Shown here: one piece after another, positions 1-64,000 of the stretch
Numbering within the stretch: position 1 is the stretch's first letter
How the letters are laid out: every line of letters starts with the position of its first letter
Origin: Faecalibacterium longum CLA-AA-H243
GTDB taxonomy: Bacteria; Bacillota; Clostridia; Oscillospirales; Ruminococcaceae
Direction of reading: 5' to 3'
Length of the DNA stretch: 64,000 bases
Assembly (NCBI RefSeq): GCF_020687245.1
Contig: NZ_JAJEQG010000010.1
Coordinates: forward strand, 1 to 64,000
Program-made: the position numbers and the translations under genes
The notes under the pieces: model-generated
Told to the model about the DNA's origin: nothing
The model's input: the letters and a program-made list of their open reading frames with translations, nothing else
Database searches by the model: none

Positions 1-160
1 TGGCCGCGGCCCCAACAGCGACTCCCTGTTTCCGCCACTGGCGGCGGTCGTCGTTGTTGCTCCTAACGAGGGGAGGCTTTGGCATTTCGTAAAGCTTTCT
101 CTCTTCGCCAGAGGCTCCCCTCGGTAGGGAAGCTGTCGAGCGGAGCGAGACTGAGAGGTT
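1..160 (-). repeat. Dispersed stem-loop repeat, copy A (truncated by window edge)
   Basis: Right end reads CTGAGAGGTT, the reverse complement of the left end (AACCTCTCAG) of the other copies, so this copy is inverted. It carries the GC-rich inner cassette (GGCCGCGGCCCC ... GGCGGTCGTCG) followed by the small stem-loop modules of the outer element. It stops about 37 bp before purB and its left part lies outside the window. Confidence 0.85.
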
Positions 161-196
161 GAGGTTTCGTAAAACTTACCCAAGGAGGACATCCTA

Positions 197-1642
197 ATGT
201 CTCAGCATGACCGTTATATCAGCCCTTTTTCCACCCGTTATGCCTCCGATGAGATGCAGTACATCTTCTCGGACGACAACAAGTTCCGCACCTGGCGCCG
301 CCTGTGGGTGGCGCTGGCCCGGGCCGAGATGAAGCAGGGACTGACCAATATCACCCCCGAGATGGTGGCCGAGCTGGAAACTCATGTGGACGACATCAAC
401 TATGAAGTCGCCATCGAGCGGGAGAAGCTGGTGCGCCACGACGTCATGAGCCATGTCTACGCCTACGGCCAGCAGTGTCCCAAGGCAGCAGGCATCATCC
501 ATCTGGGTGCCACCAGCTGCTATGTCGGCGACAACACCGACATCATCGTGATGCGTCAGGGCCTCGAGCTGGTGCGCAAGAAGCTCATCGGCGTGCTGGC
601 AAAGCTGGCAAAGTTCGCCGAGGAGTATAAGGATATGCCCTGCATGGCCTACACCCACTGCCAGCCCGCCCAGCCCACCACCGTGGGCAAGCGCGCTACC
701 CTGTGGGCCAACGAGCTGGTGATGGACCTCAACGAGATCGACCACCGTCTGGCTACCCTGCAGCTGCGTGGCGTCAAGGGTACCACCGGCACCCAGGCTT
801 CCTTTATGGAGCTGTTCAAGGGCGACGCCGACAAGATCCGCGCCGTGGATGCTTCCATCGCTGAGGAGATGGGCTTCGACAGCGAGGCCGTCATCCCGGT
901 GTCCGGCCAGACCTACAGCCGCAAGGTGGATGCCTTCATCCTCAACGCCCTGGCCGGCATCGGCCAGAGCTGCATGAAGTTCGCCACCGACCTGCGCCTG
1001 CTGGCCAACTTCAAGGAGATGGAAGAGCCGTTTGAGAAGAACCAGATCGGTTCCTCCGCCATGCCCTACAAGCGCAACCCCATGCGCTGCGAGCGCATCT
1101 GCGCTTTGAGCCGCTACCTGATGGTGGATGTGCTCAACCCCAGCTTCACCACCGGTACGCAGTGGTTCGAGCGCACGCTGGACGACAGCGCCAACAAGCG
1201 CGTTGCCATGGCTGAGGGCTTCCTCGCCACCGACGCCATCCTGAACATCATGCTCAACGTCACCGACGGCCTCGTGGTCTACCCGAAGGTCGTGCGCAGC
1301 CGCCTGATGGCCGAGCTGCCCTTCATGGCCAGCGAGAACATCATGATGCAGGCCGTGGAGAAGGGAGGCAACCGTCAGGAGCTCCACGAGCGTCTGCGCC
1401 AGCACGCCATCGCCGCCGGCAAGCAGGTCAAGGAAGAAGGTCTGCCCAACGACATGGTGGACCGCATCGCCGCCGACCCGGCCTTTGGTCTGACCAAGGA
1501 AGAGATCACGGCGGGCCTTGTGCCGGAGAACTTTGTGGGCCGCGCTCCCCAGCAGGTGGAGGAGTTCATTGCTCACATCCTCAAGCCCATCTTTGACGCC
1601 AACCCGGATGCTGTGGAACAGCACGCAAACCTGAGCGTCTAA
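197..1642 (+). CDS. purB: Adenylosuccinate lyase
   Basis: Catalyses two steps of purine synthesis: SAICAR to AICAR plus fumarate, and adenylosuccinate to AMP plus fumarate; a cytosolic homotetramer in this family. The 481 aa product has the full fumarase/aspartase architecture. The family signature SSAMPYKRNP is near residues 286-295, the catalytic-histidine region YTHCQPAQPTT near 150, and TSCYVGDNTD near 107. Length is normal. The ATG follows a strong Shine-Dalgarno (AAGGAGGA, about 8 nt upstream). It stands alone rather than in a visible pur operon: upstream is a repeat copy and downstream an intrinsic terminator. The large minus-strand frame over the same DNA is a codon-bias shadow. Confidence 0.97.
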   Translation: MSQHDRYISPFSTRYASDEMQYIFSDDNKFRTWRRLWVALARAEMKQGLTNITPEMVAELETHVDDINYEVAIEREKLVRHDVMSHVYAYGQQCPKAAGIIHLGATSCYVGDNTDIIVMRQGLELVRKKLIGVLAKLAKFAEEYKDMPCMAYTHCQPAQPTTVGKRATLWANELVMDLNEIDHRLATLQLRGVKGTTGTQASFMELFKGDADKIRAVDASIAEEMGFDSEAVIPVSGQTYSRKVDAFILNALAGIGQSCMKFATDLRLLANFKEMEEPFEKNQIGSSAMPYKRNPMRCERICALSRYLMVDVLNPSFTTGTQWFERTLDDSANKRVAMAEGFLATDAILNIMLNVTDGLVVYPKVVRSRLMAELPFMASENIMMQAVEKGGNRQELHERLRQHAIAAGKQVKEEGLPNDMVDRIAADPAFGLTKEEITAGLVPENFVGRAPQQVEEFIAHILKPIFDANPDAVEQHANLSV

Positions 1643-1656
1643 ACGTGATTTTACAG

Positions 1657-1694
1657 GAAAAGAGGCTGTTGCCGCAGGCAACGGCCTCTTTTCT
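1657..1694 (+). terminator. Intrinsic terminator after purB
   Basis: Near-perfect hairpin AAAAGAGGCTGTTGCC / GGCAACGGCCTCTTTT with a 3 nt loop and a U-rich 3' arm, 15 bp after the purB stop. Confidence 0.85.
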
Positions 1695-1713
1695 GCACAC
1701 AGAAGGAGTTTTC

Positions 1714-2418
1714 ATGAGACTCGATAAATATTTAGCCGAGACGGCCCAATGCACCCGGAGCGAGGCGAAGGCACTGCTGGCGAAAGGCCGCGTCACGGTC
1801 AACGGCGCGGTCTGCAAGAAAGGGGACACCCAGCTGAAAGAGGCTGACGCCGTGGCGGTGGACGGCAAGGCGCTGGCCTACCGGCAGTTCGTCTACCTTA
1901 TGCTCAACAAGCCCGAGGGCGTCGTCAGCGCCTCCACCGACAAGCGGGACACGACGGTCGTGGATCTGGTGGGGGATGCCTATCCCCGGCGGGAGCTGTT
2001 CCCGGCCGGGCGGCTGGACAAGACCAGCACCGGTTTTGTCCTGCTGACGGACGACGGCGGCTTTGCCCACGACATCCTCGCGCCCAGGCGCCATGTCTCC
2101 AAGACCTACACCGTCGTCATCGACACCCCGCTGACAGAAGAGATGAAGGCCGGCTTTGCCTCAGGCGTCACCCTTGCCGACGGCACGGCCCTTTCGCCGG
2201 CGGAAGTGTCCGCCCTCACCCCCGACGGGCTGACGGTCCGCGTCCTGCTCAGGCAGGGCGTGTATCATCAAATCAAGCGGATGTTCGGCGTCTACGGTGC
2301 GGGCGTCAACGCCCTGCACCGGGACGCCATCGGCGGACTTGCGCTGGACGAGAGCCTTGCCCCGGGCCAGTGGCGGGAGCTGACAGCTGACGAGGTGGCG
2401 AAAATTACCACGGGATAA
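1714..2418 (+). CDS. 16S rRNA pseudouridine synthase, RsuA/RluB family
   Basis: Isomerises a specific uridine in rRNA to pseudouridine. The product is 234 aa from the ATG at 1714, chosen because AGAAGGAG lies 6 nt upstream and the protein then opens with the S4 RNA-binding domain (MRLDKYLAE, residues 1-50). The catalytic motif GRLDKTSTG, with the nucleophilic Asp, is near residues 99-107. Late motifs of the family (VLLRQGVYHQIKRMFG) are near 175-195. A longer in-frame start at 1645 would include the purB terminator and is rejected. Small size with an S4 domain fits the RsuA (U516) branch, but the target base cannot be read from sequence. Confidence 0.9.
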   Translation: MRLDKYLAETAQCTRSEAKALLAKGRVTVNGAVCKKGDTQLKEADAVAVDGKALAYRQFVYLMLNKPEGVVSASTDKRDTTVVDLVGDAYPRRELFPAGRLDKTSTGFVLLTDDGGFAHDILAPRRHVSKTYTVVIDTPLTEEMKAGFASGVTLADGTALSPAEVSALTPDGLTVRVLLRQGVYHQIKRMFGVYGAGVNALHRDAIGGLALDESLAPGQWRELTADEVAKITTG

Positions 2419-2455
2419 AGGACTGCTTTTCACCCGTTTTTCAAAAAAGTATCAC

Positions 2456-2471
2456 ATTTTACCGGTAAAAT
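2456..2471. promoter_or_regulatory. 16-bp perfect palindrome upstream of a CdaR/PucR regulator
   Basis: ATTTTACC followed by its exact complement GGTAAAAT, in an AT-rich intergenic region between the pseudouridine synthase and the regulator gene. It lies about 97 bp upstream of the -35 proposed below. A candidate operator or autoregulatory site; function is inferred only from symmetry. Confidence 0.4.
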
Positions 2472-2567
2472 AGCTCTCAGAACCACGCAGAAAGGCCCTT
2501 TTTGGCCCGAAAATGACCCCGAAAGATAATTTCAACAAGAAAGAAGAATTTTTTTTGGTGAAATATG

Positions 2568-2596
2568 TTGCAAAAGTAAATTCTTTTGTGTAAAAT
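2568..2596 (+). promoter_or_regulatory. Sigma-A-type promoter for the CdaR/PucR regulator
   Basis: TTGCAA (-35), 17 bp spacer, TAAAAT (-10), about 85 bp before the regulator start, in a strongly AT-rich stretch with two long T runs. Confidence 0.65.
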
Positions 2597-2681
2597 ATAA
2601 AATGTAATGCGGCGAAATTGTTAAAAATCACAATCCCGCCCACCTGCGGTTTGCACAAGAGAGGAAAAGGGGTATCCATTT

Positions 2682-3767
2682 ATGGCCAATAGAGTATTTC
2701 AGAGCGTGATCTACCAGATGAAGGACGCGATCGACCGCGTGGTCGGCGTGGTGGATGAGACCGGCGCTGTCATCTCCTGCTCGGAGCTGAATCTGATCGG
2801 CGAGGTGCGCGAGGGCTTTATGGCAGAGCGTCTGACGGCCGGTGACCGCTTCGTGCGGGATGGCTACACCTACCAGCAGTTCTCCAGCGCAAAGCATAAC
2901 GATTATGCCGTTTTTGTGGAAGGTGCGGACGAGACTGCGGGCCAGTTTGCCGCTGTGCTGTCCATCAGCCTGCAAAGCATCAAGCAGTATCACGACGAGA
3001 AGTTCGACAAAGCCAACTTTATCAAGAACGTGGTGCTGGACAACATCCTGCCCGGCGACATCTACGCCAAGGCCCGTGAGCTCCACTTTGCCACCGACGT
3101 CTCCCGCGTGGTGTTCATCGTCCGCGTCACCAGCGGCGGCGACATTTCCGCTTACGACGTGGTGAGCAGCCTGTTCCCCGACAAGCAGAAGGACTTCGTC
3201 TTCAACATCAGCGAGACGGACACCGTCCTGGTCAAGGAAATCCGCAAGGGCATCGACCGCACCGATATGGAGAAGCTGGCCGCCAGCATCGTGGACACCC
3301 TGTCCGGCGAGCATTACATCAAGGCTGTCGTGGGCATCGGCACCCCCATCGCCAACGTGAAGGACCTGGCTACTTCCTTTAAGGAAGCACAGATCGCCAT
3401 GGAGGTCAGCAAGGTGTTCGACACCGAGAAGCAGATCATCCGCTACGACAATCTGGGCATCGCACGTCTTATTTACCAGCTGCCCACCACGGTCTGCGAG
3501 ATGTTCCTGCGCGAAGTGTTCAAGCAGGGCAGCATCGAGAGCCTGGACCAGGAGACCCTGTTCACCATCCAGCGCTTCTTCGAGAACAACCTGAACGTCT
3601 CCGAGACCAGCCGCGGCCTGTTCGTCCACCGCAACACGCTGGTGTATCGTCTGGAAAAGATCAAAAAGCTGACCGGTCTGGATCTGCGTGAGTTCGACGA
3701 CGCTATCGTGTTCAAGGTAGCGCTCATGGTCAAGAAGTACCTGTCCAACAACCCGGCCAAATATTGA
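2682..3767 (+). CDS. CdaR/PucR-family transcriptional regulator
   Basis: The 361 aa protein ends in the helix-turn-helix typical of PucR/CdaR regulators: SETSRGLFVHRNTLVYRLEKI-type sequence near residues 306-327, followed by TGLDLREFDDA. The central part (about 130-280) resembles the GGDEF-like middle domain of that family, and the N-terminus (QSVIYQMKDAIDRVVGVVD) resembles the sugar-diacid-sensor-like start of CdaR. Members activate catabolic genes for sugar acids or purines; no such genes adjoin this one, so its ligand is unknown. The start is an ATG with an upstream GAGGAAAAGG. It is a single-gene unit with its own promoter and terminator. Confidence 0.85.
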   Translation: MANRVFQSVIYQMKDAIDRVVGVVDETGAVISCSELNLIGEVREGFMAERLTAGDRFVRDGYTYQQFSSAKHNDYAVFVEGADETAGQFAAVLSISLQSIKQYHDEKFDKANFIKNVVLDNILPGDIYAKARELHFATDVSRVVFIVRVTSGGDISAYDVVSSLFPDKQKDFVFNISETDTVLVKEIRKGIDRTDMEKLAASIVDTLSGEHYIKAVVGIGTPIANVKDLATSFKEAQIAMEVSKVFDTEKQIIRYDNLGIARLIYQLPTTVCEMFLREVFKQGSIESLDQETLFTIQRFFENNLNVSETSRGLFVHRNTLVYRLEKIKKLTGLDLREFDDAIVFKVALMVKKYLSNNPAKY

Positions 3768-3800
3768 TATTTCGTCTCAGCCGCTCCGGCTGCGGACGCC

Positions 3801-3840
3801 GAAACCGGCCGCTCGACCCCGATGCTGGCCGGTTTCTTTT
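3801..3840 (+). terminator. Intrinsic terminator after the CdaR/PucR regulator
   Basis: GAAACCGGCC paired with GGCCGGTTTC across a 16 nt loop, followed by TTTT. Confidence 0.85.
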
Positions 3841-3891
3841 GTAATGGTCTGGAACTTCTGTGCCAAATAACTTTTCAGGAGCAAGATACTC

Positions 3892-4584
3892 ATGATAGAT
3901 TTTGAACATGTCACCAAGATATACAAACGGAGTGATACTCCCGCTCTGGAGGACATCGACTTCCATGTAGACGACGGCGAGTTCGTCTTTCTGGTGGGCC
4001 ACTCCGGCGCCGGCAAGTCCACTCTGCTCAAGCTCATCCTCCGCGAAGAGCTGCCCACCGAGGGCCGCGTCATGGTGGACGGCAAGGACGTCGCCCGGCT
4101 GCGCCGGGGCAAAGTGCCTTTCCTTCGCCGCCAGATGGGCATCATCTTCCAGGATTTCCGCCTCATCCCCACCATGACGGTCTACGAGAATGTGGCGTTT
4201 GCCATGCATGTCACCAACATCGGCAAAAAAGACATCAAAGAGCGCGTCAACTACATGCTGGAGCTGGTGCATCTGGAAGATAAGGCAAAGGTCTACCCCG
4301 AGTTCCTCTCCGGCGGTGAGCAGCAGCGCGTGGCCGTGGCCCGCGCTCTGGCCCACAGCCCCCGCCTCGTCATTGCGGACGAGCCCACCGGCAACATCGA
4401 CCCCGAGATGAGCCTTGAGATGATGGAACTGCTGGAACGCGTCAGCGAGATGGGCATCACGGTGCTTGTCGTCACCCACGAGCATGAACTGGTGCGCCGC
4501 TTCAACCGCCGCACCATCACCCTGAAGCAGGGCCGCATCATCTCCGATGTTCCGGCCAGCTTCGGCGAGGAGGTACACGCATGA
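3892..4584 (+). CDS. ftsE: Cell-division ABC transporter ATPase FtsE
   Basis: ATPase of the FtsEX complex, which sits at the membrane and activates peptidoglycan hydrolases from inside the cell. The 230 aa ABC domain has Walker A GHSGAGKST near residues 37-45, ABC signature LSGGEQQR near 139-146, Walker B LVIADEP near 160-166 and the H-loop His in VVTHEHE near 192. The opening MIDFEHVTKIY and the QDFRLIPTMTVYENV segment are typical of FtsE. It overlaps ftsX by 4 bp (ATGA), so the two are probably translationally coupled. Confidence 0.96.
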   Translation: MIDFEHVTKIYKRSDTPALEDIDFHVDDGEFVFLVGHSGAGKSTLLKLILREELPTEGRVMVDGKDVARLRRGKVPFLRRQMGIIFQDFRLIPTMTVYENVAFAMHVTNIGKKDIKERVNYMLELVHLEDKAKVYPEFLSGGEQQRVAVARALAHSPRLVIADEPTGNIDPEMSLEMMELLERVSEMGITVLVVTHEHELVRRFNRRTITLKQGRIISDVPASFGEEVHA

Positions 4585-5486
4585 AAATCTCTACGTTTGG
4601 GTTCCTCACCCGGCGCGGCGTGCGCAACCTCGGCAAGCACTGGGCCATGACCATCGCCTGCATCGCCTCCCTCAGCGTCTGCATGACCCTGAACATCTTC
4701 GCCAGCCTCATTGAAGTCAATGTGGACAGCATGGTGAGTTATCTGGGCAGCCAGAACGAGATGGTGGTCTACGTGGACCCCGAGGCCGATGACGCCACCA
4801 TCCAGTCTGTGGGCAATGCCCTCAGCGGCACCGCAGGTGTGAGCCGGGTGCAGTATATGTCCAAAGAAGACGTCCTCAACCAGTACAAGGGGTATATGTC
4901 CGACTATGCCGCCCTGCTGAACGAGTTCGAGAACGACAACCCTTTCAAGGCTAATTACCGCGTCTCCCTGTCTGATCTGAACCAGATGGAGACTATCAGC
5001 AAGCAGTTCGAGAACATCAGCGGCGTCTACAGCGTCACGGCTCCCATCGAGATGACCAAGACCTTCGTGGAGATCCAGCAGGCCGTCACCAAGGTCGGGC
5101 GCGGTGTGGTGCTGGTGCTGATGGCTGTCAGCATCATCACGGTGGGTACTACCATCCGGCTGAGCGTCTTTGCCCGCCGCCGTGAAATCGAGATCATGAA
5201 GTATGTCGGCGCTACCAACGCCCTCGTCACTCTGCCTTTCGTCATCGAGGGCCTGACCATGGGCCTGCTCTCCGGCATCCTGACGGCAGCTGCCACCATC
5301 GGCGGCTATGCCTACATTGTTCAGCTGTCGCCCACGCTGGGCGGCCTGTGGCAGATGCTCATGGGTACGGCTCTGGTGCCGCTGGAAAATGTCTGGCCCA
5401 CCATCCTGACCTACAGCCTCGCGAGCGGCGCTCTGGTGGGCGGTCTGGGCAGTATGTTCTCCATCCGCAAGCACCTGAACGTGTAA
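4581..5486 (+). CDS. ftsX: Cell-division protein FtsX (permease-like)
   Basis: Membrane partner of FtsE. The 301 aa protein has a short cytoplasmic N-terminus (FLTRRGVRNLGKHWAMT, characteristic of FtsX), a first transmembrane helix near 22-45, a large extracellular loop (about 50-170) that in this family contacts the hydrolase, and three further membrane segments (about 175-200, 215-245, 265-290). The next gene, 12 bp downstream, encodes a coiled-coil M23 hydrolase, the expected FtsEX client (compare CwlO and PcsB, though those have NlpC/P60 or CHAP catalytic domains). Confidence 0.95.
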   Translation: MKISTFGFLTRRGVRNLGKHWAMTIACIASLSVCMTLNIFASLIEVNVDSMVSYLGSQNEMVVYVDPEADDATIQSVGNALSGTAGVSRVQYMSKEDVLNQYKGYMSDYAALLNEFENDNPFKANYRVSLSDLNQMETISKQFENISGVYSVTAPIEMTKTFVEIQQAVTKVGRGVVLVLMAVSIITVGTTIRLSVFARRREIEIMKYVGATNALVTLPFVIEGLTMGLLSGILTAAATIGGYAYIVQLSPTLGGLWQMLMGTALVPLENVWPTILTYSLASGALVGGLGSMFSIRKHLNV

Positions 5487-5498
5487 GGAGGGCCTACT

Positions 5499-6797
5499 GT
5501 GTACCACGACAAGCATTCCGCAGGCTTTGTCCTGCACCATCCGCCCCGCCACGCAAAGCCGTCGGGCCATTCGGCCATGATGCGCGCCGCTTGCGCCTTT
5601 CTGGCCGCCGCCTGCCTCGTGCTGAGCGTGACGGTCTATCCGGCCAGTGCGGCCACCAGCATGAGCTCGCTGCAGAACAAGCTGGACAAGATCTCTGCGT
5701 CCATCAAGCAGCATAAGACGGAGCTGAACGACGCCAAAAAGAAGGAAGCTGCTGCCAAGGCCCTCGAGTCTGAGCTGAAGGAAAAAGTCTCGGTGCTCCA
5801 GAGCCAGATCAGCGTCCTCAAGAGCCAGATCTCCGAGGTGCAGAACAACATCGGCGTCAAAGAGCAGGAGATCACCGCCAAGCAGAATGAGATCGCCCGG
5901 AAAGAGCAGGAGATCGCCGACCAGTGGGACGATTTCAAGAGCCATATGGCCGCGATGCAGGAGCTGCGGGATGGCGGCAGCGTCGCCATGCTCCGGTCCG
6001 TGAACGATCTGTACGAGCTTCTGACCTTCAATGAGGTCATGCAGGACATTTCGGTGAAGGATACCGAGATACTCGACAACATGAAGGCTGCGAAGGAAGC
6101 CCTCGTGGCCGACCGCACCCAGCTCGTGGAGGAGCGCACCCAGCTGCAGAACAAAAAGGCTGAGCTGGACGCCCAGAACAAGCAGATGCAGTCCAAGCAG
6201 AACGAGCTCAACAACAGCGTCAAGGAGGCCCGTCTGAGCGCCGCTGAGGCCCAGCAGGCCCAGAAGAACGCCCAGGCGGCCATCGAGTCGGACGAGATGA
6301 ACTACGAGGCCGTCAAGAAGGAGATCCAGAAGCTCATCGCAGCGGCAGCGGCCAGCAAGCCCCAGCTGAGCTTCAGCGGCTTTATCTGCCCGCTCAAGAG
6401 CTATACCCGCATCTCCAGCGAGTACGGCTGGCGCAAAAACCCGGTCTCCGGCGTCAACAAACTCCACGCCGGCACCGACTTTGCCGCCCCCGCAGGCACG
6501 CCCATCTACGCAGCCGCCAGCGGCTATGTGCAGGTGGCCGGCTGGTCCAGCGGCGGCTACGGCAACTATGTCATCATCTATCACGGCAAAATGACAGACG
6601 GCAACGCCTACTCCACCCTCTACGGCCATATGCGCTCGGTGGCAACGTCGGCGGGCAAGTATGTCAACCAGGGCGACCTCATCGGCTATGTGGGCTCCAC
6701 CGGCAACTCTACCGGCAACCACCTCCATCTCGAGGTGTGGAAGGGCGGCTCCAAGGCCAATGCGGTCAACCCCCGCGGTTATATTCCGATAAGATAA
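5499..6797 (+). CDS. Coiled-coil M23 (LytM) peptidoglycan hydrolase, likely FtsEX client
   Basis: The 432 aa secreted or anchored protein begins at a GTG preceded by AAGGAGG. A hydrophobic signal segment lies near residues 27-50 and ends in PASA. A long Glu/Lys/Gln-rich coiled coil spans about 50-280, and an M23/LytM domain about 295-432. Zinc ligands are visible: HxxxD in HAGTDF near 322-326 and HxH in GNHLHLE near 408-412. This is the EnvC/NlpD-type layout, with the coiled coil as docking or autoinhibitory region. Position right after ftsEX supports control by FtsEX. The 26 residues before the signal segment are unusual; an internal ATG at 5577 would remove them but has no clear ribosome-binding site. 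Confidence 0.92.
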   Translation: MYHDKHSAGFVLHHPPRHAKPSGHSAMMRAACAFLAAACLVLSVTVYPASAATSMSSLQNKLDKISASIKQHKTELNDAKKKEAAAKALESELKEKVSVLQSQISVLKSQISEVQNNIGVKEQEITAKQNEIARKEQEIADQWDDFKSHMAAMQELRDGGSVAMLRSVNDLYELLTFNEVMQDISVKDTEILDNMKAAKEALVADRTQLVEERTQLQNKKAELDAQNKQMQSKQNELNNSVKEARLSAAEAQQAQKNAQAAIESDEMNYEAVKKEIQKLIAAAAASKPQLSFSGFICPLKSYTRISSEYGWRKNPVSGVNKLHAGTDFAAPAGTPIYAAASGYVQVAGWSSGGYGNYVIIYHGKMTDGNAYSTLYGHMRSVATSAGKYVNQGDLIGYVGSTGNSTGNHLHLEVWKGGSKANAVNPRGYIPIR

Positions 6798-6844
6798 CAC
6801 AACTGTAATTGAAGTCGAGGGGTCAAAGGAGGCCACAAGGCGAA

Positions 6845-6952
6845 ATGAACGAGCAAAAACGCAAGCGTATCCTTCGGGTGGGCTGTCTGATTCTGGCAGG
6901 AGTGTTCCTGCTGTCGGTGCTGGGCAGTGTCATCCTGATGTTTTTGGTCTGA
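6845..6952 (+). CDS. 35-aa single-pass membrane peptide between the M23 hydrolase and S41 protease
   Basis: ATG preceded by AAAGGAGG (12 nt spacing), 35 codons, TGA. The peptide has a basic start (MNEQKRKRILR) and then one hydrophobic helix running to the C-terminus (GCLILAGVFLLSVLGSVIL), so a cytoplasm-in, single-pass topology is expected. It sits 47 bp after the hydrolase and 17 bp before the S41 protease, in the same direction, so it is probably translated as part of the operon. I do not recognise the family. Short membrane peptides of this form can regulate or stabilise a membrane partner. Confidence 0.6.
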   Translation: MNEQKRKRILRVGCLILAGVFLLSVLGSVILMFLV

Positions 6953-6969
6953 ACTGGGGAGGACACTGA

Positions 6970-8343
6970 ATGAACCGCAAAATTTCCGTAGGGATGACCG
7001 TGACCATCGTCATTCTGGCAATGACGGTCACTTTTTCCATCACGATGCTGATGGCGATGCGGCTGTTTGACCACACCGTCACCAGCGTGAAGGAAAAGGA
7101 GAGCATGTACAACAAGGTGGCCGAGGTAGACCGCTACGTGCGCGCCAACGACTACTACGACATCGACGAGACCGTGCTGTACGACCGTCTGACTGCCGGT
7201 TATCTGCTGGGTACCGGCGACAAGTACGCCCGCTACTACACCGCCTCGGCCTACACCGACCTGCTCAACGCCCAGAGCGGCAAGCTGATGGGCATCGGCG
7301 TGGAGCTGGCCATCGACCAGTCCGGCTACGCCAAGGTCATCAAAGTGTATGACGAGTCTCCTGCCAAGGAGGCCGGCCTCCAGCGGGGCGATTACATCAC
7401 CACCATCGACGGCGCAGACATCAAAAGTCTGGGCAGCGTGGAGGCTGTCCAGAACAAACTCCGGGGCGAGAGCGGCACGAGCGTCAATGTAGGCTGGCTG
7501 GACAGCGAGAACGCCCAGCACACCGCCGATCTGACCCACTCCGGCTTTACGGCCAACAGCGTCGATTCCGCGCTGGTGCAGGGCAATGTGGGCTATATCA
7601 AGATCTGGCAGTTCGACAACTCCACCCCCAGTGAGCTGGACTTTGCGCTCCGCAGCCTGACCGCCAGCGGCGCCCAGAGCTTCATCTTCGACCTGCGCGA
7701 CAACGGCGGCGGCATCCTTGATGACGCCATCAGCTGCATCGAACTCGTCGCGCCGGAAGGCGTGCTGGCCTACGCTGAGGATAAGGCAGGCAACCGTACC
7801 CTGCTGGGCAGCAGCACCGGCGACTCGGTCATCAGCCAGCCCACCGTCTGCCTCGTGAACGAGAACACCGCCAGTGCGGCAGAACTCTTTGCGTCCAGCC
7901 TGCGCACCCTGTGCGGCACCCGCCTCGTGGGCAGCACCACGATGGGCAAAGGCACCATCCAGAGCAGCCCCCAGCGCCTCTCGGACGGCAGCGCTGTCGT
8001 GGTCACGGTGGCAAAGCTCATTTGCGGCGACGGCTCCTGCTTCGACGGCACCGGCCTGACCGTGGACGTGGAGCGCCCGCTGACTGCCGACGAGCAGGCC
8101 AGCTACTATGACTACACCCTCGACACGGACCCGCAGATACAGCGCGCCGTCAGCACCGCACAGCAGCTCACCGGCGTCACCACCGTGGGCGGCGTGAACG
8201 ACGCTGACATCGCCGCCGACTCGGCTGCGGCCTCCGAAGAGGCTGCAGCCGAGAGCACCGCTTCCAGCGAGGCCGCAGGGGAGGCAGAGGCTTCCTCCGA
8301 GGCCGGTGCAGAAGGGGAGCAGGAGGCTGCAAGTGCGCAGTAA
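6970..8343 (+). CDS. Carboxy-terminal processing protease, S41 family with PDZ domain
   Basis: Extracellular, membrane-anchored serine protease of the CtpA/CtpB type. The 457 aa product has an N-terminal signal anchor (about 8-30), a PDZ domain near 95-185 (GVELAIDQSGYAKVIKVYDESPAKEAGLQRGD) and the S41 core near 195-385. The catalytic Ser lies in ENTASAAELF near residue 301 and the catalytic Lys in TMGKGT near 326. The last 55 residues are a low-complexity Ala/Glu/Ser tail. In other bacteria such proteases trim cell-wall hydrolases or their regulators, so co-transcription with the FtsEX/M23 genes suggests it processes this module (inference). Repeat copy B follows after 38 bp. Confidence 0.93.
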   Translation: MNRKISVGMTVTIVILAMTVTFSITMLMAMRLFDHTVTSVKEKESMYNKVAEVDRYVRANDYYDIDETVLYDRLTAGYLLGTGDKYARYYTASAYTDLLNAQSGKLMGIGVELAIDQSGYAKVIKVYDESPAKEAGLQRGDYITTIDGADIKSLGSVEAVQNKLRGESGTSVNVGWLDSENAQHTADLTHSGFTANSVDSALVQGNVGYIKIWQFDNSTPSELDFALRSLTASGAQSFIFDLRDNGGGILDDAISCIELVAPEGVLAYAEDKAGNRTLLGSSTGDSVISQPTVCLVNENTASAAELFASSLRTLCGTRLVGSTTMGKGTIQSSPQRLSDGSAVVVTVAKLICGDGSCFDGTGLTVDVERPLTADEQASYYDYTLDTDPQIQRAVSTAQQLTGVTTVGGVNDADIAADSAAASEEAAAESTASSEAAGEAEASSEAGAEGEQEAASAQ

Positions 8344-8381
8344 ACACTTCTTGAAAATAACTTTAGTCGTGTAAATAGCTC

Positions 8382-8619
8382 AACCTCTCAGTCTGCTTCG
8401 CAGACAACTCCCCTACCGAGGGGAGCCTCTGGCGAAGAGAGTAAGCTTTGCGGAATGCCAAGGCCTCCCCTCGATAGGAGCAACGGCGACGACCGCTGCC
8501 AGTGGCGGAAACAGGGAGTCGCTGTTGGGGCCGCGGCCAGCAGGATGTGAGCGACAGCGAAGCAGACGCTGGGAGCCGCAACCCGGGCAGTGGCACGCTG
8601 CAGGCGTGACGGAGAGGTT
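8382..8619 (+). repeat. Dispersed stem-loop repeat, copy B, with inner cassette
   Basis: Full outer element: AACCTCTC end, GTCTGC-TTC-GCAGAC hairpin, CTCCCCT...AGGGGAG hairpin, CCTCTGGCGAAGAG module and GAGAGGTT end. The second CTCCCC...GGGGAG hairpin is interrupted by the roughly 110 bp GC-rich cassette (GGAGCAACGGCGACGACC ... CCGCAACCCGGGCA). It fills most of the 312 bp between the S41 protease and ksgA. Confidence 0.9.
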
Positions 8620-8655
8620 TTGCTGTTTTAGCAAGAAACAGAAAGGAAAACCACT

Positions 8656-9507
8656 ATGCCGGAGCTGACCGACCTCTCCGTTATCCGCACCCTGTGCGAA
8701 AAATACGATTTCGCGCTCTCCAAGGGCTTTGGACAGAACTTCATCATCAATCCCGGCCTGCCGCCCAAGATCGTGGACGCCAGCGGCGTCGATAAGAGCT
8801 GGGGCGTGCTGGAGATCGGCCCCGGCATCGGCGTGCTGACCAAAGAGCTGGCCCAGCGCGCCGCCAAGGTGGTGTCCATCGAGGTGGACGAGCGCCTGCC
8901 GCCCCTGCTGGCCGAGACCATGGCGGGCGTGGAGAACTTCAAGCTGGTATTGCAGGATGTTCTGAAAGTAGACCTCCGCGCCCTCATCGAGGAGGAGTTC
9001 CCCGGGATGCCGGTGGCTGTCTGCGCCAACCTGCCCTACTACATCACCAGCCCCATCGTCATGAAGCTGCTGGGCGACCGCCTGCCCATCCAGAACCTCA
9101 CCGTCATGGTGCAGAAGGAGGCCGCCGACCGTCTGGCCGCTGCCCCCGGCACCCGGGCGTCCAGCGCCATCAGCTGTGCCGTGAGCTACTACGCCACCTC
9201 AAAGCTGATGTTCACCGCCGCGCCGGGCAGCTTCTACCCGGCCCCGAAGGTCACCAGCGCCGTTGTGCGGATGGACATCCGCCCCACTCCCGCCGTACAG
9301 GTGGAGGACGAGGACGGCTACTTCGCCCTCATCCGTGCCGCTTTCGGCCAGCGCCGTAAGACCGCCGCCAACGCCATCGCCAGCGGCCTCGGCCTGCCGA
9401 AAGATAAGGTCATCGCGGCCATCGAGGCGGCGGGCTTCGACGCCCGCATCCGCCCCGAGGCCCTGACCCTCGAGGACTTCGCTGCCGTACAGCGGGAGCT
9501 GAAGTAA
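8656..9507 (+). CDS. rsmA: 16S rRNA dimethyladenosine transferase KsgA/RsmA
   Basis: Dimethylates the two adjacent adenosines (A1518/A1519, E. coli numbering) near the 3' end of 16S rRNA using SAM. The 283 aa product shows KGFGQNFIIN near residues 23-32, the SAM-binding motif EIGPGIGVLT near 54-63, and the catalytic NLPYYI motif near 126-131. Late KsgA motifs (FYPAPKVTSAVVR, RRKTAANAIASGL) are near 193 and 235. The ATG follows AGAAAGGAAAACC. It is a single gene, convergent with the giant protein. Confidence 0.96.
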   Translation: MPELTDLSVIRTLCEKYDFALSKGFGQNFIINPGLPPKIVDASGVDKSWGVLEIGPGIGVLTKELAQRAAKVVSIEVDERLPPLLAETMAGVENFKLVLQDVLKVDLRALIEEEFPGMPVAVCANLPYYITSPIVMKLLGDRLPIQNLTVMVQKEAADRLAAAPGTRASSAISCAVSYYATSKLMFTAAPGSFYPAPKVTSAVVRMDIRPTPAVQVEDEDGYFALIRAAFGQRRKTAANAIASGLGLPKDKVIAAIEAAGFDARIRPEALTLEDFAAVQRELK

Positions 9508-9527
9508 GATTTTATCATAATAAAACG

Positions 9528-9569
9528 CCAAGGCCCTCGCAGTTTGGAACAGAACTGCGGGGGCCTTGG
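9528..9569. terminator. Bidirectional terminator between ksgA and the giant surface protein
   Basis: CCAAGGCCC-CGCAGTT / AACTGCG-GGGCCTTGG hairpin with an 8 nt loop, between two convergent genes, A-rich on the left. Confidence 0.8.
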
Positions 9570-9604
9570 TCGTTATGTGGAAGGAATGGAGGATGGTGAT
9601 CTGC

Positions 9605-12600
9605 TTACCTCAGCAGTGCGGTGTGGTCTGCGCCGCCCACGGTGAAGGTGGCGGTGGAGCCGCTGTGGCTGAGGGTGAAAGGTGTGCTGCCCGCACCGAG
9701 GGCTGCAACATCGGAGAGGGAGAGGGTAGAAGTGCAGCTTTCAGTGGAGAAGACAACGGTCTCGATGCGCTCAGAGCGGAGGTCGGTCAAATCGGAAAGG
9801 TCGCCCTGCAGGGACGCCGTCTCCTGAGCGACATGAATGTAGAGAGTATGGTTGATCTGGCTCAGCTGGACCAGCTGGACGTTCTGGATGATATTGGCCT
9901 GAGCCGGGTCGAGGACACGCAGACCGGTGGAGATGCTGCTGTCGCTGTTGTGGGAGACATCGCGGTACTCCACCTCATTGCAGACCTCGCAGATGCGGTA
10001 CTCGCGGCTGCTGTCGCCTTTGACAGGCGTCCAGTCGCTCCACTGATGGCCGAGGGCGGGCAGCTCCTCCGTCTCAGTGACGACACAGCCGCTGATGGTG
10101 CAGCTGCGCTGGCGCTCGCCCTTCTCGGTGCAGGTGGGCTCTTTGGTGATGACCCATTCGCCGAAGGTGTGGGTCTTGCTGACGGGGATGACCTCAGTCT
10201 GGGTATCGTCGCCGCGGATGCAATCACGGTGCTTGGAGCCTTCCTCGACACAGGTAGCATCCCGGTCGATGACCCACTCGCCGTACTCGTGGCCGAGGGC
10301 CTTGATGGCCTCAGTCCGGGTATCGCCGCAGACGGAACAGGTGAAGGTCCGCACGCCGTCGGCAGTGCAGGTGGGCTCCTTCGTGACGACGCCTGCATCC
10401 CACTTGTGGGTGCTCTTATCCACCGGGATGCTCTCGGTCTTGGGAGCGCCGCAGACGACGCAGGTATAGGTCATGATGCCCGGCTCGGCGCAGGTCGCGG
10501 CCTTGGTCACGACGCCCGCGCCGTAGCTGTGCTGGCCGGTGGCGTTGAGCGTTTCGGTCTTCGTATCGCCGCAGACCGCGCACTTGTAGGTGACGGTGCC
10601 GTCCTGGCCGCAGGTAGCCGCTGTCGTGGAGAGGAGTTTCCACTGATGCTGGCCGGTGGCGGGGATGCTCTCGGTCTGGGTAGCGTCGCTGCGGATGCAA
10701 TCACGGTGTTTGGAGCCTTCCTTGACACAGGTAGCGTCCCGGTCAATGACCCACTCGCCGTACTCGTGGCCGGGGGCCTCAATGTCCTCAGTCCGGGTAT
10801 TGTGGCAGACGGTACAGGTGAAGGTGCGCACGCCCAGCTCAGTGCAGGTGGGCTCCTTCGTGACGACACCCTCGTTCCAGGTGTGCTGGCCGGTGGCGGG
10901 GAGAGTGTGACGGAACGTGGTGCCGCAGTGGTCCACCATGCAGGTGTATTCGATGTAGCCGTCCTTGCCGCAGTTCGGCTCCTGACGGTCGCTGACTTTC
11001 CAGTTGTGGACAGAAGCGATGTCGCCGTACTTGGCCTTTTCTGCCTCACTCATCTCGGGCGTTACGCGGTCGGGGGAGTGAGAAGTGGAATGGCTGTCCG
11101 CGTAGACACCGTTGTGGAAGATCCGCGAGATGCTGGTGGTGCCGCTCTTTACGAGCTTCACGAGGCCCGACCTGCCGTTTTCCATGAGGCTGATGACCTT
11201 GTCCAGCGTCTTGCCGTCGTTGCTTTGGATGGCATTGGCGGCGTCGGGGGCGGTTGCGGTGATGTCCAGCGGGGCGTCGGCATTGCTGATGGAGACGCTG
11301 CCGCCGCCGATGGCAGGGGCTTCGCCGGTGCCGTTGGCGATGATGGTGCCGCCGGTTATCGTGATACTGCTGGAGTTGTTGTTGTCGCTGCCGCCGATGC
11401 CGGCACCGGTGCCGTTGCCGGTGGCGTTGACCGTGCCGCTCTTGATAATCACGCTGCTGCGGCTATTATGGCCCGAGCCGATGCCGGCAGCGGAATCGCC
11501 GCCCGTTGCTTTGATGGTGCCGCCGTCGATCACGACGTCCACCTTGCCGGAGTCATAGCCTGAGCCGATGCCGGCAGCGAGATTGCCACCCTTGACGTCT
11601 TTGAGTTCGGCGTTACCGGAGATGTTGACCGTGGAAGAGCGACCGTAATAGCCCGAACCGATGCCGGCGCCGCCGTCCTTGCCCTCGGCCTTTTCAATGG
11701 TGCCGTCGGTGATGTTGATGGTGACAGCGCCCTTCTTGCTGTCGTTTTTGGTGTCACCGCTGCCGCTGCCGATGCCTGCGCCGCCGTATTTGCCGCCCGT
11801 GGCGCTGACGATATGGGCGTTGTCCTTGATGTTGATGGTGGTGGTGCCGGCATTCAGGCCTGCGCCGATGCCCGCGCCGCTATACCAGCGCTTAGAGCTG
11901 GGCACATACTCGCTGCCGCCCGTGGCCTCGGTGATGGTGCCGCCGGTGATGTTGATGGTGACAGCGCCCTTCTTGCTGTCGTCTTTGCTGCCACTGTAGC
12001 TGCCGCTGCCGATGCCTGCGCCGCCGTATTTGCCGCCCGAAGCGCTCTTGATGGTGCTGTCGCCGGAGATATTGATCTCGGTCTCGCCGGAGACGTTGGA
12101 GCCGGAGCCGATGCCTGCGCCGCTGAGCCACTTGTCGGAGTGATTGCGAGAGTCAAGGCTGACGCCGCCCGTGGCCGTGATTTCGCCGCCCTTGATGTTG
12201 ATGGTGGTCTTATTAAGGGCGTTGCCGCCGGAGCCGATGCCGGCACCGGAAGCCTGGCAGGACCCGTTCTCTTTGCCGCCGCCCTCAGCCGTGATAGTGC
12301 CGCCCTCGATGTTGATGATGGTGCTGCCGTTGCTGCCGTTGCCGCTGCCGATGCCCGCAGCGGTGGAGCCGCCCTTGGCAGTAACTTTTGTTGCACCCTT
12401 GATGAGGATGTCGGTGTTGCCCTTGGCTCTATTGCCGCTGCCGATGCCTGCGCCGCCACCGCCGCCAAGGGAGGAATTACCGCCGCCGGTGGCCTTAACG
12501 GTCACGCCGTCGTGGAGAGTGATGTGGGTGTAGCCGGTGGAGTGACTGCCTGAACCGATGCCCGCGCTGCCGTCGTAGCCGTCGCCGCCGCCTGTGGCCT

Positions 12601-15600
12601 TTTCAATGGTGCCGCCGGAAATATCAATGGTGGTCTCTCCGGAAGAACTGGTACCGGAACCAATGCCTGTGCCGATGTCTGCCGAGGCTGTGACATTGCT
12701 GCCGGTGATGTAGATGCCGGTCTTGCCCTTGGCGCTATCGCCGCTGCCGATGGCAGAACCAGAATAACTCGAAGCCTCGATTTTGCCGCCGTTGATGTGG
12801 ATCTCCGTGGCGTTGGTAGAATAGCTGCCGCTGCCGATGGCTGCACTTTCGCCGCTGGAGGCTGTGACATTGCTGTCGGTGATACGGATAATGGTCTTGA
12901 AGGTGTCCGGCGTATCTGTAGGAGGACTGGAGTAGTCTCCTTCACTGCCGCTGCCGATGGCTGCGCCGCTGCCGCCGACGGCATTTACTGTACTGTTGCG
13001 TTCTATCGTGATGTCGGCGTTGCTCTGAGAGCCGTAGCCGGTGCCGATGCCTGCGCCCGAGGCATTAGTGTAAGAAGCATTGGAGGACTCCAGAGTGCTC
13101 ACAGACGCGTTGCTGATGGTGACGTGAGTTTCGCCCTTGGCGCTTTCGCCGCTGCCGATGCCGGCACCGACGTAGGCAAAAGCACTTTTGACACCCTTTC
13201 CGGCTGTCGTATCGTGGATGTTGATGGTCGTCTCGCCGGTGGAGGATTTGCCCGAACCGATGGCTGCGCCGCCGCTGCTACCTGCGGACACGAGCGCATC
13301 TCCGGAGATGTCGATTTTGGTTTTGCCCTTAGACTGTTTGCCGCTGCCGATGCCGGCACCGCCATTGCCGTAGCCGGTGGAAGCGTTGACCTTGCCGCCA
13401 GTGATGTTGACCTTGGTCTCGCCGGAAGAGTTTTTGCCACCGCCGATAGCTGCGCCGCCATTGCCGGAGCCGGTGGAAGCGTGGACCTCGCCGCTGGAGA
13501 TGTTGACATTGGCCGCGCCGGAAGAGTTTTTGCCGCCGCCGATGCCCGCGCCGCCATCCGTACCCGTGGCATTTTTAATGGTGCCGCCGATGATGTTGAT
13601 GGTGGTAGCCGTGGAGGAGTTCGAGCCGCTGCCGATGCCTGCGCCGCCGGTGGCCTCGGTGATGGTGCCGCCGGAGATGTTGATCTCGGTAGCGAAGGCG
13701 GGTTTTGCGCCCGTGCCGATGCCCGCGCCGCCGCTGTCGCCGCTGCCGCCCTTGGCAGACCCGATGGCGCCGCCCGAAATTTTCACAACTTGATCGCCGC
13801 GGATGCCGGTGCCGCCTTTGCCACTGATGCCGGTGCTGTCGCCGCCGGTAGCCTGCTGTATCTCGCCGCCGGAGATGGTGAGAGTACCGTCGCTGTGGAT
13901 GCCGCTACCGCCGGTGCAGGTGTTCCCGTTGGCATTGCCGCCGATGGCTTTTTGGATGATACCGCCAAGGATCTCCATGGTCTTGCTATAGATGCCGTGG
14001 CCGCCGTTGCCGCTGCCGCTGCTCTTGCCTTCGCCGCCCTGTGCGGTTCCGATGGTGCCGCCGGAGATGGTGAGCTTGCCGTGGTTGTAGATGCCGCTGC
14101 CGCCGGTAGATTGGCTTTCGCCGCCGGTGGCTTTCTGGATGGAGGCCTGATCGGAGATGTCCAGGGTGCTGTCGCTGCGGATGCCGCTGCCGCCTTCGGT
14201 GCCGCCGTCGCCGCCCTTGGCGTTCTGGATGAAGGCCTTGCCGGAGATGTTCAGGGTGCTGTCGCTGTAGATGCCGTGGCCGCCGTAATATTTGCCGTTG
14301 CCGCCCTGCGCGTTTTCGATGGTGCCGCCGGAGATGTTCAGGGTGCTGTCGCTGTGGATGCCGTGGCCGGCGTAAAAGTTGCCTTTGCCGCCCTGCGCTT
14401 TTTTGATGGTGCCGCCCTGAATCGTGACGGTAATATTACTGCTATTGTTGCCGCCGCCGATGCCGTCGCCGGTGCTGCCACCCACGGCCTCCTCGATGGT
14501 GCCGCCAGAGATGGTGATATTGGTATTTCTGCTGTTGTCACCGCCGCCGATGCCGGCACCATAGTCGCCGCCCTGGGCTTTTACGGTGCCGCTGGTGATG
14601 TTGACGGTGGTAGTGCCGGAGGAGTTCGCGCCGCTGCCGATGCCGGCGCCGCCCTGCTCGGTCTGCGCCTCGATTTTGGCAGTGCCGCTGATGGTGATAT
14701 TGGTTTTGCCGGTAGCTTTGCAACCGCTGCCGATGCCGGCACCATCGGAGGCGCCGATGGCGGTGATGTCGCCGCCTGTTATCTCAATGTCGCCGGCGCC
14801 ACTGTCGCTATAGTTGCCGGTGTTCCAGACGCTGCCGATGCCAGCAGCGCAACCGGCGCCTGTGGCAGTCAGGCTGCCGGTGTTGTTGCCATCGGTATTT
14901 CCGGATGTGATGGTCAGTGTGCCGGTGTCCTTGCCACCATCGCTCTTTTCGTTGTGCTCGAGGCCGGCATGGTAGTTGCCGCTGGTGAGAGTATTTCTGC
15001 CCACGAGCGTGATTTTCGTGTTGCCCTCGCCCTCGACGCTGAGGGCGGCGTCCTTGTACTCGCGGCTGACATCGATGTTGACATTCTCCAGCGTCACGTT
15101 GAGGGTGTTGTCATTGCCTGTGGCTTTGTTGATGATTTTGATGACGTAGTTGGTGACGTTTTCGGCTGTGTTCTTGAAGTTTTCCGCAGCACGCTTCAAG
15201 ACCGTGGTCGATTCGTCCCGGGTCTCTTCGTCGTCATTGGCGTCGGCGACATTGAGGGATGCGCCGGTGTACGTGAGCTGGCTTCCCAGCACAGGGCTGT
15301 CGCCGGTCTGGTTCTCGTTTTCCTCGTTGCCGGTGGTGCCGCTGGGCTGGTTCTCGTTTTCCTCGCCGCCGGTGGTGCCGCTGGGCTGGTTCTCGTTTTC
15401 CTCGCCGCCGGTGGTGCCGCCGGTCTGATTCTCGTTTTCCTCGCCGCCGGTGGTGCCGCCGGTTTGGTTCTCGTTTTCCTCGTTGCCGGTGGTGTTGTTG
15501 GGCTGGTTCTTGTTTTCCTCGCCGCCGGTGGTGCTGCTGGGCTGGTTCTTGTTTTCCTCGCCGCCGGTGGTGGTGTTGTTGTTGGTCTGGTTCTTGTTTT

Positions 15601-15943
15601 CCTCGCCGCTGCCCTTGGTGTCGCCGAGGTAGACCATGTCATTGTTTTCGCTGTCTTCTGATGGGGGCGTGGCCGACATGGATTTGGCGGGAGACTTTGC
15701 GGGGGTGGTGCCTTCAGAAGAGCCGCCGCCGGGGGCGGGGGTATCCTCTGAGCGCTTGCCGCCCTTGATGACGATCTTGCCGTCGTTGTCCTTTGTAGCA
15801 GTATCATTTCCCGAGTGCTTGACATAGGTGCCGCTTTCGTCTTTGGTGATGGTGATGTTACCATCGCCTATGTAATAGACATCCGCATACGCCGGTGCGG
15901 CCATGCCGGCCACCATTGCGGCTGTCAGCGCCAGCGCCGTCAC
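9605..15943 (-). CDS. Giant secreted beta-helix-type surface protein, frame-disrupted at its 5' end
   Basis: The open frame encodes 2112 residues starting mid signal peptide (TALALTAAMVAGMAAPAYA, cleavage after AYA). Order of parts: 13-aa Gly/Glu/Asn tandem repeats (about 111-215); a mixed region (about 220-330); a very long run of 20-30 residue repeats with the core GAGIGSG or GGAGIG followed by INISGGTI (about 335-1555), the pattern of a right-handed parallel beta-helix or adhesin stalk; nine small Cys modules (about 1650-2000); and a short C-terminal domain. No LPXTG motif or C-terminal membrane anchor is visible, so attachment is unknown. The frame has no ribosome-binding site at 15943. 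A good SD and ATG exist at 16029, one nucleotide out of frame because of a nine-C run (15961-15969). Function is probably adhesion or glycan binding (inference). Confidence 0.85.
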   Translation of the reverse strand: MTALALTAAMVAGMAAPAYADVYYIGDGNITITKDESGTYVKHSGNDTATKDNDGKIVIKGGKRSEDTPAPGGGSSEGTTPAKSPAKSMSATPPSEDSENNDMVYLGDTKGSGEENKNQTNNNTTTGGEENKNQPSSTTGGEENKNQPNNTTGNEENENQTGGTTGGEENENQTGGTTGGEENENQPSGTTGGEENENQPSGTTGNEENENQTGDSPVLGSQLTYTGASLNVADANDDEETRDESTTVLKRAAENFKNTAENVTNYVIKIINKATGNDNTLNVTLENVNIDVSREYKDAALSVEGEGNTKITLVGRNTLTSGNYHAGLEHNEKSDGGKDTGTLTITSGNTDGNNTGSLTATGAGCAAGIGSVWNTGNYSDSGAGDIEITGGDITAIGASDGAGIGSGCKATGKTNITISGTAKIEAQTEQGGAGIGSGANSSGTTTVNITSGTVKAQGGDYGAGIGGGDNSRNTNITISGGTIEEAVGGSTGDGIGGGNNSSNITVTIQGGTIKKAQGGKGNFYAGHGIHSDSTLNISGGTIENAQGGNGKYYGGHGIYSDSTLNISGKAFIQNAKGGDGGTEGGSGIRSDSTLDISDQASIQKATGGESQSTGGSGIYNHGKLTISGGTIGTAQGGEGKSSGSGNGGHGIYSKTMEILGGIIQKAIGGNANGNTCTGGSGIHSDGTLTISGGEIQQATGGDSTGISGKGGTGIRGDQVVKISGGAIGSAKGGSGDSGGAGIGTGAKPAFATEINISGGTITEATGGAGIGSGSNSSTATTINIIGGTIKNATGTDGGAGIGGGKNSSGAANVNISSGEVHASTGSGNGGAAIGGGKNSSGETKVNITGGKVNASTGYGNGGAGIGSGKQSKGKTKIDISGDALVSAGSSGGAAIGSGKSSTGETTINIHDTTAGKGVKSAFAYVGAGIGSGESAKGETHVTISNASVSTLESSNASYTNASGAGIGTGYGSQSNADITIERNSTVNAVGGSGAAIGSGSEGDYSSPPTDTPDTFKTIIRITDSNVTASSGESAAIGSGSYSTNATEIHINGGKIEASSYSGSAIGSGDSAKGKTGIYITGSNVTASADIGTGIGSGTSSSGETTIDISGGTIEKATGGGDGYDGSAGIGSGSHSTGYTHITLHDGVTVKATGGGNSSLGGGGGAGIGSGNRAKGNTDILIKGATKVTAKGGSTAAGIGSGNGSNGSTIINIEGGTITAEGGGKENGSCQASGAGIGSGGNALNKTTINIKGGEITATGGVSLDSRNHSDKWLSGAGIGSGSNVSGETEINISGDSTIKSASGGKYGGAGIGSGSYSGSKDDSKKGAVTINITGGTITEATGGSEYVPSSKRWYSGAGIGAGLNAGTTTINIKDNAHIVSATGGKYGGAGIGSGSGDTKNDSKKGAVTINITDGTIEKAEGKDGGAGIGSGYYGRSSTVNISGNAELKDVKGGNLAAGIGSGYDSGKVDVVIDGGTIKATGGDSAAGIGSGHNSRSSVIIKSGTVNATGNGTGAGIGGSDNNNSSSITITGGTIIANGTGEAPAIGGGSVSISNADAPLDITATAPDAANAIQSNDGKTLDKVISLMENGRSGLVKLVKSGTTSISRIFHNGVYADSHSTSHSPDRVTPEMSEAEKAKYGDIASVHNWKVSDRQEPNCGKDGYIEYTCMVDHCGTTFRHTLPATGQHTWNEGVVTKEPTCTELGVRTFTCTVCHNTRTEDIEAPGHEYGEWVIDRDATCVKEGSKHRDCIRSDATQTESIPATGQHQWKLLSTTAATCGQDGTVTYKCAVCGDTKTETLNATGQHSYGAGVVTKAATCAEPGIMTYTCVVCGAPKTESIPVDKSTHKWDAGVVTKEPTCTADGVRTFTCSVCGDTRTEAIKALGHEYGEWVIDRDATCVEEGSKHRDCIRGDDTQTEVIPVSKTHTFGEWVITKEPTCTEKGERQRSCTISGCVVTETEELPALGHQWSDWTPVKGDSSREYRICEVCNEVEYRDVSHNSDSSISTGLRVLDPAQANIIQNVQLVQLSQINHTLYIHVAQETASLQGDLSDLTDLRSERIETVVFSTESCTSTLSLSDVAALGAGSTPFTLSHSGSTATFTVGGADHTALLR
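15301..15612 (-). repeat. Eight 39-bp coding tandem repeats (13 aa each)
   Basis: Inside the giant surface protein, eight successive units encode variants of GGEENENQPSGTT (GEENKNQ at the N-terminal side, GNEENENQTG at the C-terminal side). The unit is a multiple of three, so copy-number change alters linker length without shifting the frame. The most C-terminal units are closest to each other at DNA level, as expected for recent expansion. Confidence 0.85.
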
Positions 15944-16029
15944 CCGGTGGGACGTGGGCCGGGGGGGGGTGTCGGCACCCGCAGCGGATGCCCCAGAACG
16001 CGCATTGCGAGCTTGCGATAAGAGATCAT
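15944..16029 (-). other. 5' end of the giant surface protein gene with a C9 homopolymer (candidate phase switch)
   Basis: On the minus strand, AGAGGAGG lies 8 nt before an ATG at 16029, which reads MISYRKLAMRVLGHPLRVPT, then enters nine consecutive C (plus-strand G run 15961-15969) and stops at a TGA after 29 codons. Adding one C joins this start in frame to the signal peptide of the giant protein, giving a basic N-terminus plus hydrophobic core plus AYA cleavage site. Either the tract is a slippage switch caught in the OFF state, or the assembly has lost one base in a homopolymer. Confidence 0.75.
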
Positions 16030-16062
16030 AGTAGAAACCTCCTCTGAAAAGTGTGAGTTTTG

Positions 16063-16097
16063 CACAGAAGCTCCCAACAAAGCGGCAGGAGCTTGTG
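16063..16097 (-). promoter_or_regulatory. Stem-loop in the leader of the giant surface protein gene
   Basis: Inverted repeat AAGCTCC / GGAGCTT with a 13 nt loop, extended by flanking CACA/TGTG, lying between the promoter and the start codon. No U-run follows, so it is not a terminator; it may affect mRNA stability or translation. Confidence 0.4.
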
Positions 16098-16125
16098 GAA
16101 GAAGCATAAATGTTGAATCTGATTT

Positions 16126-16154
16126 ATTCTACCACATTCCGGCCATAATGTGAA
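16126..16154 (-). promoter_or_regulatory. Sigma-A-type promoter for the giant surface protein
   Basis: Read on the minus strand: TTCACA (-35), 17 bp spacer, TAGAAT (-10), about 97 bp before the proposed ATG at 16029. A good promoter plus a good SD argue that the upstream ATG is the real start. Confidence 0.7.
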
Positions 16155-16268
16155 CAAATCTGCGTGAATCGCCGTTTTTTGTGCGTGAATCGCCTCGCGG
16201 ATGTCTTGAAACGCCCTGACGACAGCGCTGCATGGGCCGACAGCGGGGCCGGGGGGCAGACAAAGATA

Positions 16269-16297
16269 TTGACAAGCGGGGAGGTTTCTGGTATTCT
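16269..16297 (+). promoter_or_regulatory. Promoter of tRNA-Thr
   Basis: Consensus TTGACA, 17 bp spacer, TATTCT, 28 bp before the tRNA 5' end. Confidence 0.85.
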
Positions 16298-16325
16298 ACT
16301 AAAGTACCCTGTGCAAACGATACTC

Positions 16326-16400
16326 GCTGGTGTGGCGCAATGGCAGCGCAACTGATTTGTAATCAGTGGGTTGCAGGTTCAACTCCTGTCACCAGCTCCA
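16326..16400 (+). tRNA. tRNA-Thr (anticodon TGT), CCA encoded
   Basis: Acceptor stem GCTGGTG pairs with CACCAGC; the discriminator T is followed by encoded CCA. D-arm GGCGCAATGGCAGCGC, anticodon stem CTGAT/ATCAG with loop TTGTAAT giving anticodon TGT, and T-arm GCAGGTTCAACTCCTGT with the GTTCAA signature. The cloverleaf is complete and the gene stands alone. Confidence 0.96.
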
Positions 16401-16450
16401 AAAAGTCCTACGATATACCGCTGAAAAGCGGCGTGTGTCGTGGGGCTTTT
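16400..16450 (+). terminator. Terminator of tRNA-Thr
   Basis: Long imperfect hairpin AAAAG-CC-ACGA ... CCGCT-GAAA-AGCGG ... TCGT-GG-CTTTT directly after the tRNA. Confidence 0.7.
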
Positions 16451-16498
16451 GCTTTTTGGGAAAAGGTACGCAGGACTGTTCAATAAAGAAAAAAGTGC

Positions 16499-16504
16499 TA
16501 TAAT
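16499..16504 (+). promoter_or_regulatory. Extended -10 promoter element for the antitoxin-like gene
   Basis: TGC TATAAT (TGn extended -10) about 40 bp before the start codon; no convincing -35 at 17 bp. Confidence 0.5.
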
Positions 16505-16545
16505 ACTTATAAGCCTGAAACTTTACACGAAAGGATGGGTGTGTT

Positions 16546-16749
16546 ATGAGTACAAGAGAATTGGCGAAGAGCTTGATTGACCAAGTGCCGGAAAACAAGC
16601 TGCCGTATATTATTGCCTACTTGCAGGGGGCTGCTATTCCGGATGAAAGTGAAACACCGAATGCCGACACGCTGGAAGCCTTTGAAGAACTGGACAACGG
16701 CGGTGGTCATACCTACAACGGGCCGGTTGAAAATCTGATTGGCTGCTGA
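16546..16749 (+). CDS. Small antitoxin-like protein (orphan antitoxin of a decayed TA pair)
   Basis: The 67 aa acidic protein (MSTRELAKSLIDQVPENKLPYIIAYLQG...) looks like the short orphan antitoxins that accompany RelE/YafQ-type toxins in Clostridia: a helical N-terminus, then an acidic, probably unstructured tail. RBS: AAAGGATGG. The stop codon overlaps a toxin remnant reading LIYYQTDTELYLYRTGTHADLF. It may have a residual role in autoregulation or neutralising toxins elsewhere (inference). Confidence 0.6.
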   Translation: MSTRELAKSLIDQVPENKLPYIIAYLQGAAIPDESETPNADTLEAFEELDNGGGHTYNGPVENLIGC

Positions 16750-16820
16750 TCTATTACCAGACAGATACGGAGTTGTATTTGTACCGTACCGGCACACACG
16801 CCGATTTGTTCGGCCTATAA
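16746..16820 (+). pseudogene. C-terminal remnant of a YafQ-type toxin
   Basis: A 24-codon open stretch overlapping the end of the antitoxin-like gene translates as LIYYQTDTELYLYRTGTHADLFGL and then TAA. The ending L-x-R-T-G-(S/T)-H-x-D-L-F is the hallmark C-terminus of YafQ-family RNase toxins. The rest of the toxin (roughly 65 residues) is missing and there is no start codon, so it is a deletion relic. Confidence 0.65.
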
Positions 16821-16830
16821 AGGAAACAGG

Positions 16831-16872
16831 AAAGAGGCCAAGACCTGACAGAATGGGTCTTGGCCTCTTTTT
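16831..16872 (+). terminator. Terminator of the decayed TA locus
   Basis: AAAGAGGCCAAGACC / GGTCTTGGCCTCTTT perfect 15-bp stem, 10 nt loop, followed by TT. Confidence 0.9.
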
Positions 16873-16918
16873 CTGCAAGGTATGCAGAAAAATCATGCCG
16901 CCCGGCGGGGTGCGGGTA

Positions 16919-16947
16919 TTGAAATCAGCTCATCACGCGATTATAAT
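16919..16947 (+). promoter_or_regulatory. Sigma-A-type promoter for the AEC transporter
   Basis: TTGAAA, 17 bp spacer, TATAAT, about 43 bp before the start codon. Confidence 0.8.
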
Positions 16948-16989
16948 TGGTTCAGCTAAGCAAAGAACGTCCAAATGAAAGGGGATACC

Positions 16990-17931
16990 ATGCCCGAATT
17001 TTCCACCATGCTGGACCTGCAGGCGCAGATGATGCTTCTGCTGGCCATCGGCGTTTTTCTGGCAAAGAAAAAGCTCATCACCGACCAGGGCCGCGCCTGT
17101 CTGACCGACCTGCTGCTCTTCATCATCCTGCCTGCAAACATCATCCAGTCGTTCCGCATCGAGTTCAACGCGGAAATTTTCCGCAGCACCCGGGACATCC
17201 TCATCCTGTCGATTTTATTGCAGGTGCTCTACGGCGTCGTCTGCGCGGTGTGCTACAACCGCTACCCCTTCGCGCGGAAGGCCGTCATGCAGTACGGCAC
17301 GGTCTGCTCCAACGCGGGCTTCCTCGGAAGCCCGCTGGCGGAGGGACTCTTCGGCGGGGTGGGGCTGCTGCTGACGTCGTTCTACCTCATCCCCCAGCGC
17401 ATCGTGATGTGGTCGGTGGGGGTGTCCTACTTCATGCAGGACGCCGCCCCCGCCACGCCCGAGGAAAAGAAAAAGCACCGCCTCGCAGTGCTCCGCAAGA
17501 CCATCACCCACCCCTGCATCGCGTCGGTGTTCGTGGGCATGGTCATCATGCTGACCCAGTGGCAGCTGCCCACCTTCCTCGGCAAGGCCGTCCAGTGTAC
17601 CAGCAGCTGCAACATGACCATGTCGATGTTCCTCATCGGGGCCATCATCGGCAGCCGCGACCTTCACCCGCTGCTGGACAAGGACGCAATCATCTACTGC
17701 ATCATCCGGCTCTTCCTGATGCCGCTGGTGGTGCTGGTGGGATGCCGTGCGGCCCATGTGGGCCAGCTGGCCACCGGCGTGGCCGTCGTTCTGGCCGGTA
17801 TGCCGATGGGCGGCACCACCACCATCCTCGCCGAGAAGTACGGAGCAGACTCCACCTTCGCCAGCAAGTGTACGGCCATCTCCACGGTGCTGTCGCTCAT
17901 CACGACGCCGCTGTGGTGTTTGGTGGTGTAA
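16990..17931 (+). CDS. AEC (auxin efflux carrier)-family transporter
   Basis: The 313 aa membrane protein of the AEC/bile-acid transporter fold has about ten hydrophobic segments, with the family's two-part layout: LLLAIGVFLAKKKLITDQGRACLTDLLLFIILPANII near the start, and a second half ending ASKCTAISTVLSLITTPLW. Bacterial AEC proteins carry organic acids such as malate; the substrate here is unknown. I chose the ATG at 16990 because GAAAGGGGAT precedes it; the ATG at 16975 (MKGDT) would overlap that SD. It is a single gene with its own promoter and terminator. Confidence 0.88.
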   Translation: MPEFSTMLDLQAQMMLLLAIGVFLAKKKLITDQGRACLTDLLLFIILPANIIQSFRIEFNAEIFRSTRDILILSILLQVLYGVVCAVCYNRYPFARKAVMQYGTVCSNAGFLGSPLAEGLFGGVGLLLTSFYLIPQRIVMWSVGVSYFMQDAAPATPEEKKKHRLAVLRKTITHPCIASVFVGMVIMLTQWQLPTFLGKAVQCTSSCNMTMSMFLIGAIIGSRDLHPLLDKDAIIYCIIRLFLMPLVVLVGCRAAHVGQLATGVAVVLAGMPMGGTTTILAEKYGADSTFASKCTAISTVLSLITTPLWCLVV

Positions 17932-17940
17932 TAAAAAGCA

Positions 17941-17974
17941 AGCGTCCTCGGAAAAAATCCCGAGGACGCTTTTG
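17941..17974 (+). terminator. Terminator after the AEC transporter
   Basis: AGCGTCCTCGG / CCGAGGACGCT hairpin with an A-rich loop, followed by TTTG. Confidence 0.85.
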
Positions 17975-18000
17975 TATAATTGGCAGGCTGTCCTTTGTAC

Positions 18001-18236
18001 AACCTCTCAGTCTGCTTCGCAGACAAGGCCGGGTTGCGGCTCCCAGCGTCTGCTGCGCTGCCGCTTGCATCCTGCTGGCCGCGGCCCCAACGGCGACTCC
18101 CTGTTTCCGCCGCTGGCGGCGGTCGTCGCCGTTGCCCCTGGTAGGGGAGCCTCTGGCGAAGAGGCGAAGCTTCACGAAATGCCAAGGCCTCCCCTCGGTA
18201 GGGGAGGTGGCATCGCGCAGCGATGACGGAGAGGTT
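18001..18236 (+). repeat. Dispersed stem-loop repeat, copy C, cassette inverted and in the first hairpin
   Basis: Outer ends AACCTCTC and GAGAGGTT are present. Here the GC-rich cassette (GGGTTGCGGCTCCCAGCG ... GTCGTCGCCGTTGCCCC) is in the opposite orientation to copies B and F and interrupts the first CTCCCC...GGGGAG hairpin instead of the second. Its last base is also the first base of the TTA stop complement of the adjoining minus-strand PstS-like gene. Confidence 0.88.
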
Positions 18237-19210
18237 TAATCCACTGCTACATACCCCGCCTTCTCGATGCACCTGCGTCCCTCGTCGGTGTCCAGCCAGT
18301 CGTAGACCTTCCGCTGGGGGCTGTCGGGGGCGGCGTCCGCGTGGACGACTGCGTAGAACTCGTTGCAGAGCGGGTAGCTCTCATCGGCGATGGTGTCATT
18401 GCCGGGGGTCACGCCATCCACGGCCAGCAGGCGGAGGCCAGGCTTCGAGTACATCTGGTCGATGTAGTAGTAGACCGAAAAGCCGATGGCGTTGGCAGAG
18501 TTGTTGTACTCGGCGATGCTGTCCACGAGGCCGCCCATGTCGGCGGGGGCAAGCTCGGTGGGCGCGGCCATCAGCTGGCCGTCGCCCTTGTCGATGAGCA
18601 GCTTTTTGAAGAGGGTCTGACTGCCCGAGTCCACGCCCCGCTGGAACGCCACGATGGGGGAGTCCGCGCCGCCCACATCCTTCCAGCTGGTGATGCGGCC
18701 CGCATAAATATCCCGCAGCTGCTGCTGGGTCAGGCTCTGGACGGGATTCTCTTCGTTGACGATGAACACCAGCGCGTCCCGGCCAATGGCTTTCTGTTCG
18801 AGCTTTGCGTCGGCCTCGGCCAGCTCTTCCTTGACGTACTCGGGGGCCTCGTAGACGATGAGCAGCTGTGCGCCGTAGTCCTCGCTGTCGCTGCGGGACC
18901 AGAGGCCGAAGGTCTCCCACGCATAGGCCGTGGTGCTGACGGTGATGCTGGTCTGGGCCTCGAGAAGGTCCATGCCGGTGACATCAGCCTTCATCTGGGC
19001 CATCAGGGGGATACAGGCCGTGGAGCCGTCGAGGCGGGGGAACTCGTCCTCGGTCAGGAAGGGGACGGGCGTGTCCGGGTCGGGGACGGACGCTGCCGGA
19101 GAGTCGGCGGGGGAGTCCGTAGTGCCGGTCTTGCAGGCGGTGAGCATCGCCGCCCCGAAGCCGAGGCCCATCACGTGCAGGAAGCTGCGGCGGGAGATCA
19201 TCTCTTTCAT
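18236..19210 (-). CDS. PstS-like substrate-binding lipoprotein
   Basis: The 324 aa exported protein resembles periplasmic-binding proteins of the phosphate (PstS) superfamily: LTQQQLRDIYAGRITSWKDVGG near residues 165-186, the serine/glycine ligand-loop region GVDSGSQTLF near 199-208, and NANAIGFSVYYYI-type sequence near 250. The N-terminus has both a twin-arginine motif (SRRSFL, residues 6-11) and a lipobox (LTAC, Cys 26), so it may be a Tat-exported lipoprotein. No pstCAB genes adjoin it. It lies 16 bp downstream of another lipoprotein gene in the same direction, suggesting a two-gene surface unit. Ligand unknown. Confidence 0.82.
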   Translation of the reverse strand: MKEMISRRSFLHVMGLGFGAAMLTACKTGTTDSPADSPAASVPDPDTPVPFLTEDEFPRLDGSTACIPLMAQMKADVTGMDLLEAQTSITVSTTAYAWETFGLWSRSDSEDYGAQLLIVYEAPEYVKEELAEADAKLEQKAIGRDALVFIVNEENPVQSLTQQQLRDIYAGRITSWKDVGGADSPIVAFQRGVDSGSQTLFKKLLIDKGDGQLMAAPTELAPADMGGLVDSIAEYNNSANAIGFSVYYYIDQMYSKPGLRLLAVDGVTPGNDTIADESYPLCNEFYAVVHADAAPDSPQRKVYDWLDTDEGRRCIEKAGYVAVD

Positions 19211-19226
19211 ATCAAAATCCTCCGTG

Positions 19227-20834
19227 TCAGTACAGGTAGCCCCCGCCAGCGTCGTCGCTGGGGGAGGAGAAGATGCTTTCGCGGTAGAGCCACTGGCCGG
19301 TGGAGTCCATCAGGCCGTAGTCGAAGCCCTGCCGCGCGATAAAGCAGTCGTCGGGCAGGTCGTCCGGGCTGTAACAGCTGCCGAGGCGGCGGAGAAGCAG
19401 ATTGCCCTCCATGTCCAGCACATCGTAGAGGCTGCTGCCGTCACGGTTGTCCCGGCAGGCTGTGAGCAGAGGGCCGCTGGCGGTGCTGGTGAGGTAGGAA
19501 GCGTAGGTGTACTGCTGGGCCTCACCGGCGGACGACCAGAGCAGACCCTCTCCGCCGTAGGTCTGGATGGCGATGGTGTTGTAGTTTTCGTCGTCGTACT
19601 GCAGCAGGGCGTAGCCGTCGGGCAGGGCCGTCACGCTGATGTACTGTGCTTCTTCTACGGGCGCTGCCTCCACGTCGGTCAGCAGCGCGCCGGTGGTGCC
19701 GTCGTAGACCTTGAGGATGTTGTCCGTCGTCAGCACAGCGACGTTGCCGGAGCGGTAGTCCGTGTCTCTTCGCTGGACGCCGATGCTCTCGCCGCTGGCG
19801 AGGTCGATGAGGGTGTAGGGGCTGTCCGGGTCATCGCTGCCGGAGAGGACGACGCAGCCGGGGGTGTAAGTGTTTACGGCCCAGTCGAAGCGGCCCAGCT
19901 CCACGGCCTCGCTGCCGTTCAGATCGTAGAGGACGGAGCGGCTGTCCTGACGGCTCTGGAGGCAGGCGACGCCCACGCCGCAGGCCGAGACGGCGCTGTC
20001 CTCTTCGCCGGTGAGCAGTTCGCCGGTGGTGACGTTGTAGAGGGCTTCGCGGGCGATGCCCCAGTCTGAGCCGCGGAACCAGCTCAAATCGAGCCAGTCG
20101 GCAAAGCCGCCGCGATACGATGCGAGGGAGCTGGCTGTGCAGCCGTCCTCCCGCATCAGCACATTGCCCTCCCGGTCGGTGATGAGGACGTACTGGTGGA
20201 GCGGCTGGTCGGGGTCGTCGTAGGCGTAAGTAAGGCCCTCGGGCAGGTCGTAGCAGTTGAAGATGAGGCGCTGGCCGCCCTCGTCCACCACAAGACAGTC
20301 GAGCGCTGTTTCGGGTACGGGAAGCTGGGCGCCTGTGGCGAGGTCGTACACCCGAGTGCCGCCGGTGGTGCCGTTCTCGAAGGCCCAGACGTCAGCGTCG
20401 TCCCGCAGGATGAGCAGCCCGCCCGAGAGGGTGGCGTTCACCGCATAGGGAAAGGTCATGACGGCATTGCCGTCGGCGTCGTAAAGGGTGGAAGTGCGCT
20501 CCTCTGTGCCGGGAGTGGAGTGGGCCACGAGATAGTGGCCCGTCTCGCCGGTGAGGGTGTCCTTCAGCAGCTGGATGCTGTCGGAGCTGCTGGCTTTGTA
20601 GAGCACCCTGCCGCCCCGGAGGATGGTGCCGCCGCCGTTCCCGACGTAAGAGTAGACGTAGTGGAGCGAGTCGTCGCTGAGCCATGCGTCGCTGTAATAC
20701 TGCGGAGCCTGCGATGCCGCCGTCCCCTCGTGCCGGGGCGACGCCGCAGGCAGCAGCGAACAGCTCGTCAGCAGCCCGCCCGCCAGCACGAGGCAGGCGG
20801 CGCGGCGGCTGAGTCGAAGCAGAGTGGTCTTCAT
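19227..20834 (-). CDS. Predicted lipoprotein, beta-propeller-like, unknown function
   Basis: The 535 aa protein has a lipoprotein signal peptide (LVLAGGLLTSC, Cys 25). The body is rich in beta-strand-like units with Asp-Gly-Asn/Tyr motifs (LYDADGNAVMTF, VYDLATGAQLPV, LYDLNGSEAVEL, VYDGTTGALLTDV, VLDMEGNLLLRR, LMDSTGQWLYRE), about 40-70 residues apart. This is consistent with a WD/PQQ-like propeller or WG-type repeats. No catalytic motif is visible. It precedes the PstS-like gene by 16 bp and the pair is probably co-transcribed from a promoter near 20880-20905. Confidence 0.7.
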   Translation of the reverse strand: MKTTLLRLSRRAACLVLAGGLLTSCSLLPAASPRHEGTAASQAPQYYSDAWLSDDSLHYVYSYVGNGGGTILRGGRVLYKASSSDSIQLLKDTLTGETGHYLVAHSTPGTEERTSTLYDADGNAVMTFPYAVNATLSGGLLILRDDADVWAFENGTTGGTRVYDLATGAQLPVPETALDCLVVDEGGQRLIFNCYDLPEGLTYAYDDPDQPLHQYVLITDREGNVLMREDGCTASSLASYRGGFADWLDLSWFRGSDWGIAREALYNVTTGELLTGEEDSAVSACGVGVACLQSRQDSRSVLYDLNGSEAVELGRFDWAVNTYTPGCVVLSGSDDPDSPYTLIDLASGESIGVQRRDTDYRSGNVAVLTTDNILKVYDGTTGALLTDVEAAPVEEAQYISVTALPDGYALLQYDDENYNTIAIQTYGGEGLLWSSAGEAQQYTYASYLTSTASGPLLTACRDNRDGSSLYDVLDMEGNLLLRRLGSCYSPDDLPDDCFIARQGFDYGLMDSTGQWLYRESIFSSPSDDAGGGYLY

Positions 20835-20877
20835 AGAAACACCTCACAGTCTCCCAGAATTTGACGTTCCCATCTAT

Positions 20878-20906
20878 AGTATATACGAAAGACCCGGACA
20901 TTTCAT
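20878..20906 (-). promoter_or_regulatory. Candidate promoter for the two-lipoprotein unit
   Basis: Minus strand: ATGAAA, 17 bp spacer, TATACT, about 45 bp before the lipoprotein start. The -35 is weak. Confidence 0.5.
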
Positions 20907-20948
20907 TGCAAAAATGTGGCCGAGCCTGGTTACAGTTTTATGACAAGC

Positions 20949-22343
20949 TTATTCTTCGTCTCCCTGTTCCTTCAATTCCTTCAGGAAGGGCAGCAGGAAA
21001 GGCACCGAGATGCAGAAGGTGAGGCCATCGGCGATGGGCTGGCACAGCTCAATGCCGCTCAGGCCCCAGATGCGGGGCAGGGTGAGGATGAGCGGGATGA
21101 AGCAGACGCCCTGACGGCAGCAGGCGAGGAAGGTGGCCCGGCCCGACTTGCCGATGGACTGGAACATCATATTCGTCACGATGATGACGGGCTGTAAGAA
21201 CATGGCGACGCACTGATACCGCAGGGCGGGCAGAGCCACGGCGGTGACCTCGGGGTCATCGCGGAAGAGGCGGATGAGGGGCTCGGCGTTGAACCAGCAG
21301 AGGGAGTTGAGCACCGCCATAAAGACGAAAGCCGTCGAGATGGTGAAAATGGCCGCTTTCCGCACCCGAGCAAAGCGGCGGGCGCCGTAGTTGAAGGCCG
21401 CTACAGGCTGCAGGCCCTGTCCGACGCCGATAGCCACCGACAGCACGAACTGGAAGATGCGGGACACGATGCTCATGCCGGCCACGGCAGCGTCGCCGTA
21501 GTTGCGGGCGGCGACGTTCAGCAGCATGCTGCCGATGCTGTTCAGGCCCTGACGGCCGAAGCTGGGCGCACCGTTGAAGAAGATCTGCCCGAAGTCCCGG
21601 GCGCTGCGGGTGACCTGGGTGATGCGGAATCGGCTGACGGTCTTGCCTCGCAGGAACATGGAAAGCAGGATGCAGAAGCTGATGCTCTGGCTCAGGGCGG
21701 TGGCCGTGCCTGCGCCGCCGGTCCCCATGCCGAGGCCGAAGATGAAGACGGGGTCCAGCACGATGTTGAGCACACCGCCGGTGACGAGGCCGATCATGGC
21801 GAAGCTGGCCTTGCCCTCGTAGCGGAGGATGTTGTTCATCACGAGGCTCGACATCATGAGCGGGGCCGCGATGAGGATGGGCCGCGCGTAGGCGCAGGCG
21901 TGGGGCAGGATGGTGTCGGTGCTGCCCAGCAGCATTATGAAGTCGGGCAGGGCAGCGAGACCGAGAACGGTCAGCACTGCGCCGAAGGTCAGCGCCGTGA
22001 AGAAGCTGGTGGAGGCGAACTTTGTGGCCGCATGGGTGTCCTGACTGCCGAGGCTGCGGCTGATGATGCCGCCCGCGCCGTGGCCCAGCATGAAGCCGAG
22101 GGCCTGAATGATGGCCATCAGGCTCGACACGACGCCCACCGCGCCCGACGCGCTGGTGGACAGCTGGCCCACAAAGAAGGTGTCGGCCAGATTGTAGATG
22201 CTGGTGATGAGCATACTCAGGATGGTGGGGGCCGCGAGGCCGAGAATGAGCTTCGGCACGGGGGTCTGGGTCATTTTCTCGAACTGGAGCCTGCTGCGCT
22301 CCAGCTCGGCGGCGTCGGATGCGGTGCGGGGGGAAGACGGCAT
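20949..22343 (-). CDS. MATE-family multidrug/sodium efflux transporter
   Basis: The 464 aa integral membrane protein has twelve predicted helices and clear MATE features: FEKMTQTPVPKLILGLAAPTILSMLITSIYNLADTFFVG-type N-terminal half and a repeated second half (FNGAPSFGRQGLNSIGSMLLNVAARNYG). Clostridial MATE pumps export cationic drugs or metabolites. The start is set at the ATG 22343 because AGTGAGG precedes it by about 9 nt; the GTG at 22358 is itself part of that SD. It is a monocistronic minus-strand gene. Confidence 0.92.
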   Translation of the reverse strand: MPSSPRTASDAAELERSRLQFEKMTQTPVPKLILGLAAPTILSMLITSIYNLADTFFVGQLSTSASGAVGVVSSLMAIIQALGFMLGHGAGGIISRSLGSQDTHAATKFASTSFFTALTFGAVLTVLGLAALPDFIMLLGSTDTILPHACAYARPILIAAPLMMSSLVMNNILRYEGKASFAMIGLVTGGVLNIVLDPVFIFGLGMGTGGAGTATALSQSISFCILLSMFLRGKTVSRFRITQVTRSARDFGQIFFNGAPSFGRQGLNSIGSMLLNVAARNYGDAAVAGMSIVSRIFQFVLSVAIGVGQGLQPVAAFNYGARRFARVRKAAIFTISTAFVFMAVLNSLCWFNAEPLIRLFRDDPEVTAVALPALRYQCVAMFLQPVIIVTNMMFQSIGKSGRATFLACCRQGVCFIPLILTLPRIWGLSGIELCQPIADGLTFCISVPFLLPFLKELKEQGDEE

Positions 22344-22569
22344 GAAGTGATACCTCACTTTCGGAAATCAAAGAAAATACCGCTCTTTGTGCAAAGAACG
22401 GGTAAAATGCAGATATATAATAAGTATAGCGCAGATCGGGGGAAATGTCGAGATGGTGGCACTGCACCAGCGGCGGTCGGCTCCGTTGCAAAAAGTTAGG
22501 GTATTGAGTGCAAAAGCAGGAGAAAATGGAATGCCTTTTGGCAAATTTGCCAAAGAAAGGTCGAATTGC

Positions 22570-22598
22570 TTGTAAAAAATCACGTCGAGTGGTATAAT
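22570..22598 (+). promoter_or_regulatory. Sigma-A-type promoter for the ricin-domain protein
   Basis: TTGTAA, 17 bp spacer, TATAAT. The transcript would begin near 22605, which also supports the ATG at 22688 over the upstream ATG at 22601. Confidence 0.8.
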
Positions 22599-22687
22599 TT
22601 ATGGAAAGAAACAAAAGCGCGAAGACAAAAAACAGCGCAGAGAAGAGTTCCGGGGAGATCCTGCCCCGGGATACGGAGGGAAATCTT

Positions 22688-23434
22688 ATGAAATCTGTGG
22701 CACAGACTATCATTGAAGCAGACCGCTTCTACACCATCGCCGCCAAGACCGGCAGCGTCATTCAGGCTGTGGAGAGCGTCAAGGACGGCGGCAACATCCG
22801 TCTGGGCAAGTACGAGCGCAAGCCCGAGCAGGAGTGGGCTTTCGTCCGCGAGGGCGACGGCGTTTACCGTATCCGCAACCGCGCTTCCGGCAAGCTCATC
22901 GACCTGATGATGACCGGCACCGCAAACGGCACCTGGCTCCACCTGTGGGAGGACGTGGGCGGCACTTCCCAGATGTGGAAGATGGAGCCCACCCCGGCCG
23001 GCACCGTCCGCCTGCGCTCCATGTGGGCTGCCGGCAAGTGCATCGACACCGTGGGCATGGGTACTGCGGACGGCGCTGTGCTCCAGATCTGGCAGGAGAC
23101 TGCCGGCGAGGACCAGCTGTGGACCATCTCCGAGGTGAAGGACCGCGCAAAGCACGCCCCCAAGGCGGAGGAAAAGCCCGCTGAGGTCAAGGCCGAGGCC
23201 GCTGCTCCCGCCGAGGAAAAGCCGGCTGAGGAAAAGGCTGCACCTGCTGTGAAGAAGACCACCAGAAAGCCTGCGGCAAAGAAGACCGCCGCCAAGACTG
23301 CTGCGAAGTCCGCTGCGGCAAAGGCTGAAGCCGCACCCGCCAAAGCCGAGGAAAAGCCCGCCGAGGCCGCTCCTGCTGCAAAGCCTGCCCGCAAGACCGC
23401 CACTCGTAAGAAGACCACGAAGGCCAGCAAGTAA
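22688..23434 (+). CDS. Ricin-type beta-trefoil lectin domain fused to a histone-H1-like basic tail
   Basis: The 248 aa protein starts at an ATG after CGGAGGG. Residues 1-150 form a ricin-B-type beta-trefoil with three QxW motifs (QEW 48-50, QMW 95-97, QLW 143-145). Residues 150-248 are almost only Ala, Lys, Glu, Pro and Thr, with EEKPAE repeats and a Lys/Ala block (VKKTTRKPAAKKTAAKTAAK) like histone H1 or HU-extension tails, ending TRKKTTKASK. No signal peptide or membrane helix is present, so it is predicted cytosolic, which is unusual for a lectin fold. DNA or RNA binding by the tail is plausible; what the trefoil binds is unknown. Confidence 0.82.
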   Translation: MKSVAQTIIEADRFYTIAAKTGSVIQAVESVKDGGNIRLGKYERKPEQEWAFVREGDGVYRIRNRASGKLIDLMMTGTANGTWLHLWEDVGGTSQMWKMEPTPAGTVRLRSMWAAGKCIDTVGMGTADGAVLQIWQETAGEDQLWTISEVKDRAKHAPKAEEKPAEVKAEAAAPAEEKPAEEKAAPAVKKTTRKPAAKKTAAKTAAKSAAAKAEAAPAKAEEKPAEAAPAAKPARKTATRKKTTKASK

Positions 23435-23462
23435 GCACGGCTACATAGCATCATAGCAAAAA

Positions 23463-23505
23463 GAGCACCCGCTCTCCACGGTGATGTGGAAAGCGGGTGC
23501 TTTTG
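23463..23505 (+). terminator. Terminator after the ricin-domain gene
   Basis: GAGCACCCGCT-TCCAC / GTGGA-AGCGGGTGCTTTT hairpin with a short loop. Confidence 0.85.
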
Positions 23506-23518
23506 AGTTTAGGGTCAG

Positions 23519-23542
23519 GTTTGCCTTCGTACAACCTCTCAG
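23519..23542 (+). repeat. Remnant repeat end (copy D) supplying the pyrG stop codon
   Basis: Only the conserved outer edge remains (TTGCCTTCGTACAACCTCTC then AGT), the same flank as copies E, F and H. Read on the minus strand it is ACTGAGAGGTTGTACGAAGG, and the TGA inside it is the stop codon of pyrG. The stem-loop modules are absent. Confidence 0.7.
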
Positions 23543-25158
23543 TGCCCCATCTTGCCCTTCTTGAACTTCAGCGCCGCTGCGATGAAGCCCTTGAACAGGG
23601 GATGTGCGCGGTTGGGACGGCTCTTGAACTCGGGGTGGAACTGTGCGCCGAGGTGGAAGTCACGGCCCGGCAGCTCCACGGTCTCCACAAGGCGGCCATC
23701 GGGGCTGGTGCCGGAGATGACCAGACCGGCGTCCTGCATCTCCTGACGGTAGTCGTTGTTGAACTCGTAGCGGTGGCGGTGGCGCTCCCAAATCTCGCTC
23801 TGGCCGTAGCACTCGGCCATCTTGGTGCCGGGCAGGACGGTGCAGGGATACTTGCCCAGACGCATGGTGCCGCCCTTGGGGATGTTGCCCTGCTGGTCGT
23901 CCATCAGGTCGATGACGTTGTGATGACCCTCGGGGGTGAACTCGCTGGAGTTGGCGTCGGCGTAGCCCAGGACGTGGCGGGCGAACTCCATGACCATGAT
24001 CTGCATACCGAGGCAGATGCCGAAGTAGGGAACATCGTTCTCGCGGGCGTACTGTGCGGCCTGTATCATGCCTTCGATGCCGCGGTCGCCGAAGCCGCCG
24101 GGGACGATGATGCCGTCCACGTCCGCAAAGGCTTCCTTGCAGGCTGCCTGGTCGGGCAGGTCCTCGCTCTCGACCCACTTGATCTCCACCTGACTGTCGT
24201 TCTCGAATCCGGCGTGGTAGAGGCTTTCCATGACGGACAGATAGGCGTCATGCAGCTTGACGTACTTGCCCACGAGGGCGATGGTGCAGGTCTTGCTGCG
24301 GGTGGCGATCCGGGCCAGCATCTCTTTCCACTCGGTGAGGTCGGCGGGGGGAACATCCAGATGCAGCTGCTTGACCACCACGTCGTCGAGGCCGCCGGTG
24401 TGGAGCATCAGCGGACACTGGTAGAGGCTGGGCATGGTCAGGTTCTCGATGACGCACTCCGGCTTGACGTTGCAGAAGGTGCTGATCTTCCGGCGGATGT
24501 CGCTGCCCACGCTGCCGTCGGCGCGCAGGATGATGATGTCGGGGCTGACGCCCATGCCCTGCAGCTCCTTGACGGAGTGCTGTGCGGGCTTGGACTTGTA
24601 CTCATCGGAGCCGGAGATGTAAGGCACCAGCACCACATGGATGAAGCAGCAGTTCTCCTTGCCCTGCTCGAGGCCCACCTGACGGATGGCCTCGAGGAAA
24701 GGCTGGCTCTCGATGTCGCCGGTGGTGCCGCCGATCTCGGTAATGACCACATCGGCCTCGGTGGAAGAGGCCAGATTGTAGATATAGCTCTTGATCTCGT
24801 TGGTGATGTGGGGGATGATCTGGACGGTCTGGCCGAGGTAAGCGCCCTGACGCTCCTTGTTCAGCACGTTCCAGTAGACCTTGCCGGTGGTGAGGTTCGA
24901 ATACTTGTTCAGATTCTCGTCGATGAAGCGCTCGTAATGGCCCAGGTCCAGGTCGGTCTCGGTGCCGTCGTCGGTGACGAAGACCTCGCCGTGCTGCAGG
25001 GGGCTCATGGTACCCGGGTCCACGTTCACGTAGGGGTCCAGCTTCTGGCTGGCCACCTTGAGGCCGCGGCACTTCAGCAGTCGGCCCAGAGAGGCGGCGG
25101 TGATGCCTTTGCCCAGACCGGAGACGACGCCGCCGGTCACGAAAATAAACTTTGCCAT
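23539..25158 (-). CDS. pyrG: CTP synthase
   Basis: Converts UTP to CTP using glutamine and ATP. The 539 aa product has the N-terminal synthetase domain ([22 protein letters not shown], residues 4-25; Mg/ATP region [17 protein letters not shown] near 55) and the C-terminal class I glutamine amidotransferase domain with catalytic Cys in YFGICLGMQ near 385 and His/Glu in [11 protein letters not shown] near 513. Length is normal. It is the last gene of the glnN-glnA-ANTAR-pyrG minus-strand run, 86 bp after the ANTAR gene; two small hairpins (GCGCAATA/TATTGCGC and CCCC/GGGG) lie in that gap. Grouping with glutamine synthesis fits its glutamine use. Confidence 0.97.
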
Positions 25159-25244
25159 AATGGTTCTCCTCTAATTTACAGATATTCTTTTCCGTGAATA
25201 TCACGATAAGCAAATACTTCCCCTCAGTGGGGGCGCAATACGCA

Positions 25245-25829
25245 TTATTGCGCGGGGTCGTAGGAGTCCAGTATCTCCTGCGCGACCTCGGCGCGGTCGC
25301 GCCGGGTGTCCATCGCTTTTTTCTCGATGTAGCGGTGCGCCTCGGCCTCGGTCATATGGCCCAGCTCGATGAGGCAGCACTTGGCGCGGCTCACCAGCCG
25401 CACCTGCGCCAGCTTTTCCTGCATCCGCTGATTCTCCTGCCGCAAAAGCAGGAGGCGGTGGTTGCTGGCGGCGGCCATGTGGATGGCCTGCAAAAAGAAG
25501 GTGTTGGAGAAGGGCTTTGTGACCAGCAGAACACCTTCTTCGCTCAGCGGGGTCAGAAGCTGCTCGGCGGCTGCGGCCTTGGCCAGAAATATCACACCGG
25601 CATCCGTTTTCTCCACGGCGTCGGCGCACAGCTCGTGGCCGAACTCATCCGGCAGCGGCGAGTTGACCACGATGAGCTCAAAGTCGGATTCCAGCATCCT
25701 CCGCCGCGCCTCCGCCGCACTTGGTACGATGATAGGCCGCGCATAGCCCAGCTCCGTCAGGCGTGCGGAGATATATTCGTTGGAGCTTGCGCCCGCGCTT
25801 ACGATCAGGGCACGTCCCATTCGGCTCAC
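25245..25829 (-). CDS. ANTAR-domain regulator with pseudo-receiver domain
   Basis: The 194 aa protein has an N-terminal receiver-like domain (about 1-120) and a C-terminal ANTAR RNA-binding domain (about 135-190). ANTAR proteins bind paired hairpins in nascent RNA and prevent termination, often in nitrogen genes. The receiver is degenerate: the acidic pocket is replaced by ALIVSAG, and the phospho-acceptor position is Asn (FELIVVNSPLPD), while the Lys (LVTKPF) remains, so it is unlikely to be phosphorylated. The gene starts 22 bp after glnA ends. Together with terminator-like hairpins in the glnA and glnN leaders, this points to antitermination of glutamine synthetase expression (inference). 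Confidence 0.85.
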   Translation of the reverse strand: MSRMGRALIVSAGASSNEYISARLTELGYARPIIVPSAAEARRRMLESDFELIVVNSPLPDEFGHELCADAVEKTDAGVIFLAKAAAAEQLLTPLSEEGVLLVTKPFSNTFFLQAIHMAAASNHRLLLLRQENQRMQEKLAQVRLVSRAKCCLIELGHMTEAEAHRYIEKKAMDTRRDRAEVAQEILDSYDPAQ

Positions 25830-25851
25830 TCCTTTCCTATGTCATTCTGCA

Positions 25852-27171
25852 TTAGATGGCATTGAAGTAGTGGACGCGCTCATATTCGGCGGGGTCGGAG
25901 GCGTTCTTGAGCGCCTCGCAGCGGCGCAGAGCCTCGGCATAGTAGCGGCGGCTCAGCTCGTCGGGCAGGAATTTGTGAAGGAACTCGCTGTTCCTGGCCA
26001 CCTCGACGGCCTCTTCCAGCGAGGCGGGCAGGGTCTCGAGACCGAGACCGGCGGCTTCGCCCGGGATGAAGAGGTTGCGGTTGACAGGGGCAGACAGCTC
26101 CATCCGGTGCTCGATGCCGTCGAGGCCTGCTGCCAGCACGAGGCCGATGGCAAGGTAGGGGTTGCAGGCGGGGTCGGGGCTGCGCAGCTCCATGCGGCAG
26201 TTGTCGCCCTTCACCTGCGGGATGCGAACCAGCTGGCTGCGGTTCTGGCGGCTCCAGCTCACGTAGCGGGGAGCCTCGTCGCAGCCGAAGCGGAGGTAGC
26301 TGTTGGGCAGGGGATTCGTGAAGGCCGTCAGCTCCCGGCTGTGGTGGAGGATGCCCGCCATGAAGCTGCCGGGGATGCTGTCGGGGGCGATGTCGCCCTC
26401 AAAGAGGTTCTTGCCGTCCATGGTCAGCGAGAGGTTGATGTGGAGGCCGCTGCCGGCCTGGTCGGGCAGCGGCTTCGGCAGGAAGCTGGAGTGGAAGCCG
26501 TTGCTGGCCGCCACGGCCCGGACGATCTGCTTGAACAGAAAGATGTTGTCGGCGGTCTTGAGGGGGCCGGCGTAGTGGAAGTCAATTTCATTCTGGCCGT
26601 GGCCGTTCTCGTGGTGGCTGTGCTGGGGGGCGAGGCCCATCTGCTCCATGGTCAGGCAGATGTCCCGGCGGATGTTCTCGCCGGCGTCCAGCGGCGCTAC
26701 GTCGAAATAGCCGCCTGCGTCGATGGGGATGCGGGTAGGACGGCCCCGGTCGTCGTTCTCGAAGAGATAGAACTCGCACTCGGTGCCGACGTTGCAGCGC
26801 AGGCCCAGCTGCTTGAACCGGCGGTTGATGTCCCGCAGGAAGCCGCGGCAGTTGCCGCCGAAGGGGGTGTTGTCCGGCTTTTCCACGTCGCAGAAGAACT
26901 GCATCACCCGGCCCTCAGCCGTGCGCCAGGGCAGGATGGTCATGGTGGACAGGTCGGGCCGGAGCACCAGGTCGCTCTCCTCCACGTGCATGAAGCCCGC
27001 GATGGCGCTGCCGTCGAAGCAGACGCCATCTTCCAGCGCCTTGGGAAGGTCGCTTGCCAGCACGGCGATGTTCTTCTGGAAGCCGAAGATGTCACAGAAC
27101 GCGAAGCGGACAAATTTTACATTGTTGTCCTCGACGAAATCGAGGATGTCCTGCTGTGTCGTATAACTCAT
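25852..27171 (-). CDS. glnA: Glutamine synthetase, type I
   Basis: Makes glutamine from glutamate, ammonia and ATP. The 439 aa length matches the GSI-alpha class of Firmicutes. Visible motifs are DGSAIAGF near residues 53-60, ENGHGQNEIDF near 203-213, the ATP-site region FLPKPLPDQAGSGLHIN-type near 235-251, and NRSQLVRIP near 307-315. The adenylylation loop of GSI-beta enzymes is not seen. It lies between glnN upstream and the ANTAR regulator downstream, with a terminator-like hairpin in its 161 bp leader. Confidence 0.95.
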   Translation of the reverse strand: MSYTTQQDILDFVEDNNVKFVRFAFCDIFGFQKNIAVLASDLPKALEDGVCFDGSAIAGFMHVEESDLVLRPDLSTMTILPWRTAEGRVMQFFCDVEKPDNTPFGGNCRGFLRDINRRFKQLGLRCNVGTECEFYLFENDDRGRPTRIPIDAGGYFDVAPLDAGENIRRDICLTMEQMGLAPQHSHHENGHGQNEIDFHYAGPLKTADNIFLFKQIVRAVAASNGFHSSFLPKPLPDQAGSGLHINLSLTMDGKNLFEGDIAPDSIPGSFMAGILHHSRELTAFTNPLPNSYLRFGCDEAPRYVSWSRQNRSQLVRIPQVKGDNCRMELRSPDPACNPYLAIGLVLAAGLDGIEHRMELSAPVNRNLFIPGEAAGLGLETLPASLEEAVEVARNSEFLHKFLPDELSRRYYAEALRRCEALKNASDPAEYERVHYFNAI

Positions 27172-27203
27172 AGGTGTGTGTCCTCTGAAAAGTATGTCTT
27201 CTT

Positions 27204-27241
27204 AAAAAACGCCCAAAGGCCTGCCTCTGTACAGAGGCAGG
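27204..27241 (-). promoter_or_regulatory. Terminator-like hairpin in the glnA leader (candidate ANTAR attenuator)
   Basis: Minus-strand RNA: CCTGCCTCTGT / ACAGAGGCAGG, a perfect 22-nt palindrome, followed by CCTTTGGGCG and six T. It lies about 33 bp before glnA and after glnN. It could end the glnN transcript or act as a regulated attenuator for glnA. Confidence 0.6.
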
Positions 27242-27332
27242 TCTTCAGGCTGGTGTAAGAAATAGGAAAAGGAGAATGGCTCAGATAAGCGCCTCAGCCT
27301 GTGGTGCTTTATTCTACGCTGGTATGTGAAGA

Positions 27333-29420
<2,088 letters not shown>

Positions 29421-29516
29421 AAATCCTACTCCTTACTTGAATTGAAATACTTCAGCTGGTCGCGGATTTTCACGCGGAAAGAGGCGGGCTCTCCCGCGAA
29501 ATATCGGGTTAAACGA

Positions 29517-29555
29517 AACGACGCTGCGAGTCAGGAGGTGACTCACAGCGTCGTT
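29517..29555 (-). promoter_or_regulatory. Terminator-like hairpin at the start of the glnN leader
   Basis: Minus strand: AACGACGCTG-GAGTCA / TGACTC-CAGCGTCGTT, about 17 bp stem with a 5 nt loop (CCTCC) and one mismatch, followed by a T-rich TCGTTT. It begins within about 10 nt of the predicted transcription start and ends about 97 nt before the glnN start codon. This position suggests early attenuation or mRNA 5' stabilisation. The classical ANTAR two-hexaloop motif was not clearly found. Confidence 0.6.
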
Positions 29556-29570
29556 GCTGTCTATGCGATG

Positions 29571-29599
29571 ATTATAGCCGAACGGGGCGAAAAACGCAA
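29571..29599 (-). promoter_or_regulatory. Sigma-A-type promoter for glnN
   Basis: Minus strand: TTGCGT, 17 bp spacer, TATAAT. Predicted start near 29563, giving a leader of about 140 nt. Confidence 0.8.
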
Positions 29600-29713
29600 T
29601 AGACAGATTTGACGATTCTGCACAAACTGACTCCCGATTTTTTGGAGTATTGCGCGGATGGTATGACTATTGCCCTCTCAGGCATCACTGCGTGGTCAGG
29701 CTATCCTTCGTAC

Positions 29714-29841
29714 AACCTCTCAGTCTGCTTCGCAGACAGCTCCCCTAGTAGGGGAGCCTCTGGCGAAGAGACAAAGCTTTACGGAATGCCAAGGCCTCCC
29801 CTCGTTAGGGGAGGTGGCACGCCGTAGGCGTGACGGAGAGG

Positions 29842-29843
<2 letters not shown>
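29714..29843 (+). repeat. Dispersed stem-loop repeat, copy E, no cassette
   Basis: Simplest intact form of the outer element, 130 bp. In order it carries AACCTCTC; hairpin GTCTGC-TTC-GCAGAC; hairpin CTCCCCTA-GTAGGGGAG; hairpin GCCTCTGGCGAAGAG; spacer CGGAATGCCAAGGC; hairpin CTCCCCTCG-TTAGGGGAG; hairpin CACGCC-GTA-GGCGTG; and GAGAGGTT. The last two bases are shared with the TTA (TAA) stop of the adjoining minus-strand methyltransferase. Between the glnN promoter and this copy (29600-29713) I see nothing else. Confidence 0.9.
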
Positions 29844-31071
<1,228 letters not shown>

Positions 31072-31144
31072 GGTTGCTCCTTAATAATTGAGGATGAACC
31101 TCTCCGTCACGGCTGCTGCACGAGGGAAGGCTTCGCCTTTGTAC

Positions 31145-31381
31145 AACCTCTCAGTCTGCTTCGCAGACAGCTCCCCTAGTAGGGGAGCCTCTGGCGAAGA
31201 GGCGAGGCTTTACGGAATGCCAAGGCCTCCCCTCGATAGGAGCAACAACGACGACCGCCGCCAGTGGCGGAAACAGGGAGTCGCTGTTGGGGCAGCGGCC
31301 AGCAAGACGCAAGCAAAGCGCTACGGATGCTGGGTGCCGCAACCCGGGCAGTGGCACGGCGTTAGCCGTGACGGAGAGGTT
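31145..31381 (+). repeat. Dispersed stem-loop repeat, copy F, with inner cassette
   Basis: Same layout as copy B: the outer element is intact up to the second CTCCCC hairpin, which is interrupted by the cassette (GGAGCAACAACGACGACC ... CCGCAACCCGGGCA), then the CACGGC/GCCGTG hairpin and the GAGAGGTT end. Part of the cassette is more divergent than in B (AAGACGCAAGCAAAGCGC). It occupies most of the 393 bp between divergent genes. Confidence 0.88.
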
Positions 31382-31401
31382 ATCTTTTGGCTAACTCACC
31401 A

Positions 31402-31430
31402 TTTATAATACCATAAAAATATGTTAGAAT
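31402..31430 (+). promoter_or_regulatory. Candidate promoter for the CYTH gene
   Basis: TTTATA, 17 bp spacer, TAGAAT, about 34 bp before the start codon; AT-rich context directly after repeat copy F. Confidence 0.55.
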
Positions 31431-31464
31431 AAATACAAAAACCGCCGAAAGGAAGGAAAACATC

Positions 31465-31953
31465 ATGGAGATCGAGCGCAAGTGGATGGTAAGCGGCTGG
31501 CCGGAGGGGCTGCCGCTGAAAGAGGAGTTTGCCATGCGGCAGGGCTACATCAGCGTGCGGCCCACCGTCCGCATCCGGGAAGAGGCCCTGACGGGCGGCA
31601 AGACCCACTACGTCCTCTGCTTCAAGTCGGGCAGCGGGCTGGCGAGGGAAGAGATCGAGCGGGACATCGACCCTGCGCTTTTCAATGACCTCGAGACGAA
31701 GATCATCGGCAGGCCCCTCATCCCGAAGCTCCGCCGCAGCTACCTGCTGCCGGACGGTGCGGTGCTGGAAGTGAATCATGTGGACGAGGGCCAGCCGACG
31801 GAGTTCTGGTACGCCGAGGTGGAGTACCCCACAGTAGAGGCAGCCCGCAGCTGGCAGCCTGCCGCCGTGGGCCTCGCGGACTACCTGAACGACGAAGTCA
31901 CCGACCAGCCCGGCCAGAGCATGGGGGCCTATTGGGAGCAGACCCGGGGTTGA
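31465..31953 (+). CDS. CYTH-domain protein
   Basis: The 162 aa protein opens with the CYTH signature ExExK (MEIERKW, residues 2-6). Other tunnel-lining charged positions are visible (TVRIREE near 34-40, THYVLCFKSGSGLAREEIERDI near 47-68, RRSYLLPDGAVLEVNHVDE near 91-109, FWYAEVEYP near 114-122). CYTH proteins are triphosphate tunnel enzymes that hydrolyse inorganic triphosphate or thiamine triphosphate, or bind such ligands. The RBS is GAAAGGAAGG. It is a stand-alone gene upstream of the rhomboid gene. Confidence 0.9.
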   Translation: MEIERKWMVSGWPEGLPLKEEFAMRQGYISVRPTVRIREEALTGGKTHYVLCFKSGSGLAREEIERDIDPALFNDLETKIIGRPLIPKLRRSYLLPDGAVLEVNHVDEGQPTEFWYAEVEYPTVEAARSWQPAAVGLADYLNDEVTDQPGQSMGAYWEQTRG

Positions 31954-32077
31954 ACCGACGAAAGTTGTGGAAAAACCTTGAAGATTATGATATGATGGTC
32001 GTATCACTCATACTGCGGCCCCGGACGGGCCGGGAAAGAAGGAAACAACTACGAAACGACCCAAATTCACGCTGTCT

Positions 32078-32641
32078 GTGCAGTACAATTCGCCGGTCAT
32101 CCTGACATTTTTCCTCCTCTCACTGGGGGTGCTGTTCCTGGGCCAGTACACCGGCGGCTGGACGACCACCCATCTGTTCAGCGTCTACCGTTCCTCGCTG
32201 AAAGACCCGCTGTTTTACATCCGGCTCTTCGGCCATGTGCTGGGCCACGGCAGCTGGGACCATTTCCTGAACAATATGCTGCTTCTCCTCGTCGTCGGCC
32301 CGCCGATGGAAGAAAAGTACGGCAGCCTGCCCCTGCTCAAAGGCATCCTGCTCACGGCCCTCATCTCGGGCATTCTGCAGTGTGCGTTGTTCCCCCGCAC
32401 GGCGCTGCTGGGCGCGTCGGGCATCGTCTTCATGCTCATCATGCTGGCATCCCTGTCCGGCTTCTCGGGCGGCATCCCCGTCACCATGCTGCTGGTGGCG
32501 GCGCTCTATCTGGGCCAGCAGGTCTATGACATCATCTTTGTGCGGGACAACGTGGCCAACTTCATGCACATCGTCGGCGGCGTCTGCGGCACAGTGTTCG
32601 GCTACGTCAATGCGGGGCCGCGGCGAAAGAAAAGAAAATAA
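32078..32641 (+). CDS. Rhomboid-family intramembrane serine protease
   Basis: The 187 aa membrane protein has five or six predicted helices. The active-site pair is recognisable: Ser in LLGASGIVF near residue 113 and His in NFMHIVGGVCG near residue 165; the HGSWDHFLNNM motif near 52-62 is also typical. The GTG at 32078 lacks a clear ribosome-binding site. An in-frame ACG at 32051 sits 8 nt after AAGAAGGA and would add KRPKFTLS; a normal gene would have ATG there, so either a rare ACG start or a point change is present. The stop TAA shares its last base with repeat copy G. Confidence 0.87.
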   Translation: MQYNSPVILTFFLLSLGVLFLGQYTGGWTTTHLFSVYRSSLKDPLFYIRLFGHVLGHGSWDHFLNNMLLLLVVGPPMEEKYGSLPLLKGILLTALISGILQCALFPRTALLGASGIVFMLIMLASLSGFSGGIPVTMLLVAALYLGQQVYDIIFVRDNVANFMHIVGGVCGTVFGYVNAGPRRKKRK

Positions 32642-32775
32642 ACCTCTCAGTCTCGCTATCGCTCGACAGCTCCCCTAGCGAGGGGAGCCTCTGGCGAAGA
32701 GGGAAAGTTTACCGAAATGCCAAAGCCTCCCCTCGTTAGGGGAGGTGGCACGGCGTCAGCCGTGACGGAGAGGTT
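32641..32775 (+). repeat. Dispersed stem-loop repeat, copy G, no cassette
   Basis: 135 bp outer element beginning at the last A of the rhomboid stop codon (TAAACCTCTC) and ending GAGAGGTT. The modules are TCTCGCTATCGCTCGACAG, CTCCCCTAGCGAGGGGAG, CCTCTGGCGAAGAG, CTCCCCTCGTTAGGGGAG and CACGGCGTCAGCCGTG. Confidence 0.9.
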
Positions 32776-32837
32776 AAAAGGCAAGCTGCGCCTTGGCTAA
32801 GAACAAGCAAATTTTATCATTCGCGCGGTTTTGCCGC

Positions 32838-32866
32838 TTGCTTTTTGATGGGCAGCGCTCTATTAT
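32838..32866 (+). promoter_or_regulatory. Candidate promoter for the leader peptide-MMPL-GLUG locus
   Basis: TTGCTT, 17 bp spacer, TATTAT, in an AT-rich stretch about 74 bp before the leader-peptide ATG. Confidence 0.55.
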
Positions 32867-32939
32867 ATCATTTGTACAAATATTTCCCTTTGATTTTTCA
32901 CAAAATCACCAAATGTAGTTTATCGGACGGAGGTTGTTT

Positions 32940-33014
32940 ATGAGACGACTGCGCAGCCCATCCCCGGGGATGAAACTGCAAAAAAATCACGACAAAGGAG
33001 GACGGACGCTTTGA
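32940..33014 (+). CDS. 24-aa leader peptide translationally coupled to the MMPL transporter
   Basis: ATG preceded by GGACGGAGG at good spacing; 24 codons (MRRLRSPSPGMKLQKNHDKG...) ending in TGA at 33012-33014. The transporter's TTG start (33011) overlaps this stop as TTGA, and the transporter's SD (AAAGGAGG) is inside the leader ORF. This is the classical layout for translational coupling. The peptide is basic (Arg/Lys/His) with no membrane helix. Function beyond coupling is unknown. Confidence 0.6.
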   Translation: MRRLRSPSPGMKLQKNHDKGGRTL

Positions 33015-35488
33015 ACGAACACGAAAAACCGCAGATAGACTTCATGCACAAGCTTGCGCGCCAGATCGTGGAACGCCGCAACCTTGTGTTCCTGTTTGTC
33101 ATTCTGGCTGCCATCTTCACGGTGTTCTCGGTGCGGTGGGTCAAGGTCGAGACCGACATGACCACCTACCTGCCCAAGACCTCGGAGACCCGCATGGGCC
33201 TTGACATCATGGACGAGCAGTTCACGACCTACGGCTCTGCCGACGTCATGGTGGCCAACATCACGCCCGCTGAGGCCGATGAGCTTTCCGACCGGCTCAC
33301 CGAGCTCAAGGGCGTCCAGATGCTGGACTACGACGACACGACCGACCATTATAATAAGGACGCAGTGTCGGCCCTTTACTCCATCACCTTCGACTACCCC
33401 GAGGACGATGACCAGTGCCTCGAGGCCCTTGACCGGGTGAAGGAATACCTCGCCGACTACGACATCTATGTCTCCACCTCGCTGGGCAACACCCAGCAGG
33501 AGACCATTGATGCCGAGGTACGGGTCATCATGGTGTACGTTGCCGTCATCATCGTCATCGTCCTGCTCCTGACGTCCCAGACCTACGCCGAGGTGCCTGT
33601 CCTCATCCTCACCTTCGTGGTGGGCATGATCCTGAACATGGGTACAAACTTCATGCTCGGCACCATCTCCTTCGTGTCCAACTCGGTCACGAACATCCTG
33701 CAGCTGGCGCTGTCGCTGGACTACGCCATCATCTTCTGCAACCACTTCAAGGAAGAACACCAGACCATGCCTCTGAAGGAGGCCGTCATCGAGTCCCTGA
33801 GCAAGAGCATCCCCGAGATCAGCTCCAGCTCCCTGACCACCGTCGGCGGCCTTGTGGCTATGCTGTTCATGCAGTTCCGCATCGGCTCCGATATGGCCAT
33901 CTGCCTCATCAAGTCCATCCTCTTTGCGATGCTCTCGGTGTTCGTGGTCATGCCCGGCCTGCTGATGCTCTTCGGACCCTACATGGATAAAACCAAGCAC
34001 AGGAACTTCGTTCCGGAGATCCCCTTCGTGGGCCGCTTTGCATGGCACACCCGCAAGGTCATCCCTGTCATCTTCCTGGTGGTCATCCTCATCGGTTACC
34101 ACTTCTCGAACCTTTGTCCCTACGCCTACGGCTACGATGTCATCAAGGTGCCGAAGATGAACGAATCCCTCATCGCGGACCAGATGATCGAAGAAAACTT
34201 CACCAAGTCGAACCTCGTGGCACTCGTCTACCCCAAGAACGACGATTACAGCATCGAGAAAAAGATGCTGGAGGAGCTGGAAAGCTGCGATGAGATAGAC
34301 TCCACCAAGGGTCTGTCCAACATCGAGGCCCAGGACGGCTATATGCTGGAAGACGAGCTCACCGCCCGCCAGTTCTCCGAGATGGCCGATCTGGACTATG
34401 AGGCCGCCCAGATGATCTACACCGCCTACGCCATCGAGAACGAGGAGTACGGCCAGGTCATCGGCAACTTCGCATCCTATAAAGTGCCGCTCGTGGATAT
34501 GTTCCTCTACGTCTGCGACGAGGCCGACACCGGCATCGTCTCCCTCTCTCAGGAAGACCTGGACGACCTCCACGACGCCCGCGACCAGATGGAGAGCGCA
34601 CTGGCCCAGCTGCAGGGCGACGACTACAACCGCGTCCTCATCTACCTGAGCCCCTCTCTGGAACCCGGCCAGACTACTTATGAGTTCACCGACACCATCC
34701 GCTCCATCGCCCGGAAGTATTACCCGGACGGCGAGCTCTACATGGCCGGTGACGCCACCAACGAGTACGATTTCCAGAAGTCCTTCGCCATCGATAATGT
34801 CGTCGTCAACGTCGTGTCCATCTTTATCGTCCTGCTGGTGCTGCTGTTCACCTTCCAGTCCGTCGGTATGCCCATCCTGCTCATCGTGGTCATCCAGGGC
34901 GCTATCTGGATAAACTTCTCGTTCCCGTATTTCATGGGGACCAACCTCTACTTCATGGGCTACCTCATCGTCAGCTCCATCCAGATGGGCGCGAACATCG
35001 ACTACGCGATCGTCATCGCCACCCGTTTCAACGAGCTGAAGGATAAGATGGAGCACAAGCAGGCCATGATAGAGACCATCAACTTCGCGTTCCCGACCAT
35101 CCTGACTTCCGGCACCATCATGACCGTGTCCGGCATCCTCATCGGCCAGATGACTTCCGACGCCTGCATCGTGGGCATCGGCCAGTGTCTGGGCCGAGGC
35201 ACCATCATCTCCATCATCCTCGTCCTCTTCGTCCTGCCTCAGATTCTGCTCATCGGCACCCGCATCGTGGACCGTACCTCCTTTGCTGTGCCGAAGCTGG
35301 TGGCCCGCAGCAGCGGCAATGGCCGTATGCGCGTCAATGGCATCGTGCAGGGCGAGATCCACGGCTCTGTGGCCGGTACGATGAACGCCATCGTGGACGG
35401 CGACGTCCAGCTGACCGTCATCTCGGGCAACGTCTCTCAGGAACTGGACGACAATAAACAACAGGAGGTGCAGAATGAAGACCAGTAA
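33011..35488 (+). CDS. MMPL/RND-superfamily membrane transporter
   Basis: The 825 aa protein has the RND/MMPL two-half fold: TM1 near residues 30-48, a first extracellular domain (about 50-175), a cluster of five helices (about 180-335), a linker, TM7 near 355-375, a second extracellular domain (about 380-610) and a final helix cluster (about 615-765). GANIDYAIV and the matching LSLDYAIIF in the first half fit the sterol-sensing/MMPL pattern. The start is a TTG after AAAGGAGG. The cytoplasmic tail (about 775-825) has a short VxGxVxGxI pattern (VNGIVQGEIHGSVAGTMNAIVDG) like one or two bactofilin strands. It overlaps the next gene by 14 bp; the pair probably acts together. Cargo unknown. Confidence 0.88.
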   Translation: MNEHEKPQIDFMHKLARQIVERRNLVFLFVILAAIFTVFSVRWVKVETDMTTYLPKTSETRMGLDIMDEQFTTYGSADVMVANITPAEADELSDRLTELKGVQMLDYDDTTDHYNKDAVSALYSITFDYPEDDDQCLEALDRVKEYLADYDIYVSTSLGNTQQETIDAEVRVIMVYVAVIIVIVLLLTSQTYAEVPVLILTFVVGMILNMGTNFMLGTISFVSNSVTNILQLALSLDYAIIFCNHFKEEHQTMPLKEAVIESLSKSIPEISSSSLTTVGGLVAMLFMQFRIGSDMAICLIKSILFAMLSVFVVMPGLLMLFGPYMDKTKHRNFVPEIPFVGRFAWHTRKVIPVIFLVVILIGYHFSNLCPYAYGYDVIKVPKMNESLIADQMIEENFTKSNLVALVYPKNDDYSIEKKMLEELESCDEIDSTKGLSNIEAQDGYMLEDELTARQFSEMADLDYEAAQMIYTAYAIENEEYGQVIGNFASYKVPLVDMFLYVCDEADTGIVSLSQEDLDDLHDARDQMESALAQLQGDDYNRVLIYLSPSLEPGQTTYEFTDTIRSIARKYYPDGELYMAGDATNEYDFQKSFAIDNVVVNVVSIFIVLLVLLFTFQSVGMPILLIVVIQGAIWINFSFPYFMGTNLYFMGYLIVSSIQMGANIDYAIVIATRFNELKDKMEHKQAMIETINFAFPTILTSGTIMTVSGILIGQMTSDACIVGIGQCLGRGTIISIILVLFVLPQILLIGTRIVDRTSFAVPKLVARSSGNGRMRVNGIVQGEIHGSVAGTMNAIVDGDVQLTVISGNVSQELDDNKQQEVQNEDQ

Positions 35489-38400
35489 CCATCTGCTGCG
35501 CCGCCTGACGGCTGCGCTTCTGGCCGCTGTGCTGGCGCTGAGCATCGCACTGCCGGTGTTCGCGTCTGACGACGGCGATACCATTTACATCAACAGCGTC
35601 TCGGACCTGCTTTCGCTGGCCAAGAGCTGTGCCTACGACCAGTGGTCGGTGGGCAAGACGGTTATTCTACAGAAAGACCTCTCCCTCGAGGGGATGCTGT
35701 GGGAGCCCATTCCGTCCTTCAGCGGACAGTTCAAGGGCAATGGCCACACCATCTCGGACCTGACCATTACGGGCCAGTATTCCCCGGCGGGCCTCTTCGA
35801 CATCGTGGAGGAACAGGGCTCCGTCGAGTCCCTGAGCGTGCGGGGCATCGTGTCTGTCTCTGACTCTGCCGACACCACCACCGGCGGCATCGTAGGCATC
35901 AACCACGGTACCCTCATCAACTGCCAGTTCACCGGCGTCGTCACCGGCGACAGCGAGGTGGGCGGCATCGTGGGCCGCAACGAGTCCGAAGGCACCATCG
36001 ACCACAGCACTGCCCGCGCCATCGTCACCGGCAAATCTTCCACCGGCGGCATCGCAGGCTACAACCTTGGCGCCATCACCGGCTGCACCAATGTGGGCAG
36101 CATCAACACCGAATATCAGGAAGCATCTCTCGACACCGACGGCTTCACGGCCAAGATGGTGGACTATATCAACAACAAGATGGCCGCCGCCGATGACGAC
36201 GCCACCAATTCCGTCACCAACGTCGCTACCGACACCGGCGGCATCGCAGGCCGCTCCTCCGGCATGATCTTGACCAGCGTCAACACCGGAACTGTCGGCT
36301 ACGAGCATATCGGCTACAACGTGGGCGGCATCGTGGGCCGCACCGACGGCCTCGTATCCGGCTGTGTCAATCAGGGCCATGTTCTGGGCCGCAAGGACGT
36401 GGGCGGCATCGCCGGTCAGGCGGAACCCTATCGCGAACTCGACCTCTCCAAGGACACCATCAAGCGTCTCCGTTCGGAGCTGGATGTTCTGCGCGGCCTT
36501 GTCGATGACACCACCGGCGTCGTCGAGAACTCCACCACCAGCATCTCCAATTCCTTCAGCGCCATGACCAGCCAGATGGACACCGCCATTGCAGCGGCAC
36601 GCCAGCTGGACGATCAGGCCAGCGACTACGGCGACGAGGTGGCCGACGAGATCGACCGCGCCTCCACTCTGCTGGCCGATACCCTCACCAAACTCGAACC
36701 CGTCATGGACACCGGCGAAGATGCCATGACCAAGCTGACCGATGCCACCGGAAACCTCAAGTGGGCCATGCGCGAGATGGCCGCTGAGATGCTGATGGCA
36801 TCCAGCGCCCTCAGCAAGACCAGCGACGGTCTGGGCAAGGTGAGCGACGCGGCCGAGGATGGCCGTGACGGTATGTCGGCTATCTCTGAGGGTATCAAAC
36901 AGCTGTTGGAGTCTGTTGATACCGGCGATGACAGCGCTGCCTCGCAGGCCATCTCCGGCATCCTCTCCGCATACGACTCCCTGTCCTCGGACAAGAAGTC
37001 CGACAAGAACCTCAAGACCGGCATTGAGCTGCTGAAGGTGGCCAACTCCGTGGCCAGCGTCTTCACGCTGGGCAGCGGCATGGCCCCGGCAATGAAGGCC
37101 GTCACCGCAGGCATGGGCCTGCTGCGCACGGCGTCCCTCCTGTCCAACGACAGTGACATTGCCCGTGCTACTTCCCAAATCGCAAGTGCCATCGGCACCA
37201 TCTCTACCATTGCCACCCAGATGGGCGGCATCGTGGGCAGCGCTGCCAAGTCCGTCTCGGCCTCCGACCACCCCGAGCTGGCTACGGCTCTGACCAAAGC
37301 CTCTGACGCGCTGGACGGCATGGGCAGCATCACCGACGGCATCATGGACAACATCAAGGACTGGGTCGGCAATAACGGCGGCGGCAGCATCAAGGATGGT
37401 CTCGATCAGCTGAGCGATGCTTCCGACAAGCTGAGAGACGCCATGGATGACCTGAGCGACTCCCTCGACCTGCTCAAGACCGACGCCGCCCTCACCAGTG
37501 CAACGCTGGCGCATACCTCCGTGGCCATGGGCCAGATGCAGGACGGCCTCGGCGGCCTGACCGATATGATGGGCCAGACCCGCGACATCCTCCACTGGCT
37601 CAACCAGCAGGACCCTATCAAGGTGCCTCGTCCCTCGGCAGAACTGACCAACACCAAGGACTCCCTCTTTGATGCTGTCAGCGCCATCAACGACAAGATG
37701 GACGACATCAACAGCACCATGCGCACCGCCAGCAACCAGCTGACCGACAAGATGCGCGCCGTGACCGCACAGGTCAGCGTCGTGTCCAACCTGATGCTGG
37801 ATGCTGTGGAAGAGATCAGCGACCCGGGCAGCAAGACCATCTACGAGGATGAGTCGGAAGACCTCATCGCTTCCCAGTCCGACGGCAAAATTGAGAACAG
37901 CATCAACCGCGGCACCATCGACGCCGACATGAACGTGGGCGGCATCGCCGGTACCATGGGCGTCGAGAACCTGCTGGACCCCGAGGAGGACAACAAGGAC
38001 GAGGGTACCTCGCTGCTGCGCACCTCCTATACCGTCAGCGCCGTCCTCATCGGCAACATCAACGAGGGCAGCATCACCGCCAAGAAGGACATGGTCGGCG
38101 GCATCGTCGGTCAGGAGGAGCTGGGCCTTGTGACGGCCTGCGAGTCCTACGGCGACGTCACCGGCGTCAATCAGGTGGGCGGCATTGCTGGTGCGGCCAG
38201 CGCCAAGCTCCGCAGCAACTGGGCAAAATGCGCCCTCAGCGGTGAAAAGTACATCGGCGGCATCGTCGGTCAGGGTACCGACAGCGATCTCACGGATGGC
38301 AGCCTCATCGCCATCAACAACCGCGCCATCGTCTCTGTGCTGGAAGGCCAGCAGTACGTGGGTGCTGTCTCCGGCGGACAGGACGGCGGCTTCTATGGCA

Positions 38401-39233
38401 ACCTCTTCGTCTCCGACGATCTGCAGGGCATCGACCGCCTGAGCCGCGTCGGTCAGGCAGAGCCGGTCACCTATGAGACCCTGCTGGCTCAGGAGAATGT
38501 GCCGGACTCCTTCCGCAAGCTGAACCTGACCTTCAAGGCCGACGGCCACATCATCAAGAAGATCAGCTTTGACTACGGTGCGTCCTTCACGCTGGACGAC
38601 TACCCCGAGATCCCCCAGAAGAATGGATACTACGCCGAGTGGAGCACACCCGTCCTCGACCAGCTCCACACCGACACCGTGGTCAATGTGGAGTACACGC
38701 CCTACATCCCGTCTCTGAGCAGCAGCGTCACCCGCGAGAACGGACGTCCCGTTTTCTTCGTGGACGGCTTCTTCGGCGGTTCCAACGCCGTGCAGGTCAC
38801 CCAGCAGGACATCACAGCCGATGTCCACGGTGTGACAGAGCAGTGGCTGCTGGAGTTCACCGATGACGGCAATGAGACCCACCAGATCCGTTATCTGACC
38901 CCCGGCAAGGCCAAGGGTAAGGTCTACGTCAAGCAGGCCGACGGCAGCTGGCATAAGGTGGAGACGGGCAGCTTCGGCAGCTACACCACCTTCACCACTA
39001 CCGGCACCGAGGTCGAAGTGGCTTTCGTCCCTGCAAAGCTCCCCATCTGGGCCTTCTGCGCCGGCGGCGCAGCCCTGCTGGTGCTGCTCCTTCTGCTGGC
39101 AAAGCGCATCAAGTCGAAGCACGGCCCCAAGGGCGAAAAGCCCCTCAAGGAGAAGAAGGGCAAACAGCCTGAGACGGCGGACACCCCCGCCGATGAGCTG
39201 GATACCCCCATCTCTGAGACGGATATGCAGTAA
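35475..39233 (+). CDS. Large membrane-anchored extracellular protein with GLUG-like repeats and a helical central region
   Basis: The 1252 aa protein has a signal peptide (RRLTAALLAAVLALSIALPVFA), then GLUG-like beta repeats with GGIVG/GGIAG cores (about 130-320). A long Ala/Ser/Asp/Thr-rich, mostly helical region follows (about 325-790) resembling coiled-coil spacers or the extracellular parts of YhgE/Pip-type proteins. A second GGIVG set (about 815-970), a C-terminal domain (about 1000-1170), one transmembrane helix near 1190-1215 and a Lys-rich cytoplasmic tail complete it. AGGAGG precedes the ATG, which lies inside the end of the MMPL gene, so expression is coupled. A role as the transporter's extracellular partner is an inference. 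Confidence 0.8.
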   Translation: MKTSNHLLRRLTAALLAAVLALSIALPVFASDDGDTIYINSVSDLLSLAKSCAYDQWSVGKTVILQKDLSLEGMLWEPIPSFSGQFKGNGHTISDLTITGQYSPAGLFDIVEEQGSVESLSVRGIVSVSDSADTTTGGIVGINHGTLINCQFTGVVTGDSEVGGIVGRNESEGTIDHSTARAIVTGKSSTGGIAGYNLGAITGCTNVGSINTEYQEASLDTDGFTAKMVDYINNKMAAADDDATNSVTNVATDTGGIAGRSSGMILTSVNTGTVGYEHIGYNVGGIVGRTDGLVSGCVNQGHVLGRKDVGGIAGQAEPYRELDLSKDTIKRLRSELDVLRGLVDDTTGVVENSTTSISNSFSAMTSQMDTAIAAARQLDDQASDYGDEVADEIDRASTLLADTLTKLEPVMDTGEDAMTKLTDATGNLKWAMREMAAEMLMASSALSKTSDGLGKVSDAAEDGRDGMSAISEGIKQLLESVDTGDDSAASQAISGILSAYDSLSSDKKSDKNLKTGIELLKVANSVASVFTLGSGMAPAMKAVTAGMGLLRTASLLSNDSDIARATSQIASAIGTISTIATQMGGIVGSAAKSVSASDHPELATALTKASDALDGMGSITDGIMDNIKDWVGNNGGGSIKDGLDQLSDASDKLRDAMDDLSDSLDLLKTDAALTSATLAHTSVAMGQMQDGLGGLTDMMGQTRDILHWLNQQDPIKVPRPSAELTNTKDSLFDAVSAINDKMDDINSTMRTASNQLTDKMRAVTAQVSVVSNLMLDAVEEISDPGSKTIYEDESEDLIASQSDGKIENSINRGTIDADMNVGGIAGTMGVENLLDPEEDNKDEGTSLLRTSYTVSAVLIGNINEGSITAKKDMVGGIVGQEELGLVTACESYGDVTGVNQVGGIAGAASAKLRSNWAKCALSGEKYIGGIVGQGTDSDLTDGSLIAINNRAIVSVLEGQQYVGAVSGGQDGGFYGNLFVSDDLQGIDRLSRVGQAEPVTYETLLAQENVPDSFRKLNLTFKADGHIIKKISFDYGASFTLDDYPEIPQKNGYYAEWSTPVLDQLHTDTVVNVEYTPYIPSLSSSVTRENGRPVFFVDGFFGGSNAVQVTQQDITADVHGVTEQWLLEFTDDGNETHQIRYLTPGKAKGKVYVKQADGSWHKVETGSFGSYTTFTTTGTEVEVAFVPAKLPIWAFCAGGAALLVLLLLLAKRIKSKHGPKGEKPLKEKKGKQPETADTPADELDTPISETDMQ

Positions 39234-39240
39234 GTTATAA

Positions 39241-39285
39241 GAAAAGCAGGAGCTCCATCCGAATGGATGGGGCTCCTGCTTTGTT
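39241..39285 (+). terminator. Terminator after the GLUG-like gene
   Basis: AAAGCAGGAGC-CCATCC / GGATGG-GCTCCTGCTTT, nearly perfect stem with a 4-5 nt loop, then GTTTG. Confidence 0.88.
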
Positions 39286-39309
39286 TGTAGGTTAGGCTCG
39301 TCTTCGTAC

Positions 39310-39462
39310 AACCTCTCAGTCTCGCTGCCGCTCGACAGCTCCCCTAGTAGGGGAGCCTCTGGCGAAGAGGAGAAGCTTTACGGAATGCCAAAGCCTCCCC
39401 TCGTTAGGAGCAACAACGACGACCGCCGCCAGTGGCACGGCGTCAGCCGTGATGGAGAGGTT
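39310..39462 (+). repeat. Dispersed stem-loop repeat, copy H, with a collapsed cassette
   Basis: Outer element as in F, but the cassette is cut from about 110 bp to about 27 bp: GGAGCAACAACGACGACCGCCGC runs directly into CAGTGGCACGGC. In full copies CAGTGGC occurs at both sides of the missing part, so a deletion between 7-bp direct repeats explains it. The last two bases are part of the patatin gene's stop codon. Confidence 0.88.
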
Positions 39463-40327
39463 ATTCCTCCGTCTCCTTCACATCGTTCAGGAACGCCTCT
39501 ATCTTATCGATCTGGTTCTCCGCCACGGCGCGGCCCGTCTCGTAGACCCGGCGCAGCTGGGCGGGGTCGCGCTCCATAGCGCCGATCTCCAGCGGGATGG
39601 GCGGGCGGATGACATAGTCCTTGCCCGATGCCTCCTGCATGGCGATGTAGGAGAGGGTCTCGTTGTACCGCTCGTGACGGTCGGCCACCGCTGCCACGAA
39701 GGCCGGATAGCGCAGATACCGCGCACGGATGGCGGGCAGCAGGGGGTTTTTCTTTTTCACGAAGCCCTTGGGCTGGGTCAGGATGATGAGGTTCCGCTTG
39801 TAACCCAGGCTCTCGAAGAAGCGGACGGGGATGGAGTCGGCCACGCCGCCGTCCAGCAGGGAGTAGTGGCCGATCCTGACGGCCTTCGCCGCCAGCGGCA
39901 TGGACGCCGAGGCCTCCATCCAGCGCACGTCTTCGGCGTCGCCGCTGCGGCACTTGTGGTAGATCGGGTCGCCGGTATGCAGGTCGGTGCAGACGACAAA
40001 GAAGTCCATGGGCGAAGCGCGGAAGGCCTCTTCATCAAAGGGGTCCAGCTTTTCCGGCACCTCGTGGTAGCAGAAATCCTCGCTGTAGAGGTTGCCGGTG
40101 CGCAGCAGATTGCGGAAGCTGGCGTAGCGCTTGTCGTTGCAATATTCGGTGTTGTAGCGGATGACACGGCCGATCTGGTGCGACTTGAAGTTGCAGCCGA
40201 ACACCGCGCCCGCCGACACGCCGATGGTGCCATCGGTGGTGAGGCCGTGCTCCATCAGGACATCCAGAACGCCTGCGGTGAACATCCCCCGCATGGCACC
40301 GCCCTCTAATACTAACCCTGTCTTCAT
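39461..40327 (-). CDS. Patatin-like phospholipase
   Basis: The 288 aa cytosolic acyl hydrolase has the oxyanion-hole motif LEGGAMRGMFTAGVLD (residues 7-22), the nucleophile elbow GVSAGA (GxSxG, Ser near 38) and the catalytic Asp in LDGGVADSIPV near 155. This is the small bacterial YjjU/RssA-like subgroup, related to genes that hydrolyse phospholipids or acyl esters. The substrate is not known. It is divergent from xpt with a likely TTGTTT/TATACT promoter near 40390-40420 on the minus strand. The stop overlaps repeat copy H. Confidence 0.9.
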   Translation of the reverse strand: MKTGLVLEGGAMRGMFTAGVLDVLMEHGLTTDGTIGVSAGAVFGCNFKSHQIGRVIRYNTEYCNDKRYASFRNLLRTGNLYSEDFCYHEVPEKLDPFDEEAFRASPMDFFVVCTDLHTGDPIYHKCRSGDAEDVRWMEASASMPLAAKAVRIGHYSLLDGGVADSIPVRFFESLGYKRNLIILTQPKGFVKKKNPLLPAIRARYLRYPAFVAAVADRHERYNETLSYIAMQEASGKDYVIRPPIPLEIGAMERDPAQLRRVYETGRAVAENQIDKIEAFLNDVKETEE

Positions 40328-40535
40328 ATACTGACTCCTTTTCCCGGTGCGGCCCTCGTCGGCCGCAGCAAGCCGTTTCCGGTTGCTACCAGTATACTCG
40401 ATTTTGCGCAGAAAACAAGAGACAACTGCACAAATCGCCCGCCCTGAGACACAGACCGTACCACAAAAGTCGTACTTATAATCGAAAGGGCTGAAAAAAC
40501 CGGAGAGAACGAGTCAAATTTGGGCAGAAAAAGCC

Positions 40536-40564
40536 TTGCCAACCGGGAAAGTATCCGGTATACT
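40536..40564 (+). promoter_or_regulatory. Promoter of xpt with an inverted repeat in the spacer
   Basis: TTGCCA, 17 bp spacer, TATACT. The spacer holds ACCGG-GAAAGTA-TCCGGT, an inverted repeat between -35 and -10, a natural repressor site. No purine riboswitch core was found in the roughly 50 nt leader. Confidence 0.7.
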
Positions 40565-40618
40565 GATATGAAATATTGACCGTTTTGTGACAGGAAAATT
40601 GGGAGGAAGAGACGAACT

Positions 40619-41212
40619 ATGAAAATGCTGGAAGATCGCATCCGCAAAGACGGCATCGTCCGTGAGGGCAACGTGCTCAAGGTGGACAGCTTCATCAACC
40701 ATCAGATGGACATTCCGCTGTTCCGCGAGATGGCAAAGGAGTGGAAGCGCCTGTTCGATGGCAAGCCCATCAACAAGGTGCTCACCATCGAGGCCAGCGG
40801 CATCGGCATCGCGGCTGTGGTGGCCAGCGAGTTCAACGTGCCGGTGGTGTTCGCCAAAAAGTCCATGAGCATCAACCTGGACTACGACAACTACGAGACG
40901 AAGATCCAGTCCTTCACCCACAAGAAAATTTATAATGTCATCGTCTCCAAGAAGTTCCTCACCCCCGAGGACCACGTTCTCATCATCGACGACTTCCTGG
41001 CCAACGGCTGCGCCCTGCTGGGTCTGCTGGAGCTGACCGAGAAGGCTGGTGCCACCGTCGAGGGCATCGGCATCGCCGTCGAGAAGGGCTTCCAGCAGGG
41101 CGGCGACCTCATCCGCAGCAAGGGCATCCAGCTGGAGAGCCTCGCTATCGTCGAGTCCATGGACAGCGCCACCGGCGAGATCGTGTTCCGCGACCAGCCG
41201 CAGCAGAGCTGA
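40619..41212 (+). CDS. xpt: Xanthine phosphoribosyltransferase
   Basis: Salvages xanthine to XMP with PRPP. The 197 aa product matches Xpt length and shows the typical start [31 protein letters not shown]-type sequence, the central [13 protein letters not shown] near residues 54-66, and the PRPP-binding motif [12 protein letters not shown] near 120-131. RBS is TGGGAGGAAGAG. In Bacillus xpt heads an operon with the xanthine permease under a guanine riboswitch; here it is alone and no such riboswitch is visible. Confidence 0.95.
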
Positions 41213-41265
41213 AAAATATCGACCTTCCAAGACCGCCGTCCAGCGGTCTTTTCTTTTGCCCATTT

Positions 41266-43158
41266 TTACGCCCCGTCGAAGCTGTCACCGTCCTCGGGAA
41301 GGTCGGCGGAAGTCTCAGCGTCGGAAGCAGGCGTATCCGGGACAGCGGCGCGGGGGATACCCTTGTACACCAGCGTCTGCTCGAGGACCTCGGCGCAGAC
41401 CGGGGCCGAGAGGCTGCCGCCCGCTGTCGTCCAGCTGTGGGGCTCGTCGAGGCAGACGAGACACAAAAACTGGGGGTCGTCGATGGGAGCCACGGCCACA
41501 AAGCTGGCGATGCGGGCCTTCTCGTCGGCGCTGTCCAGCTTCTGGCTGGTGCCGCTCTTGCCGCCTACCCGGTAGCCCGCGATCTGGGCGTTCCGGCCGC
41601 CGCCGTAGAGGACGACGGCTTCCATCATCTCCCGCATGGTGCGGGAGGTCTCCTCTTTCAGCACCTGCCGCTTGCAGACGGGGGAGAGGTGGTCGATGAC
41701 TTCGCCCTCCGGGCCGAGGATGTCCGAGACGACGTAGGGCTGCATCAGCCGCCCGCCGTTGACCACGGCGCAGACCGCCGACGCCATCTCGAGGTAGGAA
41801 ATCTTGCTGCTCTGCCCGAAGGCGCAGGACGCCAGCTCCACCGGCCCCATCCGGTCGGCGGTGTAGTAGAGGCTCTTTTTCGGTTCGGCGGGCAGGTCGA
41901 TGCCGGTGGGCGCGCGGAGGCCGAAGGCCGCAAAGTAGTCGCAGAACGCCTCCTTGCCCAGCCTTGCGCCGATTTGGATGAAGCTCTGGTTGCAGGAGTT
42001 CTCAAGGGCCTGAGTGACGGTCTGCGCGCCGTGGCGCTTGTGGTTGGCGCAGTGGAAGCGGGTGCCGGCCACCGAGATGCTCTCGCCGCAGTAGAAGCTG
42101 GAATTTTTGCTCACAGCCCCGGTGTCCAGCGCCGCCGCGCAGGTGATGAGCTTGAAGACGCTGCCCGGCTCGTAGAGGTCGCTGACGGCCTTGTTCCGCC
42201 ACTGGGTCTGCTGGGCCAGCTGCAATGCCGCCGCCCGCTCGTCGCCGGAAAGCCCCTCTACGGCCTCCCGGGCGGCCTTGTCGGCCAGCACACGGGGCTG
42301 GTTGGGGTCGTAGGCGGGGGTGGTGGACATGGCCAGCACGGCCCCGGTGTTCACGTCCATGACGATGCCCACGGCACGGGCTGCGACGTGGTGTTCCTTT
42401 ACCGCGTAGCCCAGCGCGTTCTCGAGGTAGTGCTGGATGTTGGCGTCGATGGTGAGCCGCAGGCCGTCCCCCTCGGTGGGGAAACGCTCGGTCTCATAGC
42501 TCTGCTCGAGGGTGTAGCCCCAGGCGTTCACCGCCGTGAGGACGACGCCGTTTTCGCCGGTGAGCAGGTCGTCATACTTCAGTTCGAGGCCCGAGACGCC
42601 CGCGTTGTCCACATTGGTGAACCCCAGCACCGAGGCCAGAAACTCCCCCTGCGGGTACCAGCGCTTCGAGTCCTGATCGATACGGATGCCGGTGATGCCG
42701 TTTGCCTCGCAGAAGTCCCGCACGGCGTCGGCCATGGCCCGGTCTACCCGGTAGCGCAGGAGGCAGTCGTTGGAGTGGCGGTCGCTGAATTTCTCGAGAA
42801 GCTTCCCTTCGTCCAGCTCCAGGATCTCCGCCAGCCCCTTGGCCGCGAGGGCGAGTTTATCTTCCGGCATCTCCCGGGGCGAGGCCCGGAGGGTCCAGCA
42901 GCTGCTGTTGGCCGCCAGAAGGACGCCGTCGGCGCTATAAATACGGCCCCGGTCGGCGGGGACGACGGTGTCCCGCAGCTGCTGGCCCAGAGCGCGGTCG
43001 GTGTACCAGCCGCCGCCCAGCACCTGCAAAAATAAAAGCCGCACCGCCAGCCCGCAGCAGACCAGACAGAACACCCCCGCCACCAGCCTTGCCCGGGCGC
43101 GGAACGCCCGTTCCGGCAGGGTGCGCAGGGCGTCGGCGGGTTTTGGCGATTCGGACAT
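41266..43158 (-). CDS. Penicillin-binding protein, class B transpeptidase (FtsI/SpoVD type)
   Basis: Cross-links septal or spore-type peptidoglycan. From the ATG at 43158 (GGGAGG 7 nt upstream) it is 630 aa: a cytoplasmic N-terminus, one TM helix near 30-50, the PBP dimerisation domain (VPADRGRIYSADGVLLA near 65-81) and the transpeptidase domain (about 260-600). The catalytic triad motifs are SVFK near 332, SCN near 389 and KSGT near 536. The acidic C-terminal tail has no PASTA domain, which argues for an FtsI-like rather than SpoVD-like end. It is divergent from the ftsW/rodA gene 92 bp away, a natural SEDS-PBP pair. Confidence 0.93.
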   Translation of the reverse strand: MSESPKPADALRTLPERAFRARARLVAGVFCLVCCGLAVRLLFLQVLGGGWYTDRALGQQLRDTVVPADRGRIYSADGVLLAANSSCWTLRASPREMPEDKLALAAKGLAEILELDEGKLLEKFSDRHSNDCLLRYRVDRAMADAVRDFCEANGITGIRIDQDSKRWYPQGEFLASVLGFTNVDNAGVSGLELKYDDLLTGENGVVLTAVNAWGYTLEQSYETERFPTEGDGLRLTIDANIQHYLENALGYAVKEHHVAARAVGIVMDVNTGAVLAMSTTPAYDPNQPRVLADKAAREAVEGLSGDERAAALQLAQQTQWRNKAVSDLYEPGSVFKLITCAAALDTGAVSKNSSFYCGESISVAGTRFHCANHKRHGAQTVTQALENSCNQSFIQIGARLGKEAFCDYFAAFGLRAPTGIDLPAEPKKSLYYTADRMGPVELASCAFGQSSKISYLEMASAVCAVVNGGRLMQPYVVSDILGPEGEVIDHLSPVCKRQVLKEETSRTMREMMEAVVLYGGGRNAQIAGYRVGGKSGTSQKLDSADEKARIASFVAVAPIDDPQFLCLVCLDEPHSWTTAGGSLSAPVCAEVLEQTLVYKGIPRAAVPDTPASDAETSADLPEDGDSFDGA

Positions 43159-43250
43159 GAGACAGCACCTCCCTTCCTGCAATCATATGCGCGAGACCCC
43201 GTGACTAGCCGTCCGCCCCGGTGCGTACACTAAAGGGAAGGGGGGAGAGG

Positions 43251-44366
43251 ATGAAGAAGAGGATCCTGCGTCCGCTGCCCGGCATGGACCTGCCGTTTCT
43301 GATACTTGTGCTCACGCTGGTGGGCTTCGGGCTGGTGATGCTGGCCAGCGCGTCCAGCGCCGTGGCGCTCTACCGGCGGGGCGACGCCTGGGCCTATCTG
43401 CGGCCTCAGCTGCTCTACGCGGCGCTGGGGCTCTGCGGGATGTGGCTGGCCAGCCGGGTAGATTACCATATCTTCCATAAGCTGGCGTGGCCGCTGCTTG
43501 GGCTGTCACTGATATTGCTGGCGGCGGTGCTCTTCATGCCCGAGTACAACGGCTGCAAGCGGTGGCTGGTCATCCCGGGGTTCGGCACCCTGCAGCCCAG
43601 CGAGATCGCAAAGTTTGCGGTGGTGCTGGTGTTTTCCCACATCATTGCACTGAATCACGACCGAATGAAGGATTTCAGCGTGGGTGTCCTGCCCTTTGCG
43701 CTGGTGCTGGGGGTGGTGGCGGCCCTGATGCTGCTGGAGCCGCACCTGTCCGGCACCGTCCTCATCCTCGGCATCGGCGCGGTGCTGATGTTCGTGGGTG
43801 GTACGGGGCTGCGGTGGTTTTTGCTGGCGGGCGCGGGAGGCGTCGGGGCCATTGGTGCGGCGGTGGCCGTCATGCCCGACCTCGTCCCCTACGCCGCCGA
43901 CCGGCTCCGCTCCTGGCTCGATCCCTTCGCCGACCCACTGGGCGATGGCCACCAGACCATCCAGAGCCTCTATGCCATCGGCTCCGGCGGGGCCACCGGC
44001 CTCGGTCTGGGGGAAAGCCGCCAGAAGCATCTTTTCGTCCCCGAGCCTCAGAACGACTTCATTTTCTCCATCGTCTGCGAGGAACTGGGCTTCGTGGGGG
44101 CCTGCGCAGTGGTGGGGCTGTTCGTGCTGCTGCTCTGCCGGGGCATCACCATCGCAGCCCATGCGCCCGACCGGTTCGGGGCACTGCTGGTGGTGGGATT
44201 CGTGGTGCAGGTGGCCCTGCAGGCGGTGCTGAACGTGGCTGTCGTTACCAACACCATCCCCAACACCGGCATCTCGCTGCCCTTTTTCTCCTCCGGCGGC
44301 ACCAGCCTCATGATGCTGCTGGGGGAGATGGGGGTGGTGCTGGGGGTATCACGTGGGGAGATGTAG
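43251..44366 (+). CDS. SEDS-family peptidoglycan polymerase (FtsW/RodA/SpoVE)
   Basis: Polytopic glycosyltransferase that polymerises lipid II. The 371 aa protein has 9-10 hydrophobic segments. Visible SEDS motifs include PGFGTLQPSEIAKFAVVL-type sequence near 108-125, the LEPHLSGTVLILG region with the catalytic-region Glu/Asp motif near 163-175, and the family signature NTGISLPFFSSGGTSLMM near 340-357. Start 43251 is preferred (GGGGGAGAGG upstream) over the GTG at 43221. The divergent class B PBP gene is the expected partner; the FtsW versus RodA subtype is not resolved, but ftsZ nearby favours division. Confidence 0.92.
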   Translation: MKKRILRPLPGMDLPFLILVLTLVGFGLVMLASASSAVALYRRGDAWAYLRPQLLYAALGLCGMWLASRVDYHIFHKLAWPLLGLSLILLAAVLFMPEYNGCKRWLVIPGFGTLQPSEIAKFAVVLVFSHIIALNHDRMKDFSVGVLPFALVLGVVAALMLLEPHLSGTVLILGIGAVLMFVGGTGLRWFLLAGAGGVGAIGAAVAVMPDLVPYAADRLRSWLDPFADPLGDGHQTIQSLYAIGSGGATGLGLGESRQKHLFVPEPQNDFIFSIVCEELGFVGACAVVGLFVLLLCRGITIAAHAPDRFGALLVVGFVVQVALQAVLNVAVVTNTIPNTGISLPFFSSGGTSLMMLLGEMGVVLGVSRGEM

Positions 44367-44387
44367 AGGAAAGGCGCTGCTCTGTAC

Positions 44388-44573
44388 AACCTCTCAGTCT
44401 CACTTCGTTCGACAGCTCCCCTAGTAGGGGAGCCTCTGGCGAAGAGGCAAAGCGCTACGGAATGCCAAAGCCTCCCCTAGTAGGGGAGCCTCTGGCGAAG
44501 AGGCAAAGCGCTACGGAATGCCAAAGCCTCCCCTACTAGGGGAGGTGGCACGGCGAAGCCGTGACAGAGAGGC
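44388..44573 (+). repeat. Dispersed stem-loop repeat, copy I, internal tandem duplication
   Basis: Outer element with no cassette, but the block GGGGAGCCTCTGGCGAAGAG ... GCCAAAGCCTCCCCTAGTA is present twice in tandem (about 65 bp period). Both conserved outer flanks are visible here: TGTACAACCTCTC on the left and GAGAGGCTGTACGAAGGA on the right, so the true terminal inverted repeat extends to about TCCTTCGTACAACCTCTC. Confidence 0.88.
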
Positions 44574-44600
44574 TGTACGAAGGAAGGTCTGACCGTAAGC

Positions 44601-44650
44601 AAAAAGCCTCTCCCTTTGGGAGAGGTGTCTGCGCAGCAGACGGAGAGGGC
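44601..44650 (+). repeat. Divergent stem-loop module next to copy I
   Basis: GCCTCTCCCTTTGGGAGAGG hairpin followed by GTCTGC-GCA-GCAGAC and GGAGAGGGC. It is built like the outer element (a short G/C hairpin plus a GTCTGC hairpin) but differs in sequence. A related GCTCTCCCCTTGGGAGAGGC hairpin occurs at 56654-56673. Confidence 0.6.
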
Positions 44651-44757
44651 AAGGTTGCTGCCGGGCAGCACGCCCAGATAGACTCACAAACACATTCACA
44701 AACTCAAATCGTGACATCCGCCCCTGCTTTTGCATATCGTGGGGTATCTTTTGCGGA

Positions 44758-46119
44758 ATGGGGGCAGCGGATATGACACAGCAGAGCGGGCGGATTTGGG
44801 TGATGGGCGGACGGCCGCTGAACGGCACAGCGGCAATACCTGCGGCGAAAAACAGCGTACTTCCGCTCCTTGCGGCGGCGCTTCTCTGCCGGGGACCGGT
44901 GCGGCTGCGGGCCGTGCCGAGGCTGTCGGACGTGGAATGCAGCCTCGGGCTGCTGCGGGGCGCGGGGTGCGCCGCCCACTGGCAGGGGGCAGACATTGTG
45001 GTGGCCGGGATGCCCTCAAACAGCACCCTTCCGGGAGAAACCGCAGCACAAATGCGGGCCTCCATCCTCTTCTGTGCGCCGCTGCTGGCGCGGCTGGGCC
45101 GGGCTGAGACTTCGCTGCCCGGCGGGTGCAATATCGGCGCCCGGCCCATCGACTTACATCTGGAAGGACTGGCCCGGATGGGGGCAAAGGAGCTGGACGC
45201 CGGGGCGGGAAAGCTGGTGCTGGCCGCGCCGGGGGGACTCCACGGGACAGACTTCACCCTCCGCTTCCCCAGCGTGGGGGCAACGGAGACATTGCTGCTG
45301 GCCGCTGCCTGCGCCCGAGGCACCACCGTCCTGCGGGGCGCGGCGCGGGAGCCGGAGATCTCTGACCTTGCCGACTTCCTGAACCGCTGCGGCGGGCGTA
45401 TCGAGGGCGCGGGGACTTCGACGATTCACATCGAGGGGCGGCGGGCGCTTTCCGGCTGCGATTTTTCGCCCCTGCCGGACCGCATCTTCGCCTCCACACT
45501 GGCCTGCGCCGCCGCTGCTGCCGGAGGGCGGGTGGAGCTCACCGGATGCCCGCCCGCGCTCTATGCGCCGGTGCTGGAAATTCTGGAACAAATGGGCTGC
45601 ACCGTGGAGCGGGGCGCAGACCGGGCCGAGGTGGCACGTTTCGGGCGGCTGTACGGGGCCGGTCGGGTCTTCACCGGGGTGTACCCGGGGCTCGCCACCG
45701 ACGCTGCGCCCCTGCTGGCCGCTGCCATGCTCTGTGCCGAGGGGGAGAGCAGCATCGAGGACGTCGTCTTCGAACGGCGGTTCGGCTGCGCGGAGGGCTT
45801 CGAGCGGCTGGGCGGGCGGGTAAATCGGTCAGGCCGGGTGCTCTCTGTCGGTCCGCTGCCGGAAAGCGGCCTCCACGGCGCCACCCTCACTGCGCCTGAC
45901 CTGCGGGGCGGCGCGGCACTGGTGGTGGCGGCTTTGTCGGCACGGGGGAAGAGCCTCGTGGAAGAGACTCGTCATATCGACCGGGGCTATGCCGGCCTGT
46001 GCGAAGTTCTGGCCTCTTTAGGGGGACGAATTGGCAGAGAAATGCCGGCCCTTGACGCCGCTGTGAAAAAAATACCATCGAAAAAGCAAATTTATCTTGC
46101 ATTCGGGGCCAAAAGATGA
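44758..46119 (+). CDS. murA: UDP-N-acetylglucosamine 1-carboxyvinyltransferase
   Basis: First committed step of peptidoglycan synthesis: enolpyruvyl transfer from PEP to UDP-GlcNAc. The 453 aa protein is longer than the usual 417-430. Active-site residues are present: Lys-Asn in AAKNSVLP (31-32), the PEP-binding/fosfomycin Cys in LPGGCNIGARP (Cys124), Asp in PGLATDAAP (Asp315) and the late RHIDRGYAGL motif. The sequence is otherwise fairly divergent (GGRPLNGTAAIPAAKNSVLP versus the usual KNAALP), so it may be a second MurA copy. An alternative start at 44773 (MTQQSG) would be 5 residues shorter. It lies directly before ftsZ. Confidence 0.9.
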   Translation: MGAADMTQQSGRIWVMGGRPLNGTAAIPAAKNSVLPLLAAALLCRGPVRLRAVPRLSDVECSLGLLRGAGCAAHWQGADIVVAGMPSNSTLPGETAAQMRASILFCAPLLARLGRAETSLPGGCNIGARPIDLHLEGLARMGAKELDAGAGKLVLAAPGGLHGTDFTLRFPSVGATETLLLAAACARGTTVLRGAAREPEISDLADFLNRCGGRIEGAGTSTIHIEGRRALSGCDFSPLPDRIFASTLACAAAAAGGRVELTGCPPALYAPVLEILEQMGCTVERGADRAEVARFGRLYGAGRVFTGVYPGLATDAAPLLAAAMLCAEGESSIEDVVFERRFGCAEGFERLGGRVNRSGRVLSVGPLPESGLHGATLTAPDLRGGAALVVAALSARGKSLVEETRHIDRGYAGLCEVLASLGGRIGREMPALDAAVKKIPSKKQIYLAFGAKR

Positions 46120-46125
46120 TACGAT
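46097..46125 (+). promoter_or_regulatory. Candidate ftsZ promoter inside the end of murA
   Basis: TTGCAT, 17 bp spacer, TACGAT, about 80 bp before the ftsZ start; the -35 and spacer overlap the last murA codons. Confidence 0.5.
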
Positions 46126-46207
46126 ACTGTTATATAGTAGCAGTAATGTTGAGTTCTATCCTGCGCCAAGGCGCGGTCTACGATAAAATCCGATGGAGGA
46201 CAATGAT

Positions 46208-47380
<1,173 letters not shown>

Positions 47381-47431
47381 GCGCAAGAATAGAGAACCCC
47401 TTGCGCAGAAAAAGCGGAAGGAGGCCGTACC

Positions 47432-47968
47432 GTGGAGCAGCAACAGACGAAGCTGCCGCTGGAGTGGCTGAGCAGCCGCCGGACGCCGGAGCTGCATCGG
47501 CTGGAACAGCTCTGCCGGGAGACTGCCCGGGAGCACCGCTGCGCCCAGCGCAGACTGCAGGAGGTGGAAGAGGCGATGGCATCCGAACGGGAGAAGTCAT
47601 GCCCTGAGGCTCTGCCGGCTGCGTCCGGGCCGACTCAGCTCGAGCAGCTGAGCCGGAAGCTCAACGCGGCCAACGCCGAGCTTCGCCGCTATGAGACACG
47701 GATGTTCGCCTATGAGCGCACTATGCTGGCCCTGCGGAAGGAAAACGCCGAGCTGACCGCTCGGTGTGAGGAGCTGCGGAGCGAGCTGGACAAAATATCC
47801 ACCGCCCCGCTGCGGCTGGATGTTCCGTCCGCACTGCCCACTGTCCCGTTCCCGGAGACGGCAGCACAGACACCGCCTGCTGCGGACCGTCAGTCGAAAA
47901 CAAAGCTGGAACACCTCGGCGACGAGGTCCTGGCCGAGCTTTCGAAGCTGATGCCGCAGGAAAAGTAA
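47432..47968 (+). CDS. Coiled-coil protein downstream of ftsZ, unknown function
   Basis: The 178 aa soluble protein starts at a GTG with AAGGAGG 7 nt upstream. Two heptad-rich helices (about 18-50 and 70-120: LEQLSRKLNAANAELRRYETRM and LALRKENAELTARCEELRSEL) are followed by a Pro/Ala-rich linker and a short C-terminal helix (KLEHLGDEVLAELSKLM). No signal peptide or membrane segment. I do not recognise the family. Its position 51 bp after ftsZ, with a terminator right behind it, suggests a division-associated factor (ZapA/ZapB/DivIVA-like role), inferred from context only. Confidence 0.7.
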   Translation: MEQQQTKLPLEWLSSRRTPELHRLEQLCRETAREHRCAQRRLQEVEEAMASEREKSCPEALPAASGPTQLEQLSRKLNAANAELRRYETRMFAYERTMLALRKENAELTARCEELRSELDKISTAPLRLDVPSALPTVPFPETAAQTPPAADRQSKTKLEHLGDEVLAELSKLMPQEK

Positions 47969-47973
47969 GAGTT

Positions 47974-48010
47974 AAAAAGACCACCTGTCGAAAGACAGAT
48001 GGTCTTTTTT
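47974..48010. terminator. Bidirectional terminator between the coiled-coil gene and the HD gene
   Basis: AAAAAGACCA-CTGTC-GAAA-GACAG-TGGTCTTTTTT, GNRA-type loop, U-rich on both strands, between convergent genes. Confidence 0.9.
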
Positions 48011-48013
48011 GTA

Positions 48014-48589
48014 TCATTCGCCCCGTTGTTCCAGCAGATAGGTCGCCTCGAGGTCGGCGATGTGGAGCTTGACGGCGAGAGGGTACTTCTCGAAGGCCCC
48101 CGACAGGGCAAAGCTGCCACCCCGGACGGCGTCGTCGAAGCCGCCCATGTGCCAGCGGATGGCCACGGCCTCTTCCACCTTCAGCTTCATGAACCGCTCG
48201 ATGAGGAAGACGCTCTTCTCGCCATGGCCGTAAGGAAACATGTCCTCCACGCTGTAGCTGGGGACTTTCTCCCACTGGCCCGTCGCCTCGTTCTTCACGT
48301 TGCGGGTGCCTTTTTTGTAGAAGTTGGCCTTGCACAGGTCGTGGAGCAGTGCGCAGATGGCGAAGGTCTCTTCGCTGTCCTCGTCCGGCGTGAAGAAGGT
48401 GCCGTGGAGCACGCGGTAGACGTTCAGGCTGTGCGCACACAGTCCGCCATCGCAGGCCCCATGGAAGCGGGTGGACGCCGGCGCGGAGAAGAAGTCCGTC
48501 TTGCTGTCCATCCAGTCCAGCAGCTTCTCGCTGCCGGGCCGGGTGACGTGGGTGCGGAATATCTCCAGAAATTCCTCGCGGTCCGTCAT
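48014..48589 (-). CDS. HD-domain phosphohydrolase
   Basis: The 191 aa protein has the HD metal-binding set: His in GGLCAHSLNVYR near residues 48-59, the His-Asp pair in ALLHDLCKANFY near 80-91, a His in YGHGEKSVF near 120-128, His in IRWHMGG near 142-148, and Asp in KLHIADLEATYL near 175-186. Small HD proteins of this type in Firmicutes hydrolyse nucleotides or act in RNA/DNA metabolism; the substrate is not clear. One nucleotide separates it from the upstream YdbC gene (TAA G ATG), so the two are coupled. Confidence 0.85.
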   Translation of the reverse strand: MTDREEFLEIFRTHVTRPGSEKLLDWMDSKTDFFSAPASTRFHGACDGGLCAHSLNVYRVLHGTFFTPDEDSEETFAICALLHDLCKANFYKKGTRNVKNEATGQWEKVPSYSVEDMFPYGHGEKSVFLIERFMKLKVEEAVAIRWHMGGFDDAVRGGSFALSGAFEKYPLAVKLHIADLEATYLLEQRGE

Positions 48590-48590
48590 C

Positions 48591-48812
48591 TTACAGCTCC
48601 ATATCCTCGAGGATGCCCTTCAGGATGGCCAGCTCGTCGTGGCTCAGGGAGATGCCTTTGCCCATGCGGGTGCCGTCCGGGGACCAGTCGCGGATGTCGT
48701 ACTTGGGTTCGCCTTCGTTCCAGCTGATGAGGTTGAGCTGGCGCTCCCAGCCGCGGGGACGCTCTCCGAGGACTGCGATGCGCTCAACGATCTCGTATTT
48801 GATTTCTGCCAT
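48591..48812 (-). CDS. YdbC-type PC4-like single-stranded nucleic-acid-binding protein
   Basis: The 73 aa protein (EIKYEIVERIAVLGERPRGWERQLNLISWNEGEPKYDIRDW-type) matches the YdbC/PC4 (p15) fold, small beta-rich dimers that bind single-stranded DNA. KGISLSHDELAILKGIL forms the C-terminal helix. It is the first gene of a two-gene unit with the HD hydrolase. Confidence 0.85.
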   Translation of the reverse strand: MAEIKYEIVERIAVLGERPRGWERQLNLISWNEGEPKYDIRDWSPDGTRMGKGISLSHDELAILKGILEDMEL

Positions 48813-48845
48813 AGTGAATTACCTGCCTTTGCTTTGTTTGCTACC

Positions 48846-48874
48846 ATAATAAAAGAAGCGCGCGAAGATTTCAA
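48846..48874 (-). promoter_or_regulatory. Promoter for the YdbC-HD unit
   Basis: Minus strand: TTGAAA, 17 bp spacer, TATTAT, about 33 bp before the YdbC start. Confidence 0.8.
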
Positions 48875-48913
48875 CAGGTAATTGGAAAATAATTTCTGAA
48901 TTTTACATCTCTT

Positions 48914-49360
48914 TCAACCGTAAGGCGCTTCTTCGCGCCACTCTACCAGCTGTAAAACGCCGCTCTTGTCTTCGTCGGGCGCAGGTTCGCGGCTGTGAAG
49001 ATGCTGCTCGGCCCCGAAAAGCCCGCCGCCGTACTGCGTCATTACCCCCGGCGACCGCCCGGCCAGATACTCGGCGGCATTCTTCTGCCGACAGGCCGCA
49101 GGGGTGCCGTCGGTCATGGGGATGCCGCAGTCCGGACGGGGCTGCGGGACTTCCGGCGGCGGGAGCTGCACATCCGGGCCGTCCGGCTGCGACGGCGGCT
49201 GCTGGGAGCCGCGACCCGGTTTTGGCGGTTCCGTGACGGGCGGCTGACCAGGTCCCACGCCCAAAGGCGGACTGACCATGCTGCTCGTCTCCTCCGGCGG
49301 GCCGCTCGGCCCGGGAGCATCCTCAAGCTCATGGCGGATGAAGGGCGTCAGAGATTCCAT
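48914..49360 (-). CDS. Proline-rich protein, unknown function
   Basis: From the ATG at 49360 the product is 148 aa. A short helical start (MESLTPFIRHELEDAPGP) is followed by a roughly 75-residue Pro/Gly/Gln-rich low-complexity segment, then an ordered-looking end with CGIPMTDGTPAACRQKNAAE and a Gly-rich tail. No signal peptide or TM helix. The start is chosen because GGAGGTG lies 6 nt upstream, inside a terminator-like hairpin. I do not recognise it. Codon pattern is plausible, but a non-coding interpretation cannot be ruled out. Confidence 0.5.
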   Translation of the reverse strand: MESLTPFIRHELEDAPGPSGPPEETSSMVSPPLGVGPGQPPVTEPPKPGRGSQQPPSQPDGPDVQLPPPEVPQPRPDCGIPMTDGTPAACRQKNAAEYLAGRSPGVMTQYGGGLFGAEQHLHSREPAPDEDKSGVLQLVEWREEAPYG

Positions 49361-49393
49361 AAAAAACACCTCCGCACCTAGGGTGTGCGGAGG
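49361..49393 (-). promoter_or_regulatory. Terminator-like hairpin holding the Shine-Dalgarno of the proline-rich gene
   Basis: Minus strand: CCTCCGCAC, 7 nt loop, GTGCGGAGG, then TG and six T directly before the ATG. The 9-bp stem buries GGAGG, and hairpin plus U6 also has the form of an intrinsic terminator. Either translation or transcription of the gene could be gated by opening this stem. Confidence 0.6.
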
Positions 49394-49542
49394 CGGGGGA
49401 GAATATGCGGGGAAAAATTCATGCAATCTTTTCTACGCCTTTTCGACTGTTTTATCAAAAAGGTTGACTTTTTGACCCAAACAAACTGCATTGAGTTGTA
49501 GATACCGAAGAAAAATACAAAACAGGAAAGAAAGGAAAGCAG

Positions 49543-52356
49543 TCACACAATGACCTCCACCGTGCTCCCCCCGCTGCGGGCCTTTTTTACGACCACCTGT
49601 TTGTCGATGCGCTCCTTGAGCGCGGCAACGTGGGAGATGATGCCCACGAGGCGGTCGCCCTCGGTGAGGCCGGCGAGAACCCGGATGGCCTGCTCAAGGC
49701 TCTCGTCGTCCAGCGAGCCGAAGCCTTCATCGAGGAAGAGGGTGTCCAGCCGGATGCCGCCCGCCGCGCTCTGGACCTCGTCCGAGAGGCCCAGAGCCAG
49801 CGCCAGTGAGGCTTTGAAGCTCTCACCGCCCGAGAGGGTCTTGACGCTGCGGCGGGTGCCGTTGTAGTGGTCGATGACGCCGAGGTCGAGGCCGGACTGG
49901 CTGCGCTGGTTCTCGGCACCCACCCGCTCCAGCTCGTACTGCCCGGCGGTCATCTGCATAAGGCGGGTGTTGGCGTGGACGAGGATGGCGTCGAGGTAGT
50001 TCATCTGGATGTAAGCCTCGAGGCGAATCTTCTGTTTGCTGCTGAGGGTGCCGCCCGCCGTGGAGGCGAGGGCGTTCACCCACTGCCAGCGGCGTTCCAG
50101 CTCCGCCCGGGCGGCGGCGTGCTGACGGTAGAGGTCAGCAGCCTTCCGGTTGGGCAGGAGGCGGGCCGTCAGGGCCTTTTCCTGAGCCGCGAGAGCGGTG
50201 CGCCGGGCCGTCAGGGCGTCCCGCTGGGATTCGAGGGCGGGCAGGTCGGCGGCTTCGTCCGCCTCCGTCTGCTGGGCCGTCAGGGCCGTGACTGCGGCCT
50301 CGGCAGCGGCGTAGTCCTGCCGGGCCCTGGCCAGAGCCGACGCGGCGGCATCCATCCCGGCCCGGAGGGCGCAGCGCTCGTTTTCCAGCCCAGCCAGCGC
50401 CCGGCGGGCTTCTTCCCGGTCGGCGGCGGGCAGAGCGGCCCGGGCCTCGGCACACTGGGCCTCCAGAGCCTTGGCGGAGGCAGACTGCCGGGCGGCTTCC
50501 TCAGCGGAAGCCCGTGCCTCGGCCTCGAGGGCAGAGCGCTGGGCGGTCTTTTTCTGCCGCTCGTCCTCCTGCCGGGCCTTGGCGGCGAGGGCGGCGGCAT
50601 TCTGCTTCTGAGCCTTGTCGAGGGCTTCCTGTGCGGCGTGCAGGGCTTCGCTTTCTTCGGCCAGAGCCGTCTTCAGAAGCGAGACAGTCAGCTTCACCGG
50701 CCCCTCCGGTGAGGTGAACCGCTCCGGCAGCAGGGCCTCGGCGTCCCGGCGGAGGGTGGCTTTGGCCTCCCGGTCTGCGGCCACGGCCTTGGCGGCGGCC
50801 GCACTGGCTTCCTGTGCGGCGCGGTCGGCCTCGTCGGCGGACTGTCTGGCCGCGTCTACCCGGGCCTGAGTGGGGGCTTCGGCGGGCAGAACGGCCCGCT
50901 TCGGGTGATGGGTGCTGCCGCAGACGGGGCAGGGGGTGCCGTCCGTCAGCCCTTCGGCCAGCAGGCCCGCCTGCGCGTTGAGAAAGGCCCGCTCGAGGTG
51001 GTCGCGGAGGGCGTGGGCGCGCTCCTTTGCGCCGTCGGCGAGAAGATAACGCTCTTGCGCCTGCCGTGAGGCCTGCCCCCGGCGCTGCCCCTCGGCGAGG
51101 CTCTGGGCCAGCTGCGCGAGGGCCGTTTCCCGCCGGGTCAGCTGTTCGGCCCGGGCCTCAAGGCTCACGTTCTCGGCCTCCGCGCCCCCAAGGGCGGCGA
51201 GGCTCTGCTCCAAAGCGGTCAGTTCTCCGTCCAGCTGCCCGAGGGCGGCGCGGCGCTTTTCAGCTCTGGCGTTCTCGAGGGCGGCGGCGTCCCGGGCGGC
51301 AGAAAGCTTCTTTTCGAGGCTGTCCAGCCCGTCGAAGGCCGCGAGGTTGGATTTTGCCCGCTCGAGCTTTCCGGCCAGAGCGTCCAGCGCGGCGGAATCC
51401 CCGGCGTGGCGGGCCGCTTCGGCCTCGGCGGCGTCCAGAACGGGCCGCAGAGCGTCCTGCCGGGCCTGCGCGGCGGTCAGCTCGAGGCGGAGCTTCTCGG
51501 CCTGTTCGGCCCGGCCCAGCGTCTGCTGGAGCTTGTCCAGCTTTGCCTCGGCCTCAGTCCGGGCGGCGGTGGCGGCGCTCAGCGCCTGCTCCTGCCCGGC
51601 CAGCAGGGCGTCCAGAAGGGGCAGCACCGCTTCCGGCGACGCCTGCCCGCCCGCCTCGCAGAGGGGGGCCAGCTCGTCCAGAACGGCTTCGTCGGCGTCC
51701 CCTTCGGCCCAGCTCAGGCCGGAGAGCAGCTGCCCGATGCGGACGCTCTGCTCTTCCCGCTGGCGGGTGAGGGCGGCGTTCTCGGCCTGCAGCCGCTCCT
51801 GGAGACGCTGGTAGGGCTGGGTGCGGAACAGCTTGCGGAAGATCTTGCTCCGCTCCTCGGTGGAAGCGTTGAGCAGCCGGGTGAACTGCCCCTGAGCGAT
51901 CATGGCGATTTGGGAGAACTGGTTGTAATCCAGCCCGATGATGTCCACCACGGCGGCGGTGACGTCCTTAGCCCGGGTGACGGGCGGGCGGCCGTCGGCG
52001 TAGGTGAGGCAGGCGTCGGCCTTTTCGGTAGTGAAGCCCTCGCCCCGGGCTTTCGGGCGGAGGTATTCGGGATTGCGGCGGACGGTGCAGCGCTGCCCCC
52101 GCACCTCAAATTCCAGCTCCACGAAGGTGGGGGTGCCGGGCTCGGCGTACTTGCTGCGGAGCATGGCCCCTTCCCGGACGCCGCCGCTGGAATGGTCGTA
52201 GAGGGCGTAGGTGATGGCGTCGAAGAGGGTGGTCTTGCCCGCGCCGGTGTCGCCGGTGACGAGGTAGAGCCCGCCTCTGCCCAGCTGGGCGAGGTCCAGA
52301 ACGGTCTCGGCGGCATAAGGCCCGAAGGCCGACAGGGTCAGTTTCAGGGGCCTCAT
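49543..52356 (-). CDS. sbcC: SbcC-type AAA ATPase, nuclease subunit C
   Basis: SMC-like partner of SbcD (Rad50 homologue) that processes DNA hairpins and protein-blocked ends. The 937 aa protein has Walker A GDTGAGKTTLF near residues 35-45, long coiled coils rich in Ala/Glu/Arg/Gln, and the zinc hook CPVCGS near 477-482 at the midpoint. The ABC signature TLSGGESFKASLALALGLSD is near 840 and Walker B LDTLFLDEGFGSLDDESL near 862-879. Slightly shorter than E. coli SbcC, normal for Firmicutes. The ATG overlaps the sbcD stop by 4 bp. Confidence 0.95.
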   Translation of the reverse strand: MRPLKLTLSAFGPYAAETVLDLAQLGRGGLYLVTGDTGAGKTTLFDAITYALYDHSSGGVREGAMLRSKYAEPGTPTFVELEFEVRGQRCTVRRNPEYLRPKARGEGFTTEKADACLTYADGRPPVTRAKDVTAAVVDIIGLDYNQFSQIAMIAQGQFTRLLNASTEERSKIFRKLFRTQPYQRLQERLQAENAALTRQREEQSVRIGQLLSGLSWAEGDADEAVLDELAPLCEAGGQASPEAVLPLLDALLAGQEQALSAATAARTEAEAKLDKLQQTLGRAEQAEKLRLELTAAQARQDALRPVLDAAEAEAARHAGDSAALDALAGKLERAKSNLAAFDGLDSLEKKLSAARDAAALENARAEKRRAALGQLDGELTALEQSLAALGGAEAENVSLEARAEQLTRRETALAQLAQSLAEGQRRGQASRQAQERYLLADGAKERAHALRDHLERAFLNAQAGLLAEGLTDGTPCPVCGSTHHPKRAVLPAEAPTQARVDAARQSADEADRAAQEASAAAAKAVAADREAKATLRRDAEALLPERFTSPEGPVKLTVSLLKTALAEESEALHAAQEALDKAQKQNAAALAAKARQEDERQKKTAQRSALEAEARASAEEAARQSASAKALEAQCAEARAALPAADREEARRALAGLENERCALRAGMDAAASALARARQDYAAAEAAVTALTAQQTEADEAADLPALESQRDALTARRTALAAQEKALTARLLPNRKAADLYRQHAAARAELERRWQWVNALASTAGGTLSSKQKIRLEAYIQMNYLDAILVHANTRLMQMTAGQYELERVGAENQRSQSGLDLGVIDHYNGTRRSVKTLSGGESFKASLALALGLSDEVQSAAGGIRLDTLFLDEGFGSLDDESLEQAIRVLAGLTEGDRLVGIISHVAALKERIDKQVVVKKARSGGSTVEVIV

Positions 52357-53492
52357 GCTTCGTCCTCCTTCCAGATGTCCTCGATGAGCGATTGGCAGAA
52401 CGCCGCCTGTTCGTCGGAGAGGGGCTGGCCGTTCTGGGCCTCGTAAAAGGCCGCAAAATGCTCGAGGGGCGTCTTGCTCTCGGCCCGGGCAGCGGCGTCG
52501 GGCGTCTCAGCGGCCCGGGTGCGGCGGTTGTCGTAGTCCAGCCGCATGAGGTTCGGGTAGATGACCCGCAGCCGGGCCAGCGCGTCGGGAACGTCCTGCT
52601 CGTCGGTGAGGGTGATGTGAAGGTAGTCGTCCGTCGGCGTGCCGTCGTAGGCCCGGCGGTCGGTGAGCTCCATGTAACTGCCCCGCAGCTCCCGCAGGTC
52701 GTGCCGGGGGGTGAGAGGCGCGGCCTCGAAGCGGACGCTGCCCTTTTCGCCCAGGGTGACGAAGAGAGCGGCTTTGTGCTGAAGGGCCTCGGAGAAGGAA
52801 TATTTGAGGGGACTGCCTGCGTAGCGGACGGTGTCCCGTCCCACCTTCTGGGGACTGTGGAGGTGGCCCAGAGCCACATAGTCGAAGCCCTCGAAGAGGG
52901 AGACGTCGATGCTGTCCACCCCGCCCACGCTGGGCTCTTCGCTCTCGCAGACCGCAGCCCCGGCCACGAACTGGTGGGCCACCAGCACGTTCCGGCGGGC
53001 GGGGTCGGGTGCGCAGGCGTTCAGCACGCAGCCGATGGCGTCGTTGTAGCTTTCGATCTTCTCGTTCGGGAAGACGTGCCGCACGGCGGCGGGCTTCAAA
53101 AAGGGCAGGAGCCAGATGTCCACCGGGCCGTATTCGTCCGTCAGGGTGATGGGCGCGGGCGGTGCGGCAAAGACCGGGCTGACGTACACCCGGCTCCCCG
53201 CCAGAAGCTGTGCGCCGAAGGCGATGCGGTCTGCCGAGTCGTGGTTGCCGCTGACGGCAAAAACGGGCAGTCCCCGCGCCGCAAGCTCGGTGAGGAACCA
53301 GTCCAGCAGCCGCACCGCCTCGGCGGGCGGCACGGGCTTGTCGTAGAGGTCGCCTGCCAGCAGAACGCCGTCTACGGGCCGGGCGTCCAGCAGGGAGAGG
53401 ACCTGCTCTAAAATGTATCGCTGGTCGTCCAGCATGGAGAATTCGCAGACCCGCTTGCCCAGATGCAGGTCGGAGAGGTGAAGGAAACGCAT
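52353..53492 (-). CDS. sbcD: Exonuclease SbcD (Mre11 homologue)
   Basis: Metallophosphoesterase nuclease of the SbcCD complex. From the ATG at 53492 it is 379 aa. Metal-binding motifs are LSDLHLGK (residues 5-12), LLAGDLYD near 46-53, VSGNHDSADR near 81-90 and ALGHLHSPQ near 210-218. The open frame continues upstream through repeat copy J but has no homology there, so the shorter start is taken; AAAGGCGG is the likely SD. Overlaps sbcC by 4 bp, an operon. Confidence 0.95.
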   Translation of the reverse strand: MRFLHLSDLHLGKRVCEFSMLDDQRYILEQVLSLLDARPVDGVLLAGDLYDKPVPPAEAVRLLDWFLTELAARGLPVFAVSGNHDSADRIAFGAQLLAGSRVYVSPVFAAPPAPITLTDEYGPVDIWLLPFLKPAAVRHVFPNEKIESYNDAIGCVLNACAPDPARRNVLVAHQFVAGAAVCESEEPSVGGVDSIDVSLFEGFDYVALGHLHSPQKVGRDTVRYAGSPLKYSFSEALQHKAALFVTLGEKGSVRFEAAPLTPRHDLRELRGSYMELTDRRAYDGTPTDDYLHITLTDEQDVPDALARLRVIYPNLMRLDYDNRRTRAAETPDAAARAESKTPLEHFAAFYEAQNGQPLSDEQAAFCQSLIEDIWKEDEA

Positions 53493-53522
53493 GGGGACAC
53501 CGCCTTTCGTTGGGATGATTTT

Positions 53523-53551
53523 ATTATAGGAGAGTTGGGGGCGTTTGTCGA
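53523..53551 (-). promoter_or_regulatory. Promoter of sbcDC next to a repeat cassette
   Basis: Minus strand: TCGACA, 17 bp spacer, TATAAT, about 25 bp before the sbcD ATG. The -35 lies at the edge of the isolated cassette copy J, so the cassette may have supplied or displaced upstream control DNA. Confidence 0.75.
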
Positions 53552-53671
53552 GGGGGCAACGGCGACGACCGCCGCCAGTGGCGGAAACAGGGAGGAGCTG
53601 TTGGGGCCGCGGCCAGCAGGATGCGAGGCCCGCACCATGGGCCGAAGCAGACGCTGGGAGCCGCAACCCGG
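53552..53671 (-). repeat. Isolated inner cassette, copy J
   Basis: GGCAACGGCGACGACCGCCG ... GGGAGCCGCAACCCGGGCT without the outer stem-loop element. It keeps the same start and end points as cassettes in B and F, so the cassette is a unit of its own. A run of ten T follows at 53682-53691. Confidence 0.85.
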
Positions 53672-53714
53672 GCTCCTTATTATTTTTTTTTTGACAAAAA
53701 GATACATCAAATCG

Positions 53715-53744
53715 AAAAGAGCCTCCCCTTTCGGGAGGCTCTTC
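53715..53744 (-). terminator. Terminator after the peptidoglycan-binding protein
   Basis: Minus strand: AAGAGCCTCCC-GAAA-GGGGAGGCTCTTTT, stem of 10-11 bp. Confidence 0.85.
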
Positions 53745-53754
53745 CGTCTTCACG

Positions 53755-54234
53755 TCACGCGGCAGGGAACATCTTTTCCCAGGTGTCCTTGCCCACGGAG
53801 CCGTCGGAGGTCAGGCTGTGGCGGGTCTGGTAGCGCTTGACGGCGGCGACGGTGCTGGCACCGAACTTGCCGTCGGTGGTGAGCCGCTCGCCCTCGGCGT
53901 TGAGCTTCTGTTGCACCAGCCGGACGCAGCCGCCCACGCTGCCGCTCCGCAGCACGATGCCGGGGTAGGGGACGATGAGGCCGTGCTTGGCCGTGTAGCG
54001 GGCGTAGAGCACGTTCCAGGTGTTCGCGCCCACTTTGCCGTCCTCTTTGAGGCCGTACCGGAGCTGGAACTCCCGGACAGCCTTCTCGACGTTTGCGCCG
54101 AACTTTCCGTCCACGGTGAGGGCGGCGTGCCAGGTGCAGCTGTCCCGGATGCCGTTGAGCCAGGTCTGCACGAGGGCCACGTCCGGGCCGGAGCTGCCGC
54201 GCTGGATGAGCGAGTAGTAAGCAGGAATTGCCAT
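53755..54234 (-). CDS. Peptidoglycan-binding-domain protein (two PGB_1 repeats)
   Basis: The 159 aa protein consists almost only of two PG_binding_1 modules: residues about 10-75 (GSSGPDVALVQTWLNGIRD ... VDGKFGANVEKAVREFQLRYGLKEDGKVGANTW) and about 95-158 (GSVGGCVRLVQQKLNAEG ... TDGKFGASTVAAVKRYQ ... DGSVGKDTW). There is no signal peptide and no catalytic domain, so export or a partner enzyme is unexplained. It lies downstream of spoIIR, 53 bp away, same direction. A role in wall or spore-coat assembly is an inference. Confidence 0.88.
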   Translation of the reverse strand: MAIPAYYSLIQRGSSGPDVALVQTWLNGIRDSCTWHAALTVDGKFGANVEKAVREFQLRYGLKEDGKVGANTWNVLYARYTAKHGLIVPYPGIVLRSGSVGGCVRLVQQKLNAEGERLTTDGKFGASTVAAVKRYQTRHSLTSDGSVGKDTWEKMFPAA

Positions 54235-54287
54235 AGTGTTGTCACACTCCTTCCGCGCTCATCCTATGCGGCGTGCCGATGGCCTGT

Positions 54288-54899
54288 TCACCCGGCCAGC
54301 ACCACGTCCTCCCGGGGCGCGGTGAGGCCGCCCCACCACTCCACGAACCGGAACCGAACGATATACTCCCCGCAGACAAGGTCATTTTCGGCAGGCGTGT
54401 CGTACCCGCCGCAGGCTGACCGGCAGAGACTCGGGTAGAGCACACACCACCAGTTCCGGCCTGCCCGCCGCGTCCCGATGTCCAGCCGCACCGCGTCGTA
54501 CCGCCCGGCGGGCAGAGCCCCGCCGTCATAGCGCCGGGTGGGAAAGTACATATTCACGAGGCAGGCTTTCACCGGTGCGCGGATGCCGAGAGCGGCCAGT
54601 GTCTGGCGGGCCGTCAGCTCGAAGAGGACGAGGTTTTCCGCCGCCCACGCCCGGGCATCGGCCCGGCTGTCCGCCGGGCAGGCTTCGCCGGTGAGGACCA
54701 GCACGGCGTCCCGGACAGCCAGCTTCGCGCTCTGGTCGCGCACGGAGTCGGTGTCGGCCCGGATGTGGAGCCGCAGGGTGTCGGCGGCAAGCTGATCGGC
54801 GGTGGTGAGCTGGCTCTGCGCCCAGCCTGCCCCCAGCGACAGTAGAAGACAGAACAGCAGCGAGGCGCACAGCGCCCCCATTTCGCGGCGGGATAACAT
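54288..54899 (-). CDS. spoIIR: Stage II sporulation protein R
   Basis: The 203 aa exported protein has an N-terminal membrane/signal segment (about 8-28), LRLHIRADTDSVRDQSAKLAVRDAVL near residues 43-68 and the SpoIIR signature LPAGRYDAVRLDIG ... GRNWWCVLYPSLC near 128-160. In Bacillus SpoIIR is the forespore signal that activates SpoIIGA processing of pro-sigma-E. Faecalibacterium is described as non-sporing, so this is a relic or has another use. The reading frame is intact and conserved residues are kept. Confidence 0.88.
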   Translation of the reverse strand: MLSRREMGALCASLLFCLLLSLGAGWAQSQLTTADQLAADTLRLHIRADTDSVRDQSAKLAVRDAVLVLTGEACPADSRADARAWAAENLVLFELTARQTLAALGIRAPVKACLVNMYFPTRRYDGGALPAGRYDAVRLDIGTRRAGRNWWCVLYPSLCRSACGGYDTPAENDLVCGEYIVRFRFVEWWGGLTAPREDVVLAG

Positions 54900-54952
54900 A
54901 AAAAACAGGCCCCCTCATGGAAAGTTTATCCAGAGGATGGGCCTGTTTTTAG
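54899..54952 (-). terminator. Terminator after the PFL gene
   Basis: Minus strand: AAAAACAGGCCC-CCT ... AGG-GGGCCTGTTTTT, long stem with U-run, just before the spoIIR start. Confidence 0.8.
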
Positions 54953-54963
54953 AAAATTATTCT

Positions 54964-56331
54964 TTAATTCTTCAGCGACTGCATCGGGGCGGGGAGTCTG
55001 CCGCCGCGGTTGATGAAGACGGAGGGGTCACGCTGGTTGACCGGCATGATGGGGCCGTAGCCCAGCAGGCCGCCGAAGTCCAGCACTTCGCCCGCCTTGC
55101 GGCCGATGGCCGGGATGACGCGGACGGCGGTGGTCTTGCTGTTGACCATGCCGATGGCGGCTTCGTCGGCGATGAGGGCGCTGATGACGGCAGGGGTGGT
55201 GTCGCCGGGGATGATGACCATGTCGATGCCCACAGAGCAGACAGCCGTCATGGCCTCCAGCTTTTCAATGGTGAGACAGCCGCACTCGGCGGCGTGGATC
55301 ATGCCGTCGTCCTCGCTGACGGGGATGAAAGCGCCCGACAGGCCGCCAACGTGGTTGGAGGCCATGACGCCGCCCTTCTTGACAGCGTCGTTGAGCAGGG
55401 CAAGGCAGGCAGTGGTGCCGCAGCAACCACAGGTCTCAAGGCCCATTTCCTCGAGGATGTTGGCCACGCTGTCGCCCACAGCGGGGGTGGGGGCCAGCGA
55501 CAGGTCGATGATGCCGGCGGGTACGCCCAGCTCCTTGGAGGCGAGGTTTGCCACCAGCTGACCTACGCGGGTGATCTTGAAGGCGGTGCGCTTCACCAGC
55601 TCGGCCACCTGGTCGATGGGGGCATCCTTGGGCAGCCGGGCCAGCGCGGCGCGGACCGCGCCGGGGCCGGAGACACCGACGTGGATCTCGCAGTCGGGCT
55701 CACCGGGGCCGTGGAAGGCACCCGCCATAAAGGGATTGTCCTCGGGCGCGTTGCAGAAGACCACAAGCTTTGCTGCGCCGATGCACTGACGGTCGGCGGT
55801 GAGCTCGCTGGCCTTCTTGACGGCCTCGCCCATCAGCTTGATGGCGTCCATGTTCAGGCCCGCCTTGGTGGCACCGATGTTCACCGAGCTGCAGACGATG
55901 TCCGTCTCGGCCAGTGCGCGGGGGATGGACTCGATGAGGCGCAGGTCGCCCGCCGAGAAGCCCTTGTGGACGAGGGCGGTGTAGCCGCCCACGAAGTTGA
56001 CGCCCACCTTCTTGCCGGCGGCGTCCAGCGTCTTGGCAAAGTCCACCGGGTCGGCGTCCGGGCAGGCACCCAGCAGCATGGCGATGGGGGTGACGCTGAT
56101 GCGCTTGTTGATGATGGGGATGCCGTACTCGGCGCTGATGTGCTCCACAGCCGGAACGAGCCGGGCGGCGCGGGTGGTGATCTTGTTATAGATTTTTTCG
56201 CAGGCTTTCCTGGGGTCCGGGTCGATGCAGTCCAGCAGGCTGATGCCCATGGTGACGGTGCGCACGTCCAGATTGTCCTGCGTGAACATCTCGATGGTTT
56301 CGAGGATGTCGCCGGTGTTCATCATGCTCAT
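54964..56331 (-). CDS. PFL-family protein (UPF0210/DUF711)
   Basis: The 455 aa protein matches the UPF0210 family throughout: [17 protein letters not shown] near residues 23-39, [22 protein letters not shown] near 67-88, the Gly-rich [13 protein letters not shown] near 218-230, and [31 protein letters not shown] near 271-301. The fold is related to pyruvate-formate-lyase-like barrels; no catalytic role is established. It is always found with a short ACT protein, as here (13 bp apart), suggesting amino-acid-responsive control. Confidence 0.92.
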
Positions 56332-56344
56332 AGTAGTTTGCTCC

Positions 56345-56614
56345 TTAAATCGTGTGCATCGCGTCGAAAACTTCCTGGCGGGTGAGGTTGATCTGCATCC
56401 CCATCTCAGCGGCCAGAGCGTTCATCTTCTGGTGCAGCTCCTCGTGGGAGACGCTGCACTTGGAGATGTCCACCAGCATGATCATGGCGAACATGCCCTG
56501 CAGGATGCTCTGGGTGACGTCCTCGATGTTGATGTTCAGCTCACAGCAAAGGCCCGAGACACGGGCGACGACGCCCACGGTGTCGTGGCCGATGACGGTA
56601 ATGAATGCTTTCAT
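56345..56614 (-). CDS. ACT-domain protein (UPF0237)
   Basis: The 89 aa protein is a single ACT domain: [33 protein letters not shown], then [17 protein letters not shown], then a C-terminal amphipathic helix. ACT domains bind small ligands, often amino acids, at dimer interfaces. It lies immediately upstream of the PFL gene in an operon; together they form the conserved UPF0237-UPF0210 pair. Confidence 0.93.
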
Positions 56615-56787
56615 AATTCCTACCCCTTCTATATAAATGTTGACAGAACGAAAGGCTCTCCCCTTGGGAGAGGCTTACTCACCTCAAGTATAGCAGATTT
56701 CACGAAAAATGAATACTCTTTTTGGAAAAAAGAGCAGGGGAAAAGGGAAAAAGAATGTCTATCTCCGGCAGAACTTGCAAAAACCAG

Positions 56788-56816
56788 ATGCAAACTGCCG
56801 GGCAGTGTGCTATACT
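56788..56816 (+). promoter_or_regulatory. Promoter/operator of the Lrp-type regulator
   Basis: ATGCAA, 17 bp spacer, TATACT. The spacer begins with ACTGCC-G-GGCAGT, a 13-bp palindrome between -35 and -10 that fits autoregulation by the Lrp protein. The rest of the 245 bp gap (56615-56787) holds only a GCTCTCCCC/GGGAGAGGC hairpin. Confidence 0.6.
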
Positions 56817-56859
56817 TATCTACAAATATCGCCACAGGCTGAACAAAGGAGAGACAACG

Positions 56860-57339
56860 ATGGAACAGCTTCTGAAGATCCTTGAAGACAATGCCCGGAT
56901 GTCGGTGGAGGACATCGCGGCCATGCTGAATAAATCCCCCGCCGAGGTGGCGGCTATGATAGATCTGGCCCGGGCGCAGGGCATCATCAAGGGCTACAAG
57001 ACCCTCGTGGACTGGGAGAAGGCCGGCGTGAACCGGGTGGAAGCCGTCATCGAGCTGAACGTCAGCCCCAAGAAGAGCCGCGGCTTTGACGAAATTGCCG
57101 CCACCATCGCCTCCTTCGACGAAGTGGAGAGCGTGCTGCTGATGAGCGGCGGCTACGACCTGCAGCTGGTCATCAAGGGCCAGACCTTCCAGGAGATCGC
57201 CCTCTTTGTGGCAAAGCGGCTGTCGCCGCTGGACGATGTGCTGTCCACGGCCACCCATTTCGTGCTCCGCACCTACAAAAAAGAGGGTCGTCTGTATCAG
57301 GACGAAGAAATCGATGAAAGAGAGTGCACCGTGCTGTGA
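56860..57339 (+). CDS. Lrp/AsnC-family transcriptional regulator
   Basis: The 159 aa protein has an N-terminal winged HTH (MEQLLKILEDNARMSVEDIAAMLNKSPAEVAAMIDLARAQGII-type, residues 1-45) and a RAM ligand-binding domain (about 65-145) with VESVLLMSGGYDLQLVIKG. The ATG at 56860 has AAAGGAGA upstream; the longer frame from 56722 crosses the promoter and is rejected. Its stop overlaps the start of the next gene, an aminotransferase (TGATG), so it probably controls amino-acid metabolism including that enzyme. The palindrome in its own promoter is a likely binding site. Confidence 0.92.
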   Translation: MEQLLKILEDNARMSVEDIAAMLNKSPAEVAAMIDLARAQGIIKGYKTLVDWEKAGVNRVEAVIELNVSPKKSRGFDEIAATIASFDEVESVLLMSGGYDLQLVIKGQTFQEIALFVAKRLSPLDDVLSTATHFVLRTYKKEGRLYQDEEIDERECTVL

Positions 57340-58511
57340 TGGATTACGATAAACTGATCGCGCCTGCCGCTGCGGCCATGCGCCCCTCCGGCATCCGCAA
57401 ATTCTTCGACCTCGCCGCCGAGATGCCCGAGTGCATCAGCCTCGGCGTCGGCGAGCCCGACTTCAAGACCCCCTGGGCCGTCCGTGAGGCGGGCATCGAA
57501 AGCCTCGAGCATGGCCGCACCCGTTATACTTCCAACGCGGGCCTGAAAGAGCTGCGGGCCGAGATCGCCCGCTACCTCGACCGCCGGATGGGCCTGAAAT
57601 ACGACCCGGCAAAGGAAGTTCTCGTCACCGTCGGCGGCAGTGAGGCCATCGACATGTGCATCCGCGCTCTGGTGCAGCCCGGCGATGAGGTCATCATCCC
57701 GGAGCCGTGCTTCGTCTGCTACGAGCCCATCACCACCCTGTCCGGCGGTGTGCCGGTCCATGTGGCCTGCCGTCAGGAGGATGAGTTCCGCCTCCGGGCC
57801 GACGCCCTGAAAGCCGCTATCACCCCGAAGACCAAGCTCCTCATCATGCCCTTCCCCAATAATCCTACCGGCGCGGTGATGGAGCGGGAAGACCTCGAGG
57901 CCATCGCGGAAGTTCTGCGCGGCACCAACATCATGGTGCTGTCGGATGAGATCTACGCGGAGCTGAACTATGGCCTGCAGAACCACGTTTCCATCGCTGC
58001 TCTGCCCGGCATGGCCGAGCGGACGGTGGTGGTCAACGGCTTCTCCAAGACCTACGCCATGACGGGCTGGCGGCTGGGCTATGCCTGCGGCCCCGCGCCC
58101 ATCATCAAGATCATGACCAAGATCCACCAGAGCGCTATCATGAGCGCCCCCACCACCAGCCAGTACGCCGCCATCACGGCCCTCAAGGACTGCGACGGCG
58201 AGATCGAGCGGATGCGCAACGAGTATAATATGCGCCGCCGCCTCGTGGTGAAGAGCTTCAACGATATGGGCCTGAGCTGTTTTGAGCCGCGGGGCGCGTT
58301 CTATGCTTTCCCCTGCATCAAGTCCAGCGGCATGAGCAGCGAGGAGTTCTGCACAAAGCTTTTGGAGCAGAAGCATGTCGCCATCATCCCGGGCAACGCC
58401 TTTGGCGCGTCCGGCGAGGGATACGCCCGTGTGTCCTACGCCTACAGCGTGGAGCACCTGATGGAGGCTATCCGCCGCATCCGGGAGTTTTTGAACGAGA
58501 ACTGCAAGTGA
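57339..58511 (+). CDS. PLP-dependent class I/II aminotransferase
   Basis: The 390 aa fold-type I enzyme has SLGVGEPDFKTPWAVREAG near residues 31-49, the cofactor region VTVGGSEAIDM near 97-107, PFPNNPTGAVM near 170-180, SDEIYAELNY near 205-214, and the Schiff-base Lys in NGFSKTYAMTGWRLGY near 237. It belongs to the MalY/PatA/aspartate-aminotransferase-like group; the substrate is probably an aromatic, alanine or aspartate-type amino acid, not resolvable here. It is coupled to the Lrp regulator through a TGATG overlap. Confidence 0.93.
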   Translation: MDYDKLIAPAAAAMRPSGIRKFFDLAAEMPECISLGVGEPDFKTPWAVREAGIESLEHGRTRYTSNAGLKELRAEIARYLDRRMGLKYDPAKEVLVTVGGSEAIDMCIRALVQPGDEVIIPEPCFVCYEPITTLSGGVPVHVACRQEDEFRLRADALKAAITPKTKLLIMPFPNNPTGAVMEREDLEAIAEVLRGTNIMVLSDEIYAELNYGLQNHVSIAALPGMAERTVVVNGFSKTYAMTGWRLGYACGPAPIIKIMTKIHQSAIMSAPTTSQYAAITALKDCDGEIERMRNEYNMRRRLVVKSFNDMGLSCFEPRGAFYAFPCIKSSGMSSEEFCTKLLEQKHVAIIPGNAFGASGEGYARVSYAYSVEHLMEAIRRIREFLNENCK

Positions 58512-58523
58512 GGAGGAAAAACG

Positions 58524-59402
58524 ATGCGCGATCGTGTGACGGTCCTGGCTCCGGCCAAGCTGAATCTGGCGCTGGACGTGGTGGGCATCCTGCCCGGAGG
58601 CTACCATGCTCTGGATATGACCATGCAGGCCATCTCGCTGTACGAGCGGGTGGTCATCCGCCGCAGTCCTTACCTCGATCTGATTCTGCCCGGCAGCAAT
58701 GTCAAGCCCGGCCCGGGCAACACCGCCATCAAGGCGGCACTGGCTTTTTTCCACTATACGGGCCTGCTGACGGGTGCAGACATCACCATCTATAAGAACG
58801 TCCCCGTCCGGGCCGGTATGGCTGGCGGCAGCGCCGACGCTGCTGCTGTTCTGGTGGGTCTGAACGAGCTGTACGGCGCCCGTCTGTCCATGAGCGAGCT
58901 TTGCGCTCTGGGTGCCGGTATCGGCGCAGACGTGCCGTTTGCCCTCATGGGCGGCACCTGCCGGGTGCAGGGCCTCGGTGACCTCATCAAGGCGCTGCCG
59001 CCCATGCCCGAGTGCTGGTTCACAGTGGTGATGCCCGACTATGGCGTCTCGACGCCGGAGGCTTTTGCGGCCTACGATAAGGTGGGCAGCAGCGTCCATC
59101 CCGACTGCGCCGCTCAGGAAGCCGCCATCCGGGCGGGCGACCTGGACGCTGTCTGCGCCGCTGCCGGAAACGCTCTCGAGGAGTGCAGCGGGGCCAGGGA
59201 CAACGAGGCCATCAAGGCCGCCCTCCGGGAGAATGGGGCCGTCACCGCCCTTATGACCGGCAGCGGCGCGGCGGTCTTCGGCGTGTTCCGCACCGAAGCC
59301 GAGGCCAAAGTCGCCGCTGACGCCCTCCGCGCCCGCTGGCCGCAGGTTTATACCGCCCAGCCTGTCAGGGGAGGGGCTTGCCCTCTCCGTCACCTTCGGT
59401 GA
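58524..59402 (+). CDS. ispE: 4-diphosphocytidyl-2-C-methyl-D-erythritol kinase
   Basis: GHMP kinase of the MEP isoprenoid pathway. The 292 aa product has APAKLNLALDVVG near residues 9-21 with the catalytic-loop residues, the ATP-binding glycine-rich motif VRAGMAGGSADAAAVL near 94-109, and TGSGAAVFGVF near 252-262. AGGAGG precedes the ATG, 12 bp after the aminotransferase. The last ten or so residues (RGGACPLRHLR) and the TGA are encoded by the repeat element that follows, so the native C-terminus has been replaced by repeat-derived codons. Confidence 0.95.
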   Translation: MRDRVTVLAPAKLNLALDVVGILPGGYHALDMTMQAISLYERVVIRRSPYLDLILPGSNVKPGPGNTAIKAALAFFHYTGLLTGADITIYKNVPVRAGMAGGSADAAAVLVGLNELYGARLSMSELCALGAGIGADVPFALMGGTCRVQGLGDLIKALPPMPECWFTVVMPDYGVSTPEAFAAYDKVGSSVHPDCAAQEAAIRAGDLDAVCAAAGNALEECSGARDNEAIKAALRENGAVTALMTGSGAAVFGVFRTEAEAKVAADALRARWPQVYTAQPVRGGACPLRHLR

Positions 59403-59538
59403 CACTGCCCGGGTTGCGGCTCCCAGCGTCTGCTTCGCTGTCGCTTGCATCCTGCTGGCCGCGGCCCCAACAGCTCCTCCCTGTTTCCGCCGCTGGCGGC
59501 GGTCGTCGCCGTTGCTCCCAGAGGGAGAGGCTTTCGGG
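59369..59538 (+). repeat. Inner cassette in a variant outer element, copy K, overlapping the ispE 3' end
   Basis: Starts inside ispE with GGGGAGGGGCTTGCCCTCTCC, a TCACCTTCGGTGA hairpin, then the cassette (GCCCGGGTTGCGGCTCCC ... GTCGCCGTTGCTCCC) in the copy-C orientation, and ends AGAGGGAGAGGC. The bordering hairpins resemble the divergent module at 44601-44650 rather than the AACCTCTC type. Confidence 0.8.
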
Positions 59539-59563
59539 CGGCGCTGACCCTATAAAATGCATA

Positions 59564-59611
59564 ACCCTCCTTCTCGTCGGGCATACTGCCCAAAGGAAGG
59601 AGGGTCTTTTT
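59564..59611 (+). promoter_or_regulatory. Terminator-like hairpin holding the Shine-Dalgarno of the DUF378 gene
   Basis: ACCCTCCTT pairs with AAGGAGGGT; an inner GGGCA/TGCCC stem extends the hairpin; then CTTTTT directly before the GTG. The SD (AAGGAGGG) is in the 3' arm, the same design as at 49361-49393. Confidence 0.65.
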
Positions 59612-59815
59612 GTGCAGACCTTTTATAAAATCTGTCTCATCCTCATGATCGTCGGCGGCATCAACTGGGGCCTTGTGGGCCTGTTCCAGTTCGACTTCGT
59701 CGGCTGGCTGCTGGGCGGCAGCGCGTCCATCTGGTCACGCATCGTGTTCACGCTGGTGGGCGTGGCCGCTATCTGCGGTATCCCGGGCCTGTTTACAGAC
59801 GAGACCGGGGAGTAG
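59612..59815 (+). CDS. DUF378 small membrane protein
   Basis: The 67 aa protein has two transmembrane helices (about 5-30 and 40-60). The DUF378 hallmark LILMIVGGINWGLVGLFQFD is near residues 9-28 and the second helix SIWSRIVFTLVGVAAICGI is near 40-58. The start is a GTG with AAGGAGGG upstream inside a hairpin. Function of the family is unknown. Confidence 0.85.
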   Translation: MQTFYKICLILMIVGGINWGLVGLFQFDFVGWLLGGSASIWSRIVFTLVGVAAICGIPGLFTDETGE

Positions 59816-59825
59816 AGACAAAAGA

Positions 59826-59872
59826 AAAAGGCTCTCATGCCGGCAGGAAATACGGCACGAGAGCCTTTTTGA
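59826..59872. terminator. Bidirectional terminator between DUF378 and the 6S RNA candidate
   Basis: AAAAAGGCTCTC-TGCCG / CGGCA-GAGAGCCTTTTT; U-rich on both strands, serving both convergent transcripts. Confidence 0.88.
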
Positions 59873-60048
59873 TACCTATAAAGAATCCCGCCCGGACGTC
59901 TGCGGCAATCAAACCTACCCTTGCGGACAGGTGGGTGCTCTGTCTCCGGTTTCGCGCTTCCTCATCGAGCCTTCATGGTCGACCCATGACGGGGAGGTCT
60001 GCAATCCACCGACGAACTCCAAGCTCCCGTTGAATGATTAGTAGGATC
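59873..60048 (-). ncRNA. ssrS: Probable 6S RNA
   Basis: A gene-free, conserved-looking GC-rich stretch with no ORF, followed by a terminator on the minus strand. Read on the minus strand the ends can pair (GATCCTA...AATC with GATT...TAGGTATC), as the closing stem of 6S does. Inside are the apical hairpin TCATGG-GTCGA-CCATGA and the segment AGAGCACCCACCT, which I remember as recurring in 6S RNAs. Length of about 175 nt fits. 6S RNA binds the sigma-A holoenzyme through an open-promoter-like bubble. A different structured RNA remains possible. Confidence 0.6.
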
Positions 60049-60096
60049 ATATAAACCGCAACAAATCGTGCCGGGCAGGAAGTCTTTGCTGAGAAA

Positions 60097-60417
60097 TCAC
60101 TCAATCTCGAACTGGTCGCTCAGACGCTTCTCGAACAGCTTGCTGACTTCCAGCAGGGTCTCATCGTCCTCGACCACATCGAGATACTCGCCCTCGTCGT
60201 CCTCGCCGACGCTCAGGATGACCAGCTGGGCGTCCTCGTCCAGGTCTTCCTCATTCTCGGCGTATTCGACAACGGCCAGGTAATGTACGCCCTTATGGTC
60301 CAGAGCGTCGATCACTTCAAACGTGACCTCATTGCCGTCCTCGTCCTCGAGGGTCATCAGGTCAGGCTGATATTCCTCTTCGGTCTCAGCGGCGGACTTG
60401 TTCATATCTTCTGCCAT
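60097..60417 (-). CDS. DUF1292 protein (YrzB-like)
   Basis: The 106 aa very acidic protein fits the DUF1292 family: PDLMTLEDEDGNEVTFEVIDALDHKGVHYLAVVEY near residues 18-52, then VILSVGEDDEGEYLDVVEDDETLLEVSKLFEKRL. In Firmicutes DUF1292 genes often sit beside ruvX (yrrK); here ruvX is about 2 kb away on the same strand with three genes between. Function unknown. It has its own promoter. Confidence 0.9.
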   Translation of the reverse strand: MAEDMNKSAAETEEEYQPDLMTLEDEDGNEVTFEVIDALDHKGVHYLAVVEYAENEEDLDEDAQLVILSVGEDDEGEYLDVVEDDETLLEVSKLFEKRLSDQFEIE

Positions 60418-60513
60418 AAGTCACGTTCTCCTGTCAAATATCTAAAAAATGGAATAACTGTCACACCCTGCCCACTCTGCTCCTTCTGAGCTGTGGGTTC
60501 CGGGTACGCCTAT

Positions 60514-60542
60514 AGTGTAGCGTTTTTTTGCCCGCTCGTCAA
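60514..60542 (-). promoter_or_regulatory. Promoter of the DUF1292 gene
   Basis: Minus strand: TTGACG, 17 bp spacer, TACACT, about 97 bp before the start codon. Confidence 0.8.
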
Positions 60543-60679
60543 GATGTTTTTCGCATAGAAATCCAATAACAAATTTTCACGCTTTTCCCTCTCGCTTCCC
60601 GGGCCGGAATGTGATATACTATAGCGATAGCTTTTGAAAAGCCATCTTTGCTATAATATATGGACAGGGAGGCCCGCTC

Positions 60680-61420
60680 ATGAGAGCCTTGAAAAAAATA
60701 ATGGCGGCACTGGCCCTGACGGCCGTTCTGGCCGGATGCAGTGCACATAATATTCTCTCCAGCATCCAGGGCGGGAAGGCTGGTACGGTGCAGACGGTCA
60801 GCCGCCCGGCTGTGGAGTCGGCAGAGCTGCAGTTTACCCACCCGGCGGCGGGGGACACCATCGCGGTGTTCGATACCTCGGCAGGCGTGTTCAAAGCAGT
60901 GCTTTTTTCCACCGAGGCCCCGCAGGCCGTGCAGAACTTCACGACATTGGCCCAGCAGGGCTTTTACAACGGACTGACCGTCACCCGGGTGGAGAAGGAC
61001 TTCGTGGTGGAGGCCGGGCAGGGTGCGGACGGCAGAGGCACCACCATCTGGAACGGGAATCGTTTCTCCACCGAGACCACCGATAAGCTCCATCACTATT
61101 CCGGCGCACTCTGTGCCGCAGCGGACGCCTCCGGCGACTGCGCCAGCGTCTTCTATGTCATGGAGACTCTGCCGGGCAGCAGTTCGGTGACGCAGGAGCT
61201 CATCGACCAGATGAACGCCGCCGGCTGGCGGGCCGACGTGGTGAGCGCCTACCAGACGGCGGGCGGCGCACCCTACCTCGACTACACCGACACCGTCTTC
61301 GGGCAGGTGTACGAAGGGATGGAAGTAGTAGACACCATCGCCCAGACCGGCGTGGACGAAAATCAGCGCCCGACGGAGGCTGTCACCATCAACAGTGTGA
61401 CCATCACGAAATTTGAATAA
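60680..61420 (+). CDS. Lipoprotein peptidyl-prolyl isomerase (cyclophilin type)
   Basis: The 246 aa exported protein has a lipobox near residues 14-20 (VLAGC, Cys 20). The cyclophilin domain covers about 55-245: KAVLFSTEAPQAVQNFTTLAQQGFYNGLTVTRVEKDFVVEAGQ near 74-116, and FGQVYEGMEVVDTIAQTGVDENQRPTEAVTINSVTI at the end. Several catalytic-site positions of classical cyclophilins (F-H-R, Q) are changed (VTRVEKDFVVEAGQ), as is common in bacterial surface members. It probably helps fold exported proteins. RBS is GGGAGG; upstream are two TATACT/TATAAT candidates without good -35 boxes. Confidence 0.88.
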   Translation: MRALKKIMAALALTAVLAGCSAHNILSSIQGGKAGTVQTVSRPAVESAELQFTHPAAGDTIAVFDTSAGVFKAVLFSTEAPQAVQNFTTLAQQGFYNGLTVTRVEKDFVVEAGQGADGRGTTIWNGNRFSTETTDKLHHYSGALCAAADASGDCASVFYVMETLPGSSSVTQELIDQMNAAGWRADVVSAYQTAGGAPYLDYTDTVFGQVYEGMEVVDTIAQTGVDENQRPTEAVTINSVTITKFE

Positions 61421-61457
61421 GAAGCTGCTTTTCCGCCCTCCGGGCGGTGGACGGCTG

Positions 61458-61491
61458 CAAAAAAATCACCCGCCAACTGGCGGGTGATCTG
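61458..61491 (-). terminator. Terminator between the cyclophilin and small lipoprotein genes
   Basis: Minus strand: GATCACCCGCCA / TGGCGGGTGATTTTTTT, 10-11 bp stem and U7. A second small hairpin CCGCCC-TCC-GGGCGG at 61434-61448 follows the plus-strand gene. Confidence 0.88.
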
Positions 61492-61537
61492 CGTTTATGG
61501 GGAAATCAGACGAGATGCGGGGAAAATCGGGAAGAAA

Positions 61538-62029
61538 TCAGAGATTCTTGCCCACCCGCAGGGAGATGGCAACATAAGTCTGGCCGCGAATGGTCCGGGC
61601 CACTACGCCTGCCTTGGTATAGTTGCCCTTCAGGGCAAAATCCAGGGCTTCGTTTTGTTTGCTGCCTCTGATGTGATCGATGATGTTCTGCAGCGTGGTA
61701 TCGTTGTAGTCATATTTGGCGACCAGAGTGAGGGTGGCGTTCTGTTTGTCGTCGTCCCACTTGGCATCCACCTTGTTGAAAAACTGGTATCCGAGAGCAT
61801 TGCCCTTCAGCTCAAGCTCCAGAGCGTCCAGACGGGCGTTTGCAACAGTACGCATCCCATCGTCATTGGCCAGGGCCACGGTGCGGCCGTTGTTGATGGC
61901 CTGCATCACATTGGCTTCGGCCTGGGCCTCCGGGCCGGAAGAGCCGCCGCCACCGCTGCAGGCGGTCAGGAGCAGAAGGGTCAGTGCACCGGCCAGAAGC
62001 AGGGCAGTCAGCTTTCTCAGTTTTGTCAT
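61538..62029 (-). CDS. Small lipoprotein, unknown function
   Basis: The 163 aa protein starts at the ATG at 62029 (TTGGAGGCGACC upstream). Lipoprotein signal LLLAGALTLLLLTACSGGGG with Cys near residue 24, a Gly/Ser linker, then a compact alpha/beta domain of about 125 residues (AINNGRTVALANDDGMRTVANARLDALELELKGNALGYQF ... LTLVAKYDYNDTTLQNIIDHI). No catalytic motif is recognised. It is a stand-alone gene convergent with the cyclophilin. Confidence 0.8.
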   Translation of the reverse strand: MTKLRKLTALLLAGALTLLLLTACSGGGGSSGPEAQAEANVMQAINNGRTVALANDDGMRTVANARLDALELELKGNALGYQFFNKVDAKWDDDKQNATLTLVAKYDYNDTTLQNIIDHIRGSKQNEALDFALKGNYTKAGVVARTIRGQTYVAISLRVGKNL

Positions 62030-62291
62030 GTGGGTCGCCTCCAATCGTTTTTGTTTTGGTGAGTCCAGTTGTTTTTTCTCATGAAGAAGCGTCATCTCCG
62101 GCCATCTGGTCAGGGGGTTCTTCTACCCTCATTTTATCGGAGAAGAGCCGGTGCTGTCAAGCCGGAAAACTATACAAATTCGGCTCAGAAAAATTGTGAA
62201 AACAAACCGGAAAACGACGATTTTCTGTGGACTTTGCAACAAACTGTCCGGACTTCGCAAAGAAACTTTGCCACAGGGGCGGCGGGGGAGT

Positions 62292-62723
62292 TCAGACCTC
62301 CCCCGGATGCTCCTTCCGCCATGCGAGGTAGTCGTCCAGAATGACCGTCGCGCTCACCGAGTCGAGGATGCTTTTCCGCTTTGCGCCGAAGGTGCCGCTC
62401 TCGTCGAGGAGGTCAGCAGCGGCGCAGGTGGTCTGGCGTTCGTCCCACATCCGGACGGGCAGGCCGCTCCAGATCTCAACGGTTTTGGCCAGCTTGCGGC
62501 TCTTGCGGGCGCGCTCGCCCTCGGTGCCGTCCATGTTCAGCGGCAGGCCGATGACGATGAGCTCGGCTTCGATTTCTTTTGCCACCTCGCAGACCCTGGC
62601 GGCGACTTTGTCCCGGGCCTTAACGGTGATCTGAGGCGTGATGGGGGAAGTCAGGAACTCGGTGCGGTCGCAGGTGGCGAGGCCGGTGCGGCTGTCGCCG
62701 TAATCTACTGCTAAAATTTTCAT
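62292..62723 (-). CDS. ruvX: Putative pre-16S rRNA nuclease / Holliday-junction resolvase-like RuvX (YqgF)
   Basis: The 143 aa RNase-H-fold protein begins MKILAVDYGDSRTGLA with the first catalytic Asp at residue 7. The second acidic region VIGLPLNMDGTEGERA is near 62-77, and WDERQTTCAA near 97-106 carries further conserved acidic and arginine residues. The ATG at 62723 is preceded by AGAGGACACC; the longer frame (to 62846) crosses the promoter. YqgF is needed for 16S rRNA 5'-end maturation in E. coli. It is divergent from addB. Confidence 0.93.
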   Translation of the reverse strand: MKILAVDYGDSRTGLATCDRTEFLTSPITPQITVKARDKVAARVCEVAKEIEAELIVIGLPLNMDGTEGERARKSRKLAKTVEIWSGLPVRMWDERQTTCAAADLLDESGTFGAKRKSILDSVSATVILDDYLAWRKEHPGEV

Positions 62724-62757
62724 GCAGGTGTCCTCTTTCTGAGATGATTTTTTCTTC

Positions 62758-62800
62758 ATTGTACCACAGAATAGATGTCGCTGCAATTTTGTGGTACAAT
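62758..62800. promoter_or_regulatory. Symmetric divergent promoter region between ruvX and addB
   Basis: Inverted repeat TTGTACCACAGAAT / ATTTTGTGGTACAA (arms 62759-62772 and 62786-62799). Each arm carries the sequence GTGGTACAAT whose TACAAT is a -10 box for one direction. For ruvX, TTGCAG with a 17 bp spacer is a fair -35; for addB the -35 (TAGATG) is weak. One protein or one polymerase could block both sides. Confidence 0.6.
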
Positions 62801-62860
62801 GATAGAAAAATGAGGGCAAGCCGCCCACGATAGAAAACTGACCCAACGGAGAGATTCACC

Positions 62861-64000
62861 ATGTTAAAACTACTTTTAGGCGGCTCCGGCAGCGGAAAGA
62901 CCACCCTGCTGTACCAGCGCATCCGGGCGCGGGCTGAGGCGGGGGAGAAGAGCATCCTGCTGGTGCCGGAGCAGTTCACCTCGTCCACCGAGGGCCGCAT
63001 CCACCGGGAGATGGGCGACGCGCTGAGCGGACTGGTGGAGAGCTTTTCCTTCACCAGCCTCGCCGAGCATATCCTGTCGGCGGAGGGCGGCTCTGCCGTC
63101 CAGACCCTCAGCGACGCGGGCCGGGCCGTGCTGGTGCGCCGTGCCCTCGAGGAACTGCAGGACAACGTCCATTACTATTACCGCCACCGCCGCTCGGCCG
63201 CCTTCTGCCAGATGGCCGCCGAGACCATCGACGAGCTCAAGAGCGCGGGTCTCTCGGGCCAGCAGCTCTATGAGCTGGCGCAGGACTGCGGCACCGACAG
63301 CGCCAAGCTCAGCGAACTGGCCCTCATCTTTCAGGGCTACGAGACCCTGCTGGCCGGGACAGGCATGGACCCCTCCGACCGGCTGGAGCTGGCCGCATCC
63401 CGCCTCGAGGCCGCACTGGCCCGGGGCGAACTGCCGGAGTTCCTGCGGGACAGGGCCGTCTTCATCGACGAGTTCGACACCTTCAACGCCCCGAAAAAGC
63501 GGCTGATGGGCGCTCTGCTGGCCTCGCTGCCCACCGTGACGGTGGCCCTCTGCGACGACGGCACCCCGCTCGTGCCGGGGGACATGAGCCTTTTCTCCGG
63601 CGCGAAGCAGGTGGCGGCGCAGCTGCGCCAGCTGGCCCGCCGGAACGGCACTGCGGTGGCCGTGCCGGAACTGCTGCGCCGGGACGTGCGCCACGCCGAC
63701 GCCCCCGGCCTTGCCGCTGCGGCCCAGCTGCTGGCCGCGGGCCGGTGTGACCCGCCTCCGGCCTGTCCGGAAATAAAATTATTCGCCGCCCCCAGCCGGG
63801 AGGAAGAAGCCCGCGCCGCCGCTGCTGCCATCCGCCGCCTCATGCGGCAGGGCGTCCGCTGCGGGAAGGTGGCGGTGGTCTGCCGCGACATCTCGAAATA
63901 CCGCGCCGCCGTCAAGTACGAGTTCCGGATGGCGGACATCCCCCTCTACTGCGACGAGCCCACGACGCCCGAGTTCAGCGCCCCGGCCACGGCGGTGCGG
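62861..64000 (+). CDS. addB: ATP-dependent nuclease subunit AddB (partial, runs off the window)
   Basis: N-terminal 380 codons of the AddAB recombination nuclease/helicase B subunit. MLKLLLGGSGSGKTTLLYQRI contains the Walker A motif (GGSGSGKTT, residues 7-15), and ILLVPEQFTSSTEGRI near 31-46 is the AddB family motif. Later come DRAVFIDEFDTFNAPKKRLM near 203-222 and AAPSREEEARAAAAAIRRLMRQG near 308-330. The C-terminal iron-sulphur nuclease domain lies beyond the window. ATG preceded by ACGGAGAG. It starts RecBCD-type break repair genes, with addA expected downstream. Confidence 0.93.
   Translation, partial: MLKLLLGGSGSGKTTLLYQRIRARAEAGEKSILLVPEQFTSSTEGRIHREMGDALSGLVESFSFTSLAEHILSAEGGSAVQTLSDAGRAVLVRRALEELQDNVHYYYRHRRSAAFCQMAAETIDELKSAGLSGQQLYELAQDCGTDSAKLSELALIFQGYETLLAGTGMDPSDRLELAASRLEAALARGELPEFLRDRAVFIDEFDTFNAPKKRLMGALLASLPTVTVALCDDGTPLVPGDMSLFSGAKQVAAQLRQLARRNGTAVAVPELLRRDVRHADAPGLAAAAQLLAAGRCDPPPACPEIKLFAAPSREEEARAAAAAIRRLMRQGVRCGKVAVVCRDISKYRAAVKYEFRMADIPLYCDEPTTPEFSAPATAVR

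Follow-up and report, generated by a model that had tools for sequence, protein, structure and literature searches.

A nine-C run as a very probable phase-variation switch in the signal peptide of a secreted beta-helix protein of Faecalibacterium

In a Faecalibacterium gene for a secreted, Gly-rich beta-helix protein, a run of nine C within the part encoding the signal peptide very probably acts as a slipped-strand phase-variation switch. The run belongs to a minus-strand locus at 9605–16154 of the window, that is, of the whole 64-kb stretch of DNA analysed here. As judged from genome comparison, the gene shows three features of a contingency locus: a homopolymer that would set frame or spacing, differences of length and state among close relatives, and a gene that is otherwise intact.

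A signal peptide split between two frames

The start of the gene was re-read on the minus strand. A motif scan placed a promoter-like site, TTCACA-17-TAGAAT, at 16126–16154 (TTCACA 16154–16149; TAGAAT 16131–16126). A ribosome-binding site, AGAGGAGG, lies at 16038–16045, 8 nt ahead of ATG 16029. From this ATG a leader frame of 29 codons (15940–16029), beginning MISYRKLAMRVLG, ends at TGA 15942–15940, and the proposed switch of nine C (15961–15969; nine G on the plus strand) is situated 60 nt 3' of the ATG. The second frame starts at GTG 15943 and extends over 2112 codons (9605–15943). The coordinates that an earlier note had given were all correct. The same note had called the promoter good: the two boxes are present and match at 10 of 12 positions, yet a 1.1-kb scan returned two matches at this level vs 1.3 in shuffles, and the promoter is plausible with no above-chance signal when taken alone.

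The 2112-codon frame does begin in the middle of a signal peptide, as had been described, and no Shine-Dalgarno sequence was found ahead of GTG 15943. It stays open for 60 codons 5' of this GTG, giving an open frame of 2172 codons, and the 2112 codons contain neither a stop nor any further lesion. They encode the remainder of the signal peptide, linker repeats, a Gly-rich beta-helix, Cys-containing repeats and a C-terminal module; the linker (GGEENxNQ), directly after the signal peptide, corresponds to a 39-bp tandem repeat of about 7 copies found at 15301–15609 in a repeat scan. Export of the long-frame protein would require its fusion to the leader. In the assembly, the ATG frame enters the nine C and ends after 29 codons, in agreement with the earlier reading; the leader is left out of frame with the long body and only a 29-residue peptide is expected (state OFF). 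An Rfam search near the switch gave a tRNA as its sole match. Elsewhere in the window, a 56-bp tandem repeat (2.3 copies, 98% identity) was observed at 44416–44544.

A block of 55–56 bp comprising the ribosome-binding site, the ATG and the leader is conserved with 85–89% identity at four loci in three other Faecalibacterium genomes. At those loci the same frame stays open across the signal peptide and goes on to encode a beta-helix protein, and the coding part has no long run. Since these relatives share the ribosome-binding site and the leader and read into the signal peptide, ATG 16029 is taken as the true start, as had been proposed. A degenerate leader pattern matched ten loci in 6 of 31 Faecalibacterium genomes, and an eleventh, divergent leader was found in genome G030; the reversed pattern, used as a control, had no match in the 31 genomes, and the pattern itself had none in 389 genomes of other genera (396 were sampled from the family). 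The leader alignment includes 3 named loci, G008 being F. hattorii APC922/41-1 and G015 F. prausnitzii APC923/61-1. No relative of the whole window protein was found in the named genomes, and no relative of the leader family in the viral contigs searched.

Pfam detected only beta-helix repeats in the window protein (PF18889 Beta_helix_3, E 1.2e-34) and no match to PF14262, which was hit in one of five relatives at 24.6 bits, below the gathering score of 25.8. A profile of seven relatives compared with PDB retrieved 4peu/4phb (Cthe_2159) with an E value of 5.5e-6. The predicted structure of an F. hattorii relative (mean pLDDT 85.5) aligned with Cthe_2159 at Z 19.2 (rmsd 2.7 over 216 residues, 24% identity), the next family reaching Z 14.8; Foldseek on its own gave no significant match (best E 0.019) and an NCBIfam search gave none. 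Family proteins are thus predicted to contain a Cthe_2159-like beta-helix. They have the parallel beta-helix in common with Cthe_2159 (PDB 4peu, 4phb; PF14262) and differ from it in being longer and in their shared C-terminal module, which is common to the window protein and several relatives and often ends like GGADHxxLL. A C-terminal LPXTG signal is absent from the window protein, which has one LPATG inside a repeat. The earlier name of adhesin was a guess; the data support instead the label of a putative secreted beta-helix protein of the polysaccharide-binding type. Cthe_2159 of Clostridium thermocellum is reported to bind celluloses and polygalacturonic acid (PMC6712302).

Run lengths, placements and states in the leader family

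A G/C run of at least 7 is present in each of the 11 leader genes: seven have it in the signal peptide, the other four between -35 and -10. The seven coding runs lie +53 to +60 nt from the ATG, in the n-region of the signal peptide; three genes are open and four are shut. In the genome of the window, the window gene on contig 1 (C9) is shut, and the genes on contig 3 (G9) and contig 24 (G7) are open. Two genes of the one-contig genome G002 are shut with G8 each, the gene of G012 is open with G11 and that of G030 is shut with G14. The window gene thus has a C run vs G runs at the other six coding tracts. Among the promoter runs, C9 is found in a 17-bp spacer in each of two G008 genes, C7 in a 15-bp spacer in G015 and C11 in an 18-bp spacer in G014. 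This comparison shows the run of family members either in the coding part, as a predicted translational switch, or in the -35/-10 spacer, as a predicted transcriptional one.

The comparison of run lengths suggested in the earlier note was made on paralogues and relatives, with one genome per species, rather than on strains of one species, and both lengths and states differ. Runs of 7, 8, 9, 11 and 14 G near the same place, in open as well as in shut genes, support the phase-switch reading put forward there. In the flanks of the run, 55/60 and 54/60 positions are shared by the open contig-3 gene (G9) and a shut G002 gene (G8), whose tracts differ by a single G. The promoters of F. hattorii and F. 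prausnitzii, with runs of 9 vs 7, agree at 58/60 positions downstream of the run and at 34/60 upstream (ungapped).

Slippage of RNA polymerase or of the ribosome at homopolymers is known, and the window run sits between two frames that belong together, as programmed frameshifting with a stable DNA length and constant expression would have it. Such slippage leaves unexplained the promoter-spacer runs of the sister genes, as well as the differing lengths and the open and shut states at the same place, and we regard it as very unlikely. A dead gene, in which the frameshift is a one-way loss, would agree with the frame being shut in the assembly and with the 301-bp 5' region, for which the genome of the window alone gave a full-length match among the 31 searched. 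It is difficult to reconcile with 2112 codons free of any other lesion, and the other three shut alleles likewise have a body in a single open frame (636, 547 and 641 codons), the frame being lost at the run; one-way loss appears extremely improbable.

When other leaders were included, a run of at least 7 was present within -260 to +120 in 20 of 26 family loci and in none of the remaining 6, as compared with 0.6% of random 380-bp segments of the window. Starts were located at 20 of the 26 loci, all with runs (for G012:C66 by way of a proxy, its true start being uncertain); the six other loci were scanned and contained no run of at least 7. The 26 loci omit seven weak matches with E values from 1e-6 to 3e-4 (G012:C3, G012:C11:715k, G020, G024:C195, G027:1578k, G028:112k and G030:2721k). 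Two similarly weak G027 genes were retained, as they have a leader in common with each other and are close neighbours; without both, the count is 18 of 24. A further placement was seen at L108, L109 (two genes) and L173, where C runs of 7–10 are positioned about 40 nt 5' of the ATG, below a GATAAT/GATGAT-like box; these runs would thus belong either to a 5' untranslated region or to a promoter that went unrecognised.

Under the phase-variation reading, cells with nine C would have a ribosome make the 29-residue peptide and would not export the protein (OFF). Slippage during replication would alter the run length in a small fraction of cells, and lengths of one residue class modulo three would align leader and body, so that those cells export the protein. 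Sister genes would switch through a changed distance between -35 and -10. The exported beta-helix may then bind polysaccharide, and the switch would yield a population whose cells differ in binding, or in their ability to evade phages or host antibodies.

G/C runs in the genome, the genus and the family

The nine-C run is the only G/C run of at least 7 in the 64-kb window, in which the sole other homopolymer of at least 9 is a T10 at 53683. Under a third-order Markov model, 0.365 G/C runs of at least 9 are expected per 64 kb; the existence of the run is therefore unremarkable, and the weight falls on its position. The genome of the window (2.96 Mb, 89 contigs) has 7 G/C runs of at least 9, two at contig ends and five inside contigs. 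Two of these five belong to leader-family genes (the window gene and its contig-3 paralogue) and one to the promoter spacer of a lipoprotein gene. At a threshold of at least 8, eight runs lie inside contigs: two in family leaders, two in lipoprotein promoters (contigs 2 and 8), one upstream of a ferredoxin-like gene (contig 89), two close to gene 3' ends (contigs 2 and 11) and one on contig 55.

Runs of 18 and 20 were observed at the end of contig 26 and the start of contig 31 of the same genome. They indicate that the draft assembly handles G/C runs badly, so the count of nine may be wrong; as the assembly breaks at such runs, it may lack other switch loci or conceal them in its gaps. Homopolymers are error-prone, and these two breaks are what could be expected if the run had one fixed in-frame length and the shut frame were an artefact of sequencing or assembly. 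A miscall is nevertheless improbable: three further family genes are shut, including the pair in G002, a genome assembled as one contig, and runs recur at functional places across the family and the genus. Moreover, an error at the window run would leave the switch elsewhere untouched.

In 31 Faecalibacterium genomes, runs of at least 9 total 153, of which 87 were examined; the leader family's own runs and those at contig ends were set aside, together with all G026 runs and most of those in G001, G004–G007, G010, G011, G013, G016, G021 and G024. A G-strand run lay within a promoter (-35 box with at least 5/6 matches, plus a -10 box) in 21 of the 87, vs 1 of 87 on the C strand (p 3e-6). A looser test on both strands was positive for 22 of the 87 long runs; short runs passed it in 3 of 234 cases and random positions at a rate of 1.6%. 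Roughly three in four long runs hence have no recognisable promoter around them.

A poly-G promoter pattern was then defined in which the run abuts the -10 box (TTGACA, 4–11 nt, at least 8 G, TANNNT). It occurs 22 times in 13 of the 31 Faecalibacterium genomes. The other genera of the family have it in 12 of 389 genomes, and beyond the family it is present in 3 of 396; the reversed pattern, searched as a control in the same genome sets, was absent. Six stretches of viral contigs match the pattern as well. Altogether 66 distinct sites were collected, 55 of which have a gene with a ribosome-binding site at most 260 nt away. Genes that look secreted account for 45 of these 55 (17 with a lipobox) vs 10 of 39 window genes (p 5e-8), the 66 sites spanning all loci collected, viral contigs included, and the control being the 39 window genes only. 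The signal-peptide rule is crude: at L215 it chose a start later than a Tat-type lipoprotein leader.

In another genus, g63, all three sampled genomes (G092, G184 and G251) carry the pattern, at 4, 7 and 9 sites that resemble one another in their flanks and have 8–11 G. By inspection, 19 of these 20 sites (L235–L254) precede genes with secretion leaders, many of them alike; the exception is L239, with a permease-like gene. Many of the genes preceded are of about 350 codons and share a common MKKIFALALAAVMTAGM-type leader. The g63 loci perhaps represent a large family of phase-variable surface proteins.

Other runs were noticed in the course of the survey. A receiver-domain-like gene in eight Faecalibacterium genomes has a C run at its 3' end with conserved flanks, the counts being 10, 9, 9, 10, 9, 9, 11 and 10 at L025, L118, L123, L149, L154, L160, L168 and L189 respectively; C-terminal phase variation of a signalling protein is possible. 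In the genome of the window, L284 (contig 89:11297, G8) is upstream of a Cys-rich ferredoxin-like gene, and the same TATAAGAAATAATGTTATAATA stretch follows its run and that of L125 (genome G015, G10). A lipoprotein pair in G000 and G002 was considered as evidence of switching and set aside: the runs are G9 vs G10, yet the spacer measures 16 bp in both.

Known systems and significance for Faecalibacterium

The best-known poly-G contingency loci are those of Gram-negative pathogens. For Faecalibacterium, the literature matches listed included no report of homopolymer phase variation, most subscription journals being outside the scope of that search, and a 2025 phase-variation review contains neither the word Faecalibacterium nor Firmicutes (PMC11868660). 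The mechanism is hence of a known kind, and Faecalibacterium would be a new setting for it.

Among the published systems compared, the pilus switch of Bifidobacterium breve is the closest. There, a coding G run separates a short leader frame from a long one, variable tract lengths were measured, and the surface protein is giant, with 2674 codons at one locus (PMC9187656). Both cases concern a gut commensal and a giant protein in which the leader frame has translation signals and the long frame lacks them. B. breve, in contrast, is an actinobacterium whose sortase-dependent pilus clusters carry LPXTG, whereas the protein described here is a predicted beta-helix without a C-terminal LPXTG; its run is of C rather than G, and sister genes appear to be switched via the promoter. 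In Helicobacter canadensis, homopolymers are reported in promoters, at the 5' coding end and at the 3' end of the frame (PMC2823697), the same three placements as found here, and in Neisseria meningitidis repeats can alter the spacing of promoter elements (PMC5084427). Those two species are Gram-negative pathogens in which variation was seen in reads, whereas here it is predicted from the comparison of assembled genomes. Finally, a homopolymer near the 5' end of the Listeria surface-protein gene inlA leads to frameshifts (PMC2831843). The likeness lies in the 5' homopolymer, the Firmicute surface-protein gene and the frameshift; the inlA runs are of A/T, unlike the G/C runs described here, which are rare in the genome and concentrated at genes for secreted proteins.

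Taken more widely, it seems likely that a genome-wide set of G/C-run switches operates in Faecalibacterium and in some further genera of its family, so that individual cells would differ at random in their surface of secreted proteins and lipoproteins. The switches would have three placements (promoter spacer abutting the -10 box, n-region of the signal peptide, 3' end of a signalling gene). On the same reading, transcriptional and translational switching would have replaced each other within a single protein family, and the C run and the G runs would have arisen at nearly the same signal-peptide position. The window locus would be one of many candidate loci of this type in the genus, a fact invisible from the window alone. 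Faecalibacterium is among the abundant, health-associated gut bacteria, and these comparisons suggest that a commensal may vary its surface as some pathogens do. If so, one strain would be a mixture of surface types, and annotation would mistake OFF genes for broken or mis-started ones. Tract lengths would be readable from existing metagenomes, and could tell what host, diet and phages select. With poly-G switches on the beta-helix proteins and lipoproteins of a commensal Firmicute, it could also be tested how useful the mechanism is in general, in a setting other than disease.
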